The notes under the pieces: model-generated
Told to the model about the DNA's origin: nothing
Database searches by the model: none
Seen by the model: only the letters and a program-made list of their open reading frames with translations
From: Methylotenera sp.
GTDB taxonomy: Bacteria; Pseudomonadota; Gammaproteobacteria; Burkholderiales; Methylophilaceae
Direction of reading: 5' to 3'
DNA length: 64,000 nt
Assembly: GCF_030653755.1 (NCBI RefSeq)
Contig: NZ_JAURYU010000045.1
Span: 248,001 to 312,000 of the forward strand
Part shown: in pieces, positions 1-64,000 of the stretch
How the letters are laid out: each line of letters starts with the position of its first letter
How positions within the stretch are numbered: the first letter of the stretch is position 1
Made by a program: the position numbers and the translations under genes

Positions 1-1
1 A

Positions 2-1585
2 ATTGATCAACAGTATGGCCTTTACAATAACTTTAATCACGCACGCTTCCGTGTAATACCACCAGGGACCAATACTTCCAGGTTTTCTCCGCTGATGCGC
101 AAAGCGATTGATCAAGATACAAAACAACTAGTCGACAAATATCTAGCGAAACCAGAAAAGCCCCTCATTTTTTCAATCAGCCGCCCTGATGCGCGTAAAA
201 ACATCAAAGGTCTGATTGAAGCCTATGGCAGAAGTCCTGAGTTGCAAACAGCAGCCAACCTGCTTATTGTAGCTGGCACACGTGAAGATATTCGTCAGTT
301 GGATGAGTCTGAGCAAAAAGTAATGACGGACTTGCTGTTTGATATTGATCGCTACGACCTATGGGGTAAAGTCGCTATTCCAAAATTTGTGTCGCAGGAC
401 CAAGTACCAGAGTTTTACAGACTGGCAGCAAGGCGCCGTGGTGTGTTCGTTAATCCTGCATTTACAGAACCATTTGGCTTAACACTCATAGAGGCAGCAG
501 CCAGTGGCCTACCTTTCGTTGCACCAGACGATGGTGGACCTCGTGACATTGTGAGTAATTGCCGTAACGGATTAGTCGTCAATACATTGGAAAGTCAAAA
601 GATCGGCAATGCACTGTTATATGTGCTGGCAGATAGAAAGCGCTGGCGCCAATTTGCTAAGAACGGTATCGCTGGTGTTTGGCGGCACTATAGCTGGGCG
701 GCTCATGTAGAAAAATATATGAAAGAAGTACACAGACTGCTTCGCCGAGATAAAAAGCGCCTACGTCGTCAGCATGCCATTATTCTTAATGCTGAAAAAT
801 CATATATGCCTTTGGTTAAAGAGGCACTGATCAGCGATATTGACAATACCCTGCTTGGAGACAAACGAGCGCTGAAGTTGCTTACTGGCTGGCTACAATC
901 GCATCGCGCTAAACTAGCATTTGGTATTGCCACAGGACGGAGCATTGAAAGCGCAGTGGCTATCCTGAAGAAAAATAAAGTCAAAATTCCCGATGTACTC
1001 ATTACGTCGGTTGGTTCGGAAATTCATTATGGGAAAAAACTAGTGCCTGATTTGGGCTGGGCTGCCCATATCCGCTATCTATGGCGAAAAGAGTCACTGG
1101 CCGAGGCCTTGGCAAAACTACCTGGCTTAACACTACAAGGGCCTGAAAATCAACGTGAATTTAAAATAAGCTACATCGCCAAACCAGAGAGCATGCCGCC
1201 ACTTAATGAGATTTGCGAATATCTGCAAGATTTAAAACTACATGCCCAGCTGATTTATTCACACGAAGAGTTTCTTGATGTGCTACCAATTCGAGCATCC
1301 AAAGGACATGCTATTCGTTACCTTGCTTACAAATGGGGCTTACCGCTAGAAAGCTTTTTAGTCGCGGGTGACTCTGGGAACGATACGGAAATGTTAGTGG
1401 GTGATACACGTGCTGTGGTCGTAGGTAACCATAGCCCAGAGCTGGCGATATTGCGTGATCAACAGCATATTTATTTTGCTAATGGTCATTATGCAGCGGG
1501 CATTATCGAAGGACTCAATCACTACGGCATGAATGTTATTATGGATAAAGCTTCATTAAAAGAACAGGCGCTCAATCATGTATGA
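2..1585 (+). CDS. spsA: Sucrose-phosphate synthase with C-terminal HAD phosphatase domain (5' end outside window)
   Basis: Makes sucrose 6-phosphate from a nucleotide sugar and fructose 6-phosphate; the C-terminal domain may then dephosphorylate it. The reading frame is open from base 2, and the motif VIPPGTNTSRFSP lies upstream of the first ATG (95), so the gene is cut by the window edge. A GT-B/GT4 domain carries an EX7E-type motif (EPFGLTLIE, about 467-493). A HAD-IIB domain follows, with DIDNT near 836-850 and GDSGND near 1368-1385; both aspartates of the DxD nucleophile motif are intact, so a bifunctional synthase/phosphatase is plausible. The stop overlaps the start of the amylosucrase gene by 8 bp, implying a two-gene sucrose operon. 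Family is sure; phosphatase activity is inferred. Confidence 0.9.
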   Translation: MDQQYGLYNNFNHARFRVIPPGTNTSRFSPLMRKAIDQDTKQLVDKYLAKPEKPLIFSISRPDARKNIKGLIEAYGRSPELQTAANLLIVAGTREDIRQLDESEQKVMTDLLFDIDRYDLWGKVAIPKFVSQDQVPEFYRLAARRRGVFVNPAFTEPFGLTLIEAAASGLPFVAPDDGGPRDIVSNCRNGLVVNTLESQKIGNALLYVLADRKRWRQFAKNGIAGVWRHYSWAAHVEKYMKEVHRLLRRDKKRLRRQHAIILNAEKSYMPLVKEALISDIDNTLLGDKRALKLLTGWLQSHRAKLAFGIATGRSIESAVAILKKNKVKIPDVLITSVGSEIHYGKKLVPDLGWAAHIRYLWRKESLAEALAKLPGLTLQGPENQREFKISYIAKPESMPPLNEICEYLQDLKLHAQLIYSHEEFLDVLPIRASKGHAIRYLAYKWGLPLESFLVAGDSGNDTEMLVGDTRAVVVGNHSPELAILRDQQHIYFANGHYAAGIIEGLNHYGMNVIMDKASLKEQALNHV

Positions 1586-3530
1586 ACAAGTTTCACACTC
1601 CATGCTTAATGACATTCTGATTGAGCTGGAACACGACATAAAAGATAAGAACCTACAGCATTTCTATATCAGGCTAGGGGCAAATTTTTATGCCATCTAT
1701 TGTTTGTTTCATCAGCTCTATGGGCATCGTCCAGACTTTAAAGCGCAAATGCATAATCTAGTAAAAACGCTAACACGCTCCTATGCAGCAAGACCTCAAG
1801 CGTTGCGAAAATTAGATTTAGCACGTGAAAAAGAGCACGATTGGTTCCTGAGTCAAAAGTGGATCGGCTATGCCCTTTACTGTAAAGAGTTCTCTGAAAA
1901 TTTAGCTGGCTTACAAAGCAAATTGGCTTACCTACAGGATCTTGGCATCAATATGCTGCACATCATGCCAATTTTGGATTGCCCTAAAGGTAAAAGTGAT
2001 GGGGGCTATGCTGTAAGAGATTTCAGAAAAATAAGCCCTGAAATAGGCTCGCTTAGCGATTTGGATGCCTTGGTCAAAAACCTTAAAAAGCGCGGTATGC
2101 TACTCGCACTTGATGTGGTGGTGAATCACACTTCCGACGAGCACGAGTGGGCAATAAAAGCACGTGCAGGCGAAAAGAGCTATCAGGATTATTACCATGT
2201 GTTTGATGACCGTGAGACACCAGACATGTATGAAGAAACCATGCCTGAAGTATTTCCAGAAACATCACCAGGCAACTTCACCTGGGATCCTGATATGGGC
2301 AAATGGGTGATGACCGTTTTCAATCATTACCAGTGGGATCTCAACTATAAAAACCCAGCTGTATTCATTGAGATGGTTGATATTATTTTATTCTGGGCCA
2401 ATCGCGGTGCAGATATCATCAGGCTCGATGCCGTGGCTTTTCTGTGGAAAAAAATTGGCAGCACTTGCCAGAACGAACGTGAAGCTCATCTTATTTTGCA
2501 GTTGATGAAAGACTGCTGCCAAGTGACGGCGCCTGGGGTGCTGTTCATTGCTGAGGCGATTGTAGCGCCAGTTGAAGTGATTAAATACTTTGGTGAAGAT
2601 GCAATTAATGCTAAAGAATGTGAAATTGCCTATAACGCAACGCTCATGGCATTGTTATGGGACGCAGTAGCGACCAAAAAAGCAAGATTACTAAATCTTG
2701 GCATTAAGAGTATTCCAGATAAATTGGAGCGTGCCACTTGGCTTAACTATATTCGCTGCCATGATGATATTGGCTTAGGCTTCGACGATAGCGACATACG
2801 CCTAGCGGGTTATGACCCACGGTTACATCGTAAATTTCTGGTGGATTACTATACTGGAAACCATCAAGTATCGTCAGCGAGAGGAGTTGCATTTGGAAGC
2901 AATAAGAAAAATGGCGATACAAGAATTGCAGGTTCTTTAGCTTCACTAGTCGGCCTAGAAGCGGCAATTGAAGCAAATGATCCAATCGCCATTCAAGAAG
3001 CTATTCAGACAATTTTACTCTTGCACAGCGTTATTCTTGCATTTGGTGGCATTCCACTTTTATATTACGGCGATGCAATAGGCACGCTCAATGATGTTTC
3101 GTATTTGTTAGATGAGCATAAACAACATGATAGCCGTTGGGTGCACAGACCAAAATTAGATTGGAGTAAAGCTAGCTTACGAAAACAACACGGCAGCATA
3201 GAACAAAAAATTTTCAGCGGACTGAAAAAAATGATTGCGGTACGCAAGGAAATCAGTGCATTTGCTGACCATAACAACCGTGAATTACTAGAAACTGACA
3301 ATCCACATCTGTTCGTATTTTCTCGTTTTGACAATATCAATACCTATTCACGCATATTAGTGATATGTAATTTTGACAATAACCCACAACAGCTGAATAT
3401 TGAAGATCTTTGTAAAAAAGGGTTTTTCCAACCTCATGCTATTAGAGATTTACATAGTGGTGACAGTATTGAGCCGCATGACCATCTCATTGAAATACCT
3501 GCACTTGGTTTCTATTGGTTACAAACATAG
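1578..3530 (+). CDS. ams: Amylosucrase (GH13 family)
   Basis: A glycoside hydrolase family 13 enzyme that splits sucrose and transfers glucose to an alpha-1,4-glucan, or hydrolyses it. At 650 aa it matches the family length (about 630-650). The four GH13 regions are present: DVVVNHTSDE (about 179-188), IIRLDAVAFLWK (280-291, nucleophile Asp284), LFIAEAIVAP (322-331, acid/base Glu326) and YIRCHDDIG (391-399, His395-Asp396). The N-terminal helical region is typical of amylosucrases and no signal peptide is seen, so it is probably cytoplasmic. The ATG lies inside the end of spsA, suggesting translational coupling. Synthesis and breakdown of sucrose in one operon fits the sps-ams arrangement known in methylotrophs. 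A sucrose hydrolase is the main alternative. Confidence 0.9.
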   Translation: MYEQVSHSMLNDILIELEHDIKDKNLQHFYIRLGANFYAIYCLFHQLYGHRPDFKAQMHNLVKTLTRSYAARPQALRKLDLAREKEHDWFLSQKWIGYALYCKEFSENLAGLQSKLAYLQDLGINMLHIMPILDCPKGKSDGGYAVRDFRKISPEIGSLSDLDALVKNLKKRGMLLALDVVVNHTSDEHEWAIKARAGEKSYQDYYHVFDDRETPDMYEETMPEVFPETSPGNFTWDPDMGKWVMTVFNHYQWDLNYKNPAVFIEMVDIILFWANRGADIIRLDAVAFLWKKIGSTCQNEREAHLILQLMKDCCQVTAPGVLFIAEAIVAPVEVIKYFGEDAINAKECEIAYNATLMALLWDAVATKKARLLNLGIKSIPDKLERATWLNYIRCHDDIGLGFDDSDIRLAGYDPRLHRKFLVDYYTGNHQVSSARGVAFGSNKKNGDTRIAGSLASLVGLEAAIEANDPIAIQEAIQTILLLHSVILAFGGIPLLYYGDAIGTLNDVSYLLDEHKQHDSRWVHRPKLDWSKASLRKQHGSIEQKIFSGLKKMIAVRKEISAFADHNNRELLETDNPHLFVFSRFDNINTYSRILVICNFDNNPQQLNIEDLCKKGFFQPHAIRDLHSGDSIEPHDHLIEIPALGFYWLQT

Positions 3531-3618
3531 CTAAACAAAACTTACTTTTGTATAGGTCTCATGCTGAAGCGCCATCGCGGGACTATTTTAACAATTCACA
3601 CTGAACATTTTTCACAGG

Positions 3619-3662
3619 CCATCTATGGTTTATGGTCTTTGGTTTATGGCCTATGGCTTATC
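3619..3662. repeat. Short imperfect TATGG-rich repeat in ams-mscS gap
   Basis: Within the 247-bp gap after ams, the pentamer TATGG recurs four times in about 40 bp, in the contexts CTATGGTT, TTATGGTC, TTATGGCC and CTATGGCT. No open frame or clear hairpin with a T-run accompanies it. The rest of the gap holds only the ribosome binding site of the next gene. Confidence 0.4.
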
Positions 3663-3777
3663 TTGATCTTATTTTACGTGACTCAACGATCAGCGCCAAG
3701 ACACGCATTTCTTTAGTTAATAAATGCGCCTTTAATCAATCAAACTGTAGTTTTACAAGTTAACAATAGGAGGAAAT

Positions 3778-4665
3778 ATGGAGAATATACTCACCAGCAT
3801 TGGCTTTAGCGATCCTGAAGTATTGTGGGCACTGATTAAAACAATACTTCGCATCCTGCTGATTTTATCGGTAGCAGGCATTCTAATGAAGTTAAGCTCC
3901 AAGCTGATCATGACGCTTAAGTTACATTTAAAAGAACGTGCATCAGACGACATTGAAGAAATGAAGCGCATTGATACAGTGGGCCGAGTCTTTCGCTATA
4001 TTGCAACGATTGTAGTCGTCATCATCGCTATTGTAGAAGTACTGCACGAGCTTGGTATCTCTATCGCACCGATCTTAGCTGCAGCTGGCGTAGTGGGGGT
4101 AGCTGTTGGCTTTGGCGCGCAAAGTTTAATAAAGGATTACTTCAACGGATTTTTCTTACTGCTGGAAAATCAGATTAGACAAGGTGATGTCGTGGATGCA
4201 GGCGGCAAGGCTGGGCTAGTAGAAGAGGTTACGCTCAGGTACATCAAAATGCGGGATTACAGTGGCAACGTACATTTTGTGCCGAATGGCACTATCACTA
4301 CGGTGACCAATATGAGTAGAGGATTTGCTAATGCGGTTATTGACGTAGGAGTGGCTTATCGCGAAAATATTGATGAAGTTATTCAAGTCATGAAAAACGT
4401 AGGTGAGCAACTACGAAACGATCAAGAGTTTAAGTTCAAAATTCTAGACACGATGGAAATGGCTGGTGTTGAGCAGCTTGATAACTCCTCAGTTGTGATT
4501 CGATGCCGTTTTAAAGTCTTACCTCTTGAACAATGGGGTGTCAAAAGACAATACCTCAAACTTATTAAGGCCGCATTTGATCAACAAGGCATTGAGATTC
4601 CTTATCCCCACCTAACAATTTACCCAGGTCAATATAAAGATGGATCTGTTGCGTTTAAAGCATAA
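3778..4665 (+). CDS. Small-conductance mechanosensitive channel, MscS family
   Basis: An inner-membrane channel that opens under membrane tension to release solutes on hypo-osmotic shock. The 295-aa length is close to E. coli MscS (286 aa). Hydrophobic segments lie near residues 15-36, 66-88 and 90-112. The pore-lining TM3 is visible as an Ala/Gly-rich stretch (ILAAAGVVGVAVGFGAQSL, near 98-117), followed by the beta domain (QIRQGDVV) and a C-terminal alpha/beta domain. The start is well supported by AGGAGG about 5 bases before the ATG. It stands alone after the sucrose operon; a shared role in osmotic adaptation is only suggestive. Confidence 0.92.
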   Translation: MENILTSIGFSDPEVLWALIKTILRILLILSVAGILMKLSSKLIMTLKLHLKERASDDIEEMKRIDTVGRVFRYIATIVVVIIAIVEVLHELGISIAPILAAAGVVGVAVGFGAQSLIKDYFNGFFLLLENQIRQGDVVDAGGKAGLVEEVTLRYIKMRDYSGNVHFVPNGTITTVTNMSRGFANAVIDVGVAYRENIDEVIQVMKNVGEQLRNDQEFKFKILDTMEMAGVEQLDNSSVVIRCRFKVLPLEQWGVKRQYLKLIKAAFDQQGIEIPYPHLTIYPGQYKDGSVAFKA

Positions 4666-4855
4666 GGTGTTGGAATGAAACAAAACCATAGCCTGTCTGA
4701 TAGTCGCTACGAGTTGGCTTGGTGATACCCGCAGTTTTTTGATTTTTCTACGGTGTAGGCACGGTGCCAGCTAAACTTTGACTGCCTTTCCTCTAATGCT
4801 ATTTGATAGCTAAATCAACTCAATAAGCTATTAACGATGCAAGATTTGTATAATC

Positions 4856-5347
4856 TTAGCGTTTACCTAAAGGTTCAAACGCAGAGTTGATTTGTGTTTT
4901 TAACATCCCATCAACCAACGCAGTTAAGTGGCTATGAAGCTCAGCAAGCGCCTGTGGGTTCAATCGCATAAGTGCATCTGGAAGTATTCCCCTATGCGGA
5001 AGGGGTGCTTTTGCCAGCACCTCCCTGCCCTGATCAGTGGCGTTGAGACACACCACTCTTCTATCACTCGTGCTTTTGACTCTAGTAATGTAGCCTTCTG
5101 CCTCTAACTTATCTAGAAGATTACTGGCTGTTGATTGATGAATTGACATTTGAGTCGCTAGATCAGTCACTGTTGAGTTCTCTGTCTCTACAATTTCAGC
5201 AAGCGCCCAAAGTGAAGCACCGCCTAATCCAGCTAACTTTTCGATTTCATGAAAATGCCGATTCGCTGACTTGAATATAATTCGGAATAGCTTCAATGTT
5301 TCAAGGGCTTGAGTTTGGGAATTAAGGTTATTTTCGGCGGTATTCAT
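4856..5347 (-). CDS. MarR-family transcriptional regulator
   Basis: A winged-helix DNA-binding protein, probably dimeric. The central region shows the expected helix-turn-helix and wing: TVTDLATQMSIHQSTASNLL (about 59-78) then EAEGYITRVKSTSDRRVVCL (about 81-100), including the DRR wing motif. The 163-aa length is normal for MarR proteins. The ligand cannot be read from sequence. It lies downstream of pyk in the same orientation, 195 bp away, so it probably has its own promoter; the neighbours do not reveal an obvious target. Start chosen at the first ATG, which has no strong Shine-Dalgarno. Confidence 0.85.
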   Translation of the reverse strand: MNTAENNLNSQTQALETLKLFRIIFKSANRHFHEIEKLAGLGGASLWALAEIVETENSTVTDLATQMSIHQSTASNLLDKLEAEGYITRVKSTSDRRVVCLNATDQGREVLAKAPLPHRGILPDALMRLNPQALAELHSHLTALVDGMLKTQINSAFEPLGKR

Positions 5348-5542
5348 ATTTGAATGATTATCGTTTTTTCTTAAATTGAAGCATAGAGGTTATTTTACAC
5401 AAGGATGTGAAATTGATTCAAAGCCTACCTGTATAAAAATTTTTGATGCTTGAATTTGAAATAACCAATATTGAATAACTTTGGAATATGCCTACCCTTA
5501 CTGCGGCAACGCTTTTAGATAGGTGTGATCTAGAATAGCCTC

Positions 5543-6979
5543 TTAATCTTTTCTATACTCACCAATTTTAATGATTTTCATTGTATTAGTGCCGCCAGGA
5601 TGCCCGATAGGTTCACCAAAAGTTAACAAGACAAGGTCGCCATCACTCACAACTCGTTGCCTGAGTAGCACTTGCTCCATTTCAGCGATGATTTCATCTC
5701 TATTCTTATCCTCTTGCTCAATTGGGTAAGGATAAACACCGCGGTGCAATGTGAGCTTTCTACGCGCAAGTTTATCTGGTGATAATGCGTAAATGGGCAC
5801 CTCTGCATCCGCGCGTGACAGCCATTGCGCAGCATTACCAGACTGCGTAAGCGCAGCAATTGCCTTCACTTTTAAATGCTGAGCAGTATAAATAGCGGCT
5901 GCGGCCACGGCTTCATCCGTTTTAATAAAAACCTGATTAAGCTTTTGCGCATGATACTGGCTAAAGTACTCCTTCTCAGCCTCAACCACTACCCGATGTA
6001 CTGCCTCTATTGTTTCTAACGGATATTGTCCAGCCGCAGTTTCAGCTGAAAGCATCACCGCATCTGTACCGTCCAGTACGGCATTTGCCACATCAGACAC
6101 CTCAGCACGTGTCGGGATTGGACTAGTAATCATAGACTCCATCATCTGTGTCGCTGTAATCACTAGCTTATTTTGCGCACGAGCCATGCGTATCATCCGT
6201 TTTTGCAAGCCAGGAACGGCTGCATCTCCCACTTCAACACCCAAGTCACCCCGTGCCACCATAATGGCGTCAGAAGCGTCAATAATGGCCTCTAAATCAT
6301 TAATAGCCTCTGCGCGTTCAATTTTCGCAATGATACTTGCCGTGCCGCCAGCCTTACGCACTAAAGTGCGTGCAAGCTCTACATCTAGTGCAGATTTAGG
6401 AAACGAGATGGCAATGTAATCCGCTTCTAGCGCAACCGCAGTTTTAATATCTTCTCGATCTTTTTTGGTTAAAGCCTCCGCAGACAAGCCACCACCTTGA
6501 CGGTTAATACCCTTATTATTGGATAAGACACCGCCACTCAGCACGACGCAATGGATTTGATTACCTTTGATTCTATCCACCTGCATGGTAATGCGACCAT
6601 CATCCAACAACAATATCGCATTTTCTGACACCTCTTGCGGGAGCGTTTTGTAATCTAATCCAACATGGTATTGATTACCAAGTTCGCAATCAGCATCTAA
6701 TATAAAGATATCGCCTGTTTTTAACGTGACTTTACCAAGTTCAAATTTACCAATTCGAATTTTAGGGCCTTGTAAGTCACACAACACACCAACAGGACGC
6801 CCTAGTTTGATTGCAATGTTACGCACGATTTCCGCACGTTTAATGTGATCTTCTGCACTACCGTGTGAAAAGTTTAAACGTACAACATTGACGCCTGCGG
6901 TAATCATGCGCGCAAGCATCTCCTCGCTAGTAGAGGATGGGCCTAGTGTTGCCACAATTTTTGTTTTACGTAATGTCAA
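5543..6979 (-). CDS. pyk: Pyruvate kinase
   Basis: Converts phosphoenolpyruvate and ADP to pyruvate and ATP. The 478-aa protein starts with the family N-terminus (KTKIVATLGPSS) and has VNFSHG-like VVRLNFSHGS near residue 32, the active-site lysine region IIAKIERAEA (about 217-226), the MVARGDLGVE segment (about 240-249), and TATQMMESMI (about 275-284). A C-terminal effector-binding domain is complete. It follows pgk on the same strand, but the terminator at 7021-7045 separates them, so pyk probably has its own promoter in the 100-bp gap. Cytoplasmic; allosteric properties cannot be predicted here. Confidence 0.97.
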   Translation of the reverse strand: MTLRKTKIVATLGPSSTSEEMLARMITAGVNVVRLNFSHGSAEDHIKRAEIVRNIAIKLGRPVGVLCDLQGPKIRIGKFELGKVTLKTGDIFILDADCELGNQYHVGLDYKTLPQEVSENAILLLDDGRITMQVDRIKGNQIHCVVLSGGVLSNNKGINRQGGGLSAEALTKKDREDIKTAVALEADYIAISFPKSALDVELARTLVRKAGGTASIIAKIERAEAINDLEAIIDASDAIMVARGDLGVEVGDAAVPGLQKRMIRMARAQNKLVITATQMMESMITSPIPTRAEVSDVANAVLDGTDAVMLSAETAAGQYPLETIEAVHRVVVEAEKEYFSQYHAQKLNQVFIKTDEAVAAAAIYTAQHLKVKAIAALTQSGNAAQWLSRADAEVPIYALSPDKLARRKLTLHRGVYPYPIEQEDKNRDEIIAEMEQVLLRQRVVSDGDLVLLTFGEPIGHPGGTNTMKIIKIGEYRKD

Positions 6980-7016
6980 ACTTTTACCTTAATTTCTCTA
7001 AAAATAACAAACTCAA

Positions 7017-7046
7017 AATAAAAATGGGGCTATCAGCCCCATTTTT
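7017..7046 (-). terminator. Intrinsic terminator after pgk
   Basis: A perfect 11-bp stem (AAAATGGGGCT / AGCCCCATTTT) with a 3-base loop. On the minus strand it is followed by TATTTTGAG, and the stem itself ends in a T-run. It lies 37 bases past the pgk stop and before pyk, so it should end the gap-pgk transcript. Confidence 0.85.
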
Positions 7047-7081
7047 AAAGTCATACTTTTCATACTAAAGGTTCGGGCTAG

Positions 7082-8263
7082 TTAACTTTTAGCACGTAAT
7101 TCTAAAATCTCAACCGCTGGTAATTTCTTACCTTCTAAAAACTCCAAAAATGCACCGCCTGCTGTTGAAATGTAATCTACTTTACTTTCAATACCGTACT
7201 TTTGAATCGCAGCAATCGTGTCGCCACCACCCGCTAAAGTAAATGCTTTTGTATTGGCAATAGCGTTAGCGATAGTTTTGGTACCTTCGCCAAACTGATC
7301 AAATTCAAACACACCCACTGGGCCATTCCAAACCACAGTCCCTGCATTTTTAATAATCTCTACTAATTCATTAGCAGATTTCGCGCCAATATCAAAAATC
7401 ATGTCATCTGCCGCCACATCAGCCACGTCTTTCTTGATGGCTGGCTCATTTGCATCAAATTTCTTAGCGCAAACAACATCAATCGCAACTGGTACTGCTG
7501 CGCCTCTTTGGGACATTTTGTCCATTAAGGTGCGTGCGACAGGCACTAAGTCATCTTCACACAATGATTTACCAACTTCAAAACCAGAAGCTTTTAAGAA
7601 AGTATTGGCAATACCTCCACCCACAACCATCTGATCCACTTTTTCAGACAAGCTCTCAAGCACTGTCAGCTTAGTAGAAACTTTGCTACCACCAACAATC
7701 GCCACCATCGGACGTGCTGGATTCAACAAAGCTTTAGTGAGTGCTTCTAACTCATTCACTAGTAATATGCCTGCTGCTGCCACTGGTGCAAACTTTGCAA
7801 CACCATGTGTACTTGCTTCTGCACGATGCGCAGTACCAAAAGCATCCATCACGAAAATATCACATAGCTTCGCATACTTTTGTGACAGTTCATCGCTACT
7901 TTTTTTCTCGCCTTTGTTAAAGCGACAGTTTTCCAACACAACCAATTCGCCCGCAGCGACTTCAAAGCCCCCATCGACCCAATCTTTAATCAGGCGCACA
8001 GGCTTTGCCAGTTTTGTCGAAATCACATCCACCACTGGTTGCAATGAGTTTTCTTCTGAGTAAACACCTTCTTCAGGACGACCTAGATGCGAGGTCACCA
8101 TCACTTTAGCACCCGCTTTAATGGCAAACTCAATCGTCGCCATTGAAGCAGTAATACGTGCATCTGAAGTCACTTTACCATCAGCAACTGGTACGTTAAG
8201 GTCGGCGCGGATTAATACACGTTTACCGTTTAAATCCAGATCTGTCATTTTGATCACATTCAT
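7082..8263 (-). CDS. pgk: Phosphoglycerate kinase
   Basis: Interconverts 1,3-bisphosphoglycerate + ADP and 3-phosphoglycerate + ATP. The 393-aa length is standard. N-terminal substrate-binding motifs include RADLNVPV (about 19-26) and the SHLGRP segment (58-63). The C-terminal nucleotide domain contains [10 protein letters not shown] and the GGGDTIAAI loop (about 346-354). Only 11 bases separate it from gap upstream, and a good Shine-Dalgarno (AAGGAG) precedes the ATG, so gap-pgk are co-transcribed. In a methylotroph this block probably links formaldehyde-derived C3 units with biosynthesis. Confidence 0.97.
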
Positions 8264-8274
8264 GACAAATCTCC

Positions 8275-9294
8275 TTATTTAGCGGCCATCATAGCAACTA
8301 CGTTATCTAACATGCGGCAACTAAAACCCCACTCATTGTCATACCATGCGCACACTTTAACCAACATGCCATCTTTCGTCACTTTAGTTAATGTTGCATC
8401 AAAGTTTGATGAGAAACTAGTATGGTTATAATCAATAGACACCAATGGTGCTTCGTTGTAAGACAAAATACCTTTAAGCGCGGCGCTATTTGCCGCTTCA
8501 TGCATGATATGGTTAACTTCTTCTTTTGTAGTAGGGCGTGACGGCGTAAATGTTAAATCAACAATCGAAACATTGATGGTTGGTACGCGAATCGCAAAAC
8601 CATCCAATTTCCCATTCAACTCTGGCAACACCAAACCAACTGCTGCTGCTGCACCTGTTTTCGTTGGAATCAACGAAGTGGTTGCAGAACGTGCGCGACG
8701 CATATCTGAATGATGTGAGTCTGTTAACACTTGATCATTTGTGTATGAATGAATTGTGTTCATCAGGCCATTAACGATACCAATTTTATCATTCAAAGGT
8801 TTTACCATTGGCGCAAGACCGTTGGTTGTGCATGAAGCATTGGAAACTACGGTATGGCTTGCTTTAATCACATCATGGTTCACACCATATACGACTGTTG
8901 CATCAACATCTTTATCGCCTGGTGCTGATAACAATACTTTTTTTGCACCCGCATCAATATGCGCTTGTGCTTTAGCTTTACTATTAAATGCGCCTGTACA
9001 TTCAAGCACAACATCAATACCTAGGTCACGCCATGGTAGTTCAGCTGGGTTACGCGTTGAAAATGTTTTAATTTTCTGGCTATTGATAATCATGGCATCA
9101 CCATCGACACCTACATCAAATGGAAATCTGCCGTGAGCACTGTCATAACGCGTTAAATGTGCATTACTTTCGGCATCACAACCTGCGCTATTAATTGCAA
9201 TAATTTCAATGTCTTTACGACCTAACTCATACACTGCACGCAACACCATGCGTCCAATACGACCATAACCATTAATTGCCACTCGAATTGCCAT
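8275..9294 (-). CDS. gap: Glyceraldehyde-3-phosphate dehydrogenase, type I
   Basis: Oxidises glyceraldehyde 3-phosphate to 1,3-bisphosphoglycerate. The Rossmann motif INGYGRIGR (7-15) and the catalytic-cysteine segment [12 protein letters not shown] are present, and the C-terminal WYDNEWGFS motif is intact; 339 aa is normal. At the end of the second strand the usual NAD-selecting Asp (AIND) is replaced by Ser (AINSAG, about 33-38). The loop usually reading DLPHKD reads DSHHSD. Both changes resemble features of NADP-accepting enzymes, so cofactor use may be NADP or dual. First gene of the gap-pgk unit. Confidence 0.95.
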
Positions 9295-9400
9295 GATAAT
9301 TCCTAAATATTTTCAATTAACTGCAAGCCAGTTAAAGCATACATAGCCTAAATTCATCTACCACTTAAAGCTAGACATCCGCTATAAAAACTAGCGCTAT

Positions 9401-9434
9401 AAAAAATTAAGGCACCCCAATTTCGAGGTGCCTT
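9401..9434 (-). terminator. Intrinsic terminator after tkt
   Basis: Stem AAGGCACC / GGTGCCTT (9409-9416 and 9427-9434) with a 10-base loop. On the minus strand it is followed by AATTTTTTATAG. It lies about 57 bases after the tkt stop and before gap, separating the two transcripts. A T-run also follows on the plus side, so it could work in both directions. Confidence 0.8.
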
Positions 9435-9490
9435 TTTAAATACTAACTGACCAAACTTAAAAACTTATACCGCTTGGTCACACTAGCGAA

Positions 9491-11476
9491 TTAAAGCACC
9501 GATTTAACAGTTGCAACTACGTTTTCAACTGTAAAGCCAAAGTGCTTCATCAATACGCCACCAGGTGCTGATTCACCAAATGTGTCGATACCAACAACAG
9601 CGCCTTCAAGACCTACATATTTACGCCAGAAGTCTGAGTGAGCAGCTTCAACCGCCACACGTTTAACACCTGGAGTTAACACGCTATCTTTGTATGCTTT
9701 GTCTTGACGGTCAAATACGTTGGTTGATGGCATTGAAACCACGCGTACTTTAGTACCAGCAGCATTCAATTCAGCAGCCGCTTTAATAGCCAACTCTAAC
9801 TCTGAACCGTTAGCGATGATGATCGCGTCTGCTTTACCAGCAACGTCTGAGAACACATAAGCACCCTTACGCATTAAGTCTAACTGTGCTGCATCGTGTT
9901 TGATGCCAGCAACGTTTTGACGGCTTAATACCAAGCTTGTTGGACCATTTTTACGCTCAACAGCAGCTACCCATGCAACAGCAGTTTCTGTTGAACTACC
10001 TGGACGCCATACAACCATGTTAGGAATATAACGTAAACCTGATGTATTTTCTATTTGTTGGTGAGTATGACCATCTTCACCTTGTCCGATAGAGTCATGT
10101 GATAAAACAGCGATAGTGCGTTGTTTCATCAATGCAGCCATACGCAATGCGCTCTTAGCATAGTCTGAGAACATGTGGAATGTACCGCCGAATGGTAACA
10201 AACCACCGTGCAATGCCATACCGTTCATGATTGCAAACATACCGAACTCACGAACACCGTAAGAGATGTAGTTACCTGGCTCTTTACCAGATACGTGTTT
10301 GAAGCTTGCAGCTGCAGTCAGGTTAGAGCCTGTTAAGTCAGCAGAACCACCTAAGAATTCTGGCAATACTGGTGCTAGTGCAGTAATCGCATTTTGTGAA
10401 GCTTTACGAGTTGCAACACCTTCTGCTTTTTCGTTAGTGGCAGCGATAAATGCATCAGTTGCTTCTTTCCAGTTAGCTGGTAAGTCACCTGCCATACGGC
10501 GTTTGAACTCAGCAGCTTCAGTTGGGAATGCTTTAGCATAAGCGTCAAACTTAGCGTTCCAGTCACCCTCTGTTTTAGAACCTTTAGCTTTTTGATCCCA
10601 ACCAGCGTAAACGTCAGCAGGAATTTCAAATGGAGCATGTGGCCAACCGATAGCAGCACGTGTTGCAGCAACTTCAGCGTCACCTAATGCAGAACCGTGA
10701 CAATCATGGCTACCTGATTTGTTTGGTGAACCTTTACCAATGATTGTTTTACAGCAGATTAATGATGGTTTGTCTGTTACCGCTTTAGCTGCTTTAACTG
10801 CAGCATCAATCGCGTCAGAATCATGACCATCTACTGATTGAACGTGCCAGCCATAAGCTTCAAAGCGCTTAGCTGTGTCGTCTGTGTACCAGCCTTCAAT
10901 GTGACCATCGATAGAAATACCGTTGTCATCCCAGAAAGCAACCAATTTACCTAAGCCCCATGTACCAGCTAAAGCACAAGCTTCGTGTGATACACCTTCC
11001 ATCATACAGCCGTCACCTAAGAAGCAATATGTGTAGTGGTCAACGATGTCGTGACCTGGTTTGTTGAATTGGCTAGCCATTAATTTTTCAGCCATTGCAA
11101 AACCAACTGCGTTGGTGATACCTTGACCTAATGGACCTGTCGTTGTTTCAATGCCTGGTGCATAGCTGTACTCTGGGTGACCAGCACATTTTGAATGCAA
11201 TTGACGGAATGTCTTGATTTCATCCATAGGCAAGTCGTAACCTGTTAGATGTAATAAAGAGTAGATCAACATAGAACCGTGGCCGTTAGAAAGCACAAAG
11301 CGGTCACGATCAGCCCAGTTTGGATTTGTTGGATTGTGACGCAAGTGATGATTCCACAATACTTCTGCGATTTCAGCCATACCCATAGGCGCACCTGGGT
11401 GGCCAGAGTTAGCTTTTTGCACTGCATCCATAGATAACGCACGAATCGCATTAGCTAGGTCTTGACGTGTTGCCAT
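9491..11476 (-). CDS. tkt: Transketolase
   Basis: A thiamine-diphosphate enzyme that moves two-carbon units between sugar phosphates in the pentose-phosphate and ribulose-monophosphate rearrangement reactions. At 661 aa it matches bacterial transketolases. Visible motifs include [11 protein letters not shown] (about 24-34), the ThDP-binding [13 protein letters not shown] (about 154-166), and the pyrimidine-domain segments GVREFGM and [14 protein letters not shown]-like [14 protein letters not shown]. It stands upstream of gap-pgk on the same strand, with a terminator between. A GGGAGAAAAC leader precedes the ATG. In a formaldehyde assimilator it would help regenerate the C5 acceptor; that role is inferred. 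Confidence 0.97.
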
Positions 11477-11522
11477 TGTTTTCTCCCTAATGATTAATAC
11501 TTGAGGACTTATAAAGATAGCG

Positions 11523-11534
11523 TTTTGCGCAAAA
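11523..11534. promoter_or_regulatory. 12-bp perfect palindrome upstream of tkt
   Basis: TTTTGCGCAAAA lies 47 bases before the tkt start. On the minus strand it is followed by AT-rich TATCTTTATAAG, which could serve as a -10, so the palindrome would overlap the -35 region. A protein-binding operator is possible but unproven. Confidence 0.35.
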
Positions 11535-11644
11535 CCTCATAAACCTAAATTGAAGTTTTCAAAAATACAGTAAATTTAACTGCTTTTACGTGAAAGCTAA
11601 ATTATTGCTTAGATAGCGATTTTCGGCAAGTACAACGTAAGAAA

Positions 11645-11677
11645 AGTGGTGACTCTCAACAAAGCCCCACTTTCAAA
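11645..11677 (-). terminator. Possible terminator after the Gfo/Idh gene
   Basis: An inverted repeat AAAGTGG ... CCACTTT with a loop of about 18 bases; on the minus strand the second arm runs into TTTTCTT. It lies just after the stop of the oxidoreductase gene. The long loop makes this a weaker call than the other terminators. Confidence 0.4.
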
Positions 11678-11701
11678 ATTTTGGCAAAAAAACCACTAGA
11701 T

Positions 11702-12781
11702 TTAACTTATTTCCACTAAGCCCTGGTTCGCAACAGACTGAAGTACAGCCTCTATTGCCTTACAGTTCGCTTTAGCATCAGCAAAAGTTAAATGGGTTGG
11801 CTTATTGTTCAACACACAATCGCTAAAGTGTTCAATTTCTAGATTAAAGTGGTTACTTGGTGCAAAACGCTCTTCTGCATATTTGCCATCTTCAGTTGCC
11901 CATGAAATGACAGGCACATCATTTTGAAACACCCACGCGGCATGGCATTTCACCCAGCCTTTAGTGCCAATGATTTCATACTCTGATTTACGCGAGCGCT
12001 CAAAACTCACATCAAAATGACCAAATAGCGCACGACCTTCTGCATCGCGTCCAAAATCCAGCACGCCGCTAGTGACGATATCCGCACCGACCTCATTTAA
12101 TTTAGCATATGCTATCACTGACCTTGGCTCCGCAGGCTTAGCTCTATTTACATCAACGCCCAAACCCATCACCCAACGCAAAGAGTGGATTGCATAAGGG
12201 CCGATATCCCACATCGCACCACCGCCATGCTCCACGCCACTAGCAATACGATACATGCGCGCTGGACGCATCAAAAATGAGTAGCTGGCGCGTGCGGACA
12301 GCACATCCCCAATCAGGCCCGACGCAACAATCTCTTGGATACGCGCATGTTGCGGATGAAAGCGATACATAAAGCCTTCCATCACTTTCACATTATTTTT
12401 TAGCGCTGCTTGTTCTATTTTTTCAATATCTGCGACGGTAAGTGCCATTGGCTTTTCAATCAATACATGCTTACCCGCATTGATTGCCTTAAGCGCCCAT
12501 TCAGCATGCTCATTATTTGCCATTGGGCAATAAATGGCCTCCACATTAGCATCTGCAATTAGCGTATCCATCTCGTCATAACATTGCACGCCATTTACGT
12601 GGCATGGAGCATACTTCTCTAAAGTCGCTTTCGCAGCGCCTTCACGACGACTTGCAATCGCGACAAGCTGTGCGTTAGCGGCTTCCAGAATAGCAGGAAG
12701 TAAGCGTTCGTTAACACGCGCAGCACCTAATATACCCCAACGTAGCTTTCTATTTTCAGTCACTGTCTGCGTCACAATCAA
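11702..12781 (-). CDS. Gfo/Idh/MocA-family NAD(P)-dependent oxidoreductase
   Basis: A two-domain dehydrogenase of the glucose-fructose oxidoreductase family. The N-terminal Rossmann motif GILGAARVNERL begins near residue 17, and the family signature EKPMALTVADIEKIE (lysine of the EKP motif) follows near residue 110. The C-terminal domain includes GGGAMWDIGPYAIHSLRW, the usual substrate-domain helix with its conserved Asp and His. The substrate, likely a sugar or cyclitol derivative, cannot be named. It ends just upstream of tkt and begins 90 bases from the acyl-CoA ligase gene, all on the minus strand, with no clear functional link. Confidence 0.85.
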   Translation of the reverse strand: MIVTQTVTENRKLRWGILGAARVNERLLPAILEAANAQLVAIASRREGAAKATLEKYAPCHVNGVQCYDEMDTLIADANVEAIYCPMANNEHAEWALKAINAGKHVLIEKPMALTVADIEKIEQAALKNNVKVMEGFMYRFHPQHARIQEIVASGLIGDVLSARASYSFLMRPARMYRIASGVEHGGGAMWDIGPYAIHSLRWVMGLGVDVNRAKPAEPRSVIAYAKLNEVGADIVTSGVLDFGRDAEGRALFGHFDVSFERSRKSEYEIIGTKGWVKCHAAWVFQNDVPVISWATEDGKYAEERFAPSNHFNLEIEHFSDCVLNNKPTHLTFADAKANCKAIEAVLQSVANQGLVEIS

Positions 12782-12872
12782 TCCTTTATCTTTGTAAAAT
12801 CAACTTCAAACTGGCACCTTTTAAGTTCGCACTTCAACTCAAAGTAGCGCATACAATCTATCACTGCGCTAC

Positions 12873-14690
12873 TTATGTAAGCTTAAACCCCTCATACAAC
12901 TGCTCATACTGTGCCTGATGCTGTTGCAAAATGAGATGTCGCTTAATTTTCAAGGTGGGCGTTAGTAAGCCATTCTCAACCGTCCATGCCTCGTACAGTA
13001 AAACAATTTTTCTAATCTTTACATAGCCAGGGAAAAATTTCATTTGTGCGGCAACGCGACTAAGTGCAAAAACACAGGATTGACGGTCATCTAACACATC
13101 TGGCCAAGCACCAGATAAATTGTGTACATTAACCATTAGCCATTGCGCCTGATTCACCACCGCAAGCAATGCTAAATATGGCTTGCCTTCACCAACCAAC
13201 ATCACTTGCTCAAACAAGGGGTCCCTCAGTATCGCTGCTTCAACATCCGCAGGCGGCACTTTCTCTCCATTAGAAAGTACGATAATTTCTTTAATTCGCC
13301 CAGTAATGGTGATGCGGCCAGTCGCATCAATCTTTGCTACATCACCAGTTTTCAGCCATCCATCAGCGGTAAAAATCGCTTCGTTTGCCTCTTTATTATT
13401 CCAATACCCCTGCATCACATTGGGGCCACGCACTTCCAAGCCACTCGACTCGCCCAGCCGTACCTCCACACCTTGCAAAGTTTGCCCTACGCTATTTGGC
13501 ACATTATTCTCTGCATGGTTCACAGAAATCACAGGGCTAGTTTCAGTAAGGCCATAGCCCTGAACTATCGGCACACCTAGCCCAATAAAGGTTAGCGCAC
13601 TATCCGCGGACAATGCAGCCCCTCCAGCAACAGCCAAACGTAGCCGACCACCTAAACGCGCCTGTAATTTACTTGCCACTAGTTTTCTTAAAACAGGCCA
13701 AAACAAGTGTCGCCAATGCCATCTGCCTCGCCCCTGTTCATATTCAAAACGGCTATAGCCTACGGCAACCGCCAAGTCAAACAGTCGTCTGGCATAGGCA
13801 GGGCCTTTTTCTAACTTACTACGCATAGCGAGCTGAATGCGCTCAAAAATCCGCGGCACTGTCACAATGATAGTGGGTCGAACACTCGCTAAATCTTCTT
13901 GCAATTGCTGCACAGACCTTGCAAAAGCAACACTCGCGCCCGACATAATTGGCAGACAATACCCCGCCATGCGCTCTAAGGCATGTGATAATGGTAAAAA
14001 TGAAAGAAAAATATCATGAGGATAGACGGCAAACACGCCCAATGAGCCCCATGCATTTTGCATTAAGTTGCCGTGCGTGAGCATTACCCCTTTTGGCTTG
14101 CCTGTTGTACCTGAGGTGTACACAATTGTTGCTAATGCGTGCGCATCTGACACGCGATGCTGGAACTCTCCAAAACTGGAGGGTTGCAACCATTCGTCAA
14201 CACTGCGGATACGCGGGTCATTATCACTTTCTAACAGCGCTTTATTGGTAATCACGCGCTGCAGGCTACTAAAGTGAGCGTCTAGCATCCGAATAGAATG
14301 CCATTCATCAGCACTATTCACCAATAGCAACTTGGCGCCAGAGTCCTGCAACACATGCGCGACATTTTCAGGTCGGTCAGACACGTACAGCGGCACCGTA
14401 ACCAAGCCGCAACCCAATGCTGCTTGATCAAAAATCACCCAAGCAGGACAGTTCTTGAGCATAATCGCAACGCGGTCACCAATGACAAGATTCTCGCGCA
14501 TTAAAGCCTGCTGCCACTTAATTACCTCTTGCATCGTAGCTAACCATGTTAGCTCACACCACTCACTTATTTGTTCATCAAAATAGCGGTATGCAATACC
14601 ATTGGGTGAACGCTTTACCCGCTCATGAAACAACCCATCTAGCGTAAATACCGCTTCTGGAGAAATATAATCCACGAGATCATGATTCAT
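12873..14690 (-). CDS. Long-chain fatty-acid--CoA ligase (AMP-forming)
   Basis: Activates fatty acids to acyl-CoA via an acyl-adenylate. The P-loop-like AMP-binding motif YTSGTTGKPKGVMLTHGN (about 195-212) is complete, followed by GYGLTETSPVISVN and the C-terminal WLKTGDVAKID and GRIKEIIVLSNGEKVPP segments that carry the hinge and catalytic lysine region. The 605-aa length fits the FAA1/FadD15 type. It lies 9 bases downstream of the thioredoxin-like gene, so they probably share a transcript. Chain-length preference is not predictable. No membrane anchor is evident. Confidence 0.9.
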   Translation of the reverse strand: MNHDLVDYISPEAVFTLDGLFHERVKRSPNGIAYRYFDEQISEWCELTWLATMQEVIKWQQALMRENLVIGDRVAIMLKNCPAWVIFDQAALGCGLVTVPLYVSDRPENVAHVLQDSGAKLLLVNSADEWHSIRMLDAHFSSLQRVITNKALLESDNDPRIRSVDEWLQPSSFGEFQHRVSDAHALATIVYTSGTTGKPKGVMLTHGNLMQNAWGSLGVFAVYPHDIFLSFLPLSHALERMAGYCLPIMSGASVAFARSVQQLQEDLASVRPTIIVTVPRIFERIQLAMRSKLEKGPAYARRLFDLAVAVGYSRFEYEQGRGRWHWRHLFWPVLRKLVASKLQARLGGRLRLAVAGGAALSADSALTFIGLGVPIVQGYGLTETSPVISVNHAENNVPNSVGQTLQGVEVRLGESSGLEVRGPNVMQGYWNNKEANEAIFTADGWLKTGDVAKIDATGRITITGRIKEIIVLSNGEKVPPADVEAAILRDPLFEQVMLVGEGKPYLALLAVVNQAQWLMVNVHNLSGAWPDVLDDRQSCVFALSRVAAQMKFFPGYVKIRKIVLLYEAWTVENGLLTPTLKIKRHLILQQHQAQYEQLYEGFKLT

Positions 14691-14699
14691 GACTGGCTT

Positions 14700-15266
14700 T
14701 TAGATAGACTCCTCTGGAAACCATTTAATACTACAGCCGATACTTGGAGTTTGCACTTTAGGCCCCTCACCAGTTTCTGCAATCAGTTTCATCGCGTCAA
14801 ACAGATCTCTCGGGTGGTTTTCATCAGATTGACGACGGCCTGCGGCATCAAATCGACCACGATATTGCAACTCAAGATCGGCATTAAACCCAAAAAAGTC
14901 TGGTGTACAGACGGCACCATACGCTTTAGCTATTTCTTGCGTCTCATCCAGCACATAAGGGAAAGGAAAGTTAAATAACTGCGCTTCTTCCATCATGCGC
15001 TCGTAAGAGTCTTCAGGATAATTTTCAGTATCATTGCTTTGAATCGCAATCGTGTTAATGCCATACTTCAATAGCTCACGACAGTCGTCAACCAAGCGCG
15101 TTTTGATTGCTTTCACATAAGGGCAGTGGTTACAGATAAACATCACTAATAATCCGTTTTTACCTGCACTATTTGCCAGCGTGTATCGCTTACCGTCGAC
15201 ACCCAATAAATTGAAATCTACAGCAGGCTGACCAAAATTACATACGGGGGGATTTAAGCTGACCAT
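14700..15266 (-). CDS. Thioredoxin-like (AhpC/TSA-type) protein with CNHCPYVK motif
   Basis: A cytoplasmic thioredoxin-fold protein of 188 aa. The N-terminal redoxin region (VDFNLLGVDGKRYTL) is followed by the CxxC-type motif CNHCPYVK near residues 45-52, and a cis-Pro segment GAVCTPDFFGF near 117-127. This conserved family is usually annotated only as thioredoxin family protein; its substrate is unknown to me. A clear Shine-Dalgarno (AAGGAGAATAAG) precedes the ATG. It is the first gene of a pair with the acyl-CoA ligase and is divergent from rsmE. Confidence 0.8.
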   Translation of the reverse strand: MVSLNPPVCNFGQPAVDFNLLGVDGKRYTLANSAGKNGLLVMFICNHCPYVKAIKTRLVDDCRELLKYGINTIAIQSNDTENYPEDSYERMMEEAQLFNFPFPYVLDETQEIAKAYGAVCTPDFFGFNADLELQYRGRFDAAGRRQSDENHPRDLFDAMKLIAETGEGPKVQTPSIGCSIKWFPEESI

Positions 15267-15368
15267 CTTATTCTCCTTATTTCGTTATACTTATTACTGT
15301 GACAACGTTAACGTTTATATTATCACTTTTGCTTTATTTCTTGCTTTACTTTTGGAGTCGCCCGTTTT

Positions 15369-16103
15369 ATGGCTAATTTGCGCTTTTACACTAACTCGCC
15401 TTTGGTAATCAATCAATCTGTTCAGCTTTCAGAAAGTGCGGCCGCCCACGCAACACGAGCACTACGTCTCGCTGAAGGGGACCATGCGATTTTGTTTAAT
15501 GGTGACGGACATAATTACGACTGCACGCTTACCATCGTCAAAAAGAATAGCGTAACAGCCATCATTAACAATGCAAGCAAAGTACATAACGAATCTCCAC
15601 TCAATATCACTTTATTGCAGGCGATTTCTAGCGGGGACAGAATGGACTTTACCATTCAGAAAGCCGTAGAGCTTGGGGTAAGTAATATCCAGCCAATCAC
15701 CAGCAAGCGTAGCGTGGTGAAGCTATCTGCTGAACGTGCAGAGAGACGCACCGAACATTGGCAAAACATTGCTATTTCGGCATGTGAGCAATCTGGGCGC
15801 GCGTATGTGCCCAAGGTACTGCCGCCAATCTCATTTGAAAATTGGTTTAATCAGAACCCAAGTATAGGTACCACTCGCATCCTACTTAACCCGATTGGTG
15901 CAAAACGTTTAGCAGACATTCAAAAGCCAACTGGTGAGATACAGTTGCTGATTGGCGCTGAAGGGGGCCTAAGCCAAGAGGAAATCGACCTTGCAACGTC
16001 GCATCACTTTCAATCAATCTTGCTTGGGCCGCGCATTTTACGTACAGAAACTGCCGCCTTAACGGCTATTGCCGCCATGCAATTAGTATGGGGTGACTTT
16101 TAA
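15369..16103 (+). CDS. rsmE: 16S rRNA (uracil(1498)-N3)-methyltransferase
   Basis: Methylates U1498 of 16S rRNA using S-adenosylmethionine. The 244-aa protein has the RsmE N-terminal PUA-like domain (ATRALRLAEGDHAILFNGDG) and the SPOUT knot domain: the QKAVELGVSNIQPI segment, then IGAEGGLSQEEI and the C-terminal LGPRILRTETAALTAI knot. The length matches E. coli RsmE. It is divergently arranged from the thioredoxin-like gene and probably monocistronic, because the next gene is on the opposite strand. Confidence 0.95.
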   Translation: MANLRFYTNSPLVINQSVQLSESAAAHATRALRLAEGDHAILFNGDGHNYDCTLTIVKKNSVTAIINNASKVHNESPLNITLLQAISSGDRMDFTIQKAVELGVSNIQPITSKRSVVKLSAERAERRTEHWQNIAISACEQSGRAYVPKVLPPISFENWFNQNPSIGTTRILLNPIGAKRLADIQKPTGEIQLLIGAEGGLSQEEIDLATSHHFQSILLGPRILRTETAALTAIAAMQLVWGDF

Positions 16104-16141
16104 AACTAATCACTATTAATCATGGCAATTACTTACGACCA

Positions 16142-16525
16142 TTAGCGACTGCATATTACATTAGCTTTTACTTCACCAATGCTATAAGGCACCACCGCAG
16201 ACCAAGCAGTTTCTGATTCTGGTAAGTGATAAGTTGCCAACAAGCTACCTTTTGCCATATTTTCAGCATAATATTTAATGGAAAGTGCTTTGAACTGCTT
16301 ATTTTTACAATCGTGCAGCTCGAGCCACTCGGATGACATTTCACCTTTTGGTTGCTGCACATAATAGTCATTCAATGTTGAAACTGTGATTAAATTTTCG
16401 GCTTTCTGAACTGTATCAAAATCAATCAACATATTGCCATTATCGTTTGTTTGGATCATTGTCCACTCAGCAAAGGCTTTACTTGATATAAATACCAACA
16501 CTAACATCATTAAATATTTACTCAT
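16142..16525 (-). CDS. Small secreted protein resembling surface-adhesin protein E family
   Basis: A 127-aa protein with a typical signal peptide: MSK, a hydrophobic core of about 12 residues, and an AFA-E cleavage site near residue 19. The mature part has two cysteines (DC near 96 and the terminal VICSR) that could form a disulfide. The pattern W-T-x-I ... IDFDT ... LNDY ... YAENMAKGS ... WSAVVPYSIG resembles the Adhesin_E-type domain found in many proteobacterial periplasmic or outer-membrane proteins. The adhesin name reflects a Haemophilus member; here the function is unknown. It converges with rsmE. Confidence 0.65.
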   Translation of the reverse strand: MSKYLMMLVLVFISSKAFAEWTMIQTNDNGNMLIDFDTVQKAENLITVSTLNDYYVQQPKGEMSSEWLELHDCKNKQFKALSIKYYAENMAKGSLLATYHLPESETAWSAVVPYSIGEVKANVICSR

Positions 16526-16704
16526 TGTTTACCTGTTAATTATTATGTAAATTGCAATTTTGATACTAGAGTTTATCGGATAACGATTAATAACTGGATA
16601 ATTATTCATCTAATTGTGCGTAAGTTTATATACTAGACAATACTGAAAACAGATTAATCTCAATATCTCACCCAAAGTGAATCAAAGTTAACCAACAGCT
16701 GAAT

Positions 16705-17217
16705 ATGCAAGAAAAACCATCACCATGGATCATGAAGTTTGCGCCACTGATTAAAAACAAAGGTCGCGTACTAGACCTTGCTTGCGGCAAAGGGCGCCAT
16801 GCCATTTGGCTAGCACAACAAGGTTATCAGGTTGACGCAATAGACCACGACTCAATGGCAACGTCAAGCATGAATGATATCGAGAATATCAATGTTGTGA
16901 TCCGCGATCTTGAAACTAGCGAACTGCCAAAATTTGGGCACGCTTACGATGGCATTGTCGTTAGCCGCTATCTGCATAGACCATTATTAACGCTACTCGC
17001 AGACATACTCAACCCTGATGGCATACTCATTTACGAAACATTCATGAAGGGTAACGAGCATTGCGGCAAACCTAGCAACCCTGATTTTCTTTTATTGCCA
17101 GATGAGCTACGTAACACTTACGCGCCATTACTTACCGTGATTGACTTTGAGCAAGGTGAAGAACGCGAACCCAGTCCAGCAGTAATACAACGCATTTGCG
17201 CCAAAAAGATTACTTAA
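16705..17217 (+). CDS. Class I SAM-dependent methyltransferase
   Basis: A 170-aa Rossmann-fold methyltransferase. Motif I is LDLACGKGRHAIWLA (about 23-37), followed by the acidic end of strand 2 in VDAIDHD; the post-motif region reads YDGIVVSRYLHRPLL. It resembles the TehB-like small methyltransferases, but the substrate cannot be identified. The upstream 180-bp gap is AT-rich and could hold a promoter. It ends 113 bp before the HTH-argA gene; a functional connection is not apparent. Confidence 0.75.
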   Translation: MQEKPSPWIMKFAPLIKNKGRVLDLACGKGRHAIWLAQQGYQVDAIDHDSMATSSMNDIENINVVIRDLETSELPKFGHAYDGIVVSRYLHRPLLTLLADILNPDGILIYETFMKGNEHCGKPSNPDFLLLPDELRNTYAPLLTVIDFEQGEEREPSPAVIQRICAKKIT

Positions 17218-17275
17218 CAGTCACCCACTAGAGCTAATTTAATTCATGTGCAGAATACATGTTTAAATTGTATTA

Positions 17276-17315
17276 ATTACAAATTTGTTTTATATTAATG
17301 TAAATATTACAAATT
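17276..17315 (+). promoter_or_regulatory. Duplicated ATTACAAATT sites upstream of HTH-argA
   Basis: The 10-mer ATTACAAATT occurs at 17276-17285 and again at 17306-17315, exactly 30 bp (about three helical turns) apart. The first copy overlaps the perfect palindrome ACAAATTTGT and the near-palindrome TTGTATTAATTACAA. The sites end 15 bases before the start codon of a protein with an N-terminal helix-turn-helix, so they are candidate autoregulatory operators. The surrounding AT richness lowers certainty. Confidence 0.45.
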
Positions 17316-17330
17316 AATTGGTATTTAATC

Positions 17331-18938
17331 ATGTCACTTGGTCATTGCATTCGTAGCAAGCGTAAATCACTCAATTTAACGCTACAGCAACTTGCCTCTA
17401 AAATAGATGCGGATGCTGGCAATTTATCTCGTATCGAACGCGGCGAACTTGGCGTTTCAGAATCATTATTACGCAAAATCGCAGCCGCACTAGCAACGAC
17501 GCCTGCGAGCCTTTACGCTGAAAGTGATGCCACGCCACGCCAATTAAATGAGCAAGCACCCACTTACATCGTTAATCAAACAGAGTCCGTGAGCAGCATC
17601 AATGCTAACACCAGCGCCAAAGATTTTGTTCAGTGGTTCCGTTCGGCAACACCTTATATCCACGCATTTGGCGGACGAACCTTTGTGATTGCTTTTGGTG
17701 GAGAAGTGGTGAGCGACCAGCAGTTCATTTCACTCTCGCACGACCTAAATCTACTAGCCAGCTTAGAAGTGAGATTAGTGCTAGTACATGGCTCACGCCC
17801 ACAAATTGAAAAACGCCTTAAACGTGACAACATCACCCCACTGCTACATAACGGATTACGTGTCACAGATGATGCCGCAATGGAAGCTGTAAAAGAAGCT
17901 AACGGCGCTATCCGTGTAGAAATTGAAGCGTTATTATCGATGGGGATTGCCAACTCACCGATGGCTGGCGCAGACATCCGCGTGGCGAGCGGCAACTTTG
18001 TGACAGCAAAACCATTGGGGGTGCATGATGGTGTAGATCTTCAACACACTGGCGAAGTACGTAAAGTCGATGCCATTGGCATCCAAAAACGACTAGATGA
18101 CAACGAAATGGTATTACTATCGCCGCTTGGCTACTCTCCAACAGGCGAGGCATTCAACTTAAGCTTGGAAGACGTAGCGGTAAGTACGGCCATTGCATTA
18201 GATGCAGATAAGCTTATTTTCTTAATGGACTCAGAAGGGGTGCACAATTTACGTGGAGAACTCCTGCGCGAGATGACGGCCGAAAAAGCTAAAAATCTAT
18301 TAAGAAATGTACGTGAAACTGAGCAAGCCATTAACATATCAGAAGACGTCACCTACTACCTACCAGCCGCAGTACGTGCCTGTGAGCAAGGCGTAGCCAG
18401 AACACATATGATTAGCCGCCATATTGATGGCGCCATCATTCAAGAGCTATTCACGCTTGACGGCATTGGCACCATGGTCACTGAACTCAGCTTAGAAAGC
18501 ATGCGCCAGGCTAATATTGATGATGTTGGCGGCATCCTGAAGTTAATCGAACCCCTAGAAAACGATGGCATTTTAGTGCGCCGCGGCCGTGAGCGACTAG
18601 AAATGGAAATCGACCATTTTCATGTCATGGAGCACGATAATCGTATTATCGGCTGTGCAGCACTGTACCCTTTTGAGTCAGAAAAAACCGCTGAGTTTGC
18701 ATGCCTTGCCATAGACCCAGCTTACCGCGGTGGTGGTCGCGGTGATAAATTATTTTATTACTGCGCCAATGTTGCCAAAGAGCGTGGGCTTAAAAGCTTA
18801 TTTTGCCTCACAACGCGGACCGAGCACTGGTTCTTGGAACGCGGATTCACCGAACAAAGTGTTGAAAAGCTCCCAACTGAAAAACAAAAACTTTACAATT
18901 TTCAACGCAAATCTAAGGTGTTTAGCAAAACATTGTAA
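17331..18938 (+). CDS. argA: N-acetylglutamate synthase with N-terminal XRE helix-turn-helix
   Basis: First step of arginine synthesis: acetyl-CoA + glutamate to N-acetylglutamate. The 535-aa frame begins with a full XRE/Cro-C1 HTH (about 5-62; LTLQQLASKIDADAGNLSRI) normally absent from ArgA, which is about 440 aa. Residues about 97-380 form the amino-acid-kinase-like domain (VIAFGGEVVSDQ, VLVHGSRPQIEKRL). Residues about 390-525 form the GNAT acetyltransferase domain (CLAIDPAYRGGGRGDKLF). No ATG separates the parts; an in-frame GTG at 17589 could give a normal-length NAGS. argB follows 61 bp downstream. The HTH could allow arginine-responsive autoregulation (inference). The ATG lacks a strong Shine-Dalgarno. 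Confidence 0.9.
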   Translation: MSLGHCIRSKRKSLNLTLQQLASKIDADAGNLSRIERGELGVSESLLRKIAAALATTPASLYAESDATPRQLNEQAPTYIVNQTESVSSINANTSAKDFVQWFRSATPYIHAFGGRTFVIAFGGEVVSDQQFISLSHDLNLLASLEVRLVLVHGSRPQIEKRLKRDNITPLLHNGLRVTDDAAMEAVKEANGAIRVEIEALLSMGIANSPMAGADIRVASGNFVTAKPLGVHDGVDLQHTGEVRKVDAIGIQKRLDDNEMVLLSPLGYSPTGEAFNLSLEDVAVSTAIALDADKLIFLMDSEGVHNLRGELLREMTAEKAKNLLRNVRETEQAINISEDVTYYLPAAVRACEQGVARTHMISRHIDGAIIQELFTLDGIGTMVTELSLESMRQANIDDVGGILKLIEPLENDGILVRRGRERLEMEIDHFHVMEHDNRIIGCAALYPFESEKTAEFACLAIDPAYRGGGRGDKLFYYCANVAKERGLKSLFCLTTRTEHWFLERGFTEQSVEKLPTEKQKLYNFQRKSKVFSKTL

Positions 18939-18984
18939 ACAAATTTTAGTTACAATAACGGAAACCAAATTGACCAAAATCTAA

Positions 18985-19884
<900 letters not shown>

Positions 19885-19990
19885 ATATCAGGCACAGGTC
19901 AACCCTCAAGCAATACTTGAGCATGCGTGGCATATCAAAGATATCGCAACGCAATCTGTGCCGATTCACAATAAGCGACTAGCGCCAAGC

Positions 19991-20620
19991 ATGAGCAGAA
20001 TCTGGATTTTTGACCTAGACGACACCCTGCACAATGCAAGTGCGCATATATTTCCTGTCATGAATCGCGCCATGACACAGTACATCATGGATGAACTCTT
20101 ACTGTGCGAACCAGAGGCCCATGCACTACGTCAGCGTTATTGGCGCATTTACGGTGCCACGCTCAAAGGTCTCATGCGGCACCACGGTACAAATCCACAT
20201 CACTTCTTGCTTGAAACACACCGTTTGACGACGTTGCACGATATGGTCATTCAAACCAAGCGATTGAAACACATGTTGAACTCACTCTCTGGGCGTAAGT
20301 TAGTGTTCACCAACGCCCCGCGAAGTTATGCTACTCGGGTACTTGAACTCTTAGGCATTGCAGATGTATTTGAGTTGATTTTTAGCGTGGAATCTACAAA
20401 ATTTCATGCAAAACCATCAACACGAGGCTTCCAATGTTTACTCAAAACGATTAACGCAAAAGCAAGCGACTGCGTGATGCTAGAAGACAGTCTTCCCGCG
20501 CTCATGACAGCCAAGCGCCTAGGGATGAAAACCATTTGGATATCAAAAAAGCTACACAAGCCAAATTTTGTAGATTATCGGCTCTCCTCAGTGTTAGCAC
20601 TTACTCACATTAAGCTATAA
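19991..20620 (+). CDS. HAD-family pyrimidine 5'-nucleotidase
   Basis: A HAD phosphatase of the pyrimidine 5'-nucleotidase (SDT1-like) group. Motif I is WIFDLDDTLHNA right at the N-terminus, motif II KLVFTNAPRSYA near the middle, and motif III CVMLEDSLPALMTAKRLGM. I place the start at ATG 19991 because motif I then begins at the usual distance; a GTG at 19958 would add 11 residues. The gene lies between argB and slmA, an order that recurs in betaproteobacteria. It probably removes phosphate from nucleotides or similar metabolites, but the substrate is not certain. Confidence 0.82.
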   Translation: MSRIWIFDLDDTLHNASAHIFPVMNRAMTQYIMDELLLCEPEAHALRQRYWRIYGATLKGLMRHHGTNPHHFLLETHRLTTLHDMVIQTKRLKHMLNSLSGRKLVFTNAPRSYATRVLELLGIADVFELIFSVESTKFHAKPSTRGFQCLLKTINAKASDCVMLEDSLPALMTAKRLGMKTIWISKKLHKPNFVDYRLSSVLALTHIKL

Positions 20621-20650
20621 TTCAAAAAAATCATTTGTTAGGAAAACCAT

Positions 20651-21208
20651 ATGGCAGGCGAACGTAAACAACAAATTCTAGAAACTTTGGCAAAAATGTT
20701 GGAATCTCCAAAAAGAGAGAAAATCACCACAGCAGCATTAGCAGCAAAATTAGAAGTGAGCGAAGCTGCACTTTATCGCCACTTTGCCAATAAAGCGCAA
20801 ATGTTTGAAGGTTTGATTTTGTTTATTGAAGAAACTATTTTTGGCCTGATTAATAAAATCAGTACAGAAGAACCTGAAGGCCTCAGACAAATACAGCGTA
20901 TTGTGACCATGCTCATGGTATTTGCAGAAAAGAACTCTGGCATGACCCGTGTACTGATTGGTGATGCATTGGTGAATGAGGATGACAAACTACAACTGCG
21001 TATTAACCAACTTTATGATCGCATTGAAGTCACACTCAAGCAATGTTTACGCATAGCCGAAGCGCAAACTGGTCACAAGAGTGATGCCGAAGCGCAAGCA
21101 AATTTAATTACTTGCTATATCATCGGACGCTGGAACCAATATGCTAAAAGTGGTTTCAAACGTAAACCTACTGAGTTTATTGAGCAACAACTGCCTAACC
21201 TTTTATAA
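20651..21208 (+). CDS. slmA: Nucleoid occlusion factor SlmA (TetR-like)
   Basis: A DNA-binding protein that blocks FtsZ ring assembly over the chromosome. At 185 aa it has the TetR-type HTH near the N-terminus (ITTAALAAKLEVSEAALYRHFANKAQMFEGL, residues about 25-55 in two overlapping parts) and the conserved SlmA C-terminal segment CYIIGRWNQYAKSGF. The size is close to E. coli SlmA (198 aa). It lies 30 bases after the nucleotidase gene and probably shares its transcript. Its usual targets are SBS sites around the chromosome. Confidence 0.88.
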   Translation: MAGERKQQILETLAKMLESPKREKITTAALAAKLEVSEAALYRHFANKAQMFEGLILFIEETIFGLINKISTEEPEGLRQIQRIVTMLMVFAEKNSGMTRVLIGDALVNEDDKLQLRINQLYDRIEVTLKQCLRIAEAQTGHKSDAEAQANLITCYIIGRWNQYAKSGFKRKPTEFIEQQLPNLL

Positions 21209-21220
21209 CGCCTATTAAAA

Positions 21221-21841
21221 ATGCGTTATCAAGGGAAAATTATCAAATGGCATGACGATAAGGGCTATGGATTTGTACGAGCAACAAGCGATAGTAAAGA
21301 TGTGTTTCTACATATTTCAGACATTCGCCACTTGAATAAAAGACCAGAGATTAACGAACTAGTCAGCTATGAGTTAATGAAAGATGATAGAGGTAGATTT
21401 CGTGCCACCAATGTAGCCTATCAAACTAGCTCAACTAGCATTAAAAGCATTGAAAAACCGACCAAGTTAAACTCGGCCTTTTTAATGTTTATTTTGATAT
21501 TTTTTACATTGGTGACTGAAAGAACGCTCAAAGGGTTCTTACCTGTTACTTTTACTTTGATTGTGATTGGTTCTAACTTATTACTATTTTTATACTATTA
21601 TCAGGATAAAACATCTGCTGTTAAAAAAACTTGGCGTACGCAGGAGTCAACGCTTCACTGGTTAAGCTTAATTGGTGGTTGGCCTAGTGCATATCTAGCG
21701 CAAAAACTTTTTAACCATAAACACAAGAAGCAATCTTTTGTGGTGACATACAGACTCACAGCTTTAATAAACTGCATTGCTGTGATGCTGTACTCACTGC
21801 CTTACTTACAGAATATGTTGATTTCACTTCTCACGAAATAA
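21221..21841 (+). CDS. Cold-shock domain plus DUF1294 membrane protein
   Basis: A 206-aa two-part protein. Residues 1-66 are a cold-shock nucleic-acid-binding domain with the RNP-like motifs GYGFVRA and DVFLHISDI. Residues about 85-200 form a membrane region with hydrophobic segments near 88-103, 107-125, and 180-200, and the DUF1294 signature KKTWRTQESTLHWLSLIGGWPSAYLAQ. The architecture is common in proteobacteria but its function is unknown; it may tether an RNA-binding domain to the inner membrane. It starts 12 bases after slmA, so is likely in the same operon. Confidence 0.82.
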   Translation: MRYQGKIIKWHDDKGYGFVRATSDSKDVFLHISDIRHLNKRPEINELVSYELMKDDRGRFRATNVAYQTSSTSIKSIEKPTKLNSAFLMFILIFFTLVTERTLKGFLPVTFTLIVIGSNLLLFLYYYQDKTSAVKKTWRTQESTLHWLSLIGGWPSAYLAQKLFNHKHKKQSFVVTYRLTALINCIAVMLYSLPYLQNMLISLLTK

Positions 21842-21861
21842 CACATTTAAGCTTAAATACA

Positions 21862-22095
21862 ATGGAGATAAAGTTGGAAGGTACAATTTTTGGTTTTACT
21901 GAAGCGCAAATCACCGAATTTGGCATGACATTTGGTGTAGGTGGTTTAATGCTGCTCATGTTATTTATTGTTGGGCATCTGGCTTGGGAATCAAAAGCTG
22001 GTAAGTTTGGCGCATTTGTATTATTTCTTGGCTTAACTTTTGGCTTAGTGGGATATGTAGCGAAATACTTTATTCAAAATTCGCTTGGTATTTAA
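21862..22095 (+). CDS. DUF2788 small membrane protein
   Basis: A 77-aa protein with two hydrophobic segments (about 26-44 and 52-72) separated by ESKAGKFG, the DUF2788 pattern (TEAQITEFGMTFGVGGL at the front). Function unknown. Two starts are possible: ATG at 21862, or TTG at 21874, which has GGAG correctly placed 6 bases upstream; the protein differs by four residues. It ends the plus-strand block that begins with argA and converges with cca. Confidence 0.75.
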   Translation: MEIKLEGTIFGFTEAQITEFGMTFGVGGLMLLMLFIVGHLAWESKAGKFGAFVLFLGLTFGLVGYVAKYFIQNSLGI

Positions 22096-22197
22096 ACTTA
22101 GCATTTAAATGAAGTAGTACCCTATTTGGCAGAAACATCAACAATCTCAGCGTTTAGCAAGCGCATCATTTGTTAATCAACCATGCTATGCACGTAT

Positions 22198-23418
22198 TTA
22201 AAGCACGCGCTTAATTGCTTCAACTCTGGCCTCAAAAATTGCAGTCTTGATTTTTTCTACATCACTTTGTTTGCTGGCAATCGCACCTGCATCTACACTT
22301 GATGCTGCCCCCAACACTTTACGCATTAAATCAGCGGCTGGCGTCGGACAGCCTTCTAAGCCTGTTCTGCCACGTGAGTCTGCCTCACATGCTTGTAAAA
22401 AATCATTGAATCGTTCTGGCTGCCTAATGGCATCTAGCTGGATAAGGAACTCTAACAAGGTACTAGGACGCATTTCCAATGACTGATATAACTTACCGTG
22501 AAATTTGGCCACCATCACGGCAAGTTCTTTACAGTCATTCGGTACCCGTAAGCGTTTACATACGTCTTTTACCAAATGCGCCCCGCGCTCTTCATGCCCA
22601 ATATGGCGCGGTAGGATTTCTTTAGGTGTTGTTCCTTTGCCGAGGTCATGCATTAGCGCAGCAAAACGCACTGACAATGAAAAATCTTTTTGTGCTGCAT
22701 AATCAAGCACTAGCATCACATGAACGCCTGTATCAACCTCAGGGTGATGTTGAGGTGGTTGTGGAACACCCCAAAGCTTATCCAGCTCGGGAATAATCCT
22801 ATTTAAGGCGCCACACGACCGTAACACCTCAAACATACGCGCAGGATTTTTCTCCATTAAGCCTTTAGCAAGCTCTTGCCAAACACGCTCAGCCACCAAA
22901 GCATCCACTTCACCAGCTTCTACCATTTGCTGCATCAAATTTAAGGTTTCTGGTGCTATATTAAAATCTGCTAACCGTGCTGAAAACCGTGCAATGCGCA
23001 AAATACGCACGGGATCTTCCACAAAGGCATGCCCTACGTGACGTAATGTTTTCGACTTGATGTCTTCAAGACCATGAAATGGGTCAACAAGCTCTCCCGC
23101 TTCGCTCTTTGCGATGGCGTTAATCGTTAAATCACGCCTTGCTAGATCTTGCTCTAAGGTGATTTCTGGTGAAGCATGTACGACAAAACCTTTATAGCCT
23201 TTTGCAGTTTTACGTTCTGTACGTGCGAGTGCATATTCATCCTGTGTTTTAGGGTGCAAAAATACAGGGAAATCTTTTCCTACAGGCCTAAAACCAGCGG
23301 CGACCATTTGTTCGGGAGTGCTACCGACGACGAGATAGTCTTTATCTTTGATAGGATAACCTAACAACTCATCACGGACTGCTCCACCAACAATGTAGGT
23401 TTGCATGACACTGTCCAT
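22198..23418 (-). CDS. cca: Multifunctional CCA-adding tRNA nucleotidyltransferase
   Basis: Adds or repairs the CCA end of tRNAs. The N-terminal class II nucleotidyltransferase head has YIVGGAVRDELLGYPIKDKDYLVVG (about 8-32, in overlapping parts) with the DxD metal-binding pair, then the RRDxTINA-type ARRDLTINAIA motif. The C-terminal HD domain (MHDLGKGTTP) supplies the phosphodiesterase/phosphatase activity of the bacterial long form; 406 aa is typical. ATG 23418 and ATG 23406 are both possible starts; the family often begins at MQTYIVGG. It follows the NDUFA9-like gene by 26 bases. Confidence 0.95.
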   Translation of the reverse strand: MDSVMQTYIVGGAVRDELLGYPIKDKDYLVVGSTPEQMVAAGFRPVGKDFPVFLHPKTQDEYALARTERKTAKGYKGFVVHASPEITLEQDLARRDLTINAIAKSEAGELVDPFHGLEDIKSKTLRHVGHAFVEDPVRILRIARFSARLADFNIAPETLNLMQQMVEAGEVDALVAERVWQELAKGLMEKNPARMFEVLRSCGALNRIIPELDKLWGVPQPPQHHPEVDTGVHVMLVLDYAAQKDFSLSVRFAALMHDLGKGTTPKEILPRHIGHEERGAHLVKDVCKRLRVPNDCKELAVMVAKFHGKLYQSLEMRPSTLLEFLIQLDAIRQPERFNDFLQACEADSRGRTGLEGCPTPAADLMRKVLGAASSVDAGAIASKQSDVEKIKTAIFEARVEAIKRVL

Positions 23419-23444
23419 TACTTTACCTAAGTTATAAGCCCAAA

Positions 23445-24392
23445 CTAACGTGCCGCTGCACTACGAAAACGATCATAAGCGCCACGCGCCGTGCGATCAA
23501 CTAAGTACTCAGGCAACACTGCTTCTAATGCGCTGGGCTCTACTGCTAAAACCGCTGGTAGTGGGTACTGACTAACGCTATCAACTTCCATAGACTTGAT
23601 ATTGTCGCGTGACATGAGTTTTACTGGCAAAAACTCCATCATCAAAGCCTGCCCATATGAAAGCGTATTATTTAAACCAATAATGCTGCGTTTAACTGCC
23701 AAAACTCGCATGATTTGCTGTAGTAATTCGCGGAATGTATACACTTTGGGACCTGCCAACTCGTAGGTCTGACCATAAGTTTTAGTGTTTTCTAAGCTAT
23801 TCAAAAAACAACTAGCAACATCTTCTACCCAAATAGGCTGAAACTTAGCATTGGGTTTTGCAAGTAATACCACAGGTAATAATTTAATTAGCGTTGCAAA
23901 CAAATTCGTAAATTTATCACCACGCCCAAAAATAATAGAAGGCTTAAATATCGTGATATTGATTTTATCGTGCAATGCATTTAATGCGGCCTCACCTGCT
24001 GCTTTTGAACGCAAATATTGACTTGGGGCATGTTCATCCGCACGTAAACTACTCATCTGGATGAGGCGTTTGATGCCTAAATCAGCACAAATCTTTGCAA
24101 GCTGCGCTGGCAACTGGTGGTGGACAGTATTGAAACTTAATCGACTACTTTGATGCAAAATGCCAATCAAATTAATCACTGCATCAGCACCTCTTAGTAC
24201 AGCATTAAGCGCGTGGTAATCCAACACATTACACTCAACCACGCTCACATTAGGTAACAAAAATAAATGCTTGGCAGATTCTCTTCTGCGCGTTAACACG
24301 GTGACTTTGTATCCAGCAGCATCTAACTTAGCAACGACAGCGCTACCAACAAACCCAGAACCACCCAACACACATATTTTTTTTAATTGCAT
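23445..24392 (-). CDS. NDUFA9-like atypical short-chain dehydrogenase/epimerase
   Basis: A Rossmann-fold protein of 315 aa related to the complex I NDUFA9 subunit group. The NAD(P)-binding motif CVLGGSGFVGSAVV sits at residues 7-20, and ADAVINLIGIL near 70-80. The usual YxxxK pair of active SDR enzymes is seen as YLRSK (about 127-131), inside QYLRSKAAGEAAL. Bacterial members are often found in betaproteobacteria next to cca and are annotated as nucleoside-diphosphate-sugar epimerases; their role is unsettled. Same strand as cca, with short spacing, so co-transcribed. Confidence 0.8.
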   Translation of the reverse strand: MQLKKICVLGGSGFVGSAVVAKLDAAGYKVTVLTRRRESAKHLFLLPNVSVVECNVLDYHALNAVLRGADAVINLIGILHQSSRLSFNTVHHQLPAQLAKICADLGIKRLIQMSSLRADEHAPSQYLRSKAAGEAALNALHDKINITIFKPSIIFGRGDKFTNLFATLIKLLPVVLLAKPNAKFQPIWVEDVASCFLNSLENTKTYGQTYELAGPKVYTFRELLQQIMRVLAVKRSIIGLNNTLSYGQALMMEFLPVKLMSRDNIKSMEVDSVSQYPLPAVLAVEPSALEAVLPEYLVDRTARGAYDRFRSAAAR

Positions 24393-24426
24393 GACTATCC
24401 CTCTAACTTCTCTAGTTCACTCTAAA

Positions 24427-24466
24427 CATCGCTAGTGATCCACCAAACGCTGGTGATATAGCGATG
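24427..24466 (-). other. Nested inverted repeat downstream of slt
   Basis: Outer arms CATCGCTA / TAGCGATG enclose inner arms CACC / GGTG. It lies 65-105 bases past the slt stop and just upstream of the NDUFA9-like gene. On the minus strand the last arm is followed by TTTAGAG, so it may be a weak terminator. Confidence 0.45.
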
Positions 24467-24531
24467 ACTTAATTCTTAATCGATTTCAACATTCATTAAT
24501 TTAATTACATGCTCATGCACAACTCAAACCA

Positions 24532-26550
24532 TTACTCTGCATCCACTAAAATCACTTCTGACTTGACACGGCCTGGCACTGTGCCCATTCTAGCCTTTAG
24601 ACTTTGTGCAAGATGTCCTAATCTTGGTGCGTAAAGTTGTGCATTTGCCATCACTTTTTGCACATAACCTCTGGTTTCACTAAATGGAATAGTCTCAATA
24701 TAAATAGCTGCCTCTAGGGGCTCATCCGCCACCCAACGACGTGCACGACTTGGGCCAGCGTTGTAGGCCGCAGTAGCCATCACGGCTTGACCATTCATCA
24801 TGTCCAATGTGTAACGCATATAGTAGGTACCAATGCCAACATTGAAGTTTATATCATGAATCATCTCATGGCTGTAATCTCGCAAACCCATGCGTTGGGC
24901 AGCCCATTTAGCAGTAGCTGGCATTAGTTGCATTAGCCCAGAGGCACCCACACCCGATTTTGCATAATGCATAAATCTGCTTTCTTGGCGCGTTAAGCCA
25001 TAAATCCAGGCTTCATCTATGTTTTCATTCACCGCTGCAGCTCTAAATAAATCTCGGTACGGCGTTGGGTAACGTAAATTAAAGTCATGCAACTGCTTAG
25101 TATTGTCAGCTGTACTGATCGCAATGTCATACCATTTCTGGCGCTGTGCATACTCAGCCGCAGCTAATAACTGTTTATCGTCAAAATCACGGGTGGCCCA
25201 CACCCACTCAGCTTTTGCCTCCCAGCGCATATCCAACTTTTGTAGCGCTAGTGCGCGTTTAATGGCAGGTTGACTAGCAATTGCTGTCACCTCTAGCTCA
25301 CTGGGCGTATATTGCAGTTGCGGACTATTCATGACATTACCTAACTCTTCCAGCGCAAGCCAGCCATAGTAATGACGCTCGATAGATAATGGACCCAATA
25401 TTTTATTAGCTTCAACCAGCATGTTTTTTTCTTTGAATGCTCGGCCCTTCCAATAGCGCCAAGCACCTTCTTGCTGTTGCTCTGCATTCATCCTACCAAT
25501 CGCATCTAACAATACATCCCAGTTTTGCGCTCGCATCGCCGCACGCGCCATCCATGCCAGCTGCTCTTTATCCAATGAGGTTTGATTTGATTTTGCATAA
25601 AATTCAAGCGCTTGGGGGTGATGATTACGCGCAGCATGATAAGCAATGCGTCCCCATGCAAAAGCCGCATCAGCCTGCGACCATTGTGATTGCAACTGCT
25701 GATTGACTGTTACTGCATCATTAAGGCTAGTGCGTGCTAAGCGGTCAAGCGCATAAAAGTTCACCTCTATATCATCTCGCGCTTTAAACGAAGGCGTCTT
25801 TAATACAGTTTTCTTGTTGTTGATTTTGACGTTAACGGTTTTATTGGTCAGCAATAGCTTAGGTGTTTGATTCGCAACATCCAAGAGTGCTATGTTGTTT
25901 TTACCAAATGCTGGCAAACGAGCAATGATGTTCTTAGCGACATTCAATTTCCCATCATGCAAAGCCAGTCTTAGCCTTTCCCAAACATCGTTTGTACTAA
26001 GCACACCAGCTTGTTGCATTACATCAAACAATGGCGTGCAGCTAGTTGGCAGATCTGCAGAACTGAACCAGATTTTTTTAGCTTGCGCGACCACATCTTG
26101 ATGCTCAAACTGGCTTTTTCCATACAATGCATAACATTCAACGGCGTTATCTGTCCGCTTAAAGTGTTGATAATGCTCAAAAAACAACGCCCAATCCTGT
26201 TTTTTACCTAGCGCCTTTAACCATTCACCTCGCAAACGATCAACAAAAGCCATGTCCGCATATTGTGTCATAAAGGCTTGCACCTCAGCATTATCAGCTT
26301 GTTCCAACCTCAGCAACATTAGCCAATAAGCAGCATAGGGTGCTAAAACATACTGCTGCTTGTTAAGTTGACTAACATCTTCAGTGAGTGACAGTTCATT
26401 TCTTTTTGCATAAGCCTCGCGGGCGTGCTCAAACAACGCCTGATCAGACATCGCAGCTACATGGCCTGATAGCAATAACATGGCTAACCAAAGCTTACTC
26501 ACATGTCGCGATGGAAATAGATTTGGTCTTATTTTGAATAGGCTAAACAT
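24532..26550 (-). CDS. slt: Soluble lytic murein transglycosylase
   Basis: Cleaves the MurNAc-GlcNAc bond of peptidoglycan with formation of anhydro-MurNAc. The protein has a signal peptide (hydrophobic LWLAMLLLSGHVAAMS), a long all-helical ring domain, and a C-terminal lysozyme-like domain with the catalytic glutamate in RQESRFMHYAKSGVGASGLM and the AYNAGPSRARRW motif. I choose ATG 26550 over the upstream TTG at 26571, since it gives a better signal peptide; it overlaps the stop of the preceding small gene by 8 bp (ATGTTTAG). About 672 aa, slightly larger than E. coli Slt70. Confidence 0.93.
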   Translation of the reverse strand: MFSLFKIRPNLFPSRHVSKLWLAMLLLSGHVAAMSDQALFEHAREAYAKRNELSLTEDVSQLNKQQYVLAPYAAYWLMLLRLEQADNAEVQAFMTQYADMAFVDRLRGEWLKALGKKQDWALFFEHYQHFKRTDNAVECYALYGKSQFEHQDVVAQAKKIWFSSADLPTSCTPLFDVMQQAGVLSTNDVWERLRLALHDGKLNVAKNIIARLPAFGKNNIALLDVANQTPKLLLTNKTVNVKINNKKTVLKTPSFKARDDIEVNFYALDRLARTSLNDAVTVNQQLQSQWSQADAAFAWGRIAYHAARNHHPQALEFYAKSNQTSLDKEQLAWMARAAMRAQNWDVLLDAIGRMNAEQQQEGAWRYWKGRAFKEKNMLVEANKILGPLSIERHYYGWLALEELGNVMNSPQLQYTPSELEVTAIASQPAIKRALALQKLDMRWEAKAEWVWATRDFDDKQLLAAAEYAQRQKWYDIAISTADNTKQLHDFNLRYPTPYRDLFRAAAVNENIDEAWIYGLTRQESRFMHYAKSGVGASGLMQLMPATAKWAAQRMGLRDYSHEMIHDINFNVGIGTYYMRYTLDMMNGQAVMATAAYNAGPSRARRWVADEPLEAAIYIETIPFSETRGYVQKVMANAQLYAPRLGHLAQSLKARMGTVPGRVKSEVILVDAE

Positions 26551-26725
26551 AAAGGATACGACGCAACACAAAGAGTACAGCGGTGACTATGACCAGAAAA
26601 AACGTATATTTAATAGTTTGTTTGAAGTAATGCAGATACTTTTTATCGCTTGATAACAAATACAAGCCTAGTAACACCATGGCGGTAATCACTAATAAAA
26701 CGAACATCAGGCGAATCATTAACAT
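26543..26725 (-). CDS. Small two-helix membrane protein of unknown function
   Basis: A 60-aa protein with two hydrophobic helices (about 4-24 and 41-58) joined by a short charged loop (SSDKKYLHYFKQ), suggesting a hairpin in the inner membrane with the basic residues cytoplasmic. The start has an excellent Shine-Dalgarno (GAGGAGG, 5 bases before ATG), and the stop overlaps the slt start, so it is probably a real gene translated together with slt. I cannot assign a family. It lies directly downstream of lpxC. Confidence 0.7.
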   Translation of the reverse strand: MLMIRLMFVLLVITAMVLLGLYLLSSDKKYLHYFKQTIKYTFFLVIVTAVLFVLRRILYV

Positions 26726-26792
26726 ATACGCCTCCTCTTAATAATGACTAATCTTACTTGACTGTATAAACAGTAATGCTTGCTTAGCGGTG

Positions 26793-27722
26793 CTAATACG
26801 CAGGCTTTGCCTGCAATTGGTTAGGCTGTGACAAGAAAGACGCTGGTGCATCTTCCTGTTTTTCAAAGGTAGTATATTCCCACGCAGTTTCATCTTGCAT
26901 GAGCGCGCGCAACAATTGGTTATTCAATGCATGGCCTGATTTATAAGCATAAAAAGCGCCTAATATTGGATGACCCAGCATATATAAATCACCAATTGCG
27001 TCTAATACTTTATGCTTCACGAATTCATCGTCATAACGCAACCCATCCGCATTCAATACACGATACTCATCTAGCACAATCGCGTTATCTAAACTACCGC
27101 CACGCGCTAAACCATTTGAGCGTAAATACTCAACTTCATGCATAAAACCAAAAGTACGTGCACGGCTAATTTCTTTAATATAAGAATCGGCAGCAAAATC
27201 TATTTTGACGTTATTGCCAGAGTTTTCAAATACAGGATGATTAAAATCAATCGTAAAGTCTATCTTGAAGCCATGATAAGGCTCAAACCTAACCCATTTA
27301 TCACCCTCTTTCACTTCTACCGTCTTTTTAATCCGGATGAATTTTTTAGCGGCCGCTTGTTCAACGATGCCCGCTTCTTGCAGTAAAAATACAAAAGGAC
27401 CTGAGCTTCCATCCATAATCGGGATTTCAGAAGCATCAACCTCTACATACACATTGTCCACACCCAAGCCAGCAAGTGCAGACATGACATGCTCAACAGT
27501 GGCAACGCGTGCGCCATTGGACTCCAGCGCAGAACACATTCTTGTGTCATGCACTACGCCAGGAGTAGCCAAGATTTCATTAGGTTGAGGCAGATCAACC
27601 CGTTTGAAAACAATACCAGTGTCAGGTGCAGCTGGGCGGAGGGTAAGAGTAACCTTTTCGCCATTGTGCAACCCAACGCCTGTGGCGCTTATCGCTTTTT
27701 TAAGTGTACGTTGCTTTAACAT
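26793..27722 (-). CDS. lpxC: UDP-3-O-acyl-N-acetylglucosamine deacetylase
   Basis: The zinc enzyme that commits the cell to lipid A synthesis. The 309-aa protein begins [21 protein letters not shown] as in E. coli. The zinc ligands are visible in [11 protein letters not shown] (His near 79) and in [17 protein letters not shown] (His237 and Asp241 region, with the catalytic His in LGHP). It ends the dcw cluster, following ftsZ by 207 bases, the usual proteobacterial order. That gap may contain its own promoter. In E. coli LpxC amount is set by FtsH proteolysis; the C-terminal tail here is different. Confidence 0.97.
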
Positions 27723-27929
27723 GCCTAATCTATTTCCATTCTCTAAGTTCTAGTGCCGTCAGCTGCAGTGCAGTCAGTATCAGTACCGAGCGCTTACCCA
27801 CTACCAAACCTGCCAGCTATCAAAGCCTATATTTTGCCTTACAAATCAATTAAATAATAACATAATTCACGGCGACAGCTTTTCGCTGGCTATATTGCCC
27901 TATCAACACAGCCCTTAGCAGAATGTCAC

Positions 27930-29108
27930 TTAGTCAGCTTGTTTACGTAAAAATGCTGGGATGTCATATTCTTCAACCCCTGACATTTTCATTGCTTCAA
28001 CTTGCGCACGACGGCTATTTGAGCCAAACACTGCTGGCGCTTCATCATCGGTAGCGATGTTTGCATTACCAACAAAAATCGGTTGGTTAGTGGTGCCATC
28101 ACGTACTACTTGTTGTGGCATCACACGCAACTCTGGTTTTTGCTGACGGCGTTGTGCGCCAGTCAAACCTGTTGCCACCATGGTGACGCGTAAGCCATCG
28201 CCCATGCTGTCGTCAAATACGTTACCTACGATCACGGTTGCGTCTTCTGCTGTGAATGCTTTAATCGTGTTCATCACATCATAGTATTCTTTCATTTTGA
28301 AAGCACTTGAAGTGGTGATATTCACTAAAACGCCACGTGCATTAGCTAAGTTGACATCTTCAAGCAATGGACTTGCCACTGCTTGCTCAGCAGCAATACG
28401 CGCGCGATCTGGGCCTGTTGCTAATGCAGAACCCATCATAGCCATACCCATTTCAGACATCACAGTGCGTACGTCAGCAAAGTCAACGTTCACCATACCT
28501 GCGCAATTGATGATTTCGGCAATGCCTGAAACCGCATTGTGCAATACGTCGTTAGCTGCCCTAAATGCTTCTAGGAACGGTACATCCTCGCCCAACACTT
28601 CCATCAATTTCTCGTTAGGAATCACAATCAGTGAATCCACATACTTTGATAACTCATCTAGACCATCAGATGCGACTTTAGTGCGTTTTCCTTCGAATGC
28701 AAAAGGTTTAGTCACCACTGCAACCGTTAAAATACCCATTTCTTTAGCGATTTGTGCAATCACTGGTGCAGCGCCTGTACCTGTACCACCACCCATACCC
28801 GCAGTGATAAATAACATATCAGCGCCCTCAATCAGCTCTGCAATTGCGTCGCGATCTTCTAATGCTGCTTCACGACCCACTTCAGGTTTTGCACCTGCGC
28901 CCAAGCCACGTGTCATTGCCTCGCCAATTTGCAATACTGTTTTTGCTTGGCTCTTTTTCAAAGCTTGCATATCAGTATTCGCGCAAATAAATTCAACGCC
29001 ACCCACATTTTTTTCAATCATGTGCGCAACCGCGTTGCCGCCGCAACCACCTACACCAATGACCTTAATCACGGCTTCTTGCGAATTTTTTTCCATAATT
29101 TCAAACAT
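27930..29108 (-). CDS. ftsZ: Cell division protein FtsZ
   Basis: The tubulin-like GTPase that forms the division ring. The G-box tubulin signature GGGTGTGAAPVIA sits near residues 105-117, with GVGGCGGNAV at the N-terminus and NVDFADVRTVM (T7 synergy loop) near 206-216. The C-terminal conserved peptide YDIPAFLRKQAD, the site of FtsA/ZipA contact, is intact, and 392 aa is normal. The first ATG (29108) is supported by AGGAGG about 8 bases upstream; a second ATG at 29096 is possible. Preceded by ftsA with a 96-base gap. Confidence 0.98.
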   Translation of the reverse strand: MFEIMEKNSQEAVIKVIGVGGCGGNAVAHMIEKNVGGVEFICANTDMQALKKSQAKTVLQIGEAMTRGLGAGAKPEVGREAALEDRDAIAELIEGADMLFITAGMGGGTGTGAAPVIAQIAKEMGILTVAVVTKPFAFEGKRTKVASDGLDELSKYVDSLIVIPNEKLMEVLGEDVPFLEAFRAANDVLHNAVSGIAEIINCAGMVNVDFADVRTVMSEMGMAMMGSALATGPDRARIAAEQAVASPLLEDVNLANARGVLVNITTSSAFKMKEYYDVMNTIKAFTAEDATVIVGNVFDDSMGDGLRVTMVATGLTGAQRRQQKPELRVMPQQVVRDGTTNQPIFVGNANIATDDEAPAVFGSNSRRAQVEAMKMSGVEEYDIPAFLRKQAD

Positions 29109-29204
29109 TTTACTGCCTCCTCTTTTTTAGCTTTCGATTTTACTGGTACTTCTGCCTTACTACTTTTCACTGCTAAACACTTACTGCCACTTACAAATTA
29201 CCAT

Positions 29205-30443
29205 TTAAAAATTACCTTGGAACCAACTCTTCATTCTTTCTAAAATACGTCCAAATGAGCTTGATTCCATTTGACCACTTAAATGCCGCTCTAACTGTTG
29301 CTTGCCCATTAACACCAAGCCTACGCCTGTGGCATAACGTGGATTGCTCACCACTTCTGATAAGCCACCTACATAACGCGGCATGCCTAAACGTACTGGC
29401 ATATGGAATATTTCTTCACCCAACTCCACCATGCCGCGCATCATGGCTGAACCACCAGTAATGACAATGCCTGATGCAATCATGTCTTCCATACCACTGC
29501 GACGTAATTCGTTTAACACCAATTCATAAAGTTCAACCACGCGCGGCTCTAGCACCTCAGCCAGTGTTTGCACTGATAACTGACGTGGATCACGTCCATC
29601 AACACCTGGCACTTCAACCACCTCACGTGGATCAGCCAATTGACGCAGTGCACAGCCGTGCTTAATCTTGATATCTTCTGCAGATTGCGTTGGGGTACGG
29701 AAAGCAACCGCTACATCGTTAGTCATTTGATCGCCAGCAATTGGCACCACTGCGGTATGGCGAATGGCGCCTTGTTTGAATACTGCGATATCAGTGGTTC
29801 CACCACCAATATCCACTAAACAAACACCTAACTCTTTTTCATCTTCTGTTAACACCGCTAGGCTTGAAGCCAATGGTTGTAAAATCAGATCACTGACTTC
29901 AATGCCACAGCGCTTGATACATTTCACAATATTCTGTGCTGCAGCAACGGCGCCAGTCACGATGTGTACCTTCACTTCTAATTTCATACCACTCATACCT
30001 AGCGGCTCACGCACATCTTCTTGCCCATCAATAATGAACTCTTGGGTAAGGATATGTAGAATTTGCTGATCTGCTGGCAGTGCAATCGCACGTGCTGTTT
30101 CTATCACACGATCTACATCCATTTGTGTAACTTCAGCATCTTTAATCTTCACCATGCCGTGTGAGTTCAGACTCTTGATATGACTACCAGCAATGCCTGT
30201 GTAAACATTGTTGATTTTGCAATCAGCCATCAGCTCAGCTTCTTCTAGGGCACGCTGAATAGACTGCATGGTAGATTCAATATTCACGACCACACCTTTT
30301 TTAAGACCGCGTGAAACATGTTGACCTAGACCAATCACCTTTAAGGTACCTTCAGGCTGCAACTCAGCAACAATCGCCACAATTTTAGAGGTGCCTATAT
30401 CCAAGCCTACAATCAAATTCTTATCTTCTTTTATTCTGCTCAT
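29205..30443 (-). CDS. ftsA: Cell division protein FtsA
   Basis: An actin-like ATPase that tethers FtsZ to the membrane. The N-terminal phosphate-1 motif is VGLDIGTSKIVAIV (13-26); phosphate-2 is CLVDIGGGTTDIAVF, and the adenosine motif is GIVITGGSAMMRGM. The C-terminal amphipathic membrane-targeting helix is visible as RILERMKSWFQGNF. At 412 aa it is close to E. coli FtsA (420). It begins 19 bases after the ftsQ stop and precedes ftsZ, so these division proteins are made from one transcript. Confidence 0.98.
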   Translation of the reverse strand: MSRIKEDKNLIVGLDIGTSKIVAIVAELQPEGTLKVIGLGQHVSRGLKKGVVVNIESTMQSIQRALEEAELMADCKINNVYTGIAGSHIKSLNSHGMVKIKDAEVTQMDVDRVIETARAIALPADQQILHILTQEFIIDGQEDVREPLGMSGMKLEVKVHIVTGAVAAAQNIVKCIKRCGIEVSDLILQPLASSLAVLTEDEKELGVCLVDIGGGTTDIAVFKQGAIRHTAVVPIAGDQMTNDVAVAFRTPTQSAEDIKIKHGCALRQLADPREVVEVPGVDGRDPRQLSVQTLAEVLEPRVVELYELVLNELRRSGMEDMIASGIVITGGSAMMRGMVELGEEIFHMPVRLGMPRYVGGLSEVVSNPRYATGVGLVLMGKQQLERHLSGQMESSSFGRILERMKSWFQGNF

Positions 30444-30462
30444 TCTTCATCCCTTCCGTGAA

Positions 30463-31290
30463 TTAGGTCACGGTTCCCATGCGTTTTTTCATTGCTTCGC
30501 TTTTAATCGCGTTTGTATCAGCCTGCTTCACTTTGTCGCTATTAATCACTTCTTGATTACTTTCTACGCCTGCGACTTTTTCTTTACTTAACATTTCTGT
30601 CGGCCTACGCACCGCAAAACCACTCGGATATCGCAAATCCACATACGCAATTTTTTTATTCAAACCTACCAAGGTGCTGCTATACACATTGGCAAACTTT
30701 TCTAACCTTGCTTGCATTTCCACTCGACCCAATTCAAGCACAATGCCGTTGGTCGTCGTTATCTGCCAAGCACGTCTTGGTGTTAACGCTAAAGTCGACA
30801 CCTCTAACTTAGCGGTTTTCAACACTTGATTTAAAGCATCGTATTGTGATGCCACTTCAATCACACCATTATCTGGGCCATAAAACACAGGCAAGTCACT
30901 ACCAGAAGCCGCATGAAACAGCTCCCCCTGCGTGTTCACCAAGGCCGTGCTACCCCAACGCGCTAATGCTTGATGTTCTTCAATGATCACTTCTAACTTA
31001 TCTGGCCAGCGACGACGCACACTCACGTTGCGTGCCCAAGGTAACTTTTCAAAGGCATCGCGTGCATTAATTAAATCCAGCGTAAAAAAATTACCTTTTA
31101 AATGCTTTGCTACAATCAGTTTCACCTGCTCACGGCTCACGTGATGCAACTGCCCATCCACCTTCACTTCACGCAGTGGAAAAATCGGCAAATGCACTAC
31201 CACATATACCACTGCATACATCATCGTTACCATACTTAATGCGTACAGTAGGTTTGCTATCCAGTTGAGTAATGCAGGCCTATCCCACAT
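30463..31290 (-). CDS. ftsQ: Cell division protein FtsQ
   Basis: A bitopic inner-membrane divisome protein that bridges early and late components through FtsB/FtsL. A single N-terminal membrane helix (about 15-33), a POTRA domain starting [18 protein letters not shown] (about 38-55), and the beta domain ending in [13 protein letters not shown] (about 217-229) are all seen. At 275 aa it is the usual size; the tail is rich in Lys/Glu. Its ATG overlaps the ddl stop by 11 bp, supporting coupled translation. Confidence 0.96.
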
Positions 31291-32185
31291 GTGCTAACCT
31301 CAATATTTTCACCACTAATTCATCAAAGCTAATGCCAGCAGCTTTTGCTGCCATTGGTACCAAACTATGGTCTGTCATCCCAGGGCTAGTATTAACTTCT
31401 AAAAAGTAATGCTTACCTGCTTCATCCATTAAAAAATCTACACGACCCCAGCCTTGGCAACCTATAGTATTAAATGCAAGTAATGCTTCTTGCTGGATAA
31501 GCGCTTCTTTTTCTGCACTCAAACCAGATGGGCATCTATACTCGGTGTCATCGCGCAAATATTTAGCTTCAAAATCATAAAACTCGTTCTTTGGCACAAT
31601 GCGCACAATAGGCAGTGCCTGATTGCCCAAAATGCCCACGGTGTATTCACCGCCACCAACAAACTGCTCAGCAATCACTAACGGATCAGACTTGGCCGCC
31701 AACTCATATGCAGCTTTGAGCTCACCAGCTTGTTTTACTTTACTAATGCCAATGCTTGAACCTTCGTTGGCTGGCTTTACAAACAAAGGCAAACCTAGTT
31801 TTTTCTCAATCGCATCAAAGTCAGAATCTGCAGTCACCACTTCAAATGCTGGTGTACTCACCCCAGCTGCTGACCACATCATTTTGGTGCGCCATTTATC
31901 CATACCAATCGCGGATGCCATTACACCACTACCCGTGTAAGGAATGCCTAGTAGCTCCAAAGCCCCTTGCATCGCACCATCTTCACCAAAACGTCCATGC
32001 AATGAAATCATGGCTAAATCAAATGACTCTAAATCGTGCAATAGTCTTGTTGCTGGGTCAAACGCATGGGCATTAACCCCTTGTCTTTGCAGTGCGGCAA
32101 GCACAGCCGTGCCGCTTTTAAGCGAAACGTCGCGTTCGCCAGACTTACCACCTAACAACACTGCTACTTTTCCAAAATCCTGCAT
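31280..32185 (-). CDS. ddl: D-alanine--D-alanine ligase
   Basis: An ATP-grasp enzyme making D-Ala-D-Ala for the peptidoglycan pentapeptide. The N-terminal [19 protein letters not shown] (about 7-25) and the [14 protein letters not shown] segment (about 60-73) are the family signatures; [14 protein letters not shown] lies in the ATP-grasp domain, and [15 protein letters not shown] near the C-terminus holds metal and substrate ligands. At 301 aa it matches the DdlB type encoded in dcw clusters. Its start overlaps the murB stop by one base. Confidence 0.97.
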
Positions 32186-33075
32186 TATTCTCTTACCTCT
32201 AATTCGCCTAGCACTTTAACTTCTTGTTGAAGTGCAACCCCTTGTTTTTCTAACACAGTTTCTCGCATATGCTGAATTAACAGTTCAATATCTAAGGCAT
32301 TTGCCCCGCCAATATTCACAATAAAATTCGCATGTTTTTCTGACACTTGCGCCCCGCCAATGATGTAACCTTTTAATCCACTCGCTTCTATTAGTCTTGC
32401 CGCAAAATCACCCGGCGGATTCCTAAATGTTGAACCAGCGCTTGGTTGATTCAATGGCTGGGCGGCAAGACGTTTTGCTAGCAATCCTTTAATTTTCTGT
32501 GCCGACTCTTGTGCGTCACCGTGCTCTAATCTCAACCATGCCGCCACAAACCATTCATCTGAAACAGGCATATCAACATGTCGATAACTTGGGATGAAGA
32601 CCGCCGCATCTCGGGTGTTAAGCTCACCGTGCCTGTTTATTGTCGTCACACGCTTCACTACATTCCATGTTTCACTGCCATAGCATCCAGCGTTCATCGC
32701 AAGTGCACCACCCAAAGTACCTGGAATGCCTGCAAAAAACTCTGCGCCCTGCCTTGCTTCTTTGGCGCAAAATTTTGCCAACTTGGCGCATGTCACACCA
32801 GCCTCTACATATACCGCCTCGCCATCCATTTGCAGCGTAGTTAACACGTTATGCATCAACACTACCGTGCCACGTATACCGCCATCTCGTACTAATAAAT
32901 TTGAACCTAAGCCGATAAAATAGATTGGCTCAGCTTCGTCCAGACTTTGTAAAAATTGACGTAAGTCTTCCAAACCTGCCGGAATATAAAACTGATCAGC
33001 ACGGCCACCGACGCGCCAGCTTGTATACCGCGCTAATGGCTCGTTTAAAAGTAGCTTTCCCTTATGCTGAGTCAT
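32185..33075 (-). CDS. murB: UDP-N-acetylenolpyruvoylglucosamine reductase
   Basis: A FAD enzyme that reduces UDP-GlcNAc-enolpyruvate to UDP-MurNAc with NADPH. The segments [32 protein letters not shown] and [21 protein letters not shown] give the FAD-binding domain; the catalytic serine lies in [13 protein letters not shown]. At 296 aa with this pattern it is a type II (short) MurB, as in Thermotoga and Bacillus, rather than the longer E. coli type I. Its ATG overlaps the murC stop (ATGA). Confidence 0.96.
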
Positions 33076-34517
33076 GCAGCAGCTACTCCTTTTGATTGCG
33101 ATGCTTTATTCAACTGTAACTCTCTGGTCTTTGACGCAACCTGACCAATCGAACCCGCACCCATCACAATCACCACATCATCAGCATGCGCAACATCTAA
33201 AATGGCCTGTGGCAACTCATCTGTCGTTTCTACAAATAGAGGCTCTACCTTGCCTGCGACGCGAATCGCACGTATCAGCGAACGCGCATCCGCTGCAACA
33301 ATCGGTGCTTCCCCCGCTGAGTACACCTCTGTTAGCAACACCACATCAGCACTAGACAGCACTTTTACAAAATCTTCAAAGCAATCCCTAGTGCGCGTAT
33401 AACGATGTGGCTGGAATGCCATCACTAAACGTCTGTTAGGGAACGCACCACGCGCTGCCGCTATCACGGCCTGCATTTCTACTGGGTGATGTCCATAATC
33501 ATCAATTAGCGTAAATGTGCCATGGCTGCTTTCATTACGTGGCATTGCTGGTACTTCGCCATAACGCTCAAAACGTCTGCCCACGCCCTTAAATTCTTTC
33601 AGGGCTTTAATGATGGCGACATCTGGCACATTCAACTCACTGGCAATCGCAATCGCCGCCAACGCGTTTAGTACATAGTGATTACCTGGTAAATTCAAGG
33701 TCACATCAAACTCAGTGGTCACACCGTTAATACGTTGCACGGTAAAGTGCATCTTGCCATCATCGGCGCGTACGTTTTTAGCACGAATACGCGCGTCTTC
33801 ACTCAAGCCATAGGTCATCACTGGCTTAGTCACGCGGGGCAATATCTCGCGAATGTTGGCATCATCCACACACACCACCGCCATGCCCCAAAACGGCAAT
33901 TGTTGCAAAAACTCTACAAATGCACTTTTCAGTTTTTCAAAGCTGTGTTCATAAGTGTCCATATGGTCTTGGTCTATATTGGTGACCACCGCCATCACAG
34001 GTGTTAGATGTAAGAATGAAGCATCAGACTCATCCGCCTCCGCAACAATATATTCACCAGTGCCCAACCTAGCATTGGCATTGGCTGCTTCTAACTTGCC
34101 GCCAATCACAAACGTTGGATCCATGCCTGCTTCCGCCAAGATACTGGCGATTAAACTAGTCGTGGTCGTTTTGCCATGCGTACCTGCTACCGCAATGCCT
34201 TGCTTAAAACGCATCAATTCCGCTAGCATGAGCGCACGCGGCACGACTGGAATCTTTTTCTCACGTGCGGCTTTAACTTCGGGGTTTGCTTCATTTACCG
34301 CAGATGACACCACAACCACATCGGCATCTTTCACGTTTTCTGCTTCATGGCCTTGGTAAACCGTTGCTCCAAAGGCAACTAGTCGTTTGGTCGTTGCATT
34401 AGAGGCTAAATCTGAGCCGCTAACGTTGAAGTCTAAGTTGATCAGCACCTCAGCAATCCCGCTCATACCAGAGCCGCCAATTCCAACAAAATGGACATTT
34501 TTAACTTTATGTTTCAT
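33072..34517 (-). CDS. murC: UDP-N-acetylmuramate--L-alanine ligase
   Basis: Adds L-Ala to UDP-MurNAc, using ATP. The N-terminal Rossmann-like motif [18 protein letters not shown] is followed by the Mur ligase P-loop [13 protein letters not shown] and by [12 protein letters not shown]; the C-terminal domain includes DDYGHHPVE and [10 protein letters not shown] place the start at ATG 34517, giving [10 protein letters not shown], because it overlaps the murG stop as ATGA like the other dcw junctions; a longer frame begins at 34550 with 11 extra residues and lacks this logic. Confidence 0.97.
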
Positions 34518-35605
34518 TTCGCGACTCCTTGCGCTGCTATTTGTATGCAAATTTTTGCAACATCAGCGGTGGCTTCTGGTTTACCTAAAGCTCGTGCTTG
34601 CTTAGCCATTTCTAGGCATTTCTCACGATTCAGCTCTTTTAGTAATTTCGTCAATTTCTCTACACTCAATTCTTTTTGTTGCACCAATATCGTGGCGCCT
34701 GCATCAGCTAAATACTGGGCATTACTTGTCTGATGATCATCTACCGCAAAAGGGAACGGCACCATTAACGAGCCCAATCCTGCAGTTGAAACTTCAGCCA
34801 CGGTTAACGCACCCGAGCGACAAATCACAAAGTCAGCCCATGCGTACATCTCTGCCATATTTTCGATATAAGCACGCGCATCTGCATCCACACCTGCTTG
34901 CTTATAATTGTTTTGCAATACCTCAATATGCTTCACGCCAGCTTGGTGTACCACTTGCGGACGTTTATCCGCTGGTAATTTTGCCAATGCCTGAGGAATC
35001 ACCTCATTCAATGCTTGCGCACCTAAGCTACCACCCACAATTAATAATCTTAGTGCATCTGTTCTGCCTGCAAAGCGTTGTGCTGGCGCTGCTATTGCTG
35101 ATATATCTGCACGTACTGGATTACCTACCAATAGCGCCTTGCTTCCAAATGCAGCAGGAAATGCAGCCAAAATCTTGGTGGCAACTTTTGCCAATGTTTT
35201 ATTTGTCAACCCAGCCACTGAGTTTTGCTCATGTATGACTAATGGGCGGCCTTGCAATCTCGCCATCAGCCCACCAGGAAATGCTGCAAAGCCACCCATG
35301 CCTAACACCACATCTGGTTGATACTTATTTAACGCTTTCAGGCTCTGAGCAAATGCTTTTGCTAACTTCACTGGCAATAACAACCAACCTAACAACCCAT
35401 TACCACGTACACCTTGCATAGTAATCATGGCTTTATCGTAGCCTTTGTCTGCAATGAGCTTATTCTCCATGCCGCCTTGCGTACATAACCAAACGATATT
35501 CCAGCCTTCGCTTTTCAAAGTATCAGCCACTGCCATAGCAGGATAGACGTGACCGCCAGTACCGCCAGCCATCACCATCAACGTTTTAGTTGTTGCCTTA
35601 CTCAT
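34514..35605 (-). CDS. murG: Undecaprenyl-PP-MurNAc-pentapeptide GlcNAc transferase
   Basis: Transfers GlcNAc to lipid I to form lipid II on the inner face of the membrane. The first glycine-rich loop [16 protein letters not shown] (12-27), the second loop [17 protein letters not shown] (about 189-205) and the C-terminal [25 protein letters not shown] segment are the MurG signatures of the GT-B fold. At 363 aa it is the normal size. It overlaps ftsW (ATGA) upstream and murC downstream. Confidence 0.97.
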
Positions 35606-36765
35606 GCTGGCAGCCCTTTTTGGAGTCGACGATTCTCAAAATCAATCCGTAGTAATATCGCAATTGCAACACAGTTAGCCAAAATACCACTTCCACCAAA
35701 CGACATTAAAGGCAACGTCAAGCCTTTGGTTGGCAACAATCCCATATTCACACCCATATTGATAATGCTTTGCACACCAATCCAAACCCCTAAACCCTGC
35801 GCTAATAAAGCTGAGAAGTAGCGCTCATTTTCAATCGCTTCTTTAGCAATCCCAAACGCGCGCATGAGTATCCATACAAACAAACCAATCACGGTTAACA
35901 CACCAATAAAGCCTAATTCTTCAGCAATCACCGCTAATAAAAAGTCGGTATGGGCTTCTGGCAAGTAAAGTAACTTCTCCACGCTAGCGCCTAAACCCAC
36001 ACCAAGCCATTCACCGCGACCAAACGCAATCAATGCATGTGAGAGTTGGTACCCTTTACCATATGGGTCTGCCCATGGATCCATAAAGCCAATCACACGC
36101 TCTAAGCGGTAAGGTGAGCTCCAAATCAGGAACACAAAACCAACGACTAGCAAAATAATCAAACCGCCAAAAATTCTTGCGTTAATACCACCCAACCACA
36201 AAATAGAGATTGATATTGCGGCAATCACAGCAAACGCACCAAAGTCAGGCTCATTTAATAACAGGCCACCAACAAGCAACATCACAAACAGCATCGGCAT
36301 AAAACCTTTGGTGAAGCTATCCATCACCGCAGCCTTACGCACGGTGTAATCTGCCACATACATGGCAGCAAATAATTTCATAAACTCAGAGGGCTGTAAG
36401 TTAATCACAAACAATGACAGCCAACGGCGGCTACCCCCTACCACTTTGCCTATGCCAGGTATCAACACTAATACCAACAATGCCAAACCCAACAAAAATA
36501 GGTACGGCGCCATTTTTTGCCACCAAGCCATTGGTACGTTAAACGCAATAAATCCAGCCGTTAAACTCACTACCAAGAATATGGTTTGGCGAACCAAGTA
36601 ATAACTACTGTTATAACCAAGCACTTTGTCAGATTCTGCAATTGCAATCGATGCTGAATACACCATCACTAAACCAATGCCTAGCAAAATCAAGGTCACC
36701 CATAGCAAACTTTGATCGTAGCTAGGTGAGTTGATACGTTCACGATTCAGCATAGTGGCAATCAT
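35602..36765 (-). CDS. ftsW: Peptidoglycan glycosyltransferase FtsW
   Basis: A SEDS-family polytopic membrane protein that polymerises septal glycan together with FtsI. About ten hydrophobic segments are spread across the 387 aa. SEDS motifs include [22 protein letters not shown] near 110-131, [17 protein letters not shown] near 285-301 (containing the conserved Asp), and the C-terminal [16 protein letters not shown]. Overlaps murD upstream and murG downstream by ATGA. Tight linkage to ftsI and ftsL in the same cluster fits the FtsQLB-activated FtsWI complex. Confidence 0.97.
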
Positions 36766-38126
36766 ATAGATTGCTCCATACGCTTCACTGCCGCCACAAA
36801 TACTTCTGCGCGATGCACGTAGTTTTTAAACATATCCAAGCTGGCACATGCGGGAGATAGCAACACTGCATCCCCCACCTGTGCTAGCTTTCTAGCGATG
36901 GTCACGGCCTCTGGCAAATCTGCCGCGTGATACATCGGCACGTCAGTCGATAACAATTCGGCTTCGATTAACGGTGCATCTCTACCAATTAACACCACTG
37001 CACGGGCGTTAGCACTCACGGCGCTTTTAAGTGGAGAAAAATCCTGCCCTTTGCCATCACCACCTGCTATCAACACGACTTTTTGTGACAAGCCAGATAA
37101 GGCTGCACAGGTGGCCCCTACGTTAGTGCCTTTTGAATCATCGTAATAATCAACATCATCAACATTGGCAACCCATTCCACACGGTGCGGCAATCCTTTG
37201 AAGTTGTATAAAGTCTGAATAATGGGCGCAAAGTCCAAACCAATACCGCGACAAAGTGCAATAGCCGCTAAAGCATTACTTGCATTATGCAAACCAGCGA
37301 TTTTTAGATCGCGTATATTCATCAGATCTTGCATACCGTAACTCAGCCAAGCTTCACCATCTGCTTGCCTAATGCCATAGCTCTGCTCATCCTCAGCAGC
37401 ATCTAAGCCAAATGTCACTTGTGCCAACTTTGCGCGTGACATCATCATGCTCCATGCGTCATCACGATTTAGCACTTGTAATTTCGCTTGGTAAAAAATA
37501 TGTGCCTTCGCAACCGCATAACTCTGCATGCTGTCGTATCTATCCATATGGTCTTCAGATAAATTCAACATGGTTGCGGCATCTGCCAGCAAACTGTTCG
37601 TTGTTTCTAACTGAAAACTTGAAAGCTCAAGCACATAAACATCAGGGGTTTCCATACTTAAGGCATCAAGTACTGGCAGGCCGATATTGCCAGCTACAAT
37701 AGTTTTTAAGCCAGCAGCTTTGCACATTTCACCCACTAAGGTAGTCACTGTGGTTTTGCCATTTGCACCTGTAATCGCAATCAGCTTGGCACTCGCAGGA
37801 CGATATTGCGCAAAAAGCTCAACATCACCCACTACCGTTACACCACGATGAATCGCAGCTTGAATTTGAGGCTCACTCAGTGCCACACCAGGACTAATCA
37901 CCACTAAATCAATAGCATTAAAAAATTCAGGCTTCAATGCGCCTGTGTAAACCACTGTTTCTGGTAGCTCTGCTTTTAATGCGTCAATACCTGGCGGCAC
38001 TTCGCGCGTATCAGCCACAGACAAACGTGCGCCTTGGCTATGTAGCCAGCGCAATGCTGATAGCCCTGTATCTCCAAGGCCTAGCACTAATACTCTTTTG
38101 TCTTTTAACGCGATTTGCATGTTCAA
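36762..38126 (-). CDS. murD: UDP-N-acetylmuramoylalanine--D-glutamate ligase
   Basis: Adds D-Glu to UDP-MurNAc-L-Ala. The N-terminal [17 protein letters not shown] (about 14-30) binds the uracil nucleotide; the Mur ligase P-loop is [14 protein letters not shown], then [13 protein letters not shown] and the [11 protein letters not shown] motif. At 454 aa it is the usual length. Two ATG codons (38126 and 38120) are possible. The gap of 28 bases from mraY is one of the few in the cluster without overlap. Confidence 0.97.
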
Positions 38127-38154
38127 CTTTACTAATTATCTAATTTCAGACTAA

Positions 38155-39258
38155 TTACCTAATTTTCAGACTGGCAAGTCCAATCAGCACCAACATCATG
38201 CTGATAATCCAAAAACGCACCACTACCTGCGTCTCTTTCCAGCCTTTTTCCTCATAATGATGATGCAGTGGCGCCATTAAAAATATGCGCTTACCTGTGC
38301 CTGTTTTGTACTTGGTATATTTAAAATAGGTAACTTGCGCCGCCACTGATAAGGTCTCCATCACGAACACACCTCCCATGATGAACAAGATGATTTCCTG
38401 ACGTACAACCACAGCCACAATACCTAAAGCTGCACCTAACGCTAGCGCACCAACATCCCCCATAAACACTTCTGCTGGGTAAGCGTTAAACCAAAGAAAA
38501 CCTAAGCCAGCACCCACCATTGCAGCACAGAACACAGCCAATTCTCCAGCGCCTGGCACATATGGAATACTGAGATATTTTGAAAAATATAAATGACCTG
38601 TCACATAGGCGAAAATTGCCAATGCACCTGCCACCATCACCGTTGGCATAATGGCCAAGCCATCTAAACCATCTGTTAAATTCACAGCGTTACTACTACC
38701 AACCACTACTAAATATGTCAGCACAATGAAGGCAAAGCCACTCAGCGGTATCACCAGATTTTTAAAAAATGGAATCAGCAATGTCGTTTCAGCAGGGGTA
38801 GCAGCGGTTTGTTGTAAAAACACAGCAACGCTTAAGCCAACCACTGACTGCCAAAAATACTTTTCTTTAGCAGATAAACCTTTAGGGTTGCGATGTACAA
38901 CCTTGCGCCAGTCATCCACCCAACCAATAATGCCAAAACCAAGTGTCGTAAAGAGCACCACCCAGATGAATCGATTACTTAAATCAGCCCACAACAAGGT
39001 TGAGATAGCAATCGCAACTAATATCAAAGCACCACCCATGGTTGGCGTACCCGCTTTAATCAAATGTGTTTGCGGCCCATCATCACGCACAGATTGACCA
39101 ACCTTATAGTGGGTCAATTTTCGTATTAAAGTTGGCCCCACTACAAATGAAATAATCAAAGCGGTGAGCGTTGCCAACACAGCACGCAACGTAATGTAGT
39201 TAAATACATTAAATCCACGGATGTCTTGTGCTAACCATTGCGCTAGTTCGAGTAACAT
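38155..39258 (-). CDS. mraY: Phospho-MurNAc-pentapeptide transferase
   Basis: A polytopic inner-membrane enzyme that moves phospho-MurNAc-pentapeptide onto undecaprenyl phosphate, forming lipid I. Ten membrane segments are expected across 367 aa. The signature [11 protein letters not shown] (about 70-80), the Asp pair region [10 protein letters not shown] (about 115-124) and the [10 protein letters not shown] segment (about 193-202) carry the catalytic acidic residues; the C-terminal [13 protein letters not shown] loop is intact. It lies between murF and murD, the standard order. Confidence 0.98.
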
Positions 39259-39277
39259 TGTCTATCTCCCAATTCGC

Positions 39278-40630
39278 TTATTGCTTGTTTTCTACTAACA
39301 AATTCACTACACGTTCCATTTGCATAAAACGCGAACCTTTTACCAAGACCGTGGCGCCTGTTTCAAGCATTGGCAACACAGCCTGAGCAATGGCTTCAGG
39401 TGAGTTAAAATGCTCAGCGCCTTGTCCAAAATTCTGTACAGTTTCCACACTTAAATTACCTAAGCAATAAAGCGTTGTTAAACCTGTAGTCTTGGCATAT
39501 GCACCAATTTCCGCATGCATATTTTTGGCATCAGCGCCCAGTTCACCCATATCACCTAACACTAGTATTTTTTTGCCTGTAAGCTGCGCAAGCACATTGA
39601 TTGCAGCTTTCATAGAGTCAGGGTTAGCGTTATAAGTATCATCAATCACAACAGCCCCATTGATGCCAGCTTTCCGCTCTAAGCGGCCATACACCCCTGT
39701 AAAGCTTTCTAAACCACGGCCAATATCCTCAAGTGAAATACCTAATGCATAAGCCGTTGCACTTGCGGCTAAGGCATTACTAATATTGTGTTCGCCTTGC
39801 ACATGCAATTTAATATTTAGCTCACCTGCTGGTGTTACCAGCGCCATACTGCTAAAACCGTCACCTGCTTGATAGTGTGCACTTACATCAGCCTGTTTTT
39901 TCAAGCCAAATGTCAGCACATTTCTTTGCGAGTTAAGCGACTTCCAATACTCAGCATAGTCACTATCTGCATTAATCACAGCAACACCGCCTTGCTTTAA
40001 TCCTGCAAAAATCTCACCCTTAGCCTTTGCTATATTTTCTCGTGAACCCAACTCACCAATATGCGCAATACCAGCGTTATTGATTAACGCCACATCTGGT
40101 TTTGCAATATGCGTTAAATAGTCAATTTCGCCCAAATGGTTCATACCCATTTCCAGTACGGCATATTGATGACTTTGATTCATCTTGAGCAAAGTGAGCG
40201 GCAAGCCAATATCGTTATTCAAATTACCGTAAGTCGCATGCACATACTCTCTGCCGTTGCTAGCAATACTCAAAATAGCGGTGAGCATTTCCTTGGTCGT
40301 GGTTTTACCGTTACTTCCCGTTACGGCGATAACTGGCACGTCAAATTTCTCACGCCAGTATTTAGCCAGCACACCTAATGCTAACCTTGTATCGGCAACC
40401 ACTAAGCGCGGCGCGGCTTGTACTGACGCATCAGAAACCAACACGGCTACTGCACCTAGCTTTAAAGCGTCTTGTGCAAAGGTATTCCCATCAAAGTTGG
40501 CGCCTTTCAGTGCCACAAACAACTGGCCTGCGACAATATTGCGGCTATCACTACCCACAGATGTAAATTGCACGTCAGTACCTACGTGCTTTGCATTCAA
40601 TACGCTGGCGATTTCAGACAAATTCATCAT
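39278..40630 (-). CDS. murF: UDP-MurNAc-tripeptide--D-alanyl-D-alanine ligase
   Basis: Adds the D-Ala-D-Ala dipeptide, completing the cytoplasmic precursor. The N-terminal domain (VGSDSRNIVAGQLFVALKG) is followed by the P-loop VTGSNGKTTTKEML, the LEMGMNHLGEIDYL segment, and DDTYNANPDSM in the central domain; LVKGSRFMQMERVV is the usual C-terminus. At 450 aa it is standard. The ATG overlaps the end of murE (40627) by four bases. Product feeds MraY, whose gene follows. Confidence 0.97.
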   Translation of the reverse strand: MMNLSEIASVLNAKHVGTDVQFTSVGSDSRNIVAGQLFVALKGANFDGNTFAQDALKLGAVAVLVSDASVQAAPRLVVADTRLALGVLAKYWREKFDVPVIAVTGSNGKTTTKEMLTAILSIASNGREYVHATYGNLNNDIGLPLTLLKMNQSHQYAVLEMGMNHLGEIDYLTHIAKPDVALINNAGIAHIGELGSRENIAKAKGEIFAGLKQGGVAVINADSDYAEYWKSLNSQRNVLTFGLKKQADVSAHYQAGDGFSSMALVTPAGELNIKLHVQGEHNISNALAASATAYALGISLEDIGRGLESFTGVYGRLERKAGINGAVVIDDTYNANPDSMKAAINVLAQLTGKKILVLGDMGELGADAKNMHAEIGAYAKTTGLTTLYCLGNLSVETVQNFGQGAEHFNSPEAIAQAVLPMLETGATVLVKGSRFMQMERVVNLLVENKQ

Positions 40631-42108
40631 TTGCTTACCACCACTTCTTGATCAGGCAGCCAAGTTAACAGAGCCGCTTTTGCAATGGCAATATCACTAA
40701 ACGGCATTCGTACACCGTCAATTTCTTGATAACCTTCATGCCCTTTACCTGCTAACAACACAATGTCATCTTTATTCGCAAACTTAATCGTCTGCTGTAT
40801 AGCGATTGCTCGGTCAGTTGCAATGCTTGGTTGCACCGTCATACCATGCACGATTTGTTCAATAATGAGTGCTGGACTTTCACTACGTGGATTGTCACTG
40901 GTCACCACTACATGGTCAGCTAATTTTTCTGCGATTGCGCCCATTAGTGGACGCTTACCCACGTCACGGTCACCACCGCAACCAAATACGCAAATCAACC
41001 TACCTTGCGTCTGCTCGCGCAAGCTCATCAATACGTTCTTTAAAGCATCAGGCGTATGTGCATAATCCACCACAACCAATGGTTGATTGCCTCCACCAAA
41101 TTGCTCCATACGTCCCGGCACTGATTTAACTTTAGCAATCGCAGACACCGCATCATGCAATGGCACTTTGCGTACTAATAACGTTGCCAGCACGGCTAGT
41201 AAGTTATAAGCATTAAAGCGTCCTAATACTGGGGCTGCCAACACAGCCTCACCTTGTGGCGTTATCACTTTCATAGCGATACCAAACTGATTTAACTTCA
41301 GCTCCCTCGCACGTACATCACCGTGCGTTAATCCATAGGTCATGCATGGAAAATCACTTTCACTCAACGTCTCAGCAATCTTTTTCCCAAAAGGGTCATC
41401 TACATTTAAAACTGCCGCACCCAAATTAGGCCAACTGAATAGCTTTTGCTTAGCACTAGCGTATGCATCCATCGTCTCGTGATAATCCAAATGGTCACGC
41501 GTCAAATTGGTAAACACAGCTATATCAAACTCGACACCGTTAACACGCCCCTGATCTAATCCATGTGATGAAACCTCCATCACCACGCTTTCAGCGCCTT
41601 GCTGTGCATAATCAGCCAACATCGCCTGTAATAAGATTGCATCTGGTGTGGTATTACTTGCTTCCGTTAACCCTTGGTCTTCTGCACCAATAAAGCCATT
41701 GCCTATGGTGCCTATCACCGCAGCTTTTTTATCTAATGCTAACAACGCCTGCGCAATCCATTGGCTAACAGATGTTTTACCGTTTGTCCCAGTTACACCA
41801 ACCATGCCAAACTTACGTGATGGATACTGATAAAACTCTGCGGCTATCTGACCTACTTGTTGCTTTAATTGATTTACACCAAGATTCGCAACATTTAATG
41901 CAGGATCCCATGCAAAGTCCTGACCTTCCAAAAGCACGGCACTTTCCCACAACACAGCACTAGCACCAGCCGCTATCGCCTGTGCAATATATTGGCGACC
42001 ATCACTATGTGTACCTGGATAAGCCAAAAAGAGCGCTCCAGCGCTTACCGTGCGACTATCAGCCGTAATAGAAGTAAAGTTCAAACCCAATGTTGAGAGT
42101 AAAGTCAT
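40627..42108 (-). CDS. murE: UDP-MurNAc-L-Ala-D-Glu--meso-diaminopimelate ligase
   Basis: Adds the third peptide residue. Domain 1 starts ITADSRTVSAGALFLA; the P-loop is GVTGTNGKTSVSQWI, with NLTRDHLDYHETMD following. The C-terminal SDNPRSESP (DNPR box) matches the meso-DAP-specific enzymes rather than lysine-adding ones. At 493 aa it is typical. Overlaps ftsI and murF by ATGA at both ends. Confidence 0.97.
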   Translation of the reverse strand: MTLLSTLGLNFTSITADSRTVSAGALFLAYPGTHSDGRQYIAQAIAAGASAVLWESAVLLEGQDFAWDPALNVANLGVNQLKQQVGQIAAEFYQYPSRKFGMVGVTGTNGKTSVSQWIAQALLALDKKAAVIGTIGNGFIGAEDQGLTEASNTTPDAILLQAMLADYAQQGAESVVMEVSSHGLDQGRVNGVEFDIAVFTNLTRDHLDYHETMDAYASAKQKLFSWPNLGAAVLNVDDPFGKKIAETLSESDFPCMTYGLTHGDVRARELKLNQFGIAMKVITPQGEAVLAAPVLGRFNAYNLLAVLATLLVRKVPLHDAVSAIAKVKSVPGRMEQFGGGNQPLVVVDYAHTPDALKNVLMSLREQTQGRLICVFGCGGDRDVGKRPLMGAIAEKLADHVVVTSDNPRSESPALIIEQIVHGMTVQPSIATDRAIAIQQTIKFANKDDIVLLAGKGHEGYQEIDGVRMPFSDIAIAKAALLTWLPDQEVVVSK

Positions 42109-43829
42109 ATGCTTTCCTTTACATCCTCAACATTGCTCGGAATCACCACATTATTATTGGGCGCATCTTGCGGCACAGATAGCATGCGTAACGCATCTGC
42201 CATCACAGCACTAAATACTGGCGCCGCTACTGTGCCTCCGTAATACTCTCCGCTACTCGGGTCATCAATCATGACAGCCATAATCAGGCGTGGGTTAGAT
42301 GCTGGTGCCATTCCCACGAAAGAGCCTACATATTTATTCTTTTCATATCCACGTTCACCAAGTTTATGTGTCGTGCCAGTTTTCCCAGCTACACGGTAAC
42401 CCAACACCTGTGCTCTAAGCGCTGTACCTCCTGGCAAAACAACCAACTCCAACATATCTTTCACTTCATTTGCAGTTTTTGCACTAAACACCTGCGTACC
42501 TACTGGCACATCTTTTAACTTCAATAAAGAAACTGGCTTCAATTCACCATCATTTGCAAACACGGTATAGGCCCTTGCCATCTGCAACAAAGTCACACTA
42601 ATCCCATGACCATAAGACATCGTAGCCTGCTCAATCGGACGCCAAGTTTTATAATCACGCAACCTACCTGAAACCTCTCCAGGAAAGCCTATACGCGTTT
42701 TTGCACCAAAACCGATTAAGTTAAACACTCCCCATAAATACTGGGGCTCAAGAGACAGCGCCATTTTCACAGCACCAACGTTTGAGGATTTTTGAATTAC
42801 TTCTGAAACGCTCATCACACCATGTGGGTGCGCATCATGGATAGTAGCAGAGCCTATACTCATATAACCTGGCGCAGTTTGAATCAACGTTTCTGGTCTG
42901 TATTTACCAGACTCTAGTGCAGCAGCAGCCGTCACCGTCTTCATGGTTGATCCTGGCTCAAAAATATCAGTAATCGCACGATTACGAGTTTTACCTTGAA
43001 TATTCACAGGGTTATTTGGGTTATAAGTCGGCACATTCACCATTGCCAGCACTTCACCGGTTTTCGCATCCAACACAATCGCTGCACCCGCATTTGCTTT
43101 AAACTTATCAACCGCTTTGGTCAGTTCACGATGCGCTAGATACTGAATCCTGCGATCAATAGATAATGTAATATCCGCGCCATCTTGCGGCACTTTTACT
43201 GCTTCTAAATCCTCAATAATCCGACCAGCACGGTCTTTAATCACTTTGCGACTTCCGTTTTTGCCTGATAACGCATCATTCATCGCAAGCTCAAAACCTT
43301 CTTGGCCTTTATCATCAATGTCGGTAAAGCCCACCAAATGTGCAGTCACATCACCCGCAGGGTAATAACGTTTATATTCCCGCTGAAGATACACGCCAGA
43401 AATCCCTAGTCGCATAATCTCAGCAGCCAACTCTGGAGAAACGCGGCGCTTCAAATACACAAACTCACGTTCACTCTTGGTTAACTTCTTATCAACAGTT
43501 TCCTTCTTTAAGCCCAGCAACTCAGCCAGCTTCTTTGTTTGGCTTGCAGTAATTTGCACATCTGATGGATTAGCCCATACAGACTCTACTGGAGAGCTAA
43601 TCGCCAATAACTCACCGTAACGATCAGTAATTTTTCCGCGCTGAGAAGGCAACACCAACGTACGGCTATAACGTGCATCGCCTTTTTCTTGCAAAAAACG
43701 CTTATGAAAACTTTGTAAATACACACCTCTGCCCAACAGAGCGGCAAACCCCAGCAGCACTATCACCAACAATAGGCGACGGCGCCATGCTGGCAGCTTT
43801 ACAACCACCAAAGGTGTATGCATAGCCAT
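42105..43829 (-). CDS. ftsI: Septal peptidoglycan transpeptidase FtsI (PBP3)
   Basis: A class B penicillin-binding protein that cross-links septal peptidoglycan. A short cytoplasmic tail and one membrane helix (about 15-33) precede the pedestal domain (RGKITDRYGELLAIS) and the transpeptidase domain with SxxK in EPGSTMKT (catalytic Ser), SSN in QKSSNVGAVK, and KTGTTHK. At 574 aa it is close to E. coli FtsI (588). Its ATG shares one base with the ftsL stop (TAATG). Confidence 0.97.
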   Translation of the reverse strand: MAMHTPLVVVKLPAWRRRLLLVIVLLGFAALLGRGVYLQSFHKRFLQEKGDARYSRTLVLPSQRGKITDRYGELLAISSPVESVWANPSDVQITASQTKKLAELLGLKKETVDKKLTKSEREFVYLKRRVSPELAAEIMRLGISGVYLQREYKRYYPAGDVTAHLVGFTDIDDKGQEGFELAMNDALSGKNGSRKVIKDRAGRIIEDLEAVKVPQDGADITLSIDRRIQYLAHRELTKAVDKFKANAGAAIVLDAKTGEVLAMVNVPTYNPNNPVNIQGKTRNRAITDIFEPGSTMKTVTAAAALESGKYRPETLIQTAPGYMSIGSATIHDAHPHGVMSVSEVIQKSSNVGAVKMALSLEPQYLWGVFNLIGFGAKTRIGFPGEVSGRLRDYKTWRPIEQATMSYGHGISVTLLQMARAYTVFANDGELKPVSLLKLKDVPVGTQVFSAKTANEVKDMLELVVLPGGTALRAQVLGYRVAGKTGTTHKLGERGYEKNKYVGSFVGMAPASNPRLIMAVMIDDPSSGEYYGGTVAAPVFSAVMADALRMLSVPQDAPNNNVVIPSNVEDVKESI

Positions 43830-44143
43830 TAAGGCGCCACCTCATTTTGCAGATTAGTCGATTGAATCAAAGGCAAACGAGACACCAAGCTCACCACTTG
43901 TATCCTCTTTGCATCAGGCACCTGCATTTGCAATTGCTGAGCAGCAATTAGCTCAATGCGCGAATGCATCGCCCAAGTACTCTGCTCTAATTGCAACTGA
44001 CCATACTCTTGGTTGTACTGTGTTTCAGTTTGGTTCAAATGCTCTAACTCTATGTACAATTTACGCGCTTGATGCTGCGCATTGACCAACCCCAATGATG
44101 AAAACATCAAAGCAAAAAATAAAATCAGATTAAGGCGCGTCAT
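43829..44143 (-). CDS. ftsL: Cell division protein FtsL
   Basis: A 104-aa bitopic divisome protein. A short N-terminus and one membrane helix (about 4-21) are followed by a periplasmic coiled coil (heptad-like Leu/Ile/Gln pattern, about 25-75, for example [20 protein letters not shown]) that pairs with FtsB. Sequence conservation is low, so the call rests on length, topology and its position between rsmH and ftsI, with ATGA overlap to rsmH. It is required for activation of FtsWI. Confidence 0.93.
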
Positions 44144-45222
44144 ACCACCGACGTCCTTTCCGCTACGCGCAACACAGCACTACGCGAGCGCGGATTAGCC
44201 TTCACTTCTGCATCACTAGGTTTAACTGCTTTCCCCACACTCTTTAACCTAGGCTGAGGCAAATCAGCCGCACGCACAGGAAAGTTAGCTGGCAAATCAT
44301 CACGATCTTCTTGATCGCGAATAAACTGCTTCACCATGCGATCTTCAAGCGAATGAAAGCTAATCACCGCAAGCCTACCCTGTGGTGCCAGCAAGCTAAG
44401 ACATTGCGGCATGGTTAACGATAATTCCTCAAGCTCCTTATTGACGAAAATCCGTAAAGCTTGAAATGTGCGCGTTGCAGGGTTCTGCCCTGGCTCGAAG
44501 CGCGTGACTGCACCTGCCACGACCTGGGCAAGCTGCCCAGTAGTGGTGATGGCACGCCCGTCATTGCGCTCCGTAATAATCGCCCTTGCAATCGACTTAG
44601 CAAACCGTTCTTCACCATAATTTTTTATAACCTCCGCTAATTGCTGCTCTGTTGTACGGCCAAGAAACTCTGCCGCTGTTTCACCACTACTTTGATCCAT
44701 GCGCATATCAAGCGGCGCATCGTACCTAAAACTAAATCCACGGCTAGCCTCATCAATTTGCGGAGACGAAATGCCAAGATCCAATAAAATCCCATCCACA
44801 TGACTTACACCCAACTCTGCCAAACGCGCTTGCATGGCGGCAAAGTGGCTATGTACCAGCATAAAGCGAGCATCCTCAATTGCCTTGCCAGACTCAATAG
44901 CACTCAAGTCACGATCAAATGCAATCAAACGCCCGCCATCACCAAGCTGCGCTAAAATTTTTCTGGAATGCCCGCCACGCCCAAACGTACCATCTACATA
45001 GATACCATTTGGCTTAATATCTAAAGCATGCACAGCCTCATTCAGCAACACAGTGACATGCGCGCCTACAGAAGAAGCCTCATCCCCCATGCTTTGATTT
45101 TGATTTGAATTTAATGCTGACACTTCTTGTGGGTACTTTTCTAACTTATCAGCGCTTTTCGAAGACGCTTTTTTTGAAGACAATGATGCTTTGGTGGGCG
45201 CGCTGTTCACGCCCTTAATCAC
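44140..45222 (-). CDS. rsmH: 16S rRNA (cytosine(1402)-N(4))-methyltransferase
   Basis: N4-methylates C1402 of 16S rRNA, in the same nucleotide that RsmI 2'-O-methylates. SAM motif [15 protein letters not shown] begins near residue 76; [14 protein letters not shown] and the [13 protein letters not shown] motif follow. The frame gives 360 aa, about 45 more than E. coli RsmH (313). The extra N-terminus is Lys/Ser/Ala-rich and low complexity, and could be skipped by starting at ATG 45090. The ATG at 45222 overlaps the mraZ stop as ATGA, which favours the long form. Confidence 0.96.
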
Positions 45223-45665
45223 AGCGAAAATCCCTCTAATTCTGCTGGCATTGCAAAACTGTCACTTTGCATTACTTGCTCTAACTGAGCACGCCAAGCA
45301 GACATGCTCCACAATTCAAAATGGCTACCTTGGCCAACTAACATCACCTCTTTATCTAAACCAGCAAAATCACGCAATACTGGCGACACTAATAAACGAC
45401 CTGCCCCATCTAAACTAATATCTTCAGCAAAGCCAACCAGCAGCCTTTGTAGCGCACTTGATTGCTTATCAAACGATGATAATGCCATCATCTTTGCCTG
45501 AATCGGCTCCCAAGCAGGCTGTGGATATAACAACAAGCAACGATGAGGATGCGCCGTTAGCACCAAATTGCCGGCGCACTCAAGCTGCAACGCTTCCCTG
45601 TGCTTTGTTGGCACAGCGAGCCTGCTCTTGGCATCCAAACTTAATGATGTAGCACCACGAAACAT
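45219..45665 (-). CDS. mraZ: Transcriptional regulator MraZ
   Basis: A double AbrB/SpoVT-like DNA-binding protein that usually represses its own dcw promoter. Two repeats are visible: [15 protein letters not shown] (about 9-23) and [15 protein letters not shown] (about 86-100), each with the conserved Asp-x-x-x-Arg-x-x-x-Pro/Ser pattern. At 148 aa it is standard length. It heads the cluster, and GTGGG repeats matching its known operator lie about 190 bp upstream of its start. Confidence 0.95.
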
Positions 45666-45851
45666 ACGCTTGTTATTTCCCTTAAGGCCCTATAGAGCCC
45701 AAACAAACAATTTCAAATATAAAAAATGGGGAACTGCCTAATCTCACTCAACCGCCTTACCAATCAAATAACCCTTAGTAGTTATCTAACGAGCTAATAT
45801 TTATTACCCAATCCAACACTTCAATTACAACAACTGACCAATGAGCAATTC

Positions 45852-45876
45852 CCCACAAAAACCCACTTTTCCCCAC
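45852..45876 (-). promoter_or_regulatory. MraZ operator: three GTGGG repeats at 10-bp spacing
   Basis: On the minus strand GTGGG occurs three times in direct orientation, exactly 10 bp apart (plus-strand CCCAC at 45852-45856, 45862-45866 and 45872-45876), with 5-bp AT-rich spacers. This is the arrangement described for MraZ binding sites in other bacteria. It lies directly downstream of the -10 element, about at +1 to +25, so MraZ binding should block the dcw promoter. Confidence 0.85.
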
Positions 45877-45884
45877 TAATATGC

Positions 45885-45913
45885 ACTATAGATAAAAAAA
45901 TTATGCAATGCAA
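45885..45913 (-). promoter_or_regulatory. Sigma70-like promoter of the dcw cluster
   Basis: On the minus strand TTGCAT (45908-45913) and TATAGT (45885-45890) are separated by 17 bp. The predicted transcript start is around 45877-45879, immediately before the three MraZ boxes, leaving a leader of about 210 bases before mraZ. Confidence 0.7.
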
Positions 45914-46327
45914 GCGCTTTTTTGCTATTTTTTCTTTATACGTCAAGGACTTAGCGCATTTTTGCGATAAAAATAAAATCGTTATAAATTAAGCACATAC
46001 AAAACTGTGTGAATGTAGATTATTAGAATAGTGATGAAAGCGTTTGAATTGTAATTAAGGGATAATATTTAAATGTTTTGATGATTAATTAAGCAGATTT
46101 AGTACGGAGACAGCAAGAGACCAAGCCAATACGCAGTTCAGGAGGGTAGATTAAAAATAGAGGCGATTTCTCATAACATTATTCACAGCCTAAAACACCT
46201 AACAAATAATGTGCAACACATTGAAAATATCAACAAATTGATGACGCAAAATACATTCGTTACCATATATTTGCCAAGTGGAAGTTAAAAACTGATTAAC
46301 TTGATAAAAAGCACGTAATAACCGCAA

Positions 46328-46446
46328 GGGTCATCACCATTTCACTAACCGCTGAAGCAGCAAGTTCAATGCGAAGGGCATCACCATCAACCTAAGCAGC
46401 TAAAGCTGCAAGATTGGTGCGATAAGCCACTGAAGTGGCAAGTGAA
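46328..46446. repeat. Imperfect 48-bp tandem repeat with hairpin cores
   Basis: Two 48-bp units (46328-46375 and 46376-46423), each starting GGG(T)CATCACCAT and containing a core like GCTGAAGCAGCAAG. A third core lies at 46426-46439 (GCCACTGAAGTGGC). The second and third cores are perfect small hairpins: GCAGC-TAAA-GCTGC and GCCAC-TGAA-GTGGC. They adjoin the 3' end of rnpB; GATAAGCC occurs both in the repeats and in the rnpB 3' end. Confidence 0.6.
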
Positions 46447-46794
46447 AGAGTGAAGCTGGCCGATAAGCCGGGTTCTGTTTGCGTTTTGCAACGCATGACA
46501 GTCATTCATCTAGGCGTACAATTACTTGCACGCTCAAGCAACCTACCCGCTGGCAGCGCGAGCCACGCCAATACCAGCCTATTTGGTCTTGCTGCGAATG
46601 GAGGTTACCGCGTTTCACCGTAACTTAATACGCTCGTCTCTGTGGCCCTATTCCTCGCCTTATACCTTGCGGCTTTCAACGGACGGCCATTAACCGTCAT
46701 CCCGCTCTATGCAGCCCGGACTTTCCTCCCCTCTCATTAACTAATCCAGTAAACTGGCAAGTTAAATGTGAGCGGCGACTGTCTAGCCAGCTTC
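46447..46794 (-). ncRNA. rnpB: RNase P RNA (bacterial class A)
   Basis: The catalytic RNA that matures the 5' ends of tRNAs. Read on the minus strand it begins GAAGCTGGCTAGACAGTCGC, continues with GAGGGGAGGAAAGTCCGGGC (P4/CR-I region), and includes CCACAGAGACGA, GGTGAAACGCGGTAACC and AGACCAAATAGG, all hallmark conserved segments. It ends with AGAACCCGGCTTATCGGCC, which pairs with the 5' end. The length of about 348 nt is typical of the A type. The 3' end is estimated to within several bases. It is transcribed away from the flagellar-like genes, toward mraZ. Confidence 0.96.
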
Positions 46795-46800
46795 ATGCGT

Positions 46801-46809
46801 ATTTTAGCA
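46801..46809 (-). promoter_or_regulatory. Extended -10 promoter of rnpB
   Basis: On the minus strand TGCTAAAAT (TG-N-TAAAAT) lies with six bases between its end and G46794, the expected first base of RNase P RNA. No good -35 is seen at 16-18 bp, which is consistent with an extended -10 promoter. Confidence 0.65.
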
Positions 46810-46857
46810 TGCAGCAAGACAAACTATCCGAGTTTATTGCCTGACGAATCAGCGGCA

Positions 46858-46878
46858 AAAAAGTCTGAGCAAGACTTG
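46858..46878 (-). terminator. Possible terminator for the yjfB-like gene
   Basis: Stem AAGTCT / AGACTT with a 5-base loop, followed on the minus strand by TTTT. It lies about 150 bases after the stop of the small motility gene and just upstream of the rnpB promoter, so it would insulate rnpB from read-through. Confidence 0.5.
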
Positions 46879-47024
46879 AACACTAGGAAATATAAAAGGG
46901 GATGAATGTGTTGAAGCAACATTTGCACTTAAAACTTGAAGCCAAGTTATTTAAGCGCCCGACAAAATAAGCACAATCGTTAAATAAATAAAAAGAAACT
47001 ATCTATAAAGCTAATAATATTTAG

Positions 47025-47219
47025 TTAAGCGAAAGTATCGATACTATTACCAAGATTTGGGGGATTATTAGGTAAAGATTGTGTAGCTGCTTGAATGAGC
47101 TGCAACGAGCTTTGAGCACTGATGTCGATAGCTTTTTTAAACACAGCCAATTGCACATCAGTGGCAGTTTTGTACTGTGCAAGATTAGACGCCGCCGCTG
47201 CTACTCCTGATATATCCAT
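47025..47219 (-). CDS. Small YjfB-like putative motility protein
   Basis: A 64-aa protein of the YjfB-type putative motility family: MDISGVAAAASNLAQ, then VQLAVFKKAIDISAQSSLQLIQAA, an amphipathic helical pattern, ending in a Pro/Asn-rich tail. ATG 47219 is preferred to the upstream TTG at 47231 because GGAG is placed 6 bases before it. The biochemical role is unknown. It follows the small FlgC-like gene by 41 bases and probably shares its transcript, although no other flagellar genes are near. Confidence 0.7.
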   Translation of the reverse strand: MDISGVAAAASNLAQYKTATDVQLAVFKKAIDISAQSSLQLIQAATQSLPNNPPNLGNSIDTFA

Positions 47220-47260
47220 ACCAAGCTCCAAACTTAAAAATGCAACAACCGAATTACAAG

Positions 47261-47563
47261 TTAAGCACTAATATCAATAATAGTGCCCATCAACATATCA
47301 TTATTGGACTTAAATACGGATAAATTAGTCATGTAAGTATTTCTGGCTTTAATTTGCTCAACCATATCAGCTTCTAAATTATTGCCAGACTGCGCAGCAT
47401 TTCTAATATCAGCAACTTTAGTACCACCCTCAGGCAAATCAGCCTGCACGACTTCTTTTCTTGTAAAGCCATCCGTGCTGAGGTTGGCAATATTATTCGC
47501 AGCTACGTCTAAGCGAGCTTGCGCAGTATACATGCCAGATAAAGAAGTATTTACATTCATCAT
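47261..47563 (-). CDS. Stand-alone flagellar basal-body rod-type protein (FlgC-like)
   Basis: A 100-aa protein made almost only of the two conserved ends of flagellar axial proteins. The N-terminal part is SGMYTAQARLDVAANNIANLSTDGFTRKEV (residues 9-38 in two overlapping parts), containing the rod motif ANNIANL-TDGF. The C-terminal part NNLEADMVEQIKARNTYMTNLSVFKS resembles the coiled-coil region of rod and hook proteins. It is shorter than FlgC (about 134 aa). It sits outside any flagellar cluster, beside the YjfB-like gene, so it may be an accessory or divergent paralogue rather than the structural rod protein. Confidence 0.72.
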   Translation of the reverse strand: MMNVNTSLSGMYTAQARLDVAANNIANLSTDGFTRKEVVQADLPEGGTKVADIRNAAQSGNNLEADMVEQIKARNTYMTNLSVFKSNNDMLMGTIIDISA

Positions 47564-47590
47564 TTTAATTTAACTCAATAGATTAAGCTC

Positions 47591-47619
47591 ACACTAACAA
47601 GTAGCTTCAACACTGTCAA
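47591..47619 (-). promoter_or_regulatory. Sigma70-like promoter of the FlgC-like/YjfB-like pair
   Basis: On the minus strand TTGACA (47614-47619), a 17-bp spacer and TAGTGT (47591-47596), about 30 bases upstream of the FlgC-like start. I saw no sigma28 or sigma54 consensus. Confidence 0.5.
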
Positions 47620-47671
47620 TCAATATACTTTTTTGAATGTAGTTAAGCAAATTAATGTTATAAATACAATT

Positions 47672-47896
47672 ATGACAACCTCTCAACACAACAACCCTTT
47701 ACATGGCGTTACATTAGAAGCCATCCTGACCTATTTGGTAGATTATTACGGCTGGGAAGCGCTCGCGGAGCGCATCTCTGTCAATTGCTTTAGTCATGAT
47801 CCTAGCATTAAATCCAGCTTGAAATTTTTACGTAAAACCCAGTGGGCTCGGGACAAGGTGGAGAGCCTCTACTTAGCTTCAATCAAGAAGATCTAA
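47672..47896 (+). CDS. VF530-family DNA-binding protein (DUF2132)
   Basis: A 74-aa protein with the VF530/DUF2132 pattern [25 protein letters not shown] ... [31 protein letters not shown] (described in two parts), a small helical fold reported to bind double-stranded DNA. I place the start at ATG 47672; the open frame extends upstream to a TTG at 47633, adding 13 unconserved residues. It is divergent from the FlgC-like gene and converges with pyrC. Biological role unknown. Confidence 0.8.
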
Positions 47897-47920
47897 AATA
47901 AGAAAGTGTTAAGATAGGCG

Positions 47921-48970
47921 TTAAATCATCTTCCAACTCAACATTTGATCAGCCTTCAACGGCACCAACACATCACCTTCATACGGCAAGCTACTAGGCA
48001 CTTTCCAAGTTTCTTTAACCAAGGTCACTTGCTCAGTATTACGGGCTAGCCCGTAAAAATCTGCGCCATAGAAACTTGCAAAACCTTCCAGCTTATCTAA
48101 AGCGCCAGCTGCTTCAAACGCCTCTGCATATAGCTCCATTGCGGTATGGGCTGTATACATACCAGCACATCCACATGCGGCCTCTTTTGTATGCTTAGCA
48201 TGTGGCGCACTATCCGTACCCAAGAAGAATTTAGGGTTTCCAGAAGTTGCCGCTTTTACCAAAGCAACACGGTGTTCTTCACGCTTCAAAATTGGTAAAC
48301 AATAATGATGCGGCTGAATCCCGCCTTTAAACATGTCATTACGATTCATCAACAAATGGTGCGCAGTAATCGTTGCCGCCACGTTGCTTGGTGCCTGCAA
48401 TACAAAATCAGCGGCATCTTGAGTAGTGATATGCTCAAACACAACTTTTAAGCTTGGGAATCGATTAAGCAATGGAATCATATTGCGCTCAATAAACACA
48501 CGCTCGCGATCGAACACATCAACATCGCTATCGGTTACTTCAGCGTGCGCTAGCAAGGGCACGCTCAATTTCTCCATCGCCTCCAGCGCTTTAACGCAGT
48601 GACCTAAATTGGTCACGCCAGAATCACTGTTAGTGGTAGCACCAGCAGGGTAAAGCTTAACCCCATGGACAATGCCACTTGCTTTAGCACGCTCAATTTC
48701 CTCGGCAGTCGTTTTATCAGTGAGATACAAGGTCATCAACGGTTCAAAGTTTGCGCCTACTGGTAGCGCGTTTAGAATGCGCTCACGGTATTCAATTGCC
48801 AACGCAGTGGTTGTCACTGGCGGACGCAGGTTCGGCATCACAATCGCACGCGCAAACTGTCTTGCCGTATCAGGCAACACTGCTTTAAGCGCGCCACCGT
48901 CCCTTAAATGTAAGTGCCAATCATCTGGGCGTGTAATGGTAAGTGACTGCATAGGATTATTCATGTTCAA
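47921..48970 (-). CDS. pyrC: Dihydroorotase (homodimeric type)
   Basis: Catalyses the ring-closing step of pyrimidine synthesis, carbamoyl-aspartate to dihydroorotate, at a binuclear zinc centre. The metal motif DWHLHLRDG is at 16-24, the carbamylated-lysine segment [17 protein letters not shown] near 104-120, later histidines in LLAHAEV and FEHITT, and the metal Asp in FLGTDSAPH. At 349 aa it is the E. coli type (348). It ends close to VF530 and begins 26 bases after rsmI on the same strand. Confidence 0.97.
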
Positions 48971-48996
48971 TAGCTCTAATTCAATAGTACGTGTGG

Positions 48997-49848
48997 TTAT
49001 TCAGATTGTTGTTTTAACTGTAGTGCAAAATCGTATAAAACGTTCTTTTTTTCATGGGTGATTTCTGTTGCCAATTTAACAGCCTGCTTGAGTGGCAACT
49101 CCGCCAATAACAACTTTAATACGCGGACAGTCTCTTCAGGCATTTCTTCTGCATCTTTAATGGCGGCAGCTTCTACTAGCAACACAAATTCTCCGCGTTG
49201 CTGATTAGTATCAGCCTCTAACCAAGCCACCGCATCTGAAAGGTTGCAACTGTAAATCGTTTCAAAAGTTTTGGTCAACTCACGCGCAAAAGTAATGCGG
49301 CGTTCACCACCCAACACTGCGCACATATCAGCGATGCTATCTACAATACGATGTGGCGCTTCATAAATAACCAAAGTCACAGTTTGTATTTTTAGCGTTT
49401 CCAACACTTTACGCCGTGCAGCACCGCTTGCGGGCAAAAAGCCGTGGAATAAAAAACCATTTTGCACAATACCACTGGCTGACAAGGCTGTAATTACAGC
49501 ACTCACGCCTGGCACTGGCACCACTCTCACGCCAGCCTTACGCACCAGATCAACCACCACAGCCCCTGGGTCACTAATCCCTGGGGTACCTGCATCGGTC
49601 ACAAGCGCGATACTTTCGCCCGCATTAAGTAGGGACAACAACTTTTCCGCTGACTGATGCTCATTATGCTCATGCACAGCAATTAGTTTTTTGCTAATAC
49701 CAAAATGACTTAACAAGCCAGATGTATGGCGCGTGTCTTCCGCGGCAATCGCATCGACTGCTTTAAGTGTATCCAACGCCCGCAAGGTAATATCTTGCAG
49801 ATTTCCAATTGGCGTTGCGACAACATATAATATGCCTATAGGATACAA
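48997..49848 (-). CDS. rsmI: 16S rRNA (cytidine(1402)-2'-O)-methyltransferase
   Basis: 2'-O-methylates C1402 of 16S rRNA. The tetrapyrrole-methylase-type fold shows [19 protein letters not shown] (7-25), [12 protein letters not shown] (about 35-46), [16 protein letters not shown] (about 80-95) and [16 protein letters not shown]. At 283 aa it is standard. The only useful start is TTG at 49848, just before the conserved core; a stop lies two codons upstream. No Shine-Dalgarno is seen, and the start codon is only 6 bp from the divergent lpoA-like ATG. Confidence 0.94.
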
Positions 49849-49854
49849 AATTTA

Positions 49855-51483
49855 ATGACCAATAATTTAATAAACATCATTTTAGCAACATGCCTGCTTT
49901 TTAGCAGTTTAAATTTAGCCGCAGGGCAAATCAGCACATCCAGCCATAAAGCTGAAGCACAGTTTTTAGCTGGCGAAGCCTGCCTTAAGCAAGCCAATAC
50001 GGCATGCGCAATGGTAGCTTTAGCAAAAATACCTAGTAGCTCGCCTTACGCTAAGCTATTACAAGGTGAAATTGCTTTTCACAACCAAGCACTAGATCAA
50101 GCGCTACAGCTATTATTACCACTGCAATCTGAAACACAATTCACTACAGAAGCAAAAACGAGTTTGCACCAATACTTGGCAAATGCATTTGCACAACTAC
50201 AAGATACAGAACAAACCTTAGTACATTTATTACAGGTTGATATCGCCCTATCTAAAACACAAGCCTCACAGCAAACAAACGCGACGGCCTTAAACCATGC
50301 AAAAATATGGGACCTACTGAACAAGCTCAATCAAAACGAGCTACTGGCTATTCGTGGGAACAACACCGACGACCACTTTCAAGGCTGGGTTGATCTAGCC
50401 TTAGCCGCAAAACATCAAGACCTGAACAACAGCCTAAAAACTTGGAAAATCAGCTATCAAGACCATCCAGCAGTAGCATTTTCTAGCACTTTACAAACAC
50501 ATAACGCAGCGCAAACGCTCAAGCTGCAATCAGACAATGTTATTGCGATTACTTACAAAACAGCGTCGGATGCAAATAGCGCCAGAGCAGAAGCATTTAA
50601 ACTCGGACTGCAAACCGCACTTTCACATCACGGACTGAACAACCCTATTTATATCAGCGCATCCACAAATGATAAGCCAGACAATCACGAGCAAAACTTA
50701 TCAGTCACAGAAACAGAAGCAGAGTCACCGTTAGTGAATCCTTACCTCATCGCGCTACAGTTTGACCAAAATACTGATGAAGCTGAGTCCATTAGACATC
50801 AATCAACCATCCACCAAACGTTAACCCTAGGTTTTGACTTAAATGATGAAGCCGAGAAAATTGTAAAATTTGCCTCTAATAACGTCATTAGCCGTGTTGC
50901 GATTCTTACCACAGAGGACGAAAGCTCAGTAGCGCTACTTAATCACTTTAGCGCTGCATGGCAAAAAGCATTTAACTTAAACGAAGACCACAACACCCTC
51001 AATATCATCACATTGCCACAACACATCTCGGCCAGCGACCCAAGCTTGCTCGATATTCAAACAAAAATCAGTACCAATCCACACGACATGGTACTTTTAG
51101 CACTGTCTGCTACTGATGCACGTACCATCAAACCATACATGAATGCTGGCACACCCACTGTCGCATTCTCCAACCTACATGAAATATCTCCTGATCATCA
51201 GTTAAATACAGTACGCTTTGTAGAGATTCCTTTTTTATTACCATCAAATGTAGAACTCTCCGCACACCAAAATGCAGCAACGCAACTGAAATCAAACGAT
51301 CTATTGCGCTGGTATGCATTAGGCGTGGACGCTTTACCCATACTCATTGCCACGCAACAATCTAACGAAAAAGAAGTAATCATTAATGGACTAACTGGGA
51401 AAATCAGCGTTAGCCGTGGCATGATGACACGCGAGCTATCCATGGCAAGGTTTACTTATGAAGGCATTACCAATGAGCAGTAA
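49855..51483 (+). CDS. Penicillin-binding protein activator, LpoA-like
   Basis: A 542-aa exported protein resembling LpoA, which activates PBP1A from the outer membrane. The first 25 residues look like a signal sequence (NIILATCLLFSSLNLAAGQ); the N-terminal half is helical and TPR-like, and the C-terminal half has a periplasmic-binding-protein-like (LppC) fold, with NVISRVAILTTED, MVLLALSATDARTIKPYM and LRWYALGVDALPI. The place next to rsmI and before yraN is the classic context. The expected lipobox is not clear: LATC occurs only 12 residues from the start without basic residues before it. Confidence 0.82.
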   Translation: MTNNLINIILATCLLFSSLNLAAGQISTSSHKAEAQFLAGEACLKQANTACAMVALAKIPSSSPYAKLLQGEIAFHNQALDQALQLLLPLQSETQFTTEAKTSLHQYLANAFAQLQDTEQTLVHLLQVDIALSKTQASQQTNATALNHAKIWDLLNKLNQNELLAIRGNNTDDHFQGWVDLALAAKHQDLNNSLKTWKISYQDHPAVAFSSTLQTHNAAQTLKLQSDNVIAITYKTASDANSARAEAFKLGLQTALSHHGLNNPIYISASTNDKPDNHEQNLSVTETEAESPLVNPYLIALQFDQNTDEAESIRHQSTIHQTLTLGFDLNDEAEKIVKFASNNVISRVAILTTEDESSVALLNHFSAAWQKAFNLNEDHNTLNIITLPQHISASDPSLLDIQTKISTNPHDMVLLALSATDARTIKPYMNAGTPTVAFSNLHEISPDHQLNTVRFVEIPFLLPSNVELSAHQNAATQLKSNDLLRWYALGVDALPILIATQQSNEKEVIINGLTGKISVSRGMMTRELSMARFTYEGITNEQ

Positions 51484-51493
51484 AATAAAATGA

Positions 51494-51853
51494 ATGACTG
51501 AAAAATCACAAGCCAAACATCTAACCGAAGGTCAGGCAGCAGAAAAGATTGCTGCAACTTTTCTGCAAAAAAGTGGCCTTAGATTACTAGAGAAGAACTA
51601 TCGCTGCGTGCATGGTGAAATTGACCTTATCATGCGTGACGGAAAAACACTCGTCTTTGTTGAGGTGCGCTTACGAAGCAATTCTAAATTTGGGGGTGCT
51701 GGAATGAGCATCACACCCAGCAAACAACAAAAACTTACGCGTACTGCCGAGCTTTATTTGCAGACTAATGGCGACAGCGCGTGTCGCTTTGATGCAATTT
51801 TAATGCATGCACTCGACATAACCGCAGTAGAATGGATAAGAGATGCCTTCTAA
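51494..51853 (+). CDS. yraN: YraN-family protein (UPF0102), nuclease-like fold
   Basis: A 119-aa protein of the YraN/UPF0102 family, which has a restriction-endonuclease-like fold. The segments GQAAEKIAATFLQKSGLRLLEKNYRC, GEIDLIMRDGKTLVFVEVRLR and FDAILM are the family signature; the E-x-D ... E-V-x-x pattern matches a nuclease metal site, with Arg in place of the usual final Lys (EVRLR). The cellular function is not settled. It starts 10 bases after the lpoA-like gene and is followed by dolP, forming the common rsmI-lpoA-yraN-dolP neighbourhood. Confidence 0.88.
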   Translation: MTEKSQAKHLTEGQAAEKIAATFLQKSGLRLLEKNYRCVHGEIDLIMRDGKTLVFVEVRLRSNSKFGGAGMSITPSKQQKLTRTAELYLQTNGDSACRFDAILMHALDITAVEWIRDAF

Positions 51854-51920
51854 ACTACAGTAATGTTTTACTTAAGCTTATGCCCCAATTAAACCACCCA
51901 CCCATCAAAGGACGTTAATT

Positions 51921-52490
51921 ATGAAACTACCCATTAAACTATTTGCCGCTTTAGCACTCGCCTCACAAATCAGCGCTTGCGTACCTCTTGTAGTAGGCGG
52001 TGCAGCAGCAACTGGCGTCATGGCAGCGGACAGACGTACATCGGGCGTATATGTTGAAGATCAAAACATCGAACTAAAAACGATTAAAAAAATTCACGAC
52101 ACTCTTGGTGAGGATGCACACGTCAATGTCACTAGCTTTAAAGGCAATGTGCTATTAACAGGTGAAGTGCCTAATGAAAATGCAAAAACTCAGGCTGGCA
52201 ATATCATTCTAGCGACAGAAAGCGTGCGCAGCCTAACTAACGAGTTGGCAATCGGCCCTAAAACATCATTGAGCTCTCGTGCTAATGATTCTTTTCTCAC
52301 TTCAAAAATTAAAACACAATTTGTGACAGAAAATCGCTTTAGTGCCAATTACGTTAAAGTTGTGACTGAAAACAGTATCGTCTACTTATTAGGTTACGTT
52401 ACACAAAAAGAAGCTGATGCTGCTGTAGAAATCGCGCGTAATGTCAGCGGCGTAACTACTGTAGTCAAAGTTTTTGAATACATACCTTAA
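51921..52490 (+). CDS. BON-domain outer-membrane lipoprotein, DolP/YraP-like
   Basis: A 189-aa lipoprotein with a signal peptide and lipobox QISAC (Cys20). Two BON domains follow: about 53-120 (HVNVTSFKGNVLLTGEVPNE) and about 128-189 (VKVVTENSIVYLLGYVTQKEADAAVEIARNVSGV in two parts). It matches DolP, which supports outer-membrane integrity and binds anionic lipid at division sites. The order after yraN agrees. A good-looking terminator lies 84 bases downstream. Confidence 0.87.
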   Translation: MKLPIKLFAALALASQISACVPLVVGGAAATGVMAADRRTSGVYVEDQNIELKTIKKIHDTLGEDAHVNVTSFKGNVLLTGEVPNENAKTQAGNIILATESVRSLTNELAIGPKTSLSSRANDSFLTSKIKTQFVTENRFSANYVKVVTENSIVYLLGYVTQKEADAAVEIARNVSGVTTVVKVFEYIP

Positions 52491-52792
52491 CTAAACGTAA
52501 GAAACTTGGCATAAGGAAATTTGGCGATAGCTTAAGTGCACTCACAGTCAGTTAAGCGTAATTACTAACATATCAACCTCGCTGCTAACTTTAATTAGTG
52601 GTGAGGTTGTTTAGTGTGATATTTACTGGCAACAGTAATGATTAAAGACCACTCAAACTAAGATCAAAACATCTCAATAGTTTCAAAAGCTTTTAAAACA
52701 AGCTATGTTTTCATCATGGCTGGCAATGATATAATGCAACAAATCTTTAAGCTGCTAAAATAAAAGTAGCGCAATTACCGGTAAATTATTAA
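52491..52792 (+). other. 302-bp gap between dolP-like gene and DUF3579 gene
   Basis: No supported gene. It contains the strong hairpin at 52574-52609, taken as the dolP terminator, then an AT-rich stretch that presumably holds the promoter of the DUF3579 gene. A ribosome binding site for that gene is not obvious. Confidence 0.6.
52574..52613 (+). terminator. Intrinsic terminator after dolP-like gene
   Basis: CAACCTC ... GAGGTTG arms continue inward, with G-U pairs allowed, to CTAA ... TTAG, giving a stem of about 15 bp with a 6-base loop (CTTTAA), followed by TTTAG. The G-U pairs fit the plus-strand RNA. Confidence 0.65.
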
Positions 52793-53110
52793 ATGACTAC
52801 AGAACACACCAATGCTCAAGAGCCACAAGAGATTATCATTGAAGGTAACACTCGTGCAGGCAAACCTTTCCGCCCTAGCGACTGGGTGGATCGTATGTGT
52901 AGCACCTACGCTACATTTGGTGAAAATCGCAAGCTAAAATACTCACCATACTTAAAACCACGTGTGGTAAATGGTGTACGTTGCTTAGCGGTGGATTTAA
53001 AATTAAAAGTCGTCAATCCAGAGGGTTACGCGCAGTTAATGCATTTTGCTGACGAAAATCAACTAAATGTACTCGATAGCAATGGCAATAGCATCCCTGT
53101 GCCACACTAG
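52793..53110 (+). CDS. DUF3579 domain protein
   Basis: A 105-aa cytoplasmic protein with the DUF3579 pattern IIIEGNTRAGKPFRPSDWVDRMCSTYATFGENRKLKYSPYLKPR (in overlapping parts). This family is conserved in betaproteobacteria and has no known function. The charged, compact sequence has no signal peptide or membrane helix. It is flanked by a 302-bp gap and a converging TlpA-like gene, so it is probably a single-gene transcript. Confidence 0.8.
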   Translation: MTTEHTNAQEPQEIIIEGNTRAGKPFRPSDWVDRMCSTYATFGENRKLKYSPYLKPRVVNGVRCLAVDLKLKVVNPEGYAQLMHFADENQLNVLDSNGNSIPVPH

Positions 53111-53188
53111 CTAAAGATTACTAAACACAGAGCCTTATGCGCAGTGAGAATAACTACGCATAAATTACGCAAGGCAAGCCAGCAAACC

Positions 53189-53665
53189 TTAGTGTGTGCT
53201 GGCAGACTTTATTAAACTTTCCACATATTGCTTAGTCACTACACCGCGCTTTATTTTCACTAACTTACCCTTAGGGTTGTAAATAAAAGTCGTTGGCATC
53301 ACATCCGCTGCGCCGATCTGCTCAATCACACTATCGTCACCCAGCACAATGGGATAAGACATCAGCATGTCGTCCACATAATCCTTAACCTCATTCACAT
53401 CTTTATAATCAAACACCACACCCAACACAACAAGATCTTTTTGTTGATGCTGATCATACAAATTAACTAAATCAGGCACTTCCTCTAAACATGGAGGACA
53501 CCAAGTCGCCCAATAGTTTACTAACACCCATTTCCCTTTATACTGAGTAAGCTGATGCTGAATGCCTGCCATGTCCTTAAGTAGGAAGTTTGGCTTCATC
53601 AGCACATCAGCATTCGATAAGCCGCTAAAGACAAGCACCAGCAACACGAATAAAAACTTATTCAT
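53189..53665 (-). CDS. TlpA-like periplasmic thioredoxin
   Basis: A 158-aa exported protein with thioredoxin fold. The signal peptide MNKFLFVLLVLVFSGLSNA is followed by KDMAGIQHQLTQYKGKWVLVNYWATWCPPCLEEV, with the CPPC redox motif, and the cis-Pro region VMPTTFIYNPKG. Such proteins reduce disulfides in the periplasm, for example for cytochrome c assembly or metal sites. I place the start at ATG 53665; the frame extends to a TTG at 53716 without improving the signal peptide. No partner redox gene is adjacent. Confidence 0.85.
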   Translation of the reverse strand: MNKFLFVLLVLVFSGLSNADVLMKPNFLLKDMAGIQHQLTQYKGKWVLVNYWATWCPPCLEEVPDLVNLYDQHQQKDLVVLGVVFDYKDVNEVKDYVDDMLMSYPIVLGDDSVIEQIGAADVMPTTFIYNPKGKLVKIKRGVVTKQYVESLIKSASTH

Positions 53666-53833
53666 AAATCCACCATAAAAACAGCAACATACTAAATTAG
53701 TAACTAATAACCACAAGCTAGCAAAAACAATTTTTTAGATGTATGCTTACTTTAAGTATTGTTTATACTAATTTACAGATAAGCAATATCATACAATCAT
53801 CCACACACATAATATTGATTGCAAAAGAATAAT

Positions 53834-55417
53834 ATGGCATTAAACCTCAACATTCCAACTTTTCTCGAGCATCCAACATTTATTGCTGAAACACGTCCAC
53901 AAAAAATATATCAGTTATTACAAGAGCTTAATACAGAAGATCAATTTGATATAGCCATCCACTTACACAATGAGTTGGAAACGCTTAATCGTCAAAAAGT
54001 TTCTCCAAACCAAAGAATACAAGCACTAGACTGCTACCGCTCACTCATTATCAATACAACAAATGCACTTGCTACAAACTACACCAACTCAACCCTACCT
54101 TTAGAAGACAAAGCAAAGTCTGCGGCACTTGCTTGTGGAGCATTGTGGCTAGAACTTGGTTATGGTTACAAACTTATATTAATTGACCTACAGAACCAAC
54201 TCATCAAATTAGGCACAGATAAAAGCTCGGCACTTGCCATTCAGCGCGCTATGCACGCCATATCACAATATGCATTAGTTCACTACCAAACTTATCAGTC
54301 GCCACCTAACCATATTTGGAGTGATTTACATCAACTTTACTTTTGCGCGGCAAAACTTGGCGTTATACATACAATCATTCAAAACGATCTCTCACAGATA
54401 CAAACTAAAAACTACGCATATTTACTTACTTCAATAGAAGACACATACAAGCACACGCTACTCATGAGCTTGGCACAACCTCATCACTTAATACAACAAG
54501 ACATCAGTGTAATTACAAACTACTTAGCACACCATGTTAGCGCTGCAAGAATCACAGCTATTGAGCCTTTGGAAAACAGCTCAGGTGCGTTTATTATTAA
54601 TTTAATATCAGACGCACCTCCAACACCCTACAACAAACAAAAAGCCGCACCTGATCCAGACTCTGAACTTCTGTTACACACCATAGACCTCATTCGCGAC
54701 ATCCATGAAGACCTTAACAAACTTCAAAATCGCACCATCCCTGCAAATGGAAGCATTAGTCCAGATGCAAACCCCAATGACTACATAGAACTACTTGCAT
54801 ACCTCATTACAAACTGGGGGATATCACCTAAACGTTTTTTTAATCGTTCAGCCAAAAATGGTGACATTGATATCGTTGCAGGTATTGATGATATTCACAA
54901 CATCATTAATACAACACAGGTTGTTACTACCATTAGTAATTCACAGCCTAATGTGTCTAACTCACTACCTTCGCGCTGGAAAATATTAAACATCAGTGCG
55001 ACGGGCATATCAATTAGACGCTATCACACCGCTGAGAAAAACATTAAAGTAGGCGGTTTGATTGCCCTAAGGGGCAAGAATGAGTCGCAGTGGTCTATAG
55101 GATTTATAAGGTGGGCTAACTGTGGCACTAGAGATCGTCTGGATATCGGGGTTCAATTGATATCACCATACGCAGATACTGCAACCGCACAGACTTTTCA
55201 GCACGGCTCTAACAGCAACATTCTAGTAATGCCAGAAATGACAGCCGTGAAACAGGCAGCAACAATCATTGCGCCAAGAGGGACTTATATCAATGGCCGC
55301 CAACTTGCATTTACATGTAATCAAAAAACTGAACAAGTTGTACTTAATAAGCTAATAGAAAGAACTCATGACGTTGAGCGCATACAATTCGACATCATCA
55401 ATATGAATGCAGGCTAA
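53834..55417 (+). CDS. PilZ-like domain protein with long N-terminal helical region
   Basis: A cytoplasmic protein of about 527 aa. Residues 1 to about 370 are mainly alpha-helical and unassigned. The C-terminal part from about 370 contains WKILNISATGISIRRY and GGLIALRG ... WSIGFIRWA, then DIGVQLISP, a PilZ-like beta-barrel pattern. The usual c-di-GMP-binding RxxxR and D/NxSxxG motifs are only partly seen (N-I-S-A-T-G is good, the preceding arginines less clear). Start chosen at ATG 53834; TTG 53819 would add five residues. It stands alone between the TlpA-like gene and trxA. It may be a c-di-GMP effector or a degenerate one. Confidence 0.6.
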   Translation: MALNLNIPTFLEHPTFIAETRPQKIYQLLQELNTEDQFDIAIHLHNELETLNRQKVSPNQRIQALDCYRSLIINTTNALATNYTNSTLPLEDKAKSAALACGALWLELGYGYKLILIDLQNQLIKLGTDKSSALAIQRAMHAISQYALVHYQTYQSPPNHIWSDLHQLYFCAAKLGVIHTIIQNDLSQIQTKNYAYLLTSIEDTYKHTLLMSLAQPHHLIQQDISVITNYLAHHVSAARITAIEPLENSSGAFIINLISDAPPTPYNKQKAAPDPDSELLLHTIDLIRDIHEDLNKLQNRTIPANGSISPDANPNDYIELLAYLITNWGISPKRFFNRSAKNGDIDIVAGIDDIHNIINTTQVVTTISNSQPNVSNSLPSRWKILNISATGISIRRYHTAEKNIKVGGLIALRGKNESQWSIGFIRWANCGTRDRLDIGVQLISPYADTATAQTFQHGSNSNILVMPEMTAVKQAATIIAPRGTYINGRQLAFTCNQKTEQVVLNKLIERTHDVERIQFDIINMNAG

Positions 55418-55621
55418 CTATCAGAATCCATTCAATGATAGAAATAATTGATTGTGCTAAATTAGTTATCATTCAAATCCTATTCTAACGCTTACTGCAT
55501 CAAGCATATTGTAAAATTTAAATCTTATTGGGCACAATTTAGACTTCACTAAACCATTTTTTTTCGTTACGATACACATTTTCAAGTATTATTAGTAATA
55601 TTCAATTTAAAGGTTTTTTCT

Positions 55622-55948
55622 ATGAGCGAACACATCACACACCTTAGCGATGCAAGTTTTGAACAAGATGTTCTACAATCGCCAATTCCAGTTCTTGTAG
55701 ACTACTGGGCAGAGTGGTGTGGCCCATGCAAAATGATTGCACCAATTTTGGATGAAATTTCAAAAGAATATGCTGGCCGCATCAAAGTAGCAAAACTAAA
55801 TATTGATGACAACCAACAAACACCACCTAAATATGGTATTCGTGGCATTCCTACTCTCATGTTATTTAAAAATGGTAACGTAGAAGCAACAAAAGTTGGG
55901 GCACTATCTAAATCACAACTGACAGCTTTTATTGACAGCAACATCTAA
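55622..55948 (+). CDS. trxA: Thioredoxin
   Basis: A 108-aa cytoplasmic thioredoxin with the active-site WCGPCKM (Cys33 and Cys36 approximately), cis-Pro in [14 protein letters not shown], and the buried Asp in VDYWAEW. It donates electrons to ribonucleotide reductase, methionine sulfoxide reductases and others. Length and sequence match E. coli TrxA. It precedes rho by about 155 bases, the common trxA-rho order in proteobacteria. Confidence 0.97.
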
Positions 55949-55975
55949 ACACATTACGCTTAGCATAAATCAAGC

Positions 55976-56011
55976 GCTTGGTTTTAATACTTATAAGCTT
56001 TGAAACCAAGC
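55976..56011 (+). promoter_or_regulatory. Hairpin in trxA-rho leader followed by C-rich stretch
   Basis: GCTTGGTTT (55976-55984) pairs perfectly with AAACCAAGC (56003-56011). Immediately after lies CAACACCCCCTTCAGGCAAC, a C-rich, G-poor segment of the type Rho binds. No T-run follows, so this is not a simple terminator; Rho autoregulation in the leader is possible. Confidence 0.4.
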
Positions 56012-56103
56012 AACACCCCCTTCAGGCAACAAAACTTAGCCTCTGGCGTTTAATCTAAAGCCTTTAAATTATCACTACACACATCTTGTTTTAGCGAGAC
56101 CTC

Positions 56104-57363
56104 ATGCACTTATCAGACCTCAAACATCTACCCGTTACAGAATTAGTAGAAATGGCCATTGCCAACGAAATCGACAATGCCAGTCGCATGCGAAAACAAG
56201 ATTTAATTTTTGCCATTTTAAAAAATAAGGCAAAAAAAGGTGAAAGCATCTTTGGTGATGGCACTTTAGAAGTTTTACAAGACGGCTTTGGGTTTTTAAG
56301 ATCACCAGACACCTCTTATCTAGCAGGTCCTGATGATATTTACGTATCACCATCTCAGATACGTCGTTTTAATTTACACACTGGTGACAGTATCCAAGGT
56401 GAAATTCGAATTCCTAAAGATGGAGAGCGCTATTTTGCTTTGGTTAAAGTAGATATGGTAAACGGTGAAGCGCCTGAAAATACCAAGCACAAAATTCTAT
56501 TTGAAAACTTAACACCATTATTTCCCACAATTCCGCTTACGCTAGAACGAGACATCAAAGGCGCCGAAAATATTACCAGCCGCGTCATTGATATGATTGC
56601 GCCAATCGGTAGAGGCCAGCGTGGCTTGCTGGTTGCCAGCCCGAAAAGCGGCAAAACAGTCATGATGCAAAATATTGCGCATGCCATTACTGCAAACCAT
56701 CCTGATATAATTTTAATCGTCTTGCTAATTGACGAACGCCCTGAAGAAGTGACAGAAATGACACGTTCAGTTAAAGGTGAGGTTGTTGCTTCGACGTTTG
56801 ATGAACCTGCTACACGCCACGTACAAGTTGCTGAAATGGTGCTAGAAAAAGCTAAGCGGTTAGTCGAACACAAAAAAGACGTTGTCATTCTATTAGACTC
56901 GATTACCCGTTTAGCTCGCGCCTACAACACCGTCATTCCTTCTTCAGGCAAAGTTTTAACTGGTGGTGTAGATGCTAACGCATTGCAGCGCCCTAAAAGA
57001 TTTTTTGGTGCAGCCAGAAATGTTGAAGAAGGTGGCTCACTGACCATTATTGCGACAGCACTAGTTGATACCGGCTCACGCATGGATGATGTGATCTATG
57101 AAGAGTTTAAAGGTACCGGCAACATGGAGATTCATCTTGATCGCCGTATGGCTGAAAAACGCCAATACCCTGCTATCAATGTGAATAAGTCAGGTACACG
57201 TCGCGAAGAACTATTGATTGAAAAAGACGTGCTTCAGAAAATCTGGGTATTGCGTAAACTTCTTTACCCGATGGATGACCTTGAAGCGATGGAGTTCTTG
57301 CTAGACAAAAACAAGTCAACTAAAAACAATGCAGATTTATTTTACAGTATGCGTAGAGGCTAA
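56104..57363 (+). CDS. rho: Transcription termination factor Rho
   Basis: The hexameric RNA helicase that ends Rho-dependent transcription. The N-terminal helical part and RNA-binding cold-shock domain ([19 protein letters not shown], about 49-67) precede the RecA-like ATPase with Walker [12 protein letters not shown] (about 179-189) and Walker [17 protein letters not shown] (about 260-275), the Q loop and the R loop ([14 protein letters not shown]). At 419 aa it equals E. coli Rho in length. A long leader precedes it. Confidence 0.98.
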
Positions 57364-57479
57364 CCTTACTACAAACAATTTTTCTTGAATAGCATCAGCA
57401 ATGTAAAAATAATACTGAGTTAACGCAAAAATTTGCAACATATGCCGTATCATTCGGCAATCAATAAGAGGCTATTATT

Positions 57480-57722
57480 ATGAAAGATGGAATTCATCCA
57501 GAATACCGTGAAGTTGTGTTTCAAGACATTGGTGCTGACTTTACTTTTTTAACTCGCTCTACTATCCATGCAAGAGACACTATTAAGTGGACTGATGGTA
57601 AAGAGTACCCATTGGTTAAAATTGAAGTTTCTTCAAAATCACACCCGTTCTACACAGGTAAACAAATGATTCTTGATACGGCTGGCCGTGTTGATAAATT
57701 CCGTAAAAAATACGGTATGTAA
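57480..57722 (+). CDS. rpmE2: Ribosomal protein L31 type B (zinc-free)
   Basis: An 80-aa 50S subunit protein. The N-terminus [16 protein letters not shown] and C-terminus [15 protein letters not shown] match type B L31. The CxxC zinc ribbon found in type A L31 is absent; in many bacteria this form replaces the zinc-containing one under zinc limitation. The ATG has a good Shine-Dalgarno (AAGAGG). It follows rho by 116 bases, and a strong terminator follows. Confidence 0.95.
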
Positions 57723-57761
57723 TTTAATAGTTACGATCCTGCTTGCAGATTATCGTTCATC

Positions 57762-57791
57762 AAAAGGCAGCTTAGGCTGCCTTTTGTTTTA
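57762..57791 (+). terminator. Intrinsic terminator after rpmE2
   Basis: Perfect 10-bp stem AAAAGGCAGC / GCTGCCTTTT with loop TTAG, followed by GTTTTAG. It lies about 40 bases after the rpmE2 stop. A-run and T-run on both sides could let it work in both directions. Confidence 0.88.
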
Positions 57792-57866
57792 GTATGATGT
57801 TTATCCAATCCTCTTGCTCATATAAAATGAGCATACTTCAATGATGCAGATACCGAGCTAATCAAT

Positions 57867-59519
57867 ATGCGATTCCAACTTGATCACGACTGGCAAGGCA
57901 ATATGTCCACGCCTCGCGCACACATAGGCGAGAACGCAAAATCACAGTTGCTTATCCTCTTATCTATTATTTGGATATTTCTTGGCCTTATTGGTCACAC
58001 TCCTTGGAAACCATTAGAAACATCCAGCATTAGTATCGTTAAAGACATTCTTGATAACGGGCATTTGATCGCACCTTTGGCGGCCAACCAAACATTTATA
58101 GATTTGCCTCCGCTTTACCACCTCACGGCCGCAGGAAGTGCCAGATTATTCAGCCCACTGCTAGATATGCATGATGGCGCTCGCCTAATCAACGCACTCT
58201 GGATGTCGATTACACTACTGATGGTAGGCATGGCTGGCCGCGAATTATGGACGCGCGGTGTAGGTCGTTACGCAACATTTATCATGATAGGCACTATTGG
58301 CCTTATTTTAAATGCTCACAGCCTCAATGCTGAAGTTGCCACCCTAGCCAGCACTGCAACAGGGTTCTATGCATTTGCACTATCCAAGCGCAGACCATGG
58401 AGAGCAAGTGCCTTATTAGGCGTCGCAATGGCAATTGGATTTTTATCTAAAGGGTTATTACCAGTACTGATATTAACCAGCACAGCACTGTTGTTGTGGC
58501 TAACATTTAGCAACTGGCGTACAAAAAGTTTTACTACTTTTTTCAGCACAGCCCTTTTAGTTGCAACGCCACTAGTTGCCTTGTGGCTAGTTCCTTTTGT
58601 ATTGTATTTCCCTGATTTATTTAATGCATGGCTCGATGCTGAGTTTAACAGCTTCACCCATGATCACTATTTCTACTTCTTTAATATATTAATCTGGTAT
58701 GCGTGGCCTGCCCTACCTTTAGCATTATGGAGCCTATGGCGTTACCGCGCCCAATTGCTTAGTAAACCAAAGTTTCAGCTTACGATTACTTTCTTTATTT
58801 GCAGCCTAATTGCACTTGGTACCTGCGCTGACAATAAAGATATCAATGCTCTCACTTTGCTATTACCGTTAGTTGCGTTAGGTGCAGGTAGCGTTGAGTA
58901 TCTCAAACGCGGTGCCGCATCAGCACTTAATTGGTTTGGTATCTCTTTATTTGCTTTAGCTGGCTCACTTATCTGGCTGGGCTGGTTTGCGATGGTAGTA
59001 GGTTATCCAAGTAAGCTTCAAGAGCGCATGCAGTTCTTGTCTGGTGCCAACAATGCTAATCTGGACATCATCAGCCTAGCGCTTGCCCTTATCATCACAA
59101 GCATCTGGATTTTTACATGTATTAGAGCCAGACAAAGCAACCGCGCTGCTGTAACTAACTGGGCTGTAGGCATGACGTTTGGGTGGGGCCTACTCATGAC
59201 CCTATGGCTTCCGTGGATTGATAGCGCCAAAAGCTATATGCCAGTATTCAAGAGTATGCAGAGATCGATACCTAGCAACACCTCCTGCATCAACAGCCTG
59301 AATGTTGGGCAGTCTCAACGCTTGTTATTACACTATTACACCAACCTTCAATTAGAATCGATTGGTAGCATCCAATCGGCTCATTGCGACTTTTATCTGA
59401 TTCAAGATGAAAGAGGTTTAACCAGAATGCAGCCTGGTGATGAATGGAGATTATTATGGCAAGGAAAAAGAGCTGCTGATAGAAAAGAAAGCTTCAGACT
59501 TTATCAGCGCCAACCATAA
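57867..59519 (+). CDS. ArnT/PMT-type membrane glycosyltransferase
   Basis: A 550-aa polytopic inner-membrane protein with about eleven to twelve hydrophobic segments. The first periplasmic loop holds WKPLETSSISIVKDIL, where the acidic residue matches the GT-C catalytic position, and FIDLPPLYHLTAAGSARLF follows, as in ArnT/PMT-family enzymes that transfer sugars from polyprenyl-phosphate carriers. ArnT itself adds aminoarabinose to lipid A, but no arn genes are nearby, so the acceptor is unknown. It lies after the rpmE2 terminator and is likely monocistronic. The soluble C-terminal part includes a Cys-containing periplasmic segment. Confidence 0.8.
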   Translation: MRFQLDHDWQGNMSTPRAHIGENAKSQLLILLSIIWIFLGLIGHTPWKPLETSSISIVKDILDNGHLIAPLAANQTFIDLPPLYHLTAAGSARLFSPLLDMHDGARLINALWMSITLLMVGMAGRELWTRGVGRYATFIMIGTIGLILNAHSLNAEVATLASTATGFYAFALSKRRPWRASALLGVAMAIGFLSKGLLPVLILTSTALLLWLTFSNWRTKSFTTFFSTALLVATPLVALWLVPFVLYFPDLFNAWLDAEFNSFTHDHYFYFFNILIWYAWPALPLALWSLWRYRAQLLSKPKFQLTITFFICSLIALGTCADNKDINALTLLLPLVALGAGSVEYLKRGAASALNWFGISLFALAGSLIWLGWFAMVVGYPSKLQERMQFLSGANNANLDIISLALALIITSIWIFTCIRARQSNRAAVTNWAVGMTFGWGLLMTLWLPWIDSAKSYMPVFKSMQRSIPSNTSCINSLNVGQSQRLLLHYYTNLQLESIGSIQSAHCDFYLIQDERGLTRMQPGDEWRLLWQGKRAADRKESFRLYQRQP

Positions 59520-59548
59520 GAAAAAATTGAACAATTCTCACCGACACC

Positions 59549-59602
59549 ATCTAAAACTAGTTTTTATAGGCCTAGCTCTTATGAGCTAGTTCAGTTTTAG
59601 AT
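59549..59602. repeat. Nested inverted repeat downstream of the glycosyltransferase gene
   Basis: Outer perfect 10-bp arms ATCTAAAACT (59549-59558) and AGTTTTAGAT (59593-59602) enclose an inner perfect hairpin CTAGCTC-TTAT-GAGCTAG (59572-59589). It lies between two converging genes and may be a bidirectional terminator, although the T-run is short. Confidence 0.65.
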
Positions 59603-59655
59603 AGCCTAATACTGACGTGCTGAAGGGGTTATTAACAGTGGCACCTATTGAATGG

Positions 59656-59720
59656 TGCCGAAGTACTTACCACTGAAGTACTTAAGACCAAGGAACTTAT
59701 AACTCAAGTACGCTTATAAC
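59656..59720. repeat. Short degenerate AAGTACTTA repeats before the fdsD stop
   Basis: GAAGTACTTA occurs at about 59659 and 59675, 16 bp apart. Weaker related copies (GGAACTTATAACT, AGTACGCTTATAACT) follow, running up to the end of fdsD. No coding function is apparent. Confidence 0.4.
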
Positions 59721-59932
59721 TGCAGATGTGCTTTTATTGCAGTTTGAACTTTTTGATGCAAGCCTTCACCGCCCTGAATATTCACATATTCTGCAATTTG
59801 CTTACGCATAGGTAAGGCCCAAAAGCGATTAAGGTGCCCAGCAATATCTTCTTGGGCGTGATTCTGATTCGGATAAGACTCATAAAAATCACCAATCTGA
59901 TTCGCCATTGAAATTAAACGTTGAATATCCAT
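59714..59932 (-). CDS. fdsD: Formate dehydrogenase delta subunit
   Basis: A 72-aa protein matching the small FdsD subunit of soluble NAD-dependent formate dehydrogenases: RLISMANQIGDFYESYP, then the HLNRFWALPMRKQI segment typical of the family. It is thought to help assemble or stabilise the complex. It is the last gene of the operon, 22 bases after fdhD. The Arg/Met/Trp-rich central helix has no cofactor ligands. Confidence 0.88.
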   Translation of the reverse strand: MDIQRLISMANQIGDFYESYPNQNHAQEDIAGHLNRFWALPMRKQIAEYVNIQGGEGLHQKVQTAIKAHLQL

Positions 59933-59954
59933 ATACCCTAGCTTTTCTATATCT

Positions 59955-60776
59955 TTATTGATTCAAAATTCGTTCACCGTGGCTATACACCACATATCTA
60001 TTCTCTCGTGCAAAACCTAGTAAAGTTAAGCCGCATTCCTTCGCTACACGTACAGCTAACCCTGTAGGTGCTGAAACGGCAACTAGCAAACCAACTCCTG
60101 CACTCGCAGTTTTCTGCACCATTTCAAAACTGGCACGGCTGGTGGTAATAATAAACCCATCATCAACAAGCGCAGACTTGGCTCTACTTTTTTCAAGCGC
60201 GCCAACCAGCTTATCAAGCGCGTTATGGCGACCAACATCTTCACGCACAATACTCAACGCGCCATCAGCTAAAGCGTATGCACTAGCATGCGTTGCACCC
60301 GTTTTTTGCTGCAACTCCTGCCTCCCTTGCATAGACTGCAAAGCACGCATAATACTTGACGCAGCAAATACAGATTGAGAACTTAAGCGTTCAGGGTAAC
60401 GTACCGCCTGCGCCAAACTTTCTGCACCACACAAGCCACAGCCAGTCTTGCCCGCTAATGTGCGGCGGCGCTCTTTAAGTTGCACAAAACGCTCAGTTGC
60501 AATTTCACAATGTAACTGAATACCATTATCACGCACTTGAACATCGATATCGTATAACTCACTCACACTCTCTACAATGCCTTCAGACAGCGAAAAACCC
60601 AATGCAAAATCATCAAGGTCTTGGGCTGTTGCCAACATAACAGCATGAGAAACACCGTTATAAACTAATGCAACTGGTGTTTCTTCTGCCAAGCAATCCG
60701 AAGCTAGCTGTAGCTTTCCATCTCGCCACTGCTCAACCTCGAATCGACTCGTAGATGCATCTAATATTAAAGACAG
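59955..60776 (-). CDS. fdhD: Formate dehydrogenase accessory sulfurtransferase FdhD
   Basis: Transfers sulfur to the molybdenum cofactor of formate dehydrogenase, needed for activity. The conserved CGLCG cysteines lie in GKTGCGLCGAESL; further motifs are ETPVALVYNGVSHAVM, DFALGFSLSEGI and DVGRHNALDKL. There is no ATG or GTG at the front. The frame stays open back to the fdsA stop, and CTG 60776 has GGAG 6 bases upstream, giving about 28 extra residues (SLILDASTSRFEVEQW...). The alternative is TTG 60692, which would leave the protein starting directly in the conserved core. I prefer CTG. Confidence 0.85.
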   Translation of the reverse strand: MSLILDASTSRFEVEQWRDGKLQLASDCLAEETPVALVYNGVSHAVMLATAQDLDDFALGFSLSEGIVESVSELYDIDVQVRDNGIQLHCEIATERFVQLKERRRTLAGKTGCGLCGAESLAQAVRYPERLSSQSVFAASSIMRALQSMQGRQELQQKTGATHASAYALADGALSIVREDVGRHNALDKLVGALEKSRAKSALVDDGFIITTSRASFEMVQKTASAGVGLLVAVSAPTGLAVRVAKECGLTLLGFARENRYVVYSHGERILNQ

Positions 60777-60785
60777 CCTTAACTC

Positions 60786-63650
60786 CTAGTTAGCTTTTGC
60801 AACTTCTGCTTTTTTACCTGCAAAAGCAATTTGTGCCTCACTAAATGTTTTATAGTGTTTTTGCCAATCAGACAACTGACTAACGCGCGATACTTGTACT
60901 GCTGTTACTTTAAATTCAGGACAGTTAGTTGCCCAATCAGAATTATCAGTTGTAATCACATTAGCACCAGATTCAGGGTGATGGAATGTCGTATATACAA
61001 CCCCAACCTGTACACGTTCTGTGATTTTAGCGCGTAACACAGTTTCACCCGCACGGCTGGCAATACCCACCCAATCACCCTCTTTAACTCCGCGCTCTTC
61101 TGCGTCATGTGGATGAATCTCAAGGATATCTTCAGGATGCCATGCAGTATTTTGAGTTCTGCGTGTTTGTGCACCAACATTGTATTGAGACAAAATACGA
61201 CCTGTCGTTAATATCAATGGGAATTTTGCATTCACTTTTTCAGTGGTTGGTATGTACTGAGTAACAAAGAACTTACCTTTTCCACGTACAAATTCATCAA
61301 TATGCATAATCGGGGTGCCATCTGGGTGCTGGTCATCACACGGCCACTGCACACTGCCCATTTCATCCAATTTTTTAAAGCTTACACCATGGAAGGTAGG
61401 GGTTAGCGCTGCAATCTCATCCATAATTTCTGAAGCATGCTTATATTGCATCGGGTAACCTAATGCTTCGGACAACTTAGCAGTTACTTCCCAGTCTTCA
61501 TACCCATTTTTTGGACGCATCACTCTGCGTACAGGTGAAATACGGCGCTCGGCATTGGTAAATGTACCATTTTTCTCTAAGAATGAAGCCCCAGGGAAGA
61601 ACACGTGGGCGAACATGGCTGTTTCGTTTAAGAATAAATCTTGAACAATCACACATTCCATATTTTCTAAGGCGTGCGTCACATGTTGTGTATTAGGATC
61701 TGACTGAACAATATCTTCACCAACACAATACAACCCTTTGAAGTTACCTTCACCCGCCTCATCCAACATATTTGGAATACGCAGACCAGGCTCTTTGCTT
61801 AGCGGTCTACCCCAAGCCGTTTCAAACAATGCACGTGTCGCATCATCTGCTACGTGACGGTATCCTGGGAACTCATGCGGCATTGAACCCATGTCACATG
61901 AACCTTGTACGTTATTTTGACCGCGCAATGGATTAACACCCACACCTTCGCGACCAATGTTAGCCGTTGCCATTGCTAAGTTAGCAATGCCCATCACCAT
62001 AGTAGAGCCTTGGCTATGCTCTGTCACGCCAAGACCATAGTAAATCGCAGCATCACCGCCTGTTGCATACAACCTTGCGGCTGACCGAACCAGCTCAGGT
62101 TCTATACCCAACTCAGCAGCTAGCGCTTCAGGTGAGTTTTCAGGTTTAGCCACAAAATCACGCCATTCTACGAATGAATCCCACTCACAACGCTCTTTAA
62201 CAAACGCTTCTTGCACTAAACCTTCTGTCACAATCACATGGGCTAATGCTGAAACTAATGCAACGTTTGTACCTGGGCGCAGTTTAAGGTGGTAATCCGC
62301 ACGAATATGTGGAGAATTTGCCACTAGGTCAATTTCACGTGGGTCAGCAATAATGAGTTTTGCACCTTCACGTAAACGACGTTTCATTTGTGAAGCAAAC
62401 ACTGGGTGGCCATCTGTTGGATTGGCACCAATGATGAAAATCACATCAGAATGCATCACTGAATCAAATGTTTGCGTACCAGCAGATTCACCTAATGTTT
62501 GTTTTAAGCCATAGCCTGTTGGGCTGTGGCAAACACGAGCGCAGGTATCTACGTTGTTCACACCAAACACAGCGCGAATCAGTTTTTGCGTCACGTATAC
62601 TTCTTCATTGGTACAGCGTGAAGAGGTAATACCACCAATCGCATCGCTGCCATATTGCTTCTGAATACGGGTTAACTCACTGGCTGCATAGCTAAACGCT
62701 TCATCCCAACCCACCTGTTGCCATGGATCTTTAATACTCTTACGTATCATTGGTGTTGTGATACGGTCTTTATGGGTTGCGTAGCCCCATGCAAATCGAC
62801 CCTTAACACATGAATGCCCATGATTAGCGCCGCCATCTTTACTTGGCGTCATGCGAATCACTTCTTCGCCTTTCATTTCAGCATCAAAGCTACAACCTAC
62901 ACCACAATACGCACATGTCGTAGTCACGCTATGTTCTGGGGTACCAGCTTCAATCACTGTTTTTTCTATTAACGTTGCTGTCGGGCAAGCTTGCACACAA
63001 GCACCGCAAGAAACGCATTCTGAATCTAAGAAGCTCTTATTACCTGCTGAAACCTTAGACTCAAAACCACGGCCTGAAATTGTCAATGCAAATGTACCTT
63101 GTGTTTCTTCGCACGCACGCACGCAACGTGAGCAAACAATACATTTACTTGGGTCAAAGGTGAAATACGGGTTGCTTTCATCCTTAACAGAAGCTAAATG
63201 GTTTTCACCATCATAACCATAGCGCACTTCACGCAAGCCAACTGCGCCAGCCATATCTTGTAGTTCGCAATCACCGTTGGTTGCACAGGTTAAGCAATCT
63301 AGTGGGTGATCTGAAATGTATAGTTCCATTGTACCGCGACGAATATCCGCAAGTTTCGGCGTCTGCGTATGCACGACTATGCCTTCTGCCACTGGCGTGG
63401 TACATGACGCTGGATAACCTCGACGACCTTCCACCTCTACCAAACATAGGCGGCATGATCCAAACGGCTCCAAGCTATCAGTTGCACATAATTTAGGCAC
63501 CATCACACCAGCCACTGTAGCTGCATGCATGATAGAAACGCCATCTGGCACCGTAATTTCTCTATCATCAATCGTCAGCGTTACTTGCTTAGCCGATTGA
63601 CTTTTAGGTGTGCCGTAGTCGATGTTCGGGTTGTATTTAATTTCGTCCAT
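60786..63650 (-). CDS. fdsA: Formate dehydrogenase alpha (catalytic) subunit, NAD-dependent
   Basis: Oxidises formate to CO2 at a molybdenum bis-MGD centre. The 954-aa protein has an N-terminal 2Fe-2S ferredoxin domain (CRLCLVEVEGRRGYPASC), a His/Cys cluster, two 4Fe-4S ferredoxin motifs (CIVCSRCVRACEE and CVSCGACVQACPTA), a further 4Fe-4S site (CAYCGVGCSFD), and the molybdopterin domain with the catalytic cysteine in RVCHSPTGYG (Cys, not selenocysteine). It lies between fdsB and fdhD and forms the fdsGBA(C)D complex. In methylotrophs it is the terminal step of C1 dissimilation. Confidence 0.97.
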   Translation of the reverse strand: MDEIKYNPNIDYGTPKSQSAKQVTLTIDDREITVPDGVSIMHAATVAGVMVPKLCATDSLEPFGSCRLCLVEVEGRRGYPASCTTPVAEGIVVHTQTPKLADIRRGTMELYISDHPLDCLTCATNGDCELQDMAGAVGLREVRYGYDGENHLASVKDESNPYFTFDPSKCIVCSRCVRACEETQGTFALTISGRGFESKVSAGNKSFLDSECVSCGACVQACPTATLIEKTVIEAGTPEHSVTTTCAYCGVGCSFDAEMKGEEVIRMTPSKDGGANHGHSCVKGRFAWGYATHKDRITTPMIRKSIKDPWQQVGWDEAFSYAASELTRIQKQYGSDAIGGITSSRCTNEEVYVTQKLIRAVFGVNNVDTCARVCHSPTGYGLKQTLGESAGTQTFDSVMHSDVIFIIGANPTDGHPVFASQMKRRLREGAKLIIADPREIDLVANSPHIRADYHLKLRPGTNVALVSALAHVIVTEGLVQEAFVKERCEWDSFVEWRDFVAKPENSPEALAAELGIEPELVRSAARLYATGGDAAIYYGLGVTEHSQGSTMVMGIANLAMATANIGREGVGVNPLRGQNNVQGSCDMGSMPHEFPGYRHVADDATRALFETAWGRPLSKEPGLRIPNMLDEAGEGNFKGLYCVGEDIVQSDPNTQHVTHALENMECVIVQDLFLNETAMFAHVFFPGASFLEKNGTFTNAERRISPVRRVMRPKNGYEDWEVTAKLSEALGYPMQYKHASEIMDEIAALTPTFHGVSFKKLDEMGSVQWPCDDQHPDGTPIMHIDEFVRGKGKFFVTQYIPTTEKVNAKFPLILTTGRILSQYNVGAQTRRTQNTAWHPEDILEIHPHDAEERGVKEGDWVGIASRAGETVLRAKITERVQVGVVYTTFHHPESGANVITTDNSDWATNCPEFKVTAVQVSRVSQLSDWQKHYKTFSEAQIAFAGKKAEVAKAN

Positions 63651-63659
63651 AGTTATCTC

Positions 63660-64000
63660 CTAACCTGCTTGCGTTTCAGCAGGTAGTCCAAAATCTTGCG
63701 GGAAGTGATTAAGTGCGCTGAGTACAGGATACGGGGTCATGCCGCCTAATGCACATAATGAACCATTTAGCATGGTGTCGCTTAAATCGCGTACTAACTG
63801 AATGTTTTTAGCGTGGTCTTTACCTGATCTGATTTTATCAATCACTTCAACGCCTCGTGTTGAGCCAATACGGCAAGGGGTACATTTACCACAAGACTCA
63901 ACCGCACAGAACTCAAATGCATAACGTGCCATTTTTGACATATCAACCGTATCATCAAAAGCCACAATACCACCGTGACCGAGCACCGCCCAAATTTTAG
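63660..64000 (-). CDS. fdsB: Formate dehydrogenase beta subunit (NuoF-like), 3' part only
   Basis: The C-terminal end of the NADH/FMN-binding subunit; the frame is open to the window edge (KIWAVLGHGGIVAFDD), so the start lies outside. The 4Fe-4S ligand motif ESCGKCTPCRIG, the same as in NuoF, and the following helix with LSDTMLNGSLCALGG are visible. It passes electrons from fdsA to NAD+. It sits 9 bases before fdsA, so the two are co-translated. FdsG would be expected further upstream. Confidence 0.93.
   Translation of the reverse strand, partial: KIWAVLGHGGIVAFDDTVDMSKMARYAFEFCAVESCGKCTPCRIGSTRGVEVIDKIRSGKDHAKNIQLVRDLSDTMLNGSLCALGGMTPYPVLSALNHFPQDFGLPAETQAG

Follow-up and report, generated by a model that had tools for sequence, protein, structure and literature searches.

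Organisation of the argA locus

The window analysed here, a stretch of 64,000 nucleotides of Methylotenera DNA, contains an argA gene (17331..18938, plus strand) that encodes 535 amino acids plus a stop in a single frame open from its ATG. The product, referred to below as HTH-NAGS, is an N-acetylglutamate synthase (NAGS) preceded by an XRE domain, and its parts follow one another on the plus strand in a modular way: (i) an XRE/Cro-C1 helix-turn-helix (HTH) domain of five helices (residues 3-66; 17337..17528), placed by Pfam HTH_3/HTH_31 and by predicted structure; (ii) a variable linker (residues 67-95; 17529..17615) of low identity, with low pLDDT past about residue 70; (iii) the amino-acid-kinase-like domain of NAGS, N-terminal helix first (residues 97-385; 17619..18485); and (iv) the GNAT catalytic domain (residues 388-535; 18492..18935). 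The last two were delimited by the Pfam AA_kinase and GNAT matches (residues 117-361 and 425-508, respectively) together with an alignment to 2r8v. Within the HTH domain, helix 3 of the predicted model (residues 29-36, AGNLSRIE; 17415..17438, plus strand) is assigned as the recognition helix by homology to XRE proteins.

Both HTH matches lie above the curated Pfam cut-offs (HTH_3, residues 7-59, E 1.6e-07; HTH_31, residues 3-59, E 1.4e-07). The NCBIfam equivalog NF003641 (amino-acid N-acetyltransferase) covers residues 93-535 with 699.8 bits for a cut-off of 344, and TIGR01890 matches with 581.1 bits for a cut-off of 202.85. HTH-NAGS is a member of the NAGS family with a true XRE domain. The ArgR domain (PF01316) was not found by Pfam in the protein, where HTH_3/HTH_31 were found instead; HTH-NAGS does not belong with ArgR, which it may nevertheless resemble in the way it works. 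The initial annotation had described a continuous frame running from the HTH into NAGS with no ATG between the two, and this description holds: the 535 codons are open, Pfam and NF003641 cover both parts, and no ATG was read between them in the window gene. The protein is 92-93% identical to those of the Methylotenera loci L108-L110.

The argA gene was also correctly placed by the initial annotation directly upstream of argB. This gene (acetylglutamate kinase by NCBIfam; 19000..19884, plus strand) lies 61 bp past argA, with which it is presumably co-transcribed. Further along the same strand, argB is followed by a HAD-type pyrimidine 5'-nucleotidase and then slmA (19958-21208). On the other side of argA, two genes (16142-17217) stand between it and rsmE (15369-16103), namely a small minus-strand protein with a signal-peptide-like start and a TehB-like methyltransferase. 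In several relatives and in at least two outgroup loci (L208, L209), the apparent end of rsmE lies directly before argA.

Taxonomic distribution of the fusion

A first sample of 41 genomes comprised the window's own genome, 24 others of the genus and 16 from other families of the order. All 21 full-length rows from the genus begin with query residue 1; in the 16 outgroup genomes the match begins at query residue 71-98. A second sample, of 187 genomes from 24 genera, was devoted to the family, and 180 of these genomes gave a match. The initial annotation had suggested looking among close relatives for an absent HTH or for frame-breaking changes. Among the matches listed for Methylophilaceae, which leave aside the genus g18 and many fragments, 147 of 150 start at residue 1-3, the three exceptions being a partly masked row, one half of a gene that is divided between two contigs (G008), and a row starting at residue 186 (G096). 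In g18, a divergent genus of small genomes, an XRE-like domain was read in 11/11 full-length rows; in one poor bin of this genus, 47% complete (G068), HTH and NAGS pieces lie in separate broken frames. Named carriers of the fusion include Methylotenera mobilis, Methylophilus methylotrophus, Methylobacillus, Methylovorus and Novimethylophilus. Of 95 family loci that were taken, 91 match from the HTH onward, the other four being masked, broken or placed at a contig end, and 90 of the 91, with a product of at least 480 aa, were used for the alignments.

Outside the family, no fusion was seen among the matches listed for 399 genomes of the order, in which starts at residue 1-3 occur in family f1 only. 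A start at residues 29-67 is seen in six of these rows, of which four run through a stop codon. Twelve such and other outgroup loci were taken; an independent fusion was considered for the four that were read (L208, L209, L210 and L216) and rejected for these, each showing a stop and no HTH before the start of NAGS. In a class sample of 370 genomes searched with query residues 1-130, a search that an unlike fused HTH could escape, no row but the window's own starts before residue 46. The fusion is thus near family-wide in Methylophilaceae and not peculiar to the window genome. The HTH-NAGS architecture for which the initial annotation had recommended a search is present across the family and was not seen in the samples outside it; the accompanying statement that standard ArgA lacks this domain stands for the relatives outside the family read here, the fusion itself being ordinary within Methylophilaceae.

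Selection, conservation and fold of the HTH domain

With 18 pairs of relatives summed (three of the pairs share a member), dN/dS is 0.096 for the HTH, 0.207 for the linker, 0.021 for the kinase-like domain and 0.052 for GNAT. The HTH is under purifying selection, and the difference between its ratio and that of the linker indicates a domain that is translated and kept, which is stronger evidence than the start codons. The linker has a mean identity of 22% to the window protein (residues 62-94). The initial annotation had proposed to verify the conservation of the HTH contact residues; in the predicted recognition helix, L32, S33 and E36 are invariant in 90/90 aligned rows, N31 is kept in 88 and R34 in 87, figures that count among fusions since the rows were selected for a match from the HTH onward (36 of the 90 belong to the window's own genus).

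These values bear on the reading in which translation begins at the GTG at 17589 and the codons of the HTH go unexpressed, the domain being an artefact of annotation. The GTG does lie in the linker, and no strong Shine-Dalgarno was seen by eye before the ATG at 17331. As 44 of the 77 rows read among the 90 aligned have some ATG, GTG or TTG within the linker, start codons alone leave room for a shorter product. Nevertheless, the column of the GTG at 17589 holds a start codon in just 2 of the 71 aligned rows with a residue there, the window gene included (19 more rows have a gap), conserved promoter elements are located before 17331 and the low dN/dS extends to the HTH itself. An untranslated HTH was ruled out by this selection and conservation, and we regard the artefact as extremely improbable.

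The HTH was predicted alone with 28 family members, and 53 of its 96 residues reached a pLDDT of at least 90, with helix 3 at residues 29-36. A curated HTH_3/HTH_31 match was obtained in 23/23 members checked. The top structural matches of the model are XRE regulators: ClgR (3f52; Z 13.3, rmsd 1.4 over 71), P22 c2 with its operator (2r1j; Z 12.7, rmsd 1.2 over 65) and SinR with DNA (3zkc; Z 12.1, rmsd 0.9 over 62), and 434 Cro on OR1 (3cro) gave Z 11.1 with an rmsd of 1.8 over 65. The full-length AlphaFold model of HTH-NAGS, with a mean pLDDT of 55.9, was too poor for use, so that the geometry of any hexamer rests on a homologue.

Paired candidate operators at the argA promoter

Two 17-bp palindromes of the TTTGTA-N5-TACAAA type precede the ATG of argA and are new here. 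Candidate operator 1, ATTGTATTAATTACAAA (17267..17283), contains a -35-like hexamer, TTGTAT (17268..17273, plus strand). Candidate operator 2, AATGTAAATATTACAAA (17297..17313), starts 30 bp past operator 1 and lies over the predicted transcription start. Between the two operators, 17 bp after the -35-like element, stands a -10-like hexamer, TATATT (17291..17296, plus strand). Both palindromes fall inside 17220-17330, the stretch that the initial annotation had named for a DNA-binding test.

The operator pattern was set by eye on aligned upstream regions and then counted in the same sequences, a strict site being TGTA-N5-TACA and a loose pair being TGY-N7-RCA twice with starts 24-36 bp apart. 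In the 2.49-Mb genome the strict pair is found once only (reversed control, 0). A loose pair is found upstream of 62 of the 91 fused genes, for a mean of 0.1 and a maximum of 1 in dinucleotide shuffles; a strict single site is found in 54 of the 91 (0.45 expected) and at least two strict sites in 27 (0.0 expected), and these odds are overstated because the pattern was chosen on the same sequences and the rows are related. By the pattern used, 29 of the 91 fused upstreams are without a pair. Neither a pair nor a strict site occurs in the upstreams of 8 unfused argA genes or in 88 control stretches (290-400 bp upstream).

Over the 71 pairs available for spacing (range examined, 28-53 bp), 48 are spaced by exactly 30 bp and 58 by 29-31 bp. 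A spacing of 41-42 or 50-52 bp, near four or five helical turns, is seen in 8 pairs, mostly from the smallest genomes, and the remainder are single pairs at 28, 39 and 48 bp and two at 32 bp. TTG is present at the -35 offset in 58 of the 59 rows with a 29-31 bp pair, its TG being imposed by the operator pattern itself. The hexamers at the -10 offset in the 71 rows are TATATT (21), TATTAT (9), TAATAT (7), TATAAT (5) and TAAAAT (4), the rest being other hexamers. A generic sigma-70 promoter scan did not call the argA promoter, whose -35 is weak. Occupied operators would block RNA polymerase, which makes repression the likelier sign of regulation.

HTH residue 40 and operator type

With the 7 rows lacking any site set aside, at least one strict site is found in 52 of the 53 rows that have L or I at HTH residue 40 and in 1 of the 30 that have Q. 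TGTA accounts for 171 of 198 half-sites in L rows and 10 of 100 in Q rows, in which TGCG, TGCA, TGCT and TGTT half-sites prevail. On the tree, residue 40 changes three times and the operator type five times, yielding 2-3 independent pairs, too few for a sign test to reach significance; a statistical covariation of HTH and operator was rejected on this count of independent changes. As far as the aligned sequences go, the joint changes of residue 40 and operator type, confined to about three branches, are suggestive. No recognisable argA palindromes are present in the rows that have Ser at HTH residue 30 (L073, L075 and L088, from the Methylophilus-like g31), a possible third specificity change. 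The region upstream of argA in these three loci has asymmetric TTTGCA...AACC-like elements instead.

argB linkage, ArgR and the other arg genes

Of the 23 genomes of the genus in which argA was hit, 22 have argB no more than 1 kb downstream of it, as do 14 of 14 g18 genomes and none of the 16 outgroup genomes. These counts indicate that the fusion, the paired operators and the argA-argB linkage go together where looked at. ArgR (PF01316) was found in 0/41 genomes (25 of the genus and 16 of other families). Passages of a comparative survey confine ArgR, among proteobacterial classes, to the gammaproteobacteria, which leaves the arginine sensor for betaproteobacterial transcription open there (PMC5343134).

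The strict operator was absent from argG and argC in 7 genomes each, from 900 bp upstream to 200 bp inside the gene; two of the 7 genomes have a Q-type HTH, to which this pattern does not properly apply. Within these two genes the search gave no sign of a wider arg regulon. When one mismatch was allowed, six hits fell inside the coding sequence, all in its first 75 bp, and a seventh was located in one genome at 612 bp upstream of argG.

Arginine site and proposed mechanism

HTH-NAGS can be aligned with the NAGS of Neisseria gonorrhoeae (2R8V) over residues 96-525. In this alignment, on which chain numbering was counted less the 20-residue tag, K294 (18210..18212, plus strand) is the equivalent of K201, which binds arginine in the gonococcal enzyme according to passages of its structural description (PMC4490483), and it is K in 90/90 rows. 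The arginine-binding motif, taken from the same passages, reads E-L-F-T-L-D-G-I-G-T at residues 372-381 (18444..18473, plus strand); its general form E-[LI]-[FM]-[TS]-x-x-G-x-G-T is found in 88/90 rows, and the other two have Tyr for Phe/Met. The gonococcal enzyme is there described as a D3 ring of six subunits in which interlaced N-terminal helices form the hexamer interface, and arginine as shifting the N-terminal helix and widening the ring by ~10 A (PMC4490483). Since the HTH of HTH-NAGS is tethered just before the helix that arginine moves, a ligand-driven change in HTH geometry is plausible.

The initial annotation had proposed a trigger enzyme, that is, an arginine-sensing NAGS that also represses its own operon. 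On comparative grounds the proposal is strongly backed by the conservation of the HTH, the paired operators at the gene's own promoter, the lack of ArgR in the 41 genomes and an argA-argB linkage found in two genera and in 0/16 outgroups, and from these we infer the DNA binding, the repressive sign and the arginine dependence that complete it. We consider it probable that HTH-NAGS is a one-protein feedback device in which an arginine-sensing NAGS represses its own argA-argB promoter, as a functional counterpart of ArgR that is part of the enzyme. The NAGS part would make N-acetylglutamate and bind arginine in its usual place, with the kinase-like domain on one side and the N-terminal helix on the other; the XRE domain is tethered right before that helix. 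If the protein forms a D3 hexamer as in N. gonorrhoeae, the HTHs would be paired at the two-fold axes, and two HTH pairs could sit on two palindromes 30 bp, or about three helical turns, apart on the same face of the DNA. When arginine is plentiful, the enzyme would be inhibited and the shape of the hexamer altered, which would set the HTH pairs for tight binding; bound HTH-NAGS would then cover the -35 and the start site and turn argA-argB off. Arginine would act here as co-repressor, and the opposite sign is possible.

Another scheme, which we judge unlikely, is an autorepressor indifferent to arginine, the HTH only capping the enzyme level by simple negative autoregulation and arginine acting on catalysis alone. 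It agrees, as does the preferred scheme, with the general statement, in passages of PMC12565409, that most XRE regulators autoregulate, and the data at hand hold no link between arginine and DNA binding; the linker is moreover long and variable (22% identity), which would weaken a mechanical coupling. However, the HTH is attached immediately ahead of the helix that shifts with arginine in the gonococcal enzyme, according to the passages cited above (PMC4490483), the residues of the arginine site are present, with the Tyr variant in 2/90 rows, and none of the 41 genomes has an ArgR that would do the sensing.

Relation to known systems

Classical bacterial NAGS (ArgA, for example N. gonorrhoeae 2R8V) has in common with HTH-NAGS the kinase-like and GNAT domains, the arginine site and the N-terminal helix. 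HTH-NAGS differs from it by about 95 extra residues, made of the N-terminal XRE domain and the linker, and by a gene that has paired candidate operators at its own promoter and is linked to argB. ArgR is a hexamer, with two adjacent palindromic boxes at arg promoters. HTH-NAGS would resemble ArgR/AhrC in being an arginine-binding oligomer and in having such a pair of boxes over the promoter of an arg gene; its domain make-up is, however, unrelated, the pathway enzyme would itself do the sensing and no operator of the HTH-NAGS type was found at argC or argG in 7 genomes each. NadR, BirA and PutA are enzyme-repressor fusions, or trigger enzymes, in which a metabolic enzyme also has a DNA-binding domain and controls the pathway it belongs to, and NadR also has a Cro-like HTH. 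In HTH-NAGS the enzyme and the pathway are others, namely the feedback-inhibited first step of arginine synthesis. Finally, the XRE autoregulators ClgR, SinR, P22 c2 and C.Esp1396I have the same HTH fold (Z 11.9-13.3), and palindromic operators near their own gene, as at the argA of HTH-NAGS, are ascribed to such autoregulators in a general statement among passages of PMC12565409; these four are dedicated regulators, whereas the domain of HTH-NAGS is carried by a biosynthetic enzyme.

A description of HTH-NAGS was not found in the open-access papers searched. Its sequence speaks for both an enzymatic and a regulatory function, and we propose HTH-NAGS as a real and conserved candidate enzyme-repressor. 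It would be a concrete and cheaply testable candidate for an arginine sensor, in a family that is represented in culture (Methylophilus, Methylotenera, Methylobacillus and Methylovorus). If this is true, enzyme-repressors would gain the feedback-inhibited first enzyme of a pathway, and a single ligand site would be open to study for two outputs, catalysis and transcription.

A second site at the start of metW

A strict pattern with A/T flanks was found at 28 places in 10 genomes, 18 of them at argA, 9 at the metX-metW junction and 1 elsewhere, for 3 in the reversed control; the start of metW is the only other recurrent strict site in these genomes. In the window's genome it is located at positions 1499-1517 of locus L105 (contig C8). 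The site spans codons 4-9 of metW, ahead of residue 15 where the match to the MetW model begins. It is present in 9 of the 10 genomes and in 13 of a further 20 (one of which, G107, was already in the first set), that is, in 12 of 14 from g1 and g35 and in 1 of 6 from other genera. Of 55 fourfold codons compared over nine genomes, only 5 are invariant, and the GTA and ACA codons of the site are 2 of these. The five bases of the spacer vary, altering amino acids, and the arms are constant, also at synonymous positions. Codon constraints of the start region could contribute to this conservation.

The metW site is also a point in favour of another regulator as the reader of the palindromes, the HTH of NAGS then having a different role (oligomerisation, or binding elsewhere). 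Indeed, the genomes that keep the canonical metW site include G105, one of the three g31 genomes with Ser at HTH residue 30, whose HTH and argA operators have diverged and which has no argA site; this speaks against a shared reader there and is hard to reconcile with a single protein that reads both sites. We nevertheless hold another regulator to be very unlikely, because the argA sites track the fusion (62/91 fused genes, 0/8 unfused), the types of HTH and operator co-vary, if over few independent changes, and the core residues of the recognition helix are invariant, which would be unexpected for a purely structural domain.

Returning to HTH-NAGS as the reader, a bolder extension can be formulated, which we put forward tentatively and think rather doubtful. 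In it, the arginine repressor of Methylophilaceae would be built into the first enzyme of the pathway: NAGS, as an arginine-sensing hexamer, would read the paired palindromes three helical turns apart and would be an independently evolved functional double of ArgR, itself hexameric. In Methylotenera and its close relatives the same protein would read the metW site as well, within the first codons of that gene, and methionine synthesis (metXW) would be tied to arginine status. According to passages of PMC4239095, most betaproteobacteria have a methionine RNA element at metX, but three Methylophilales have it at metZ, a location that would leave metXW free for other control.
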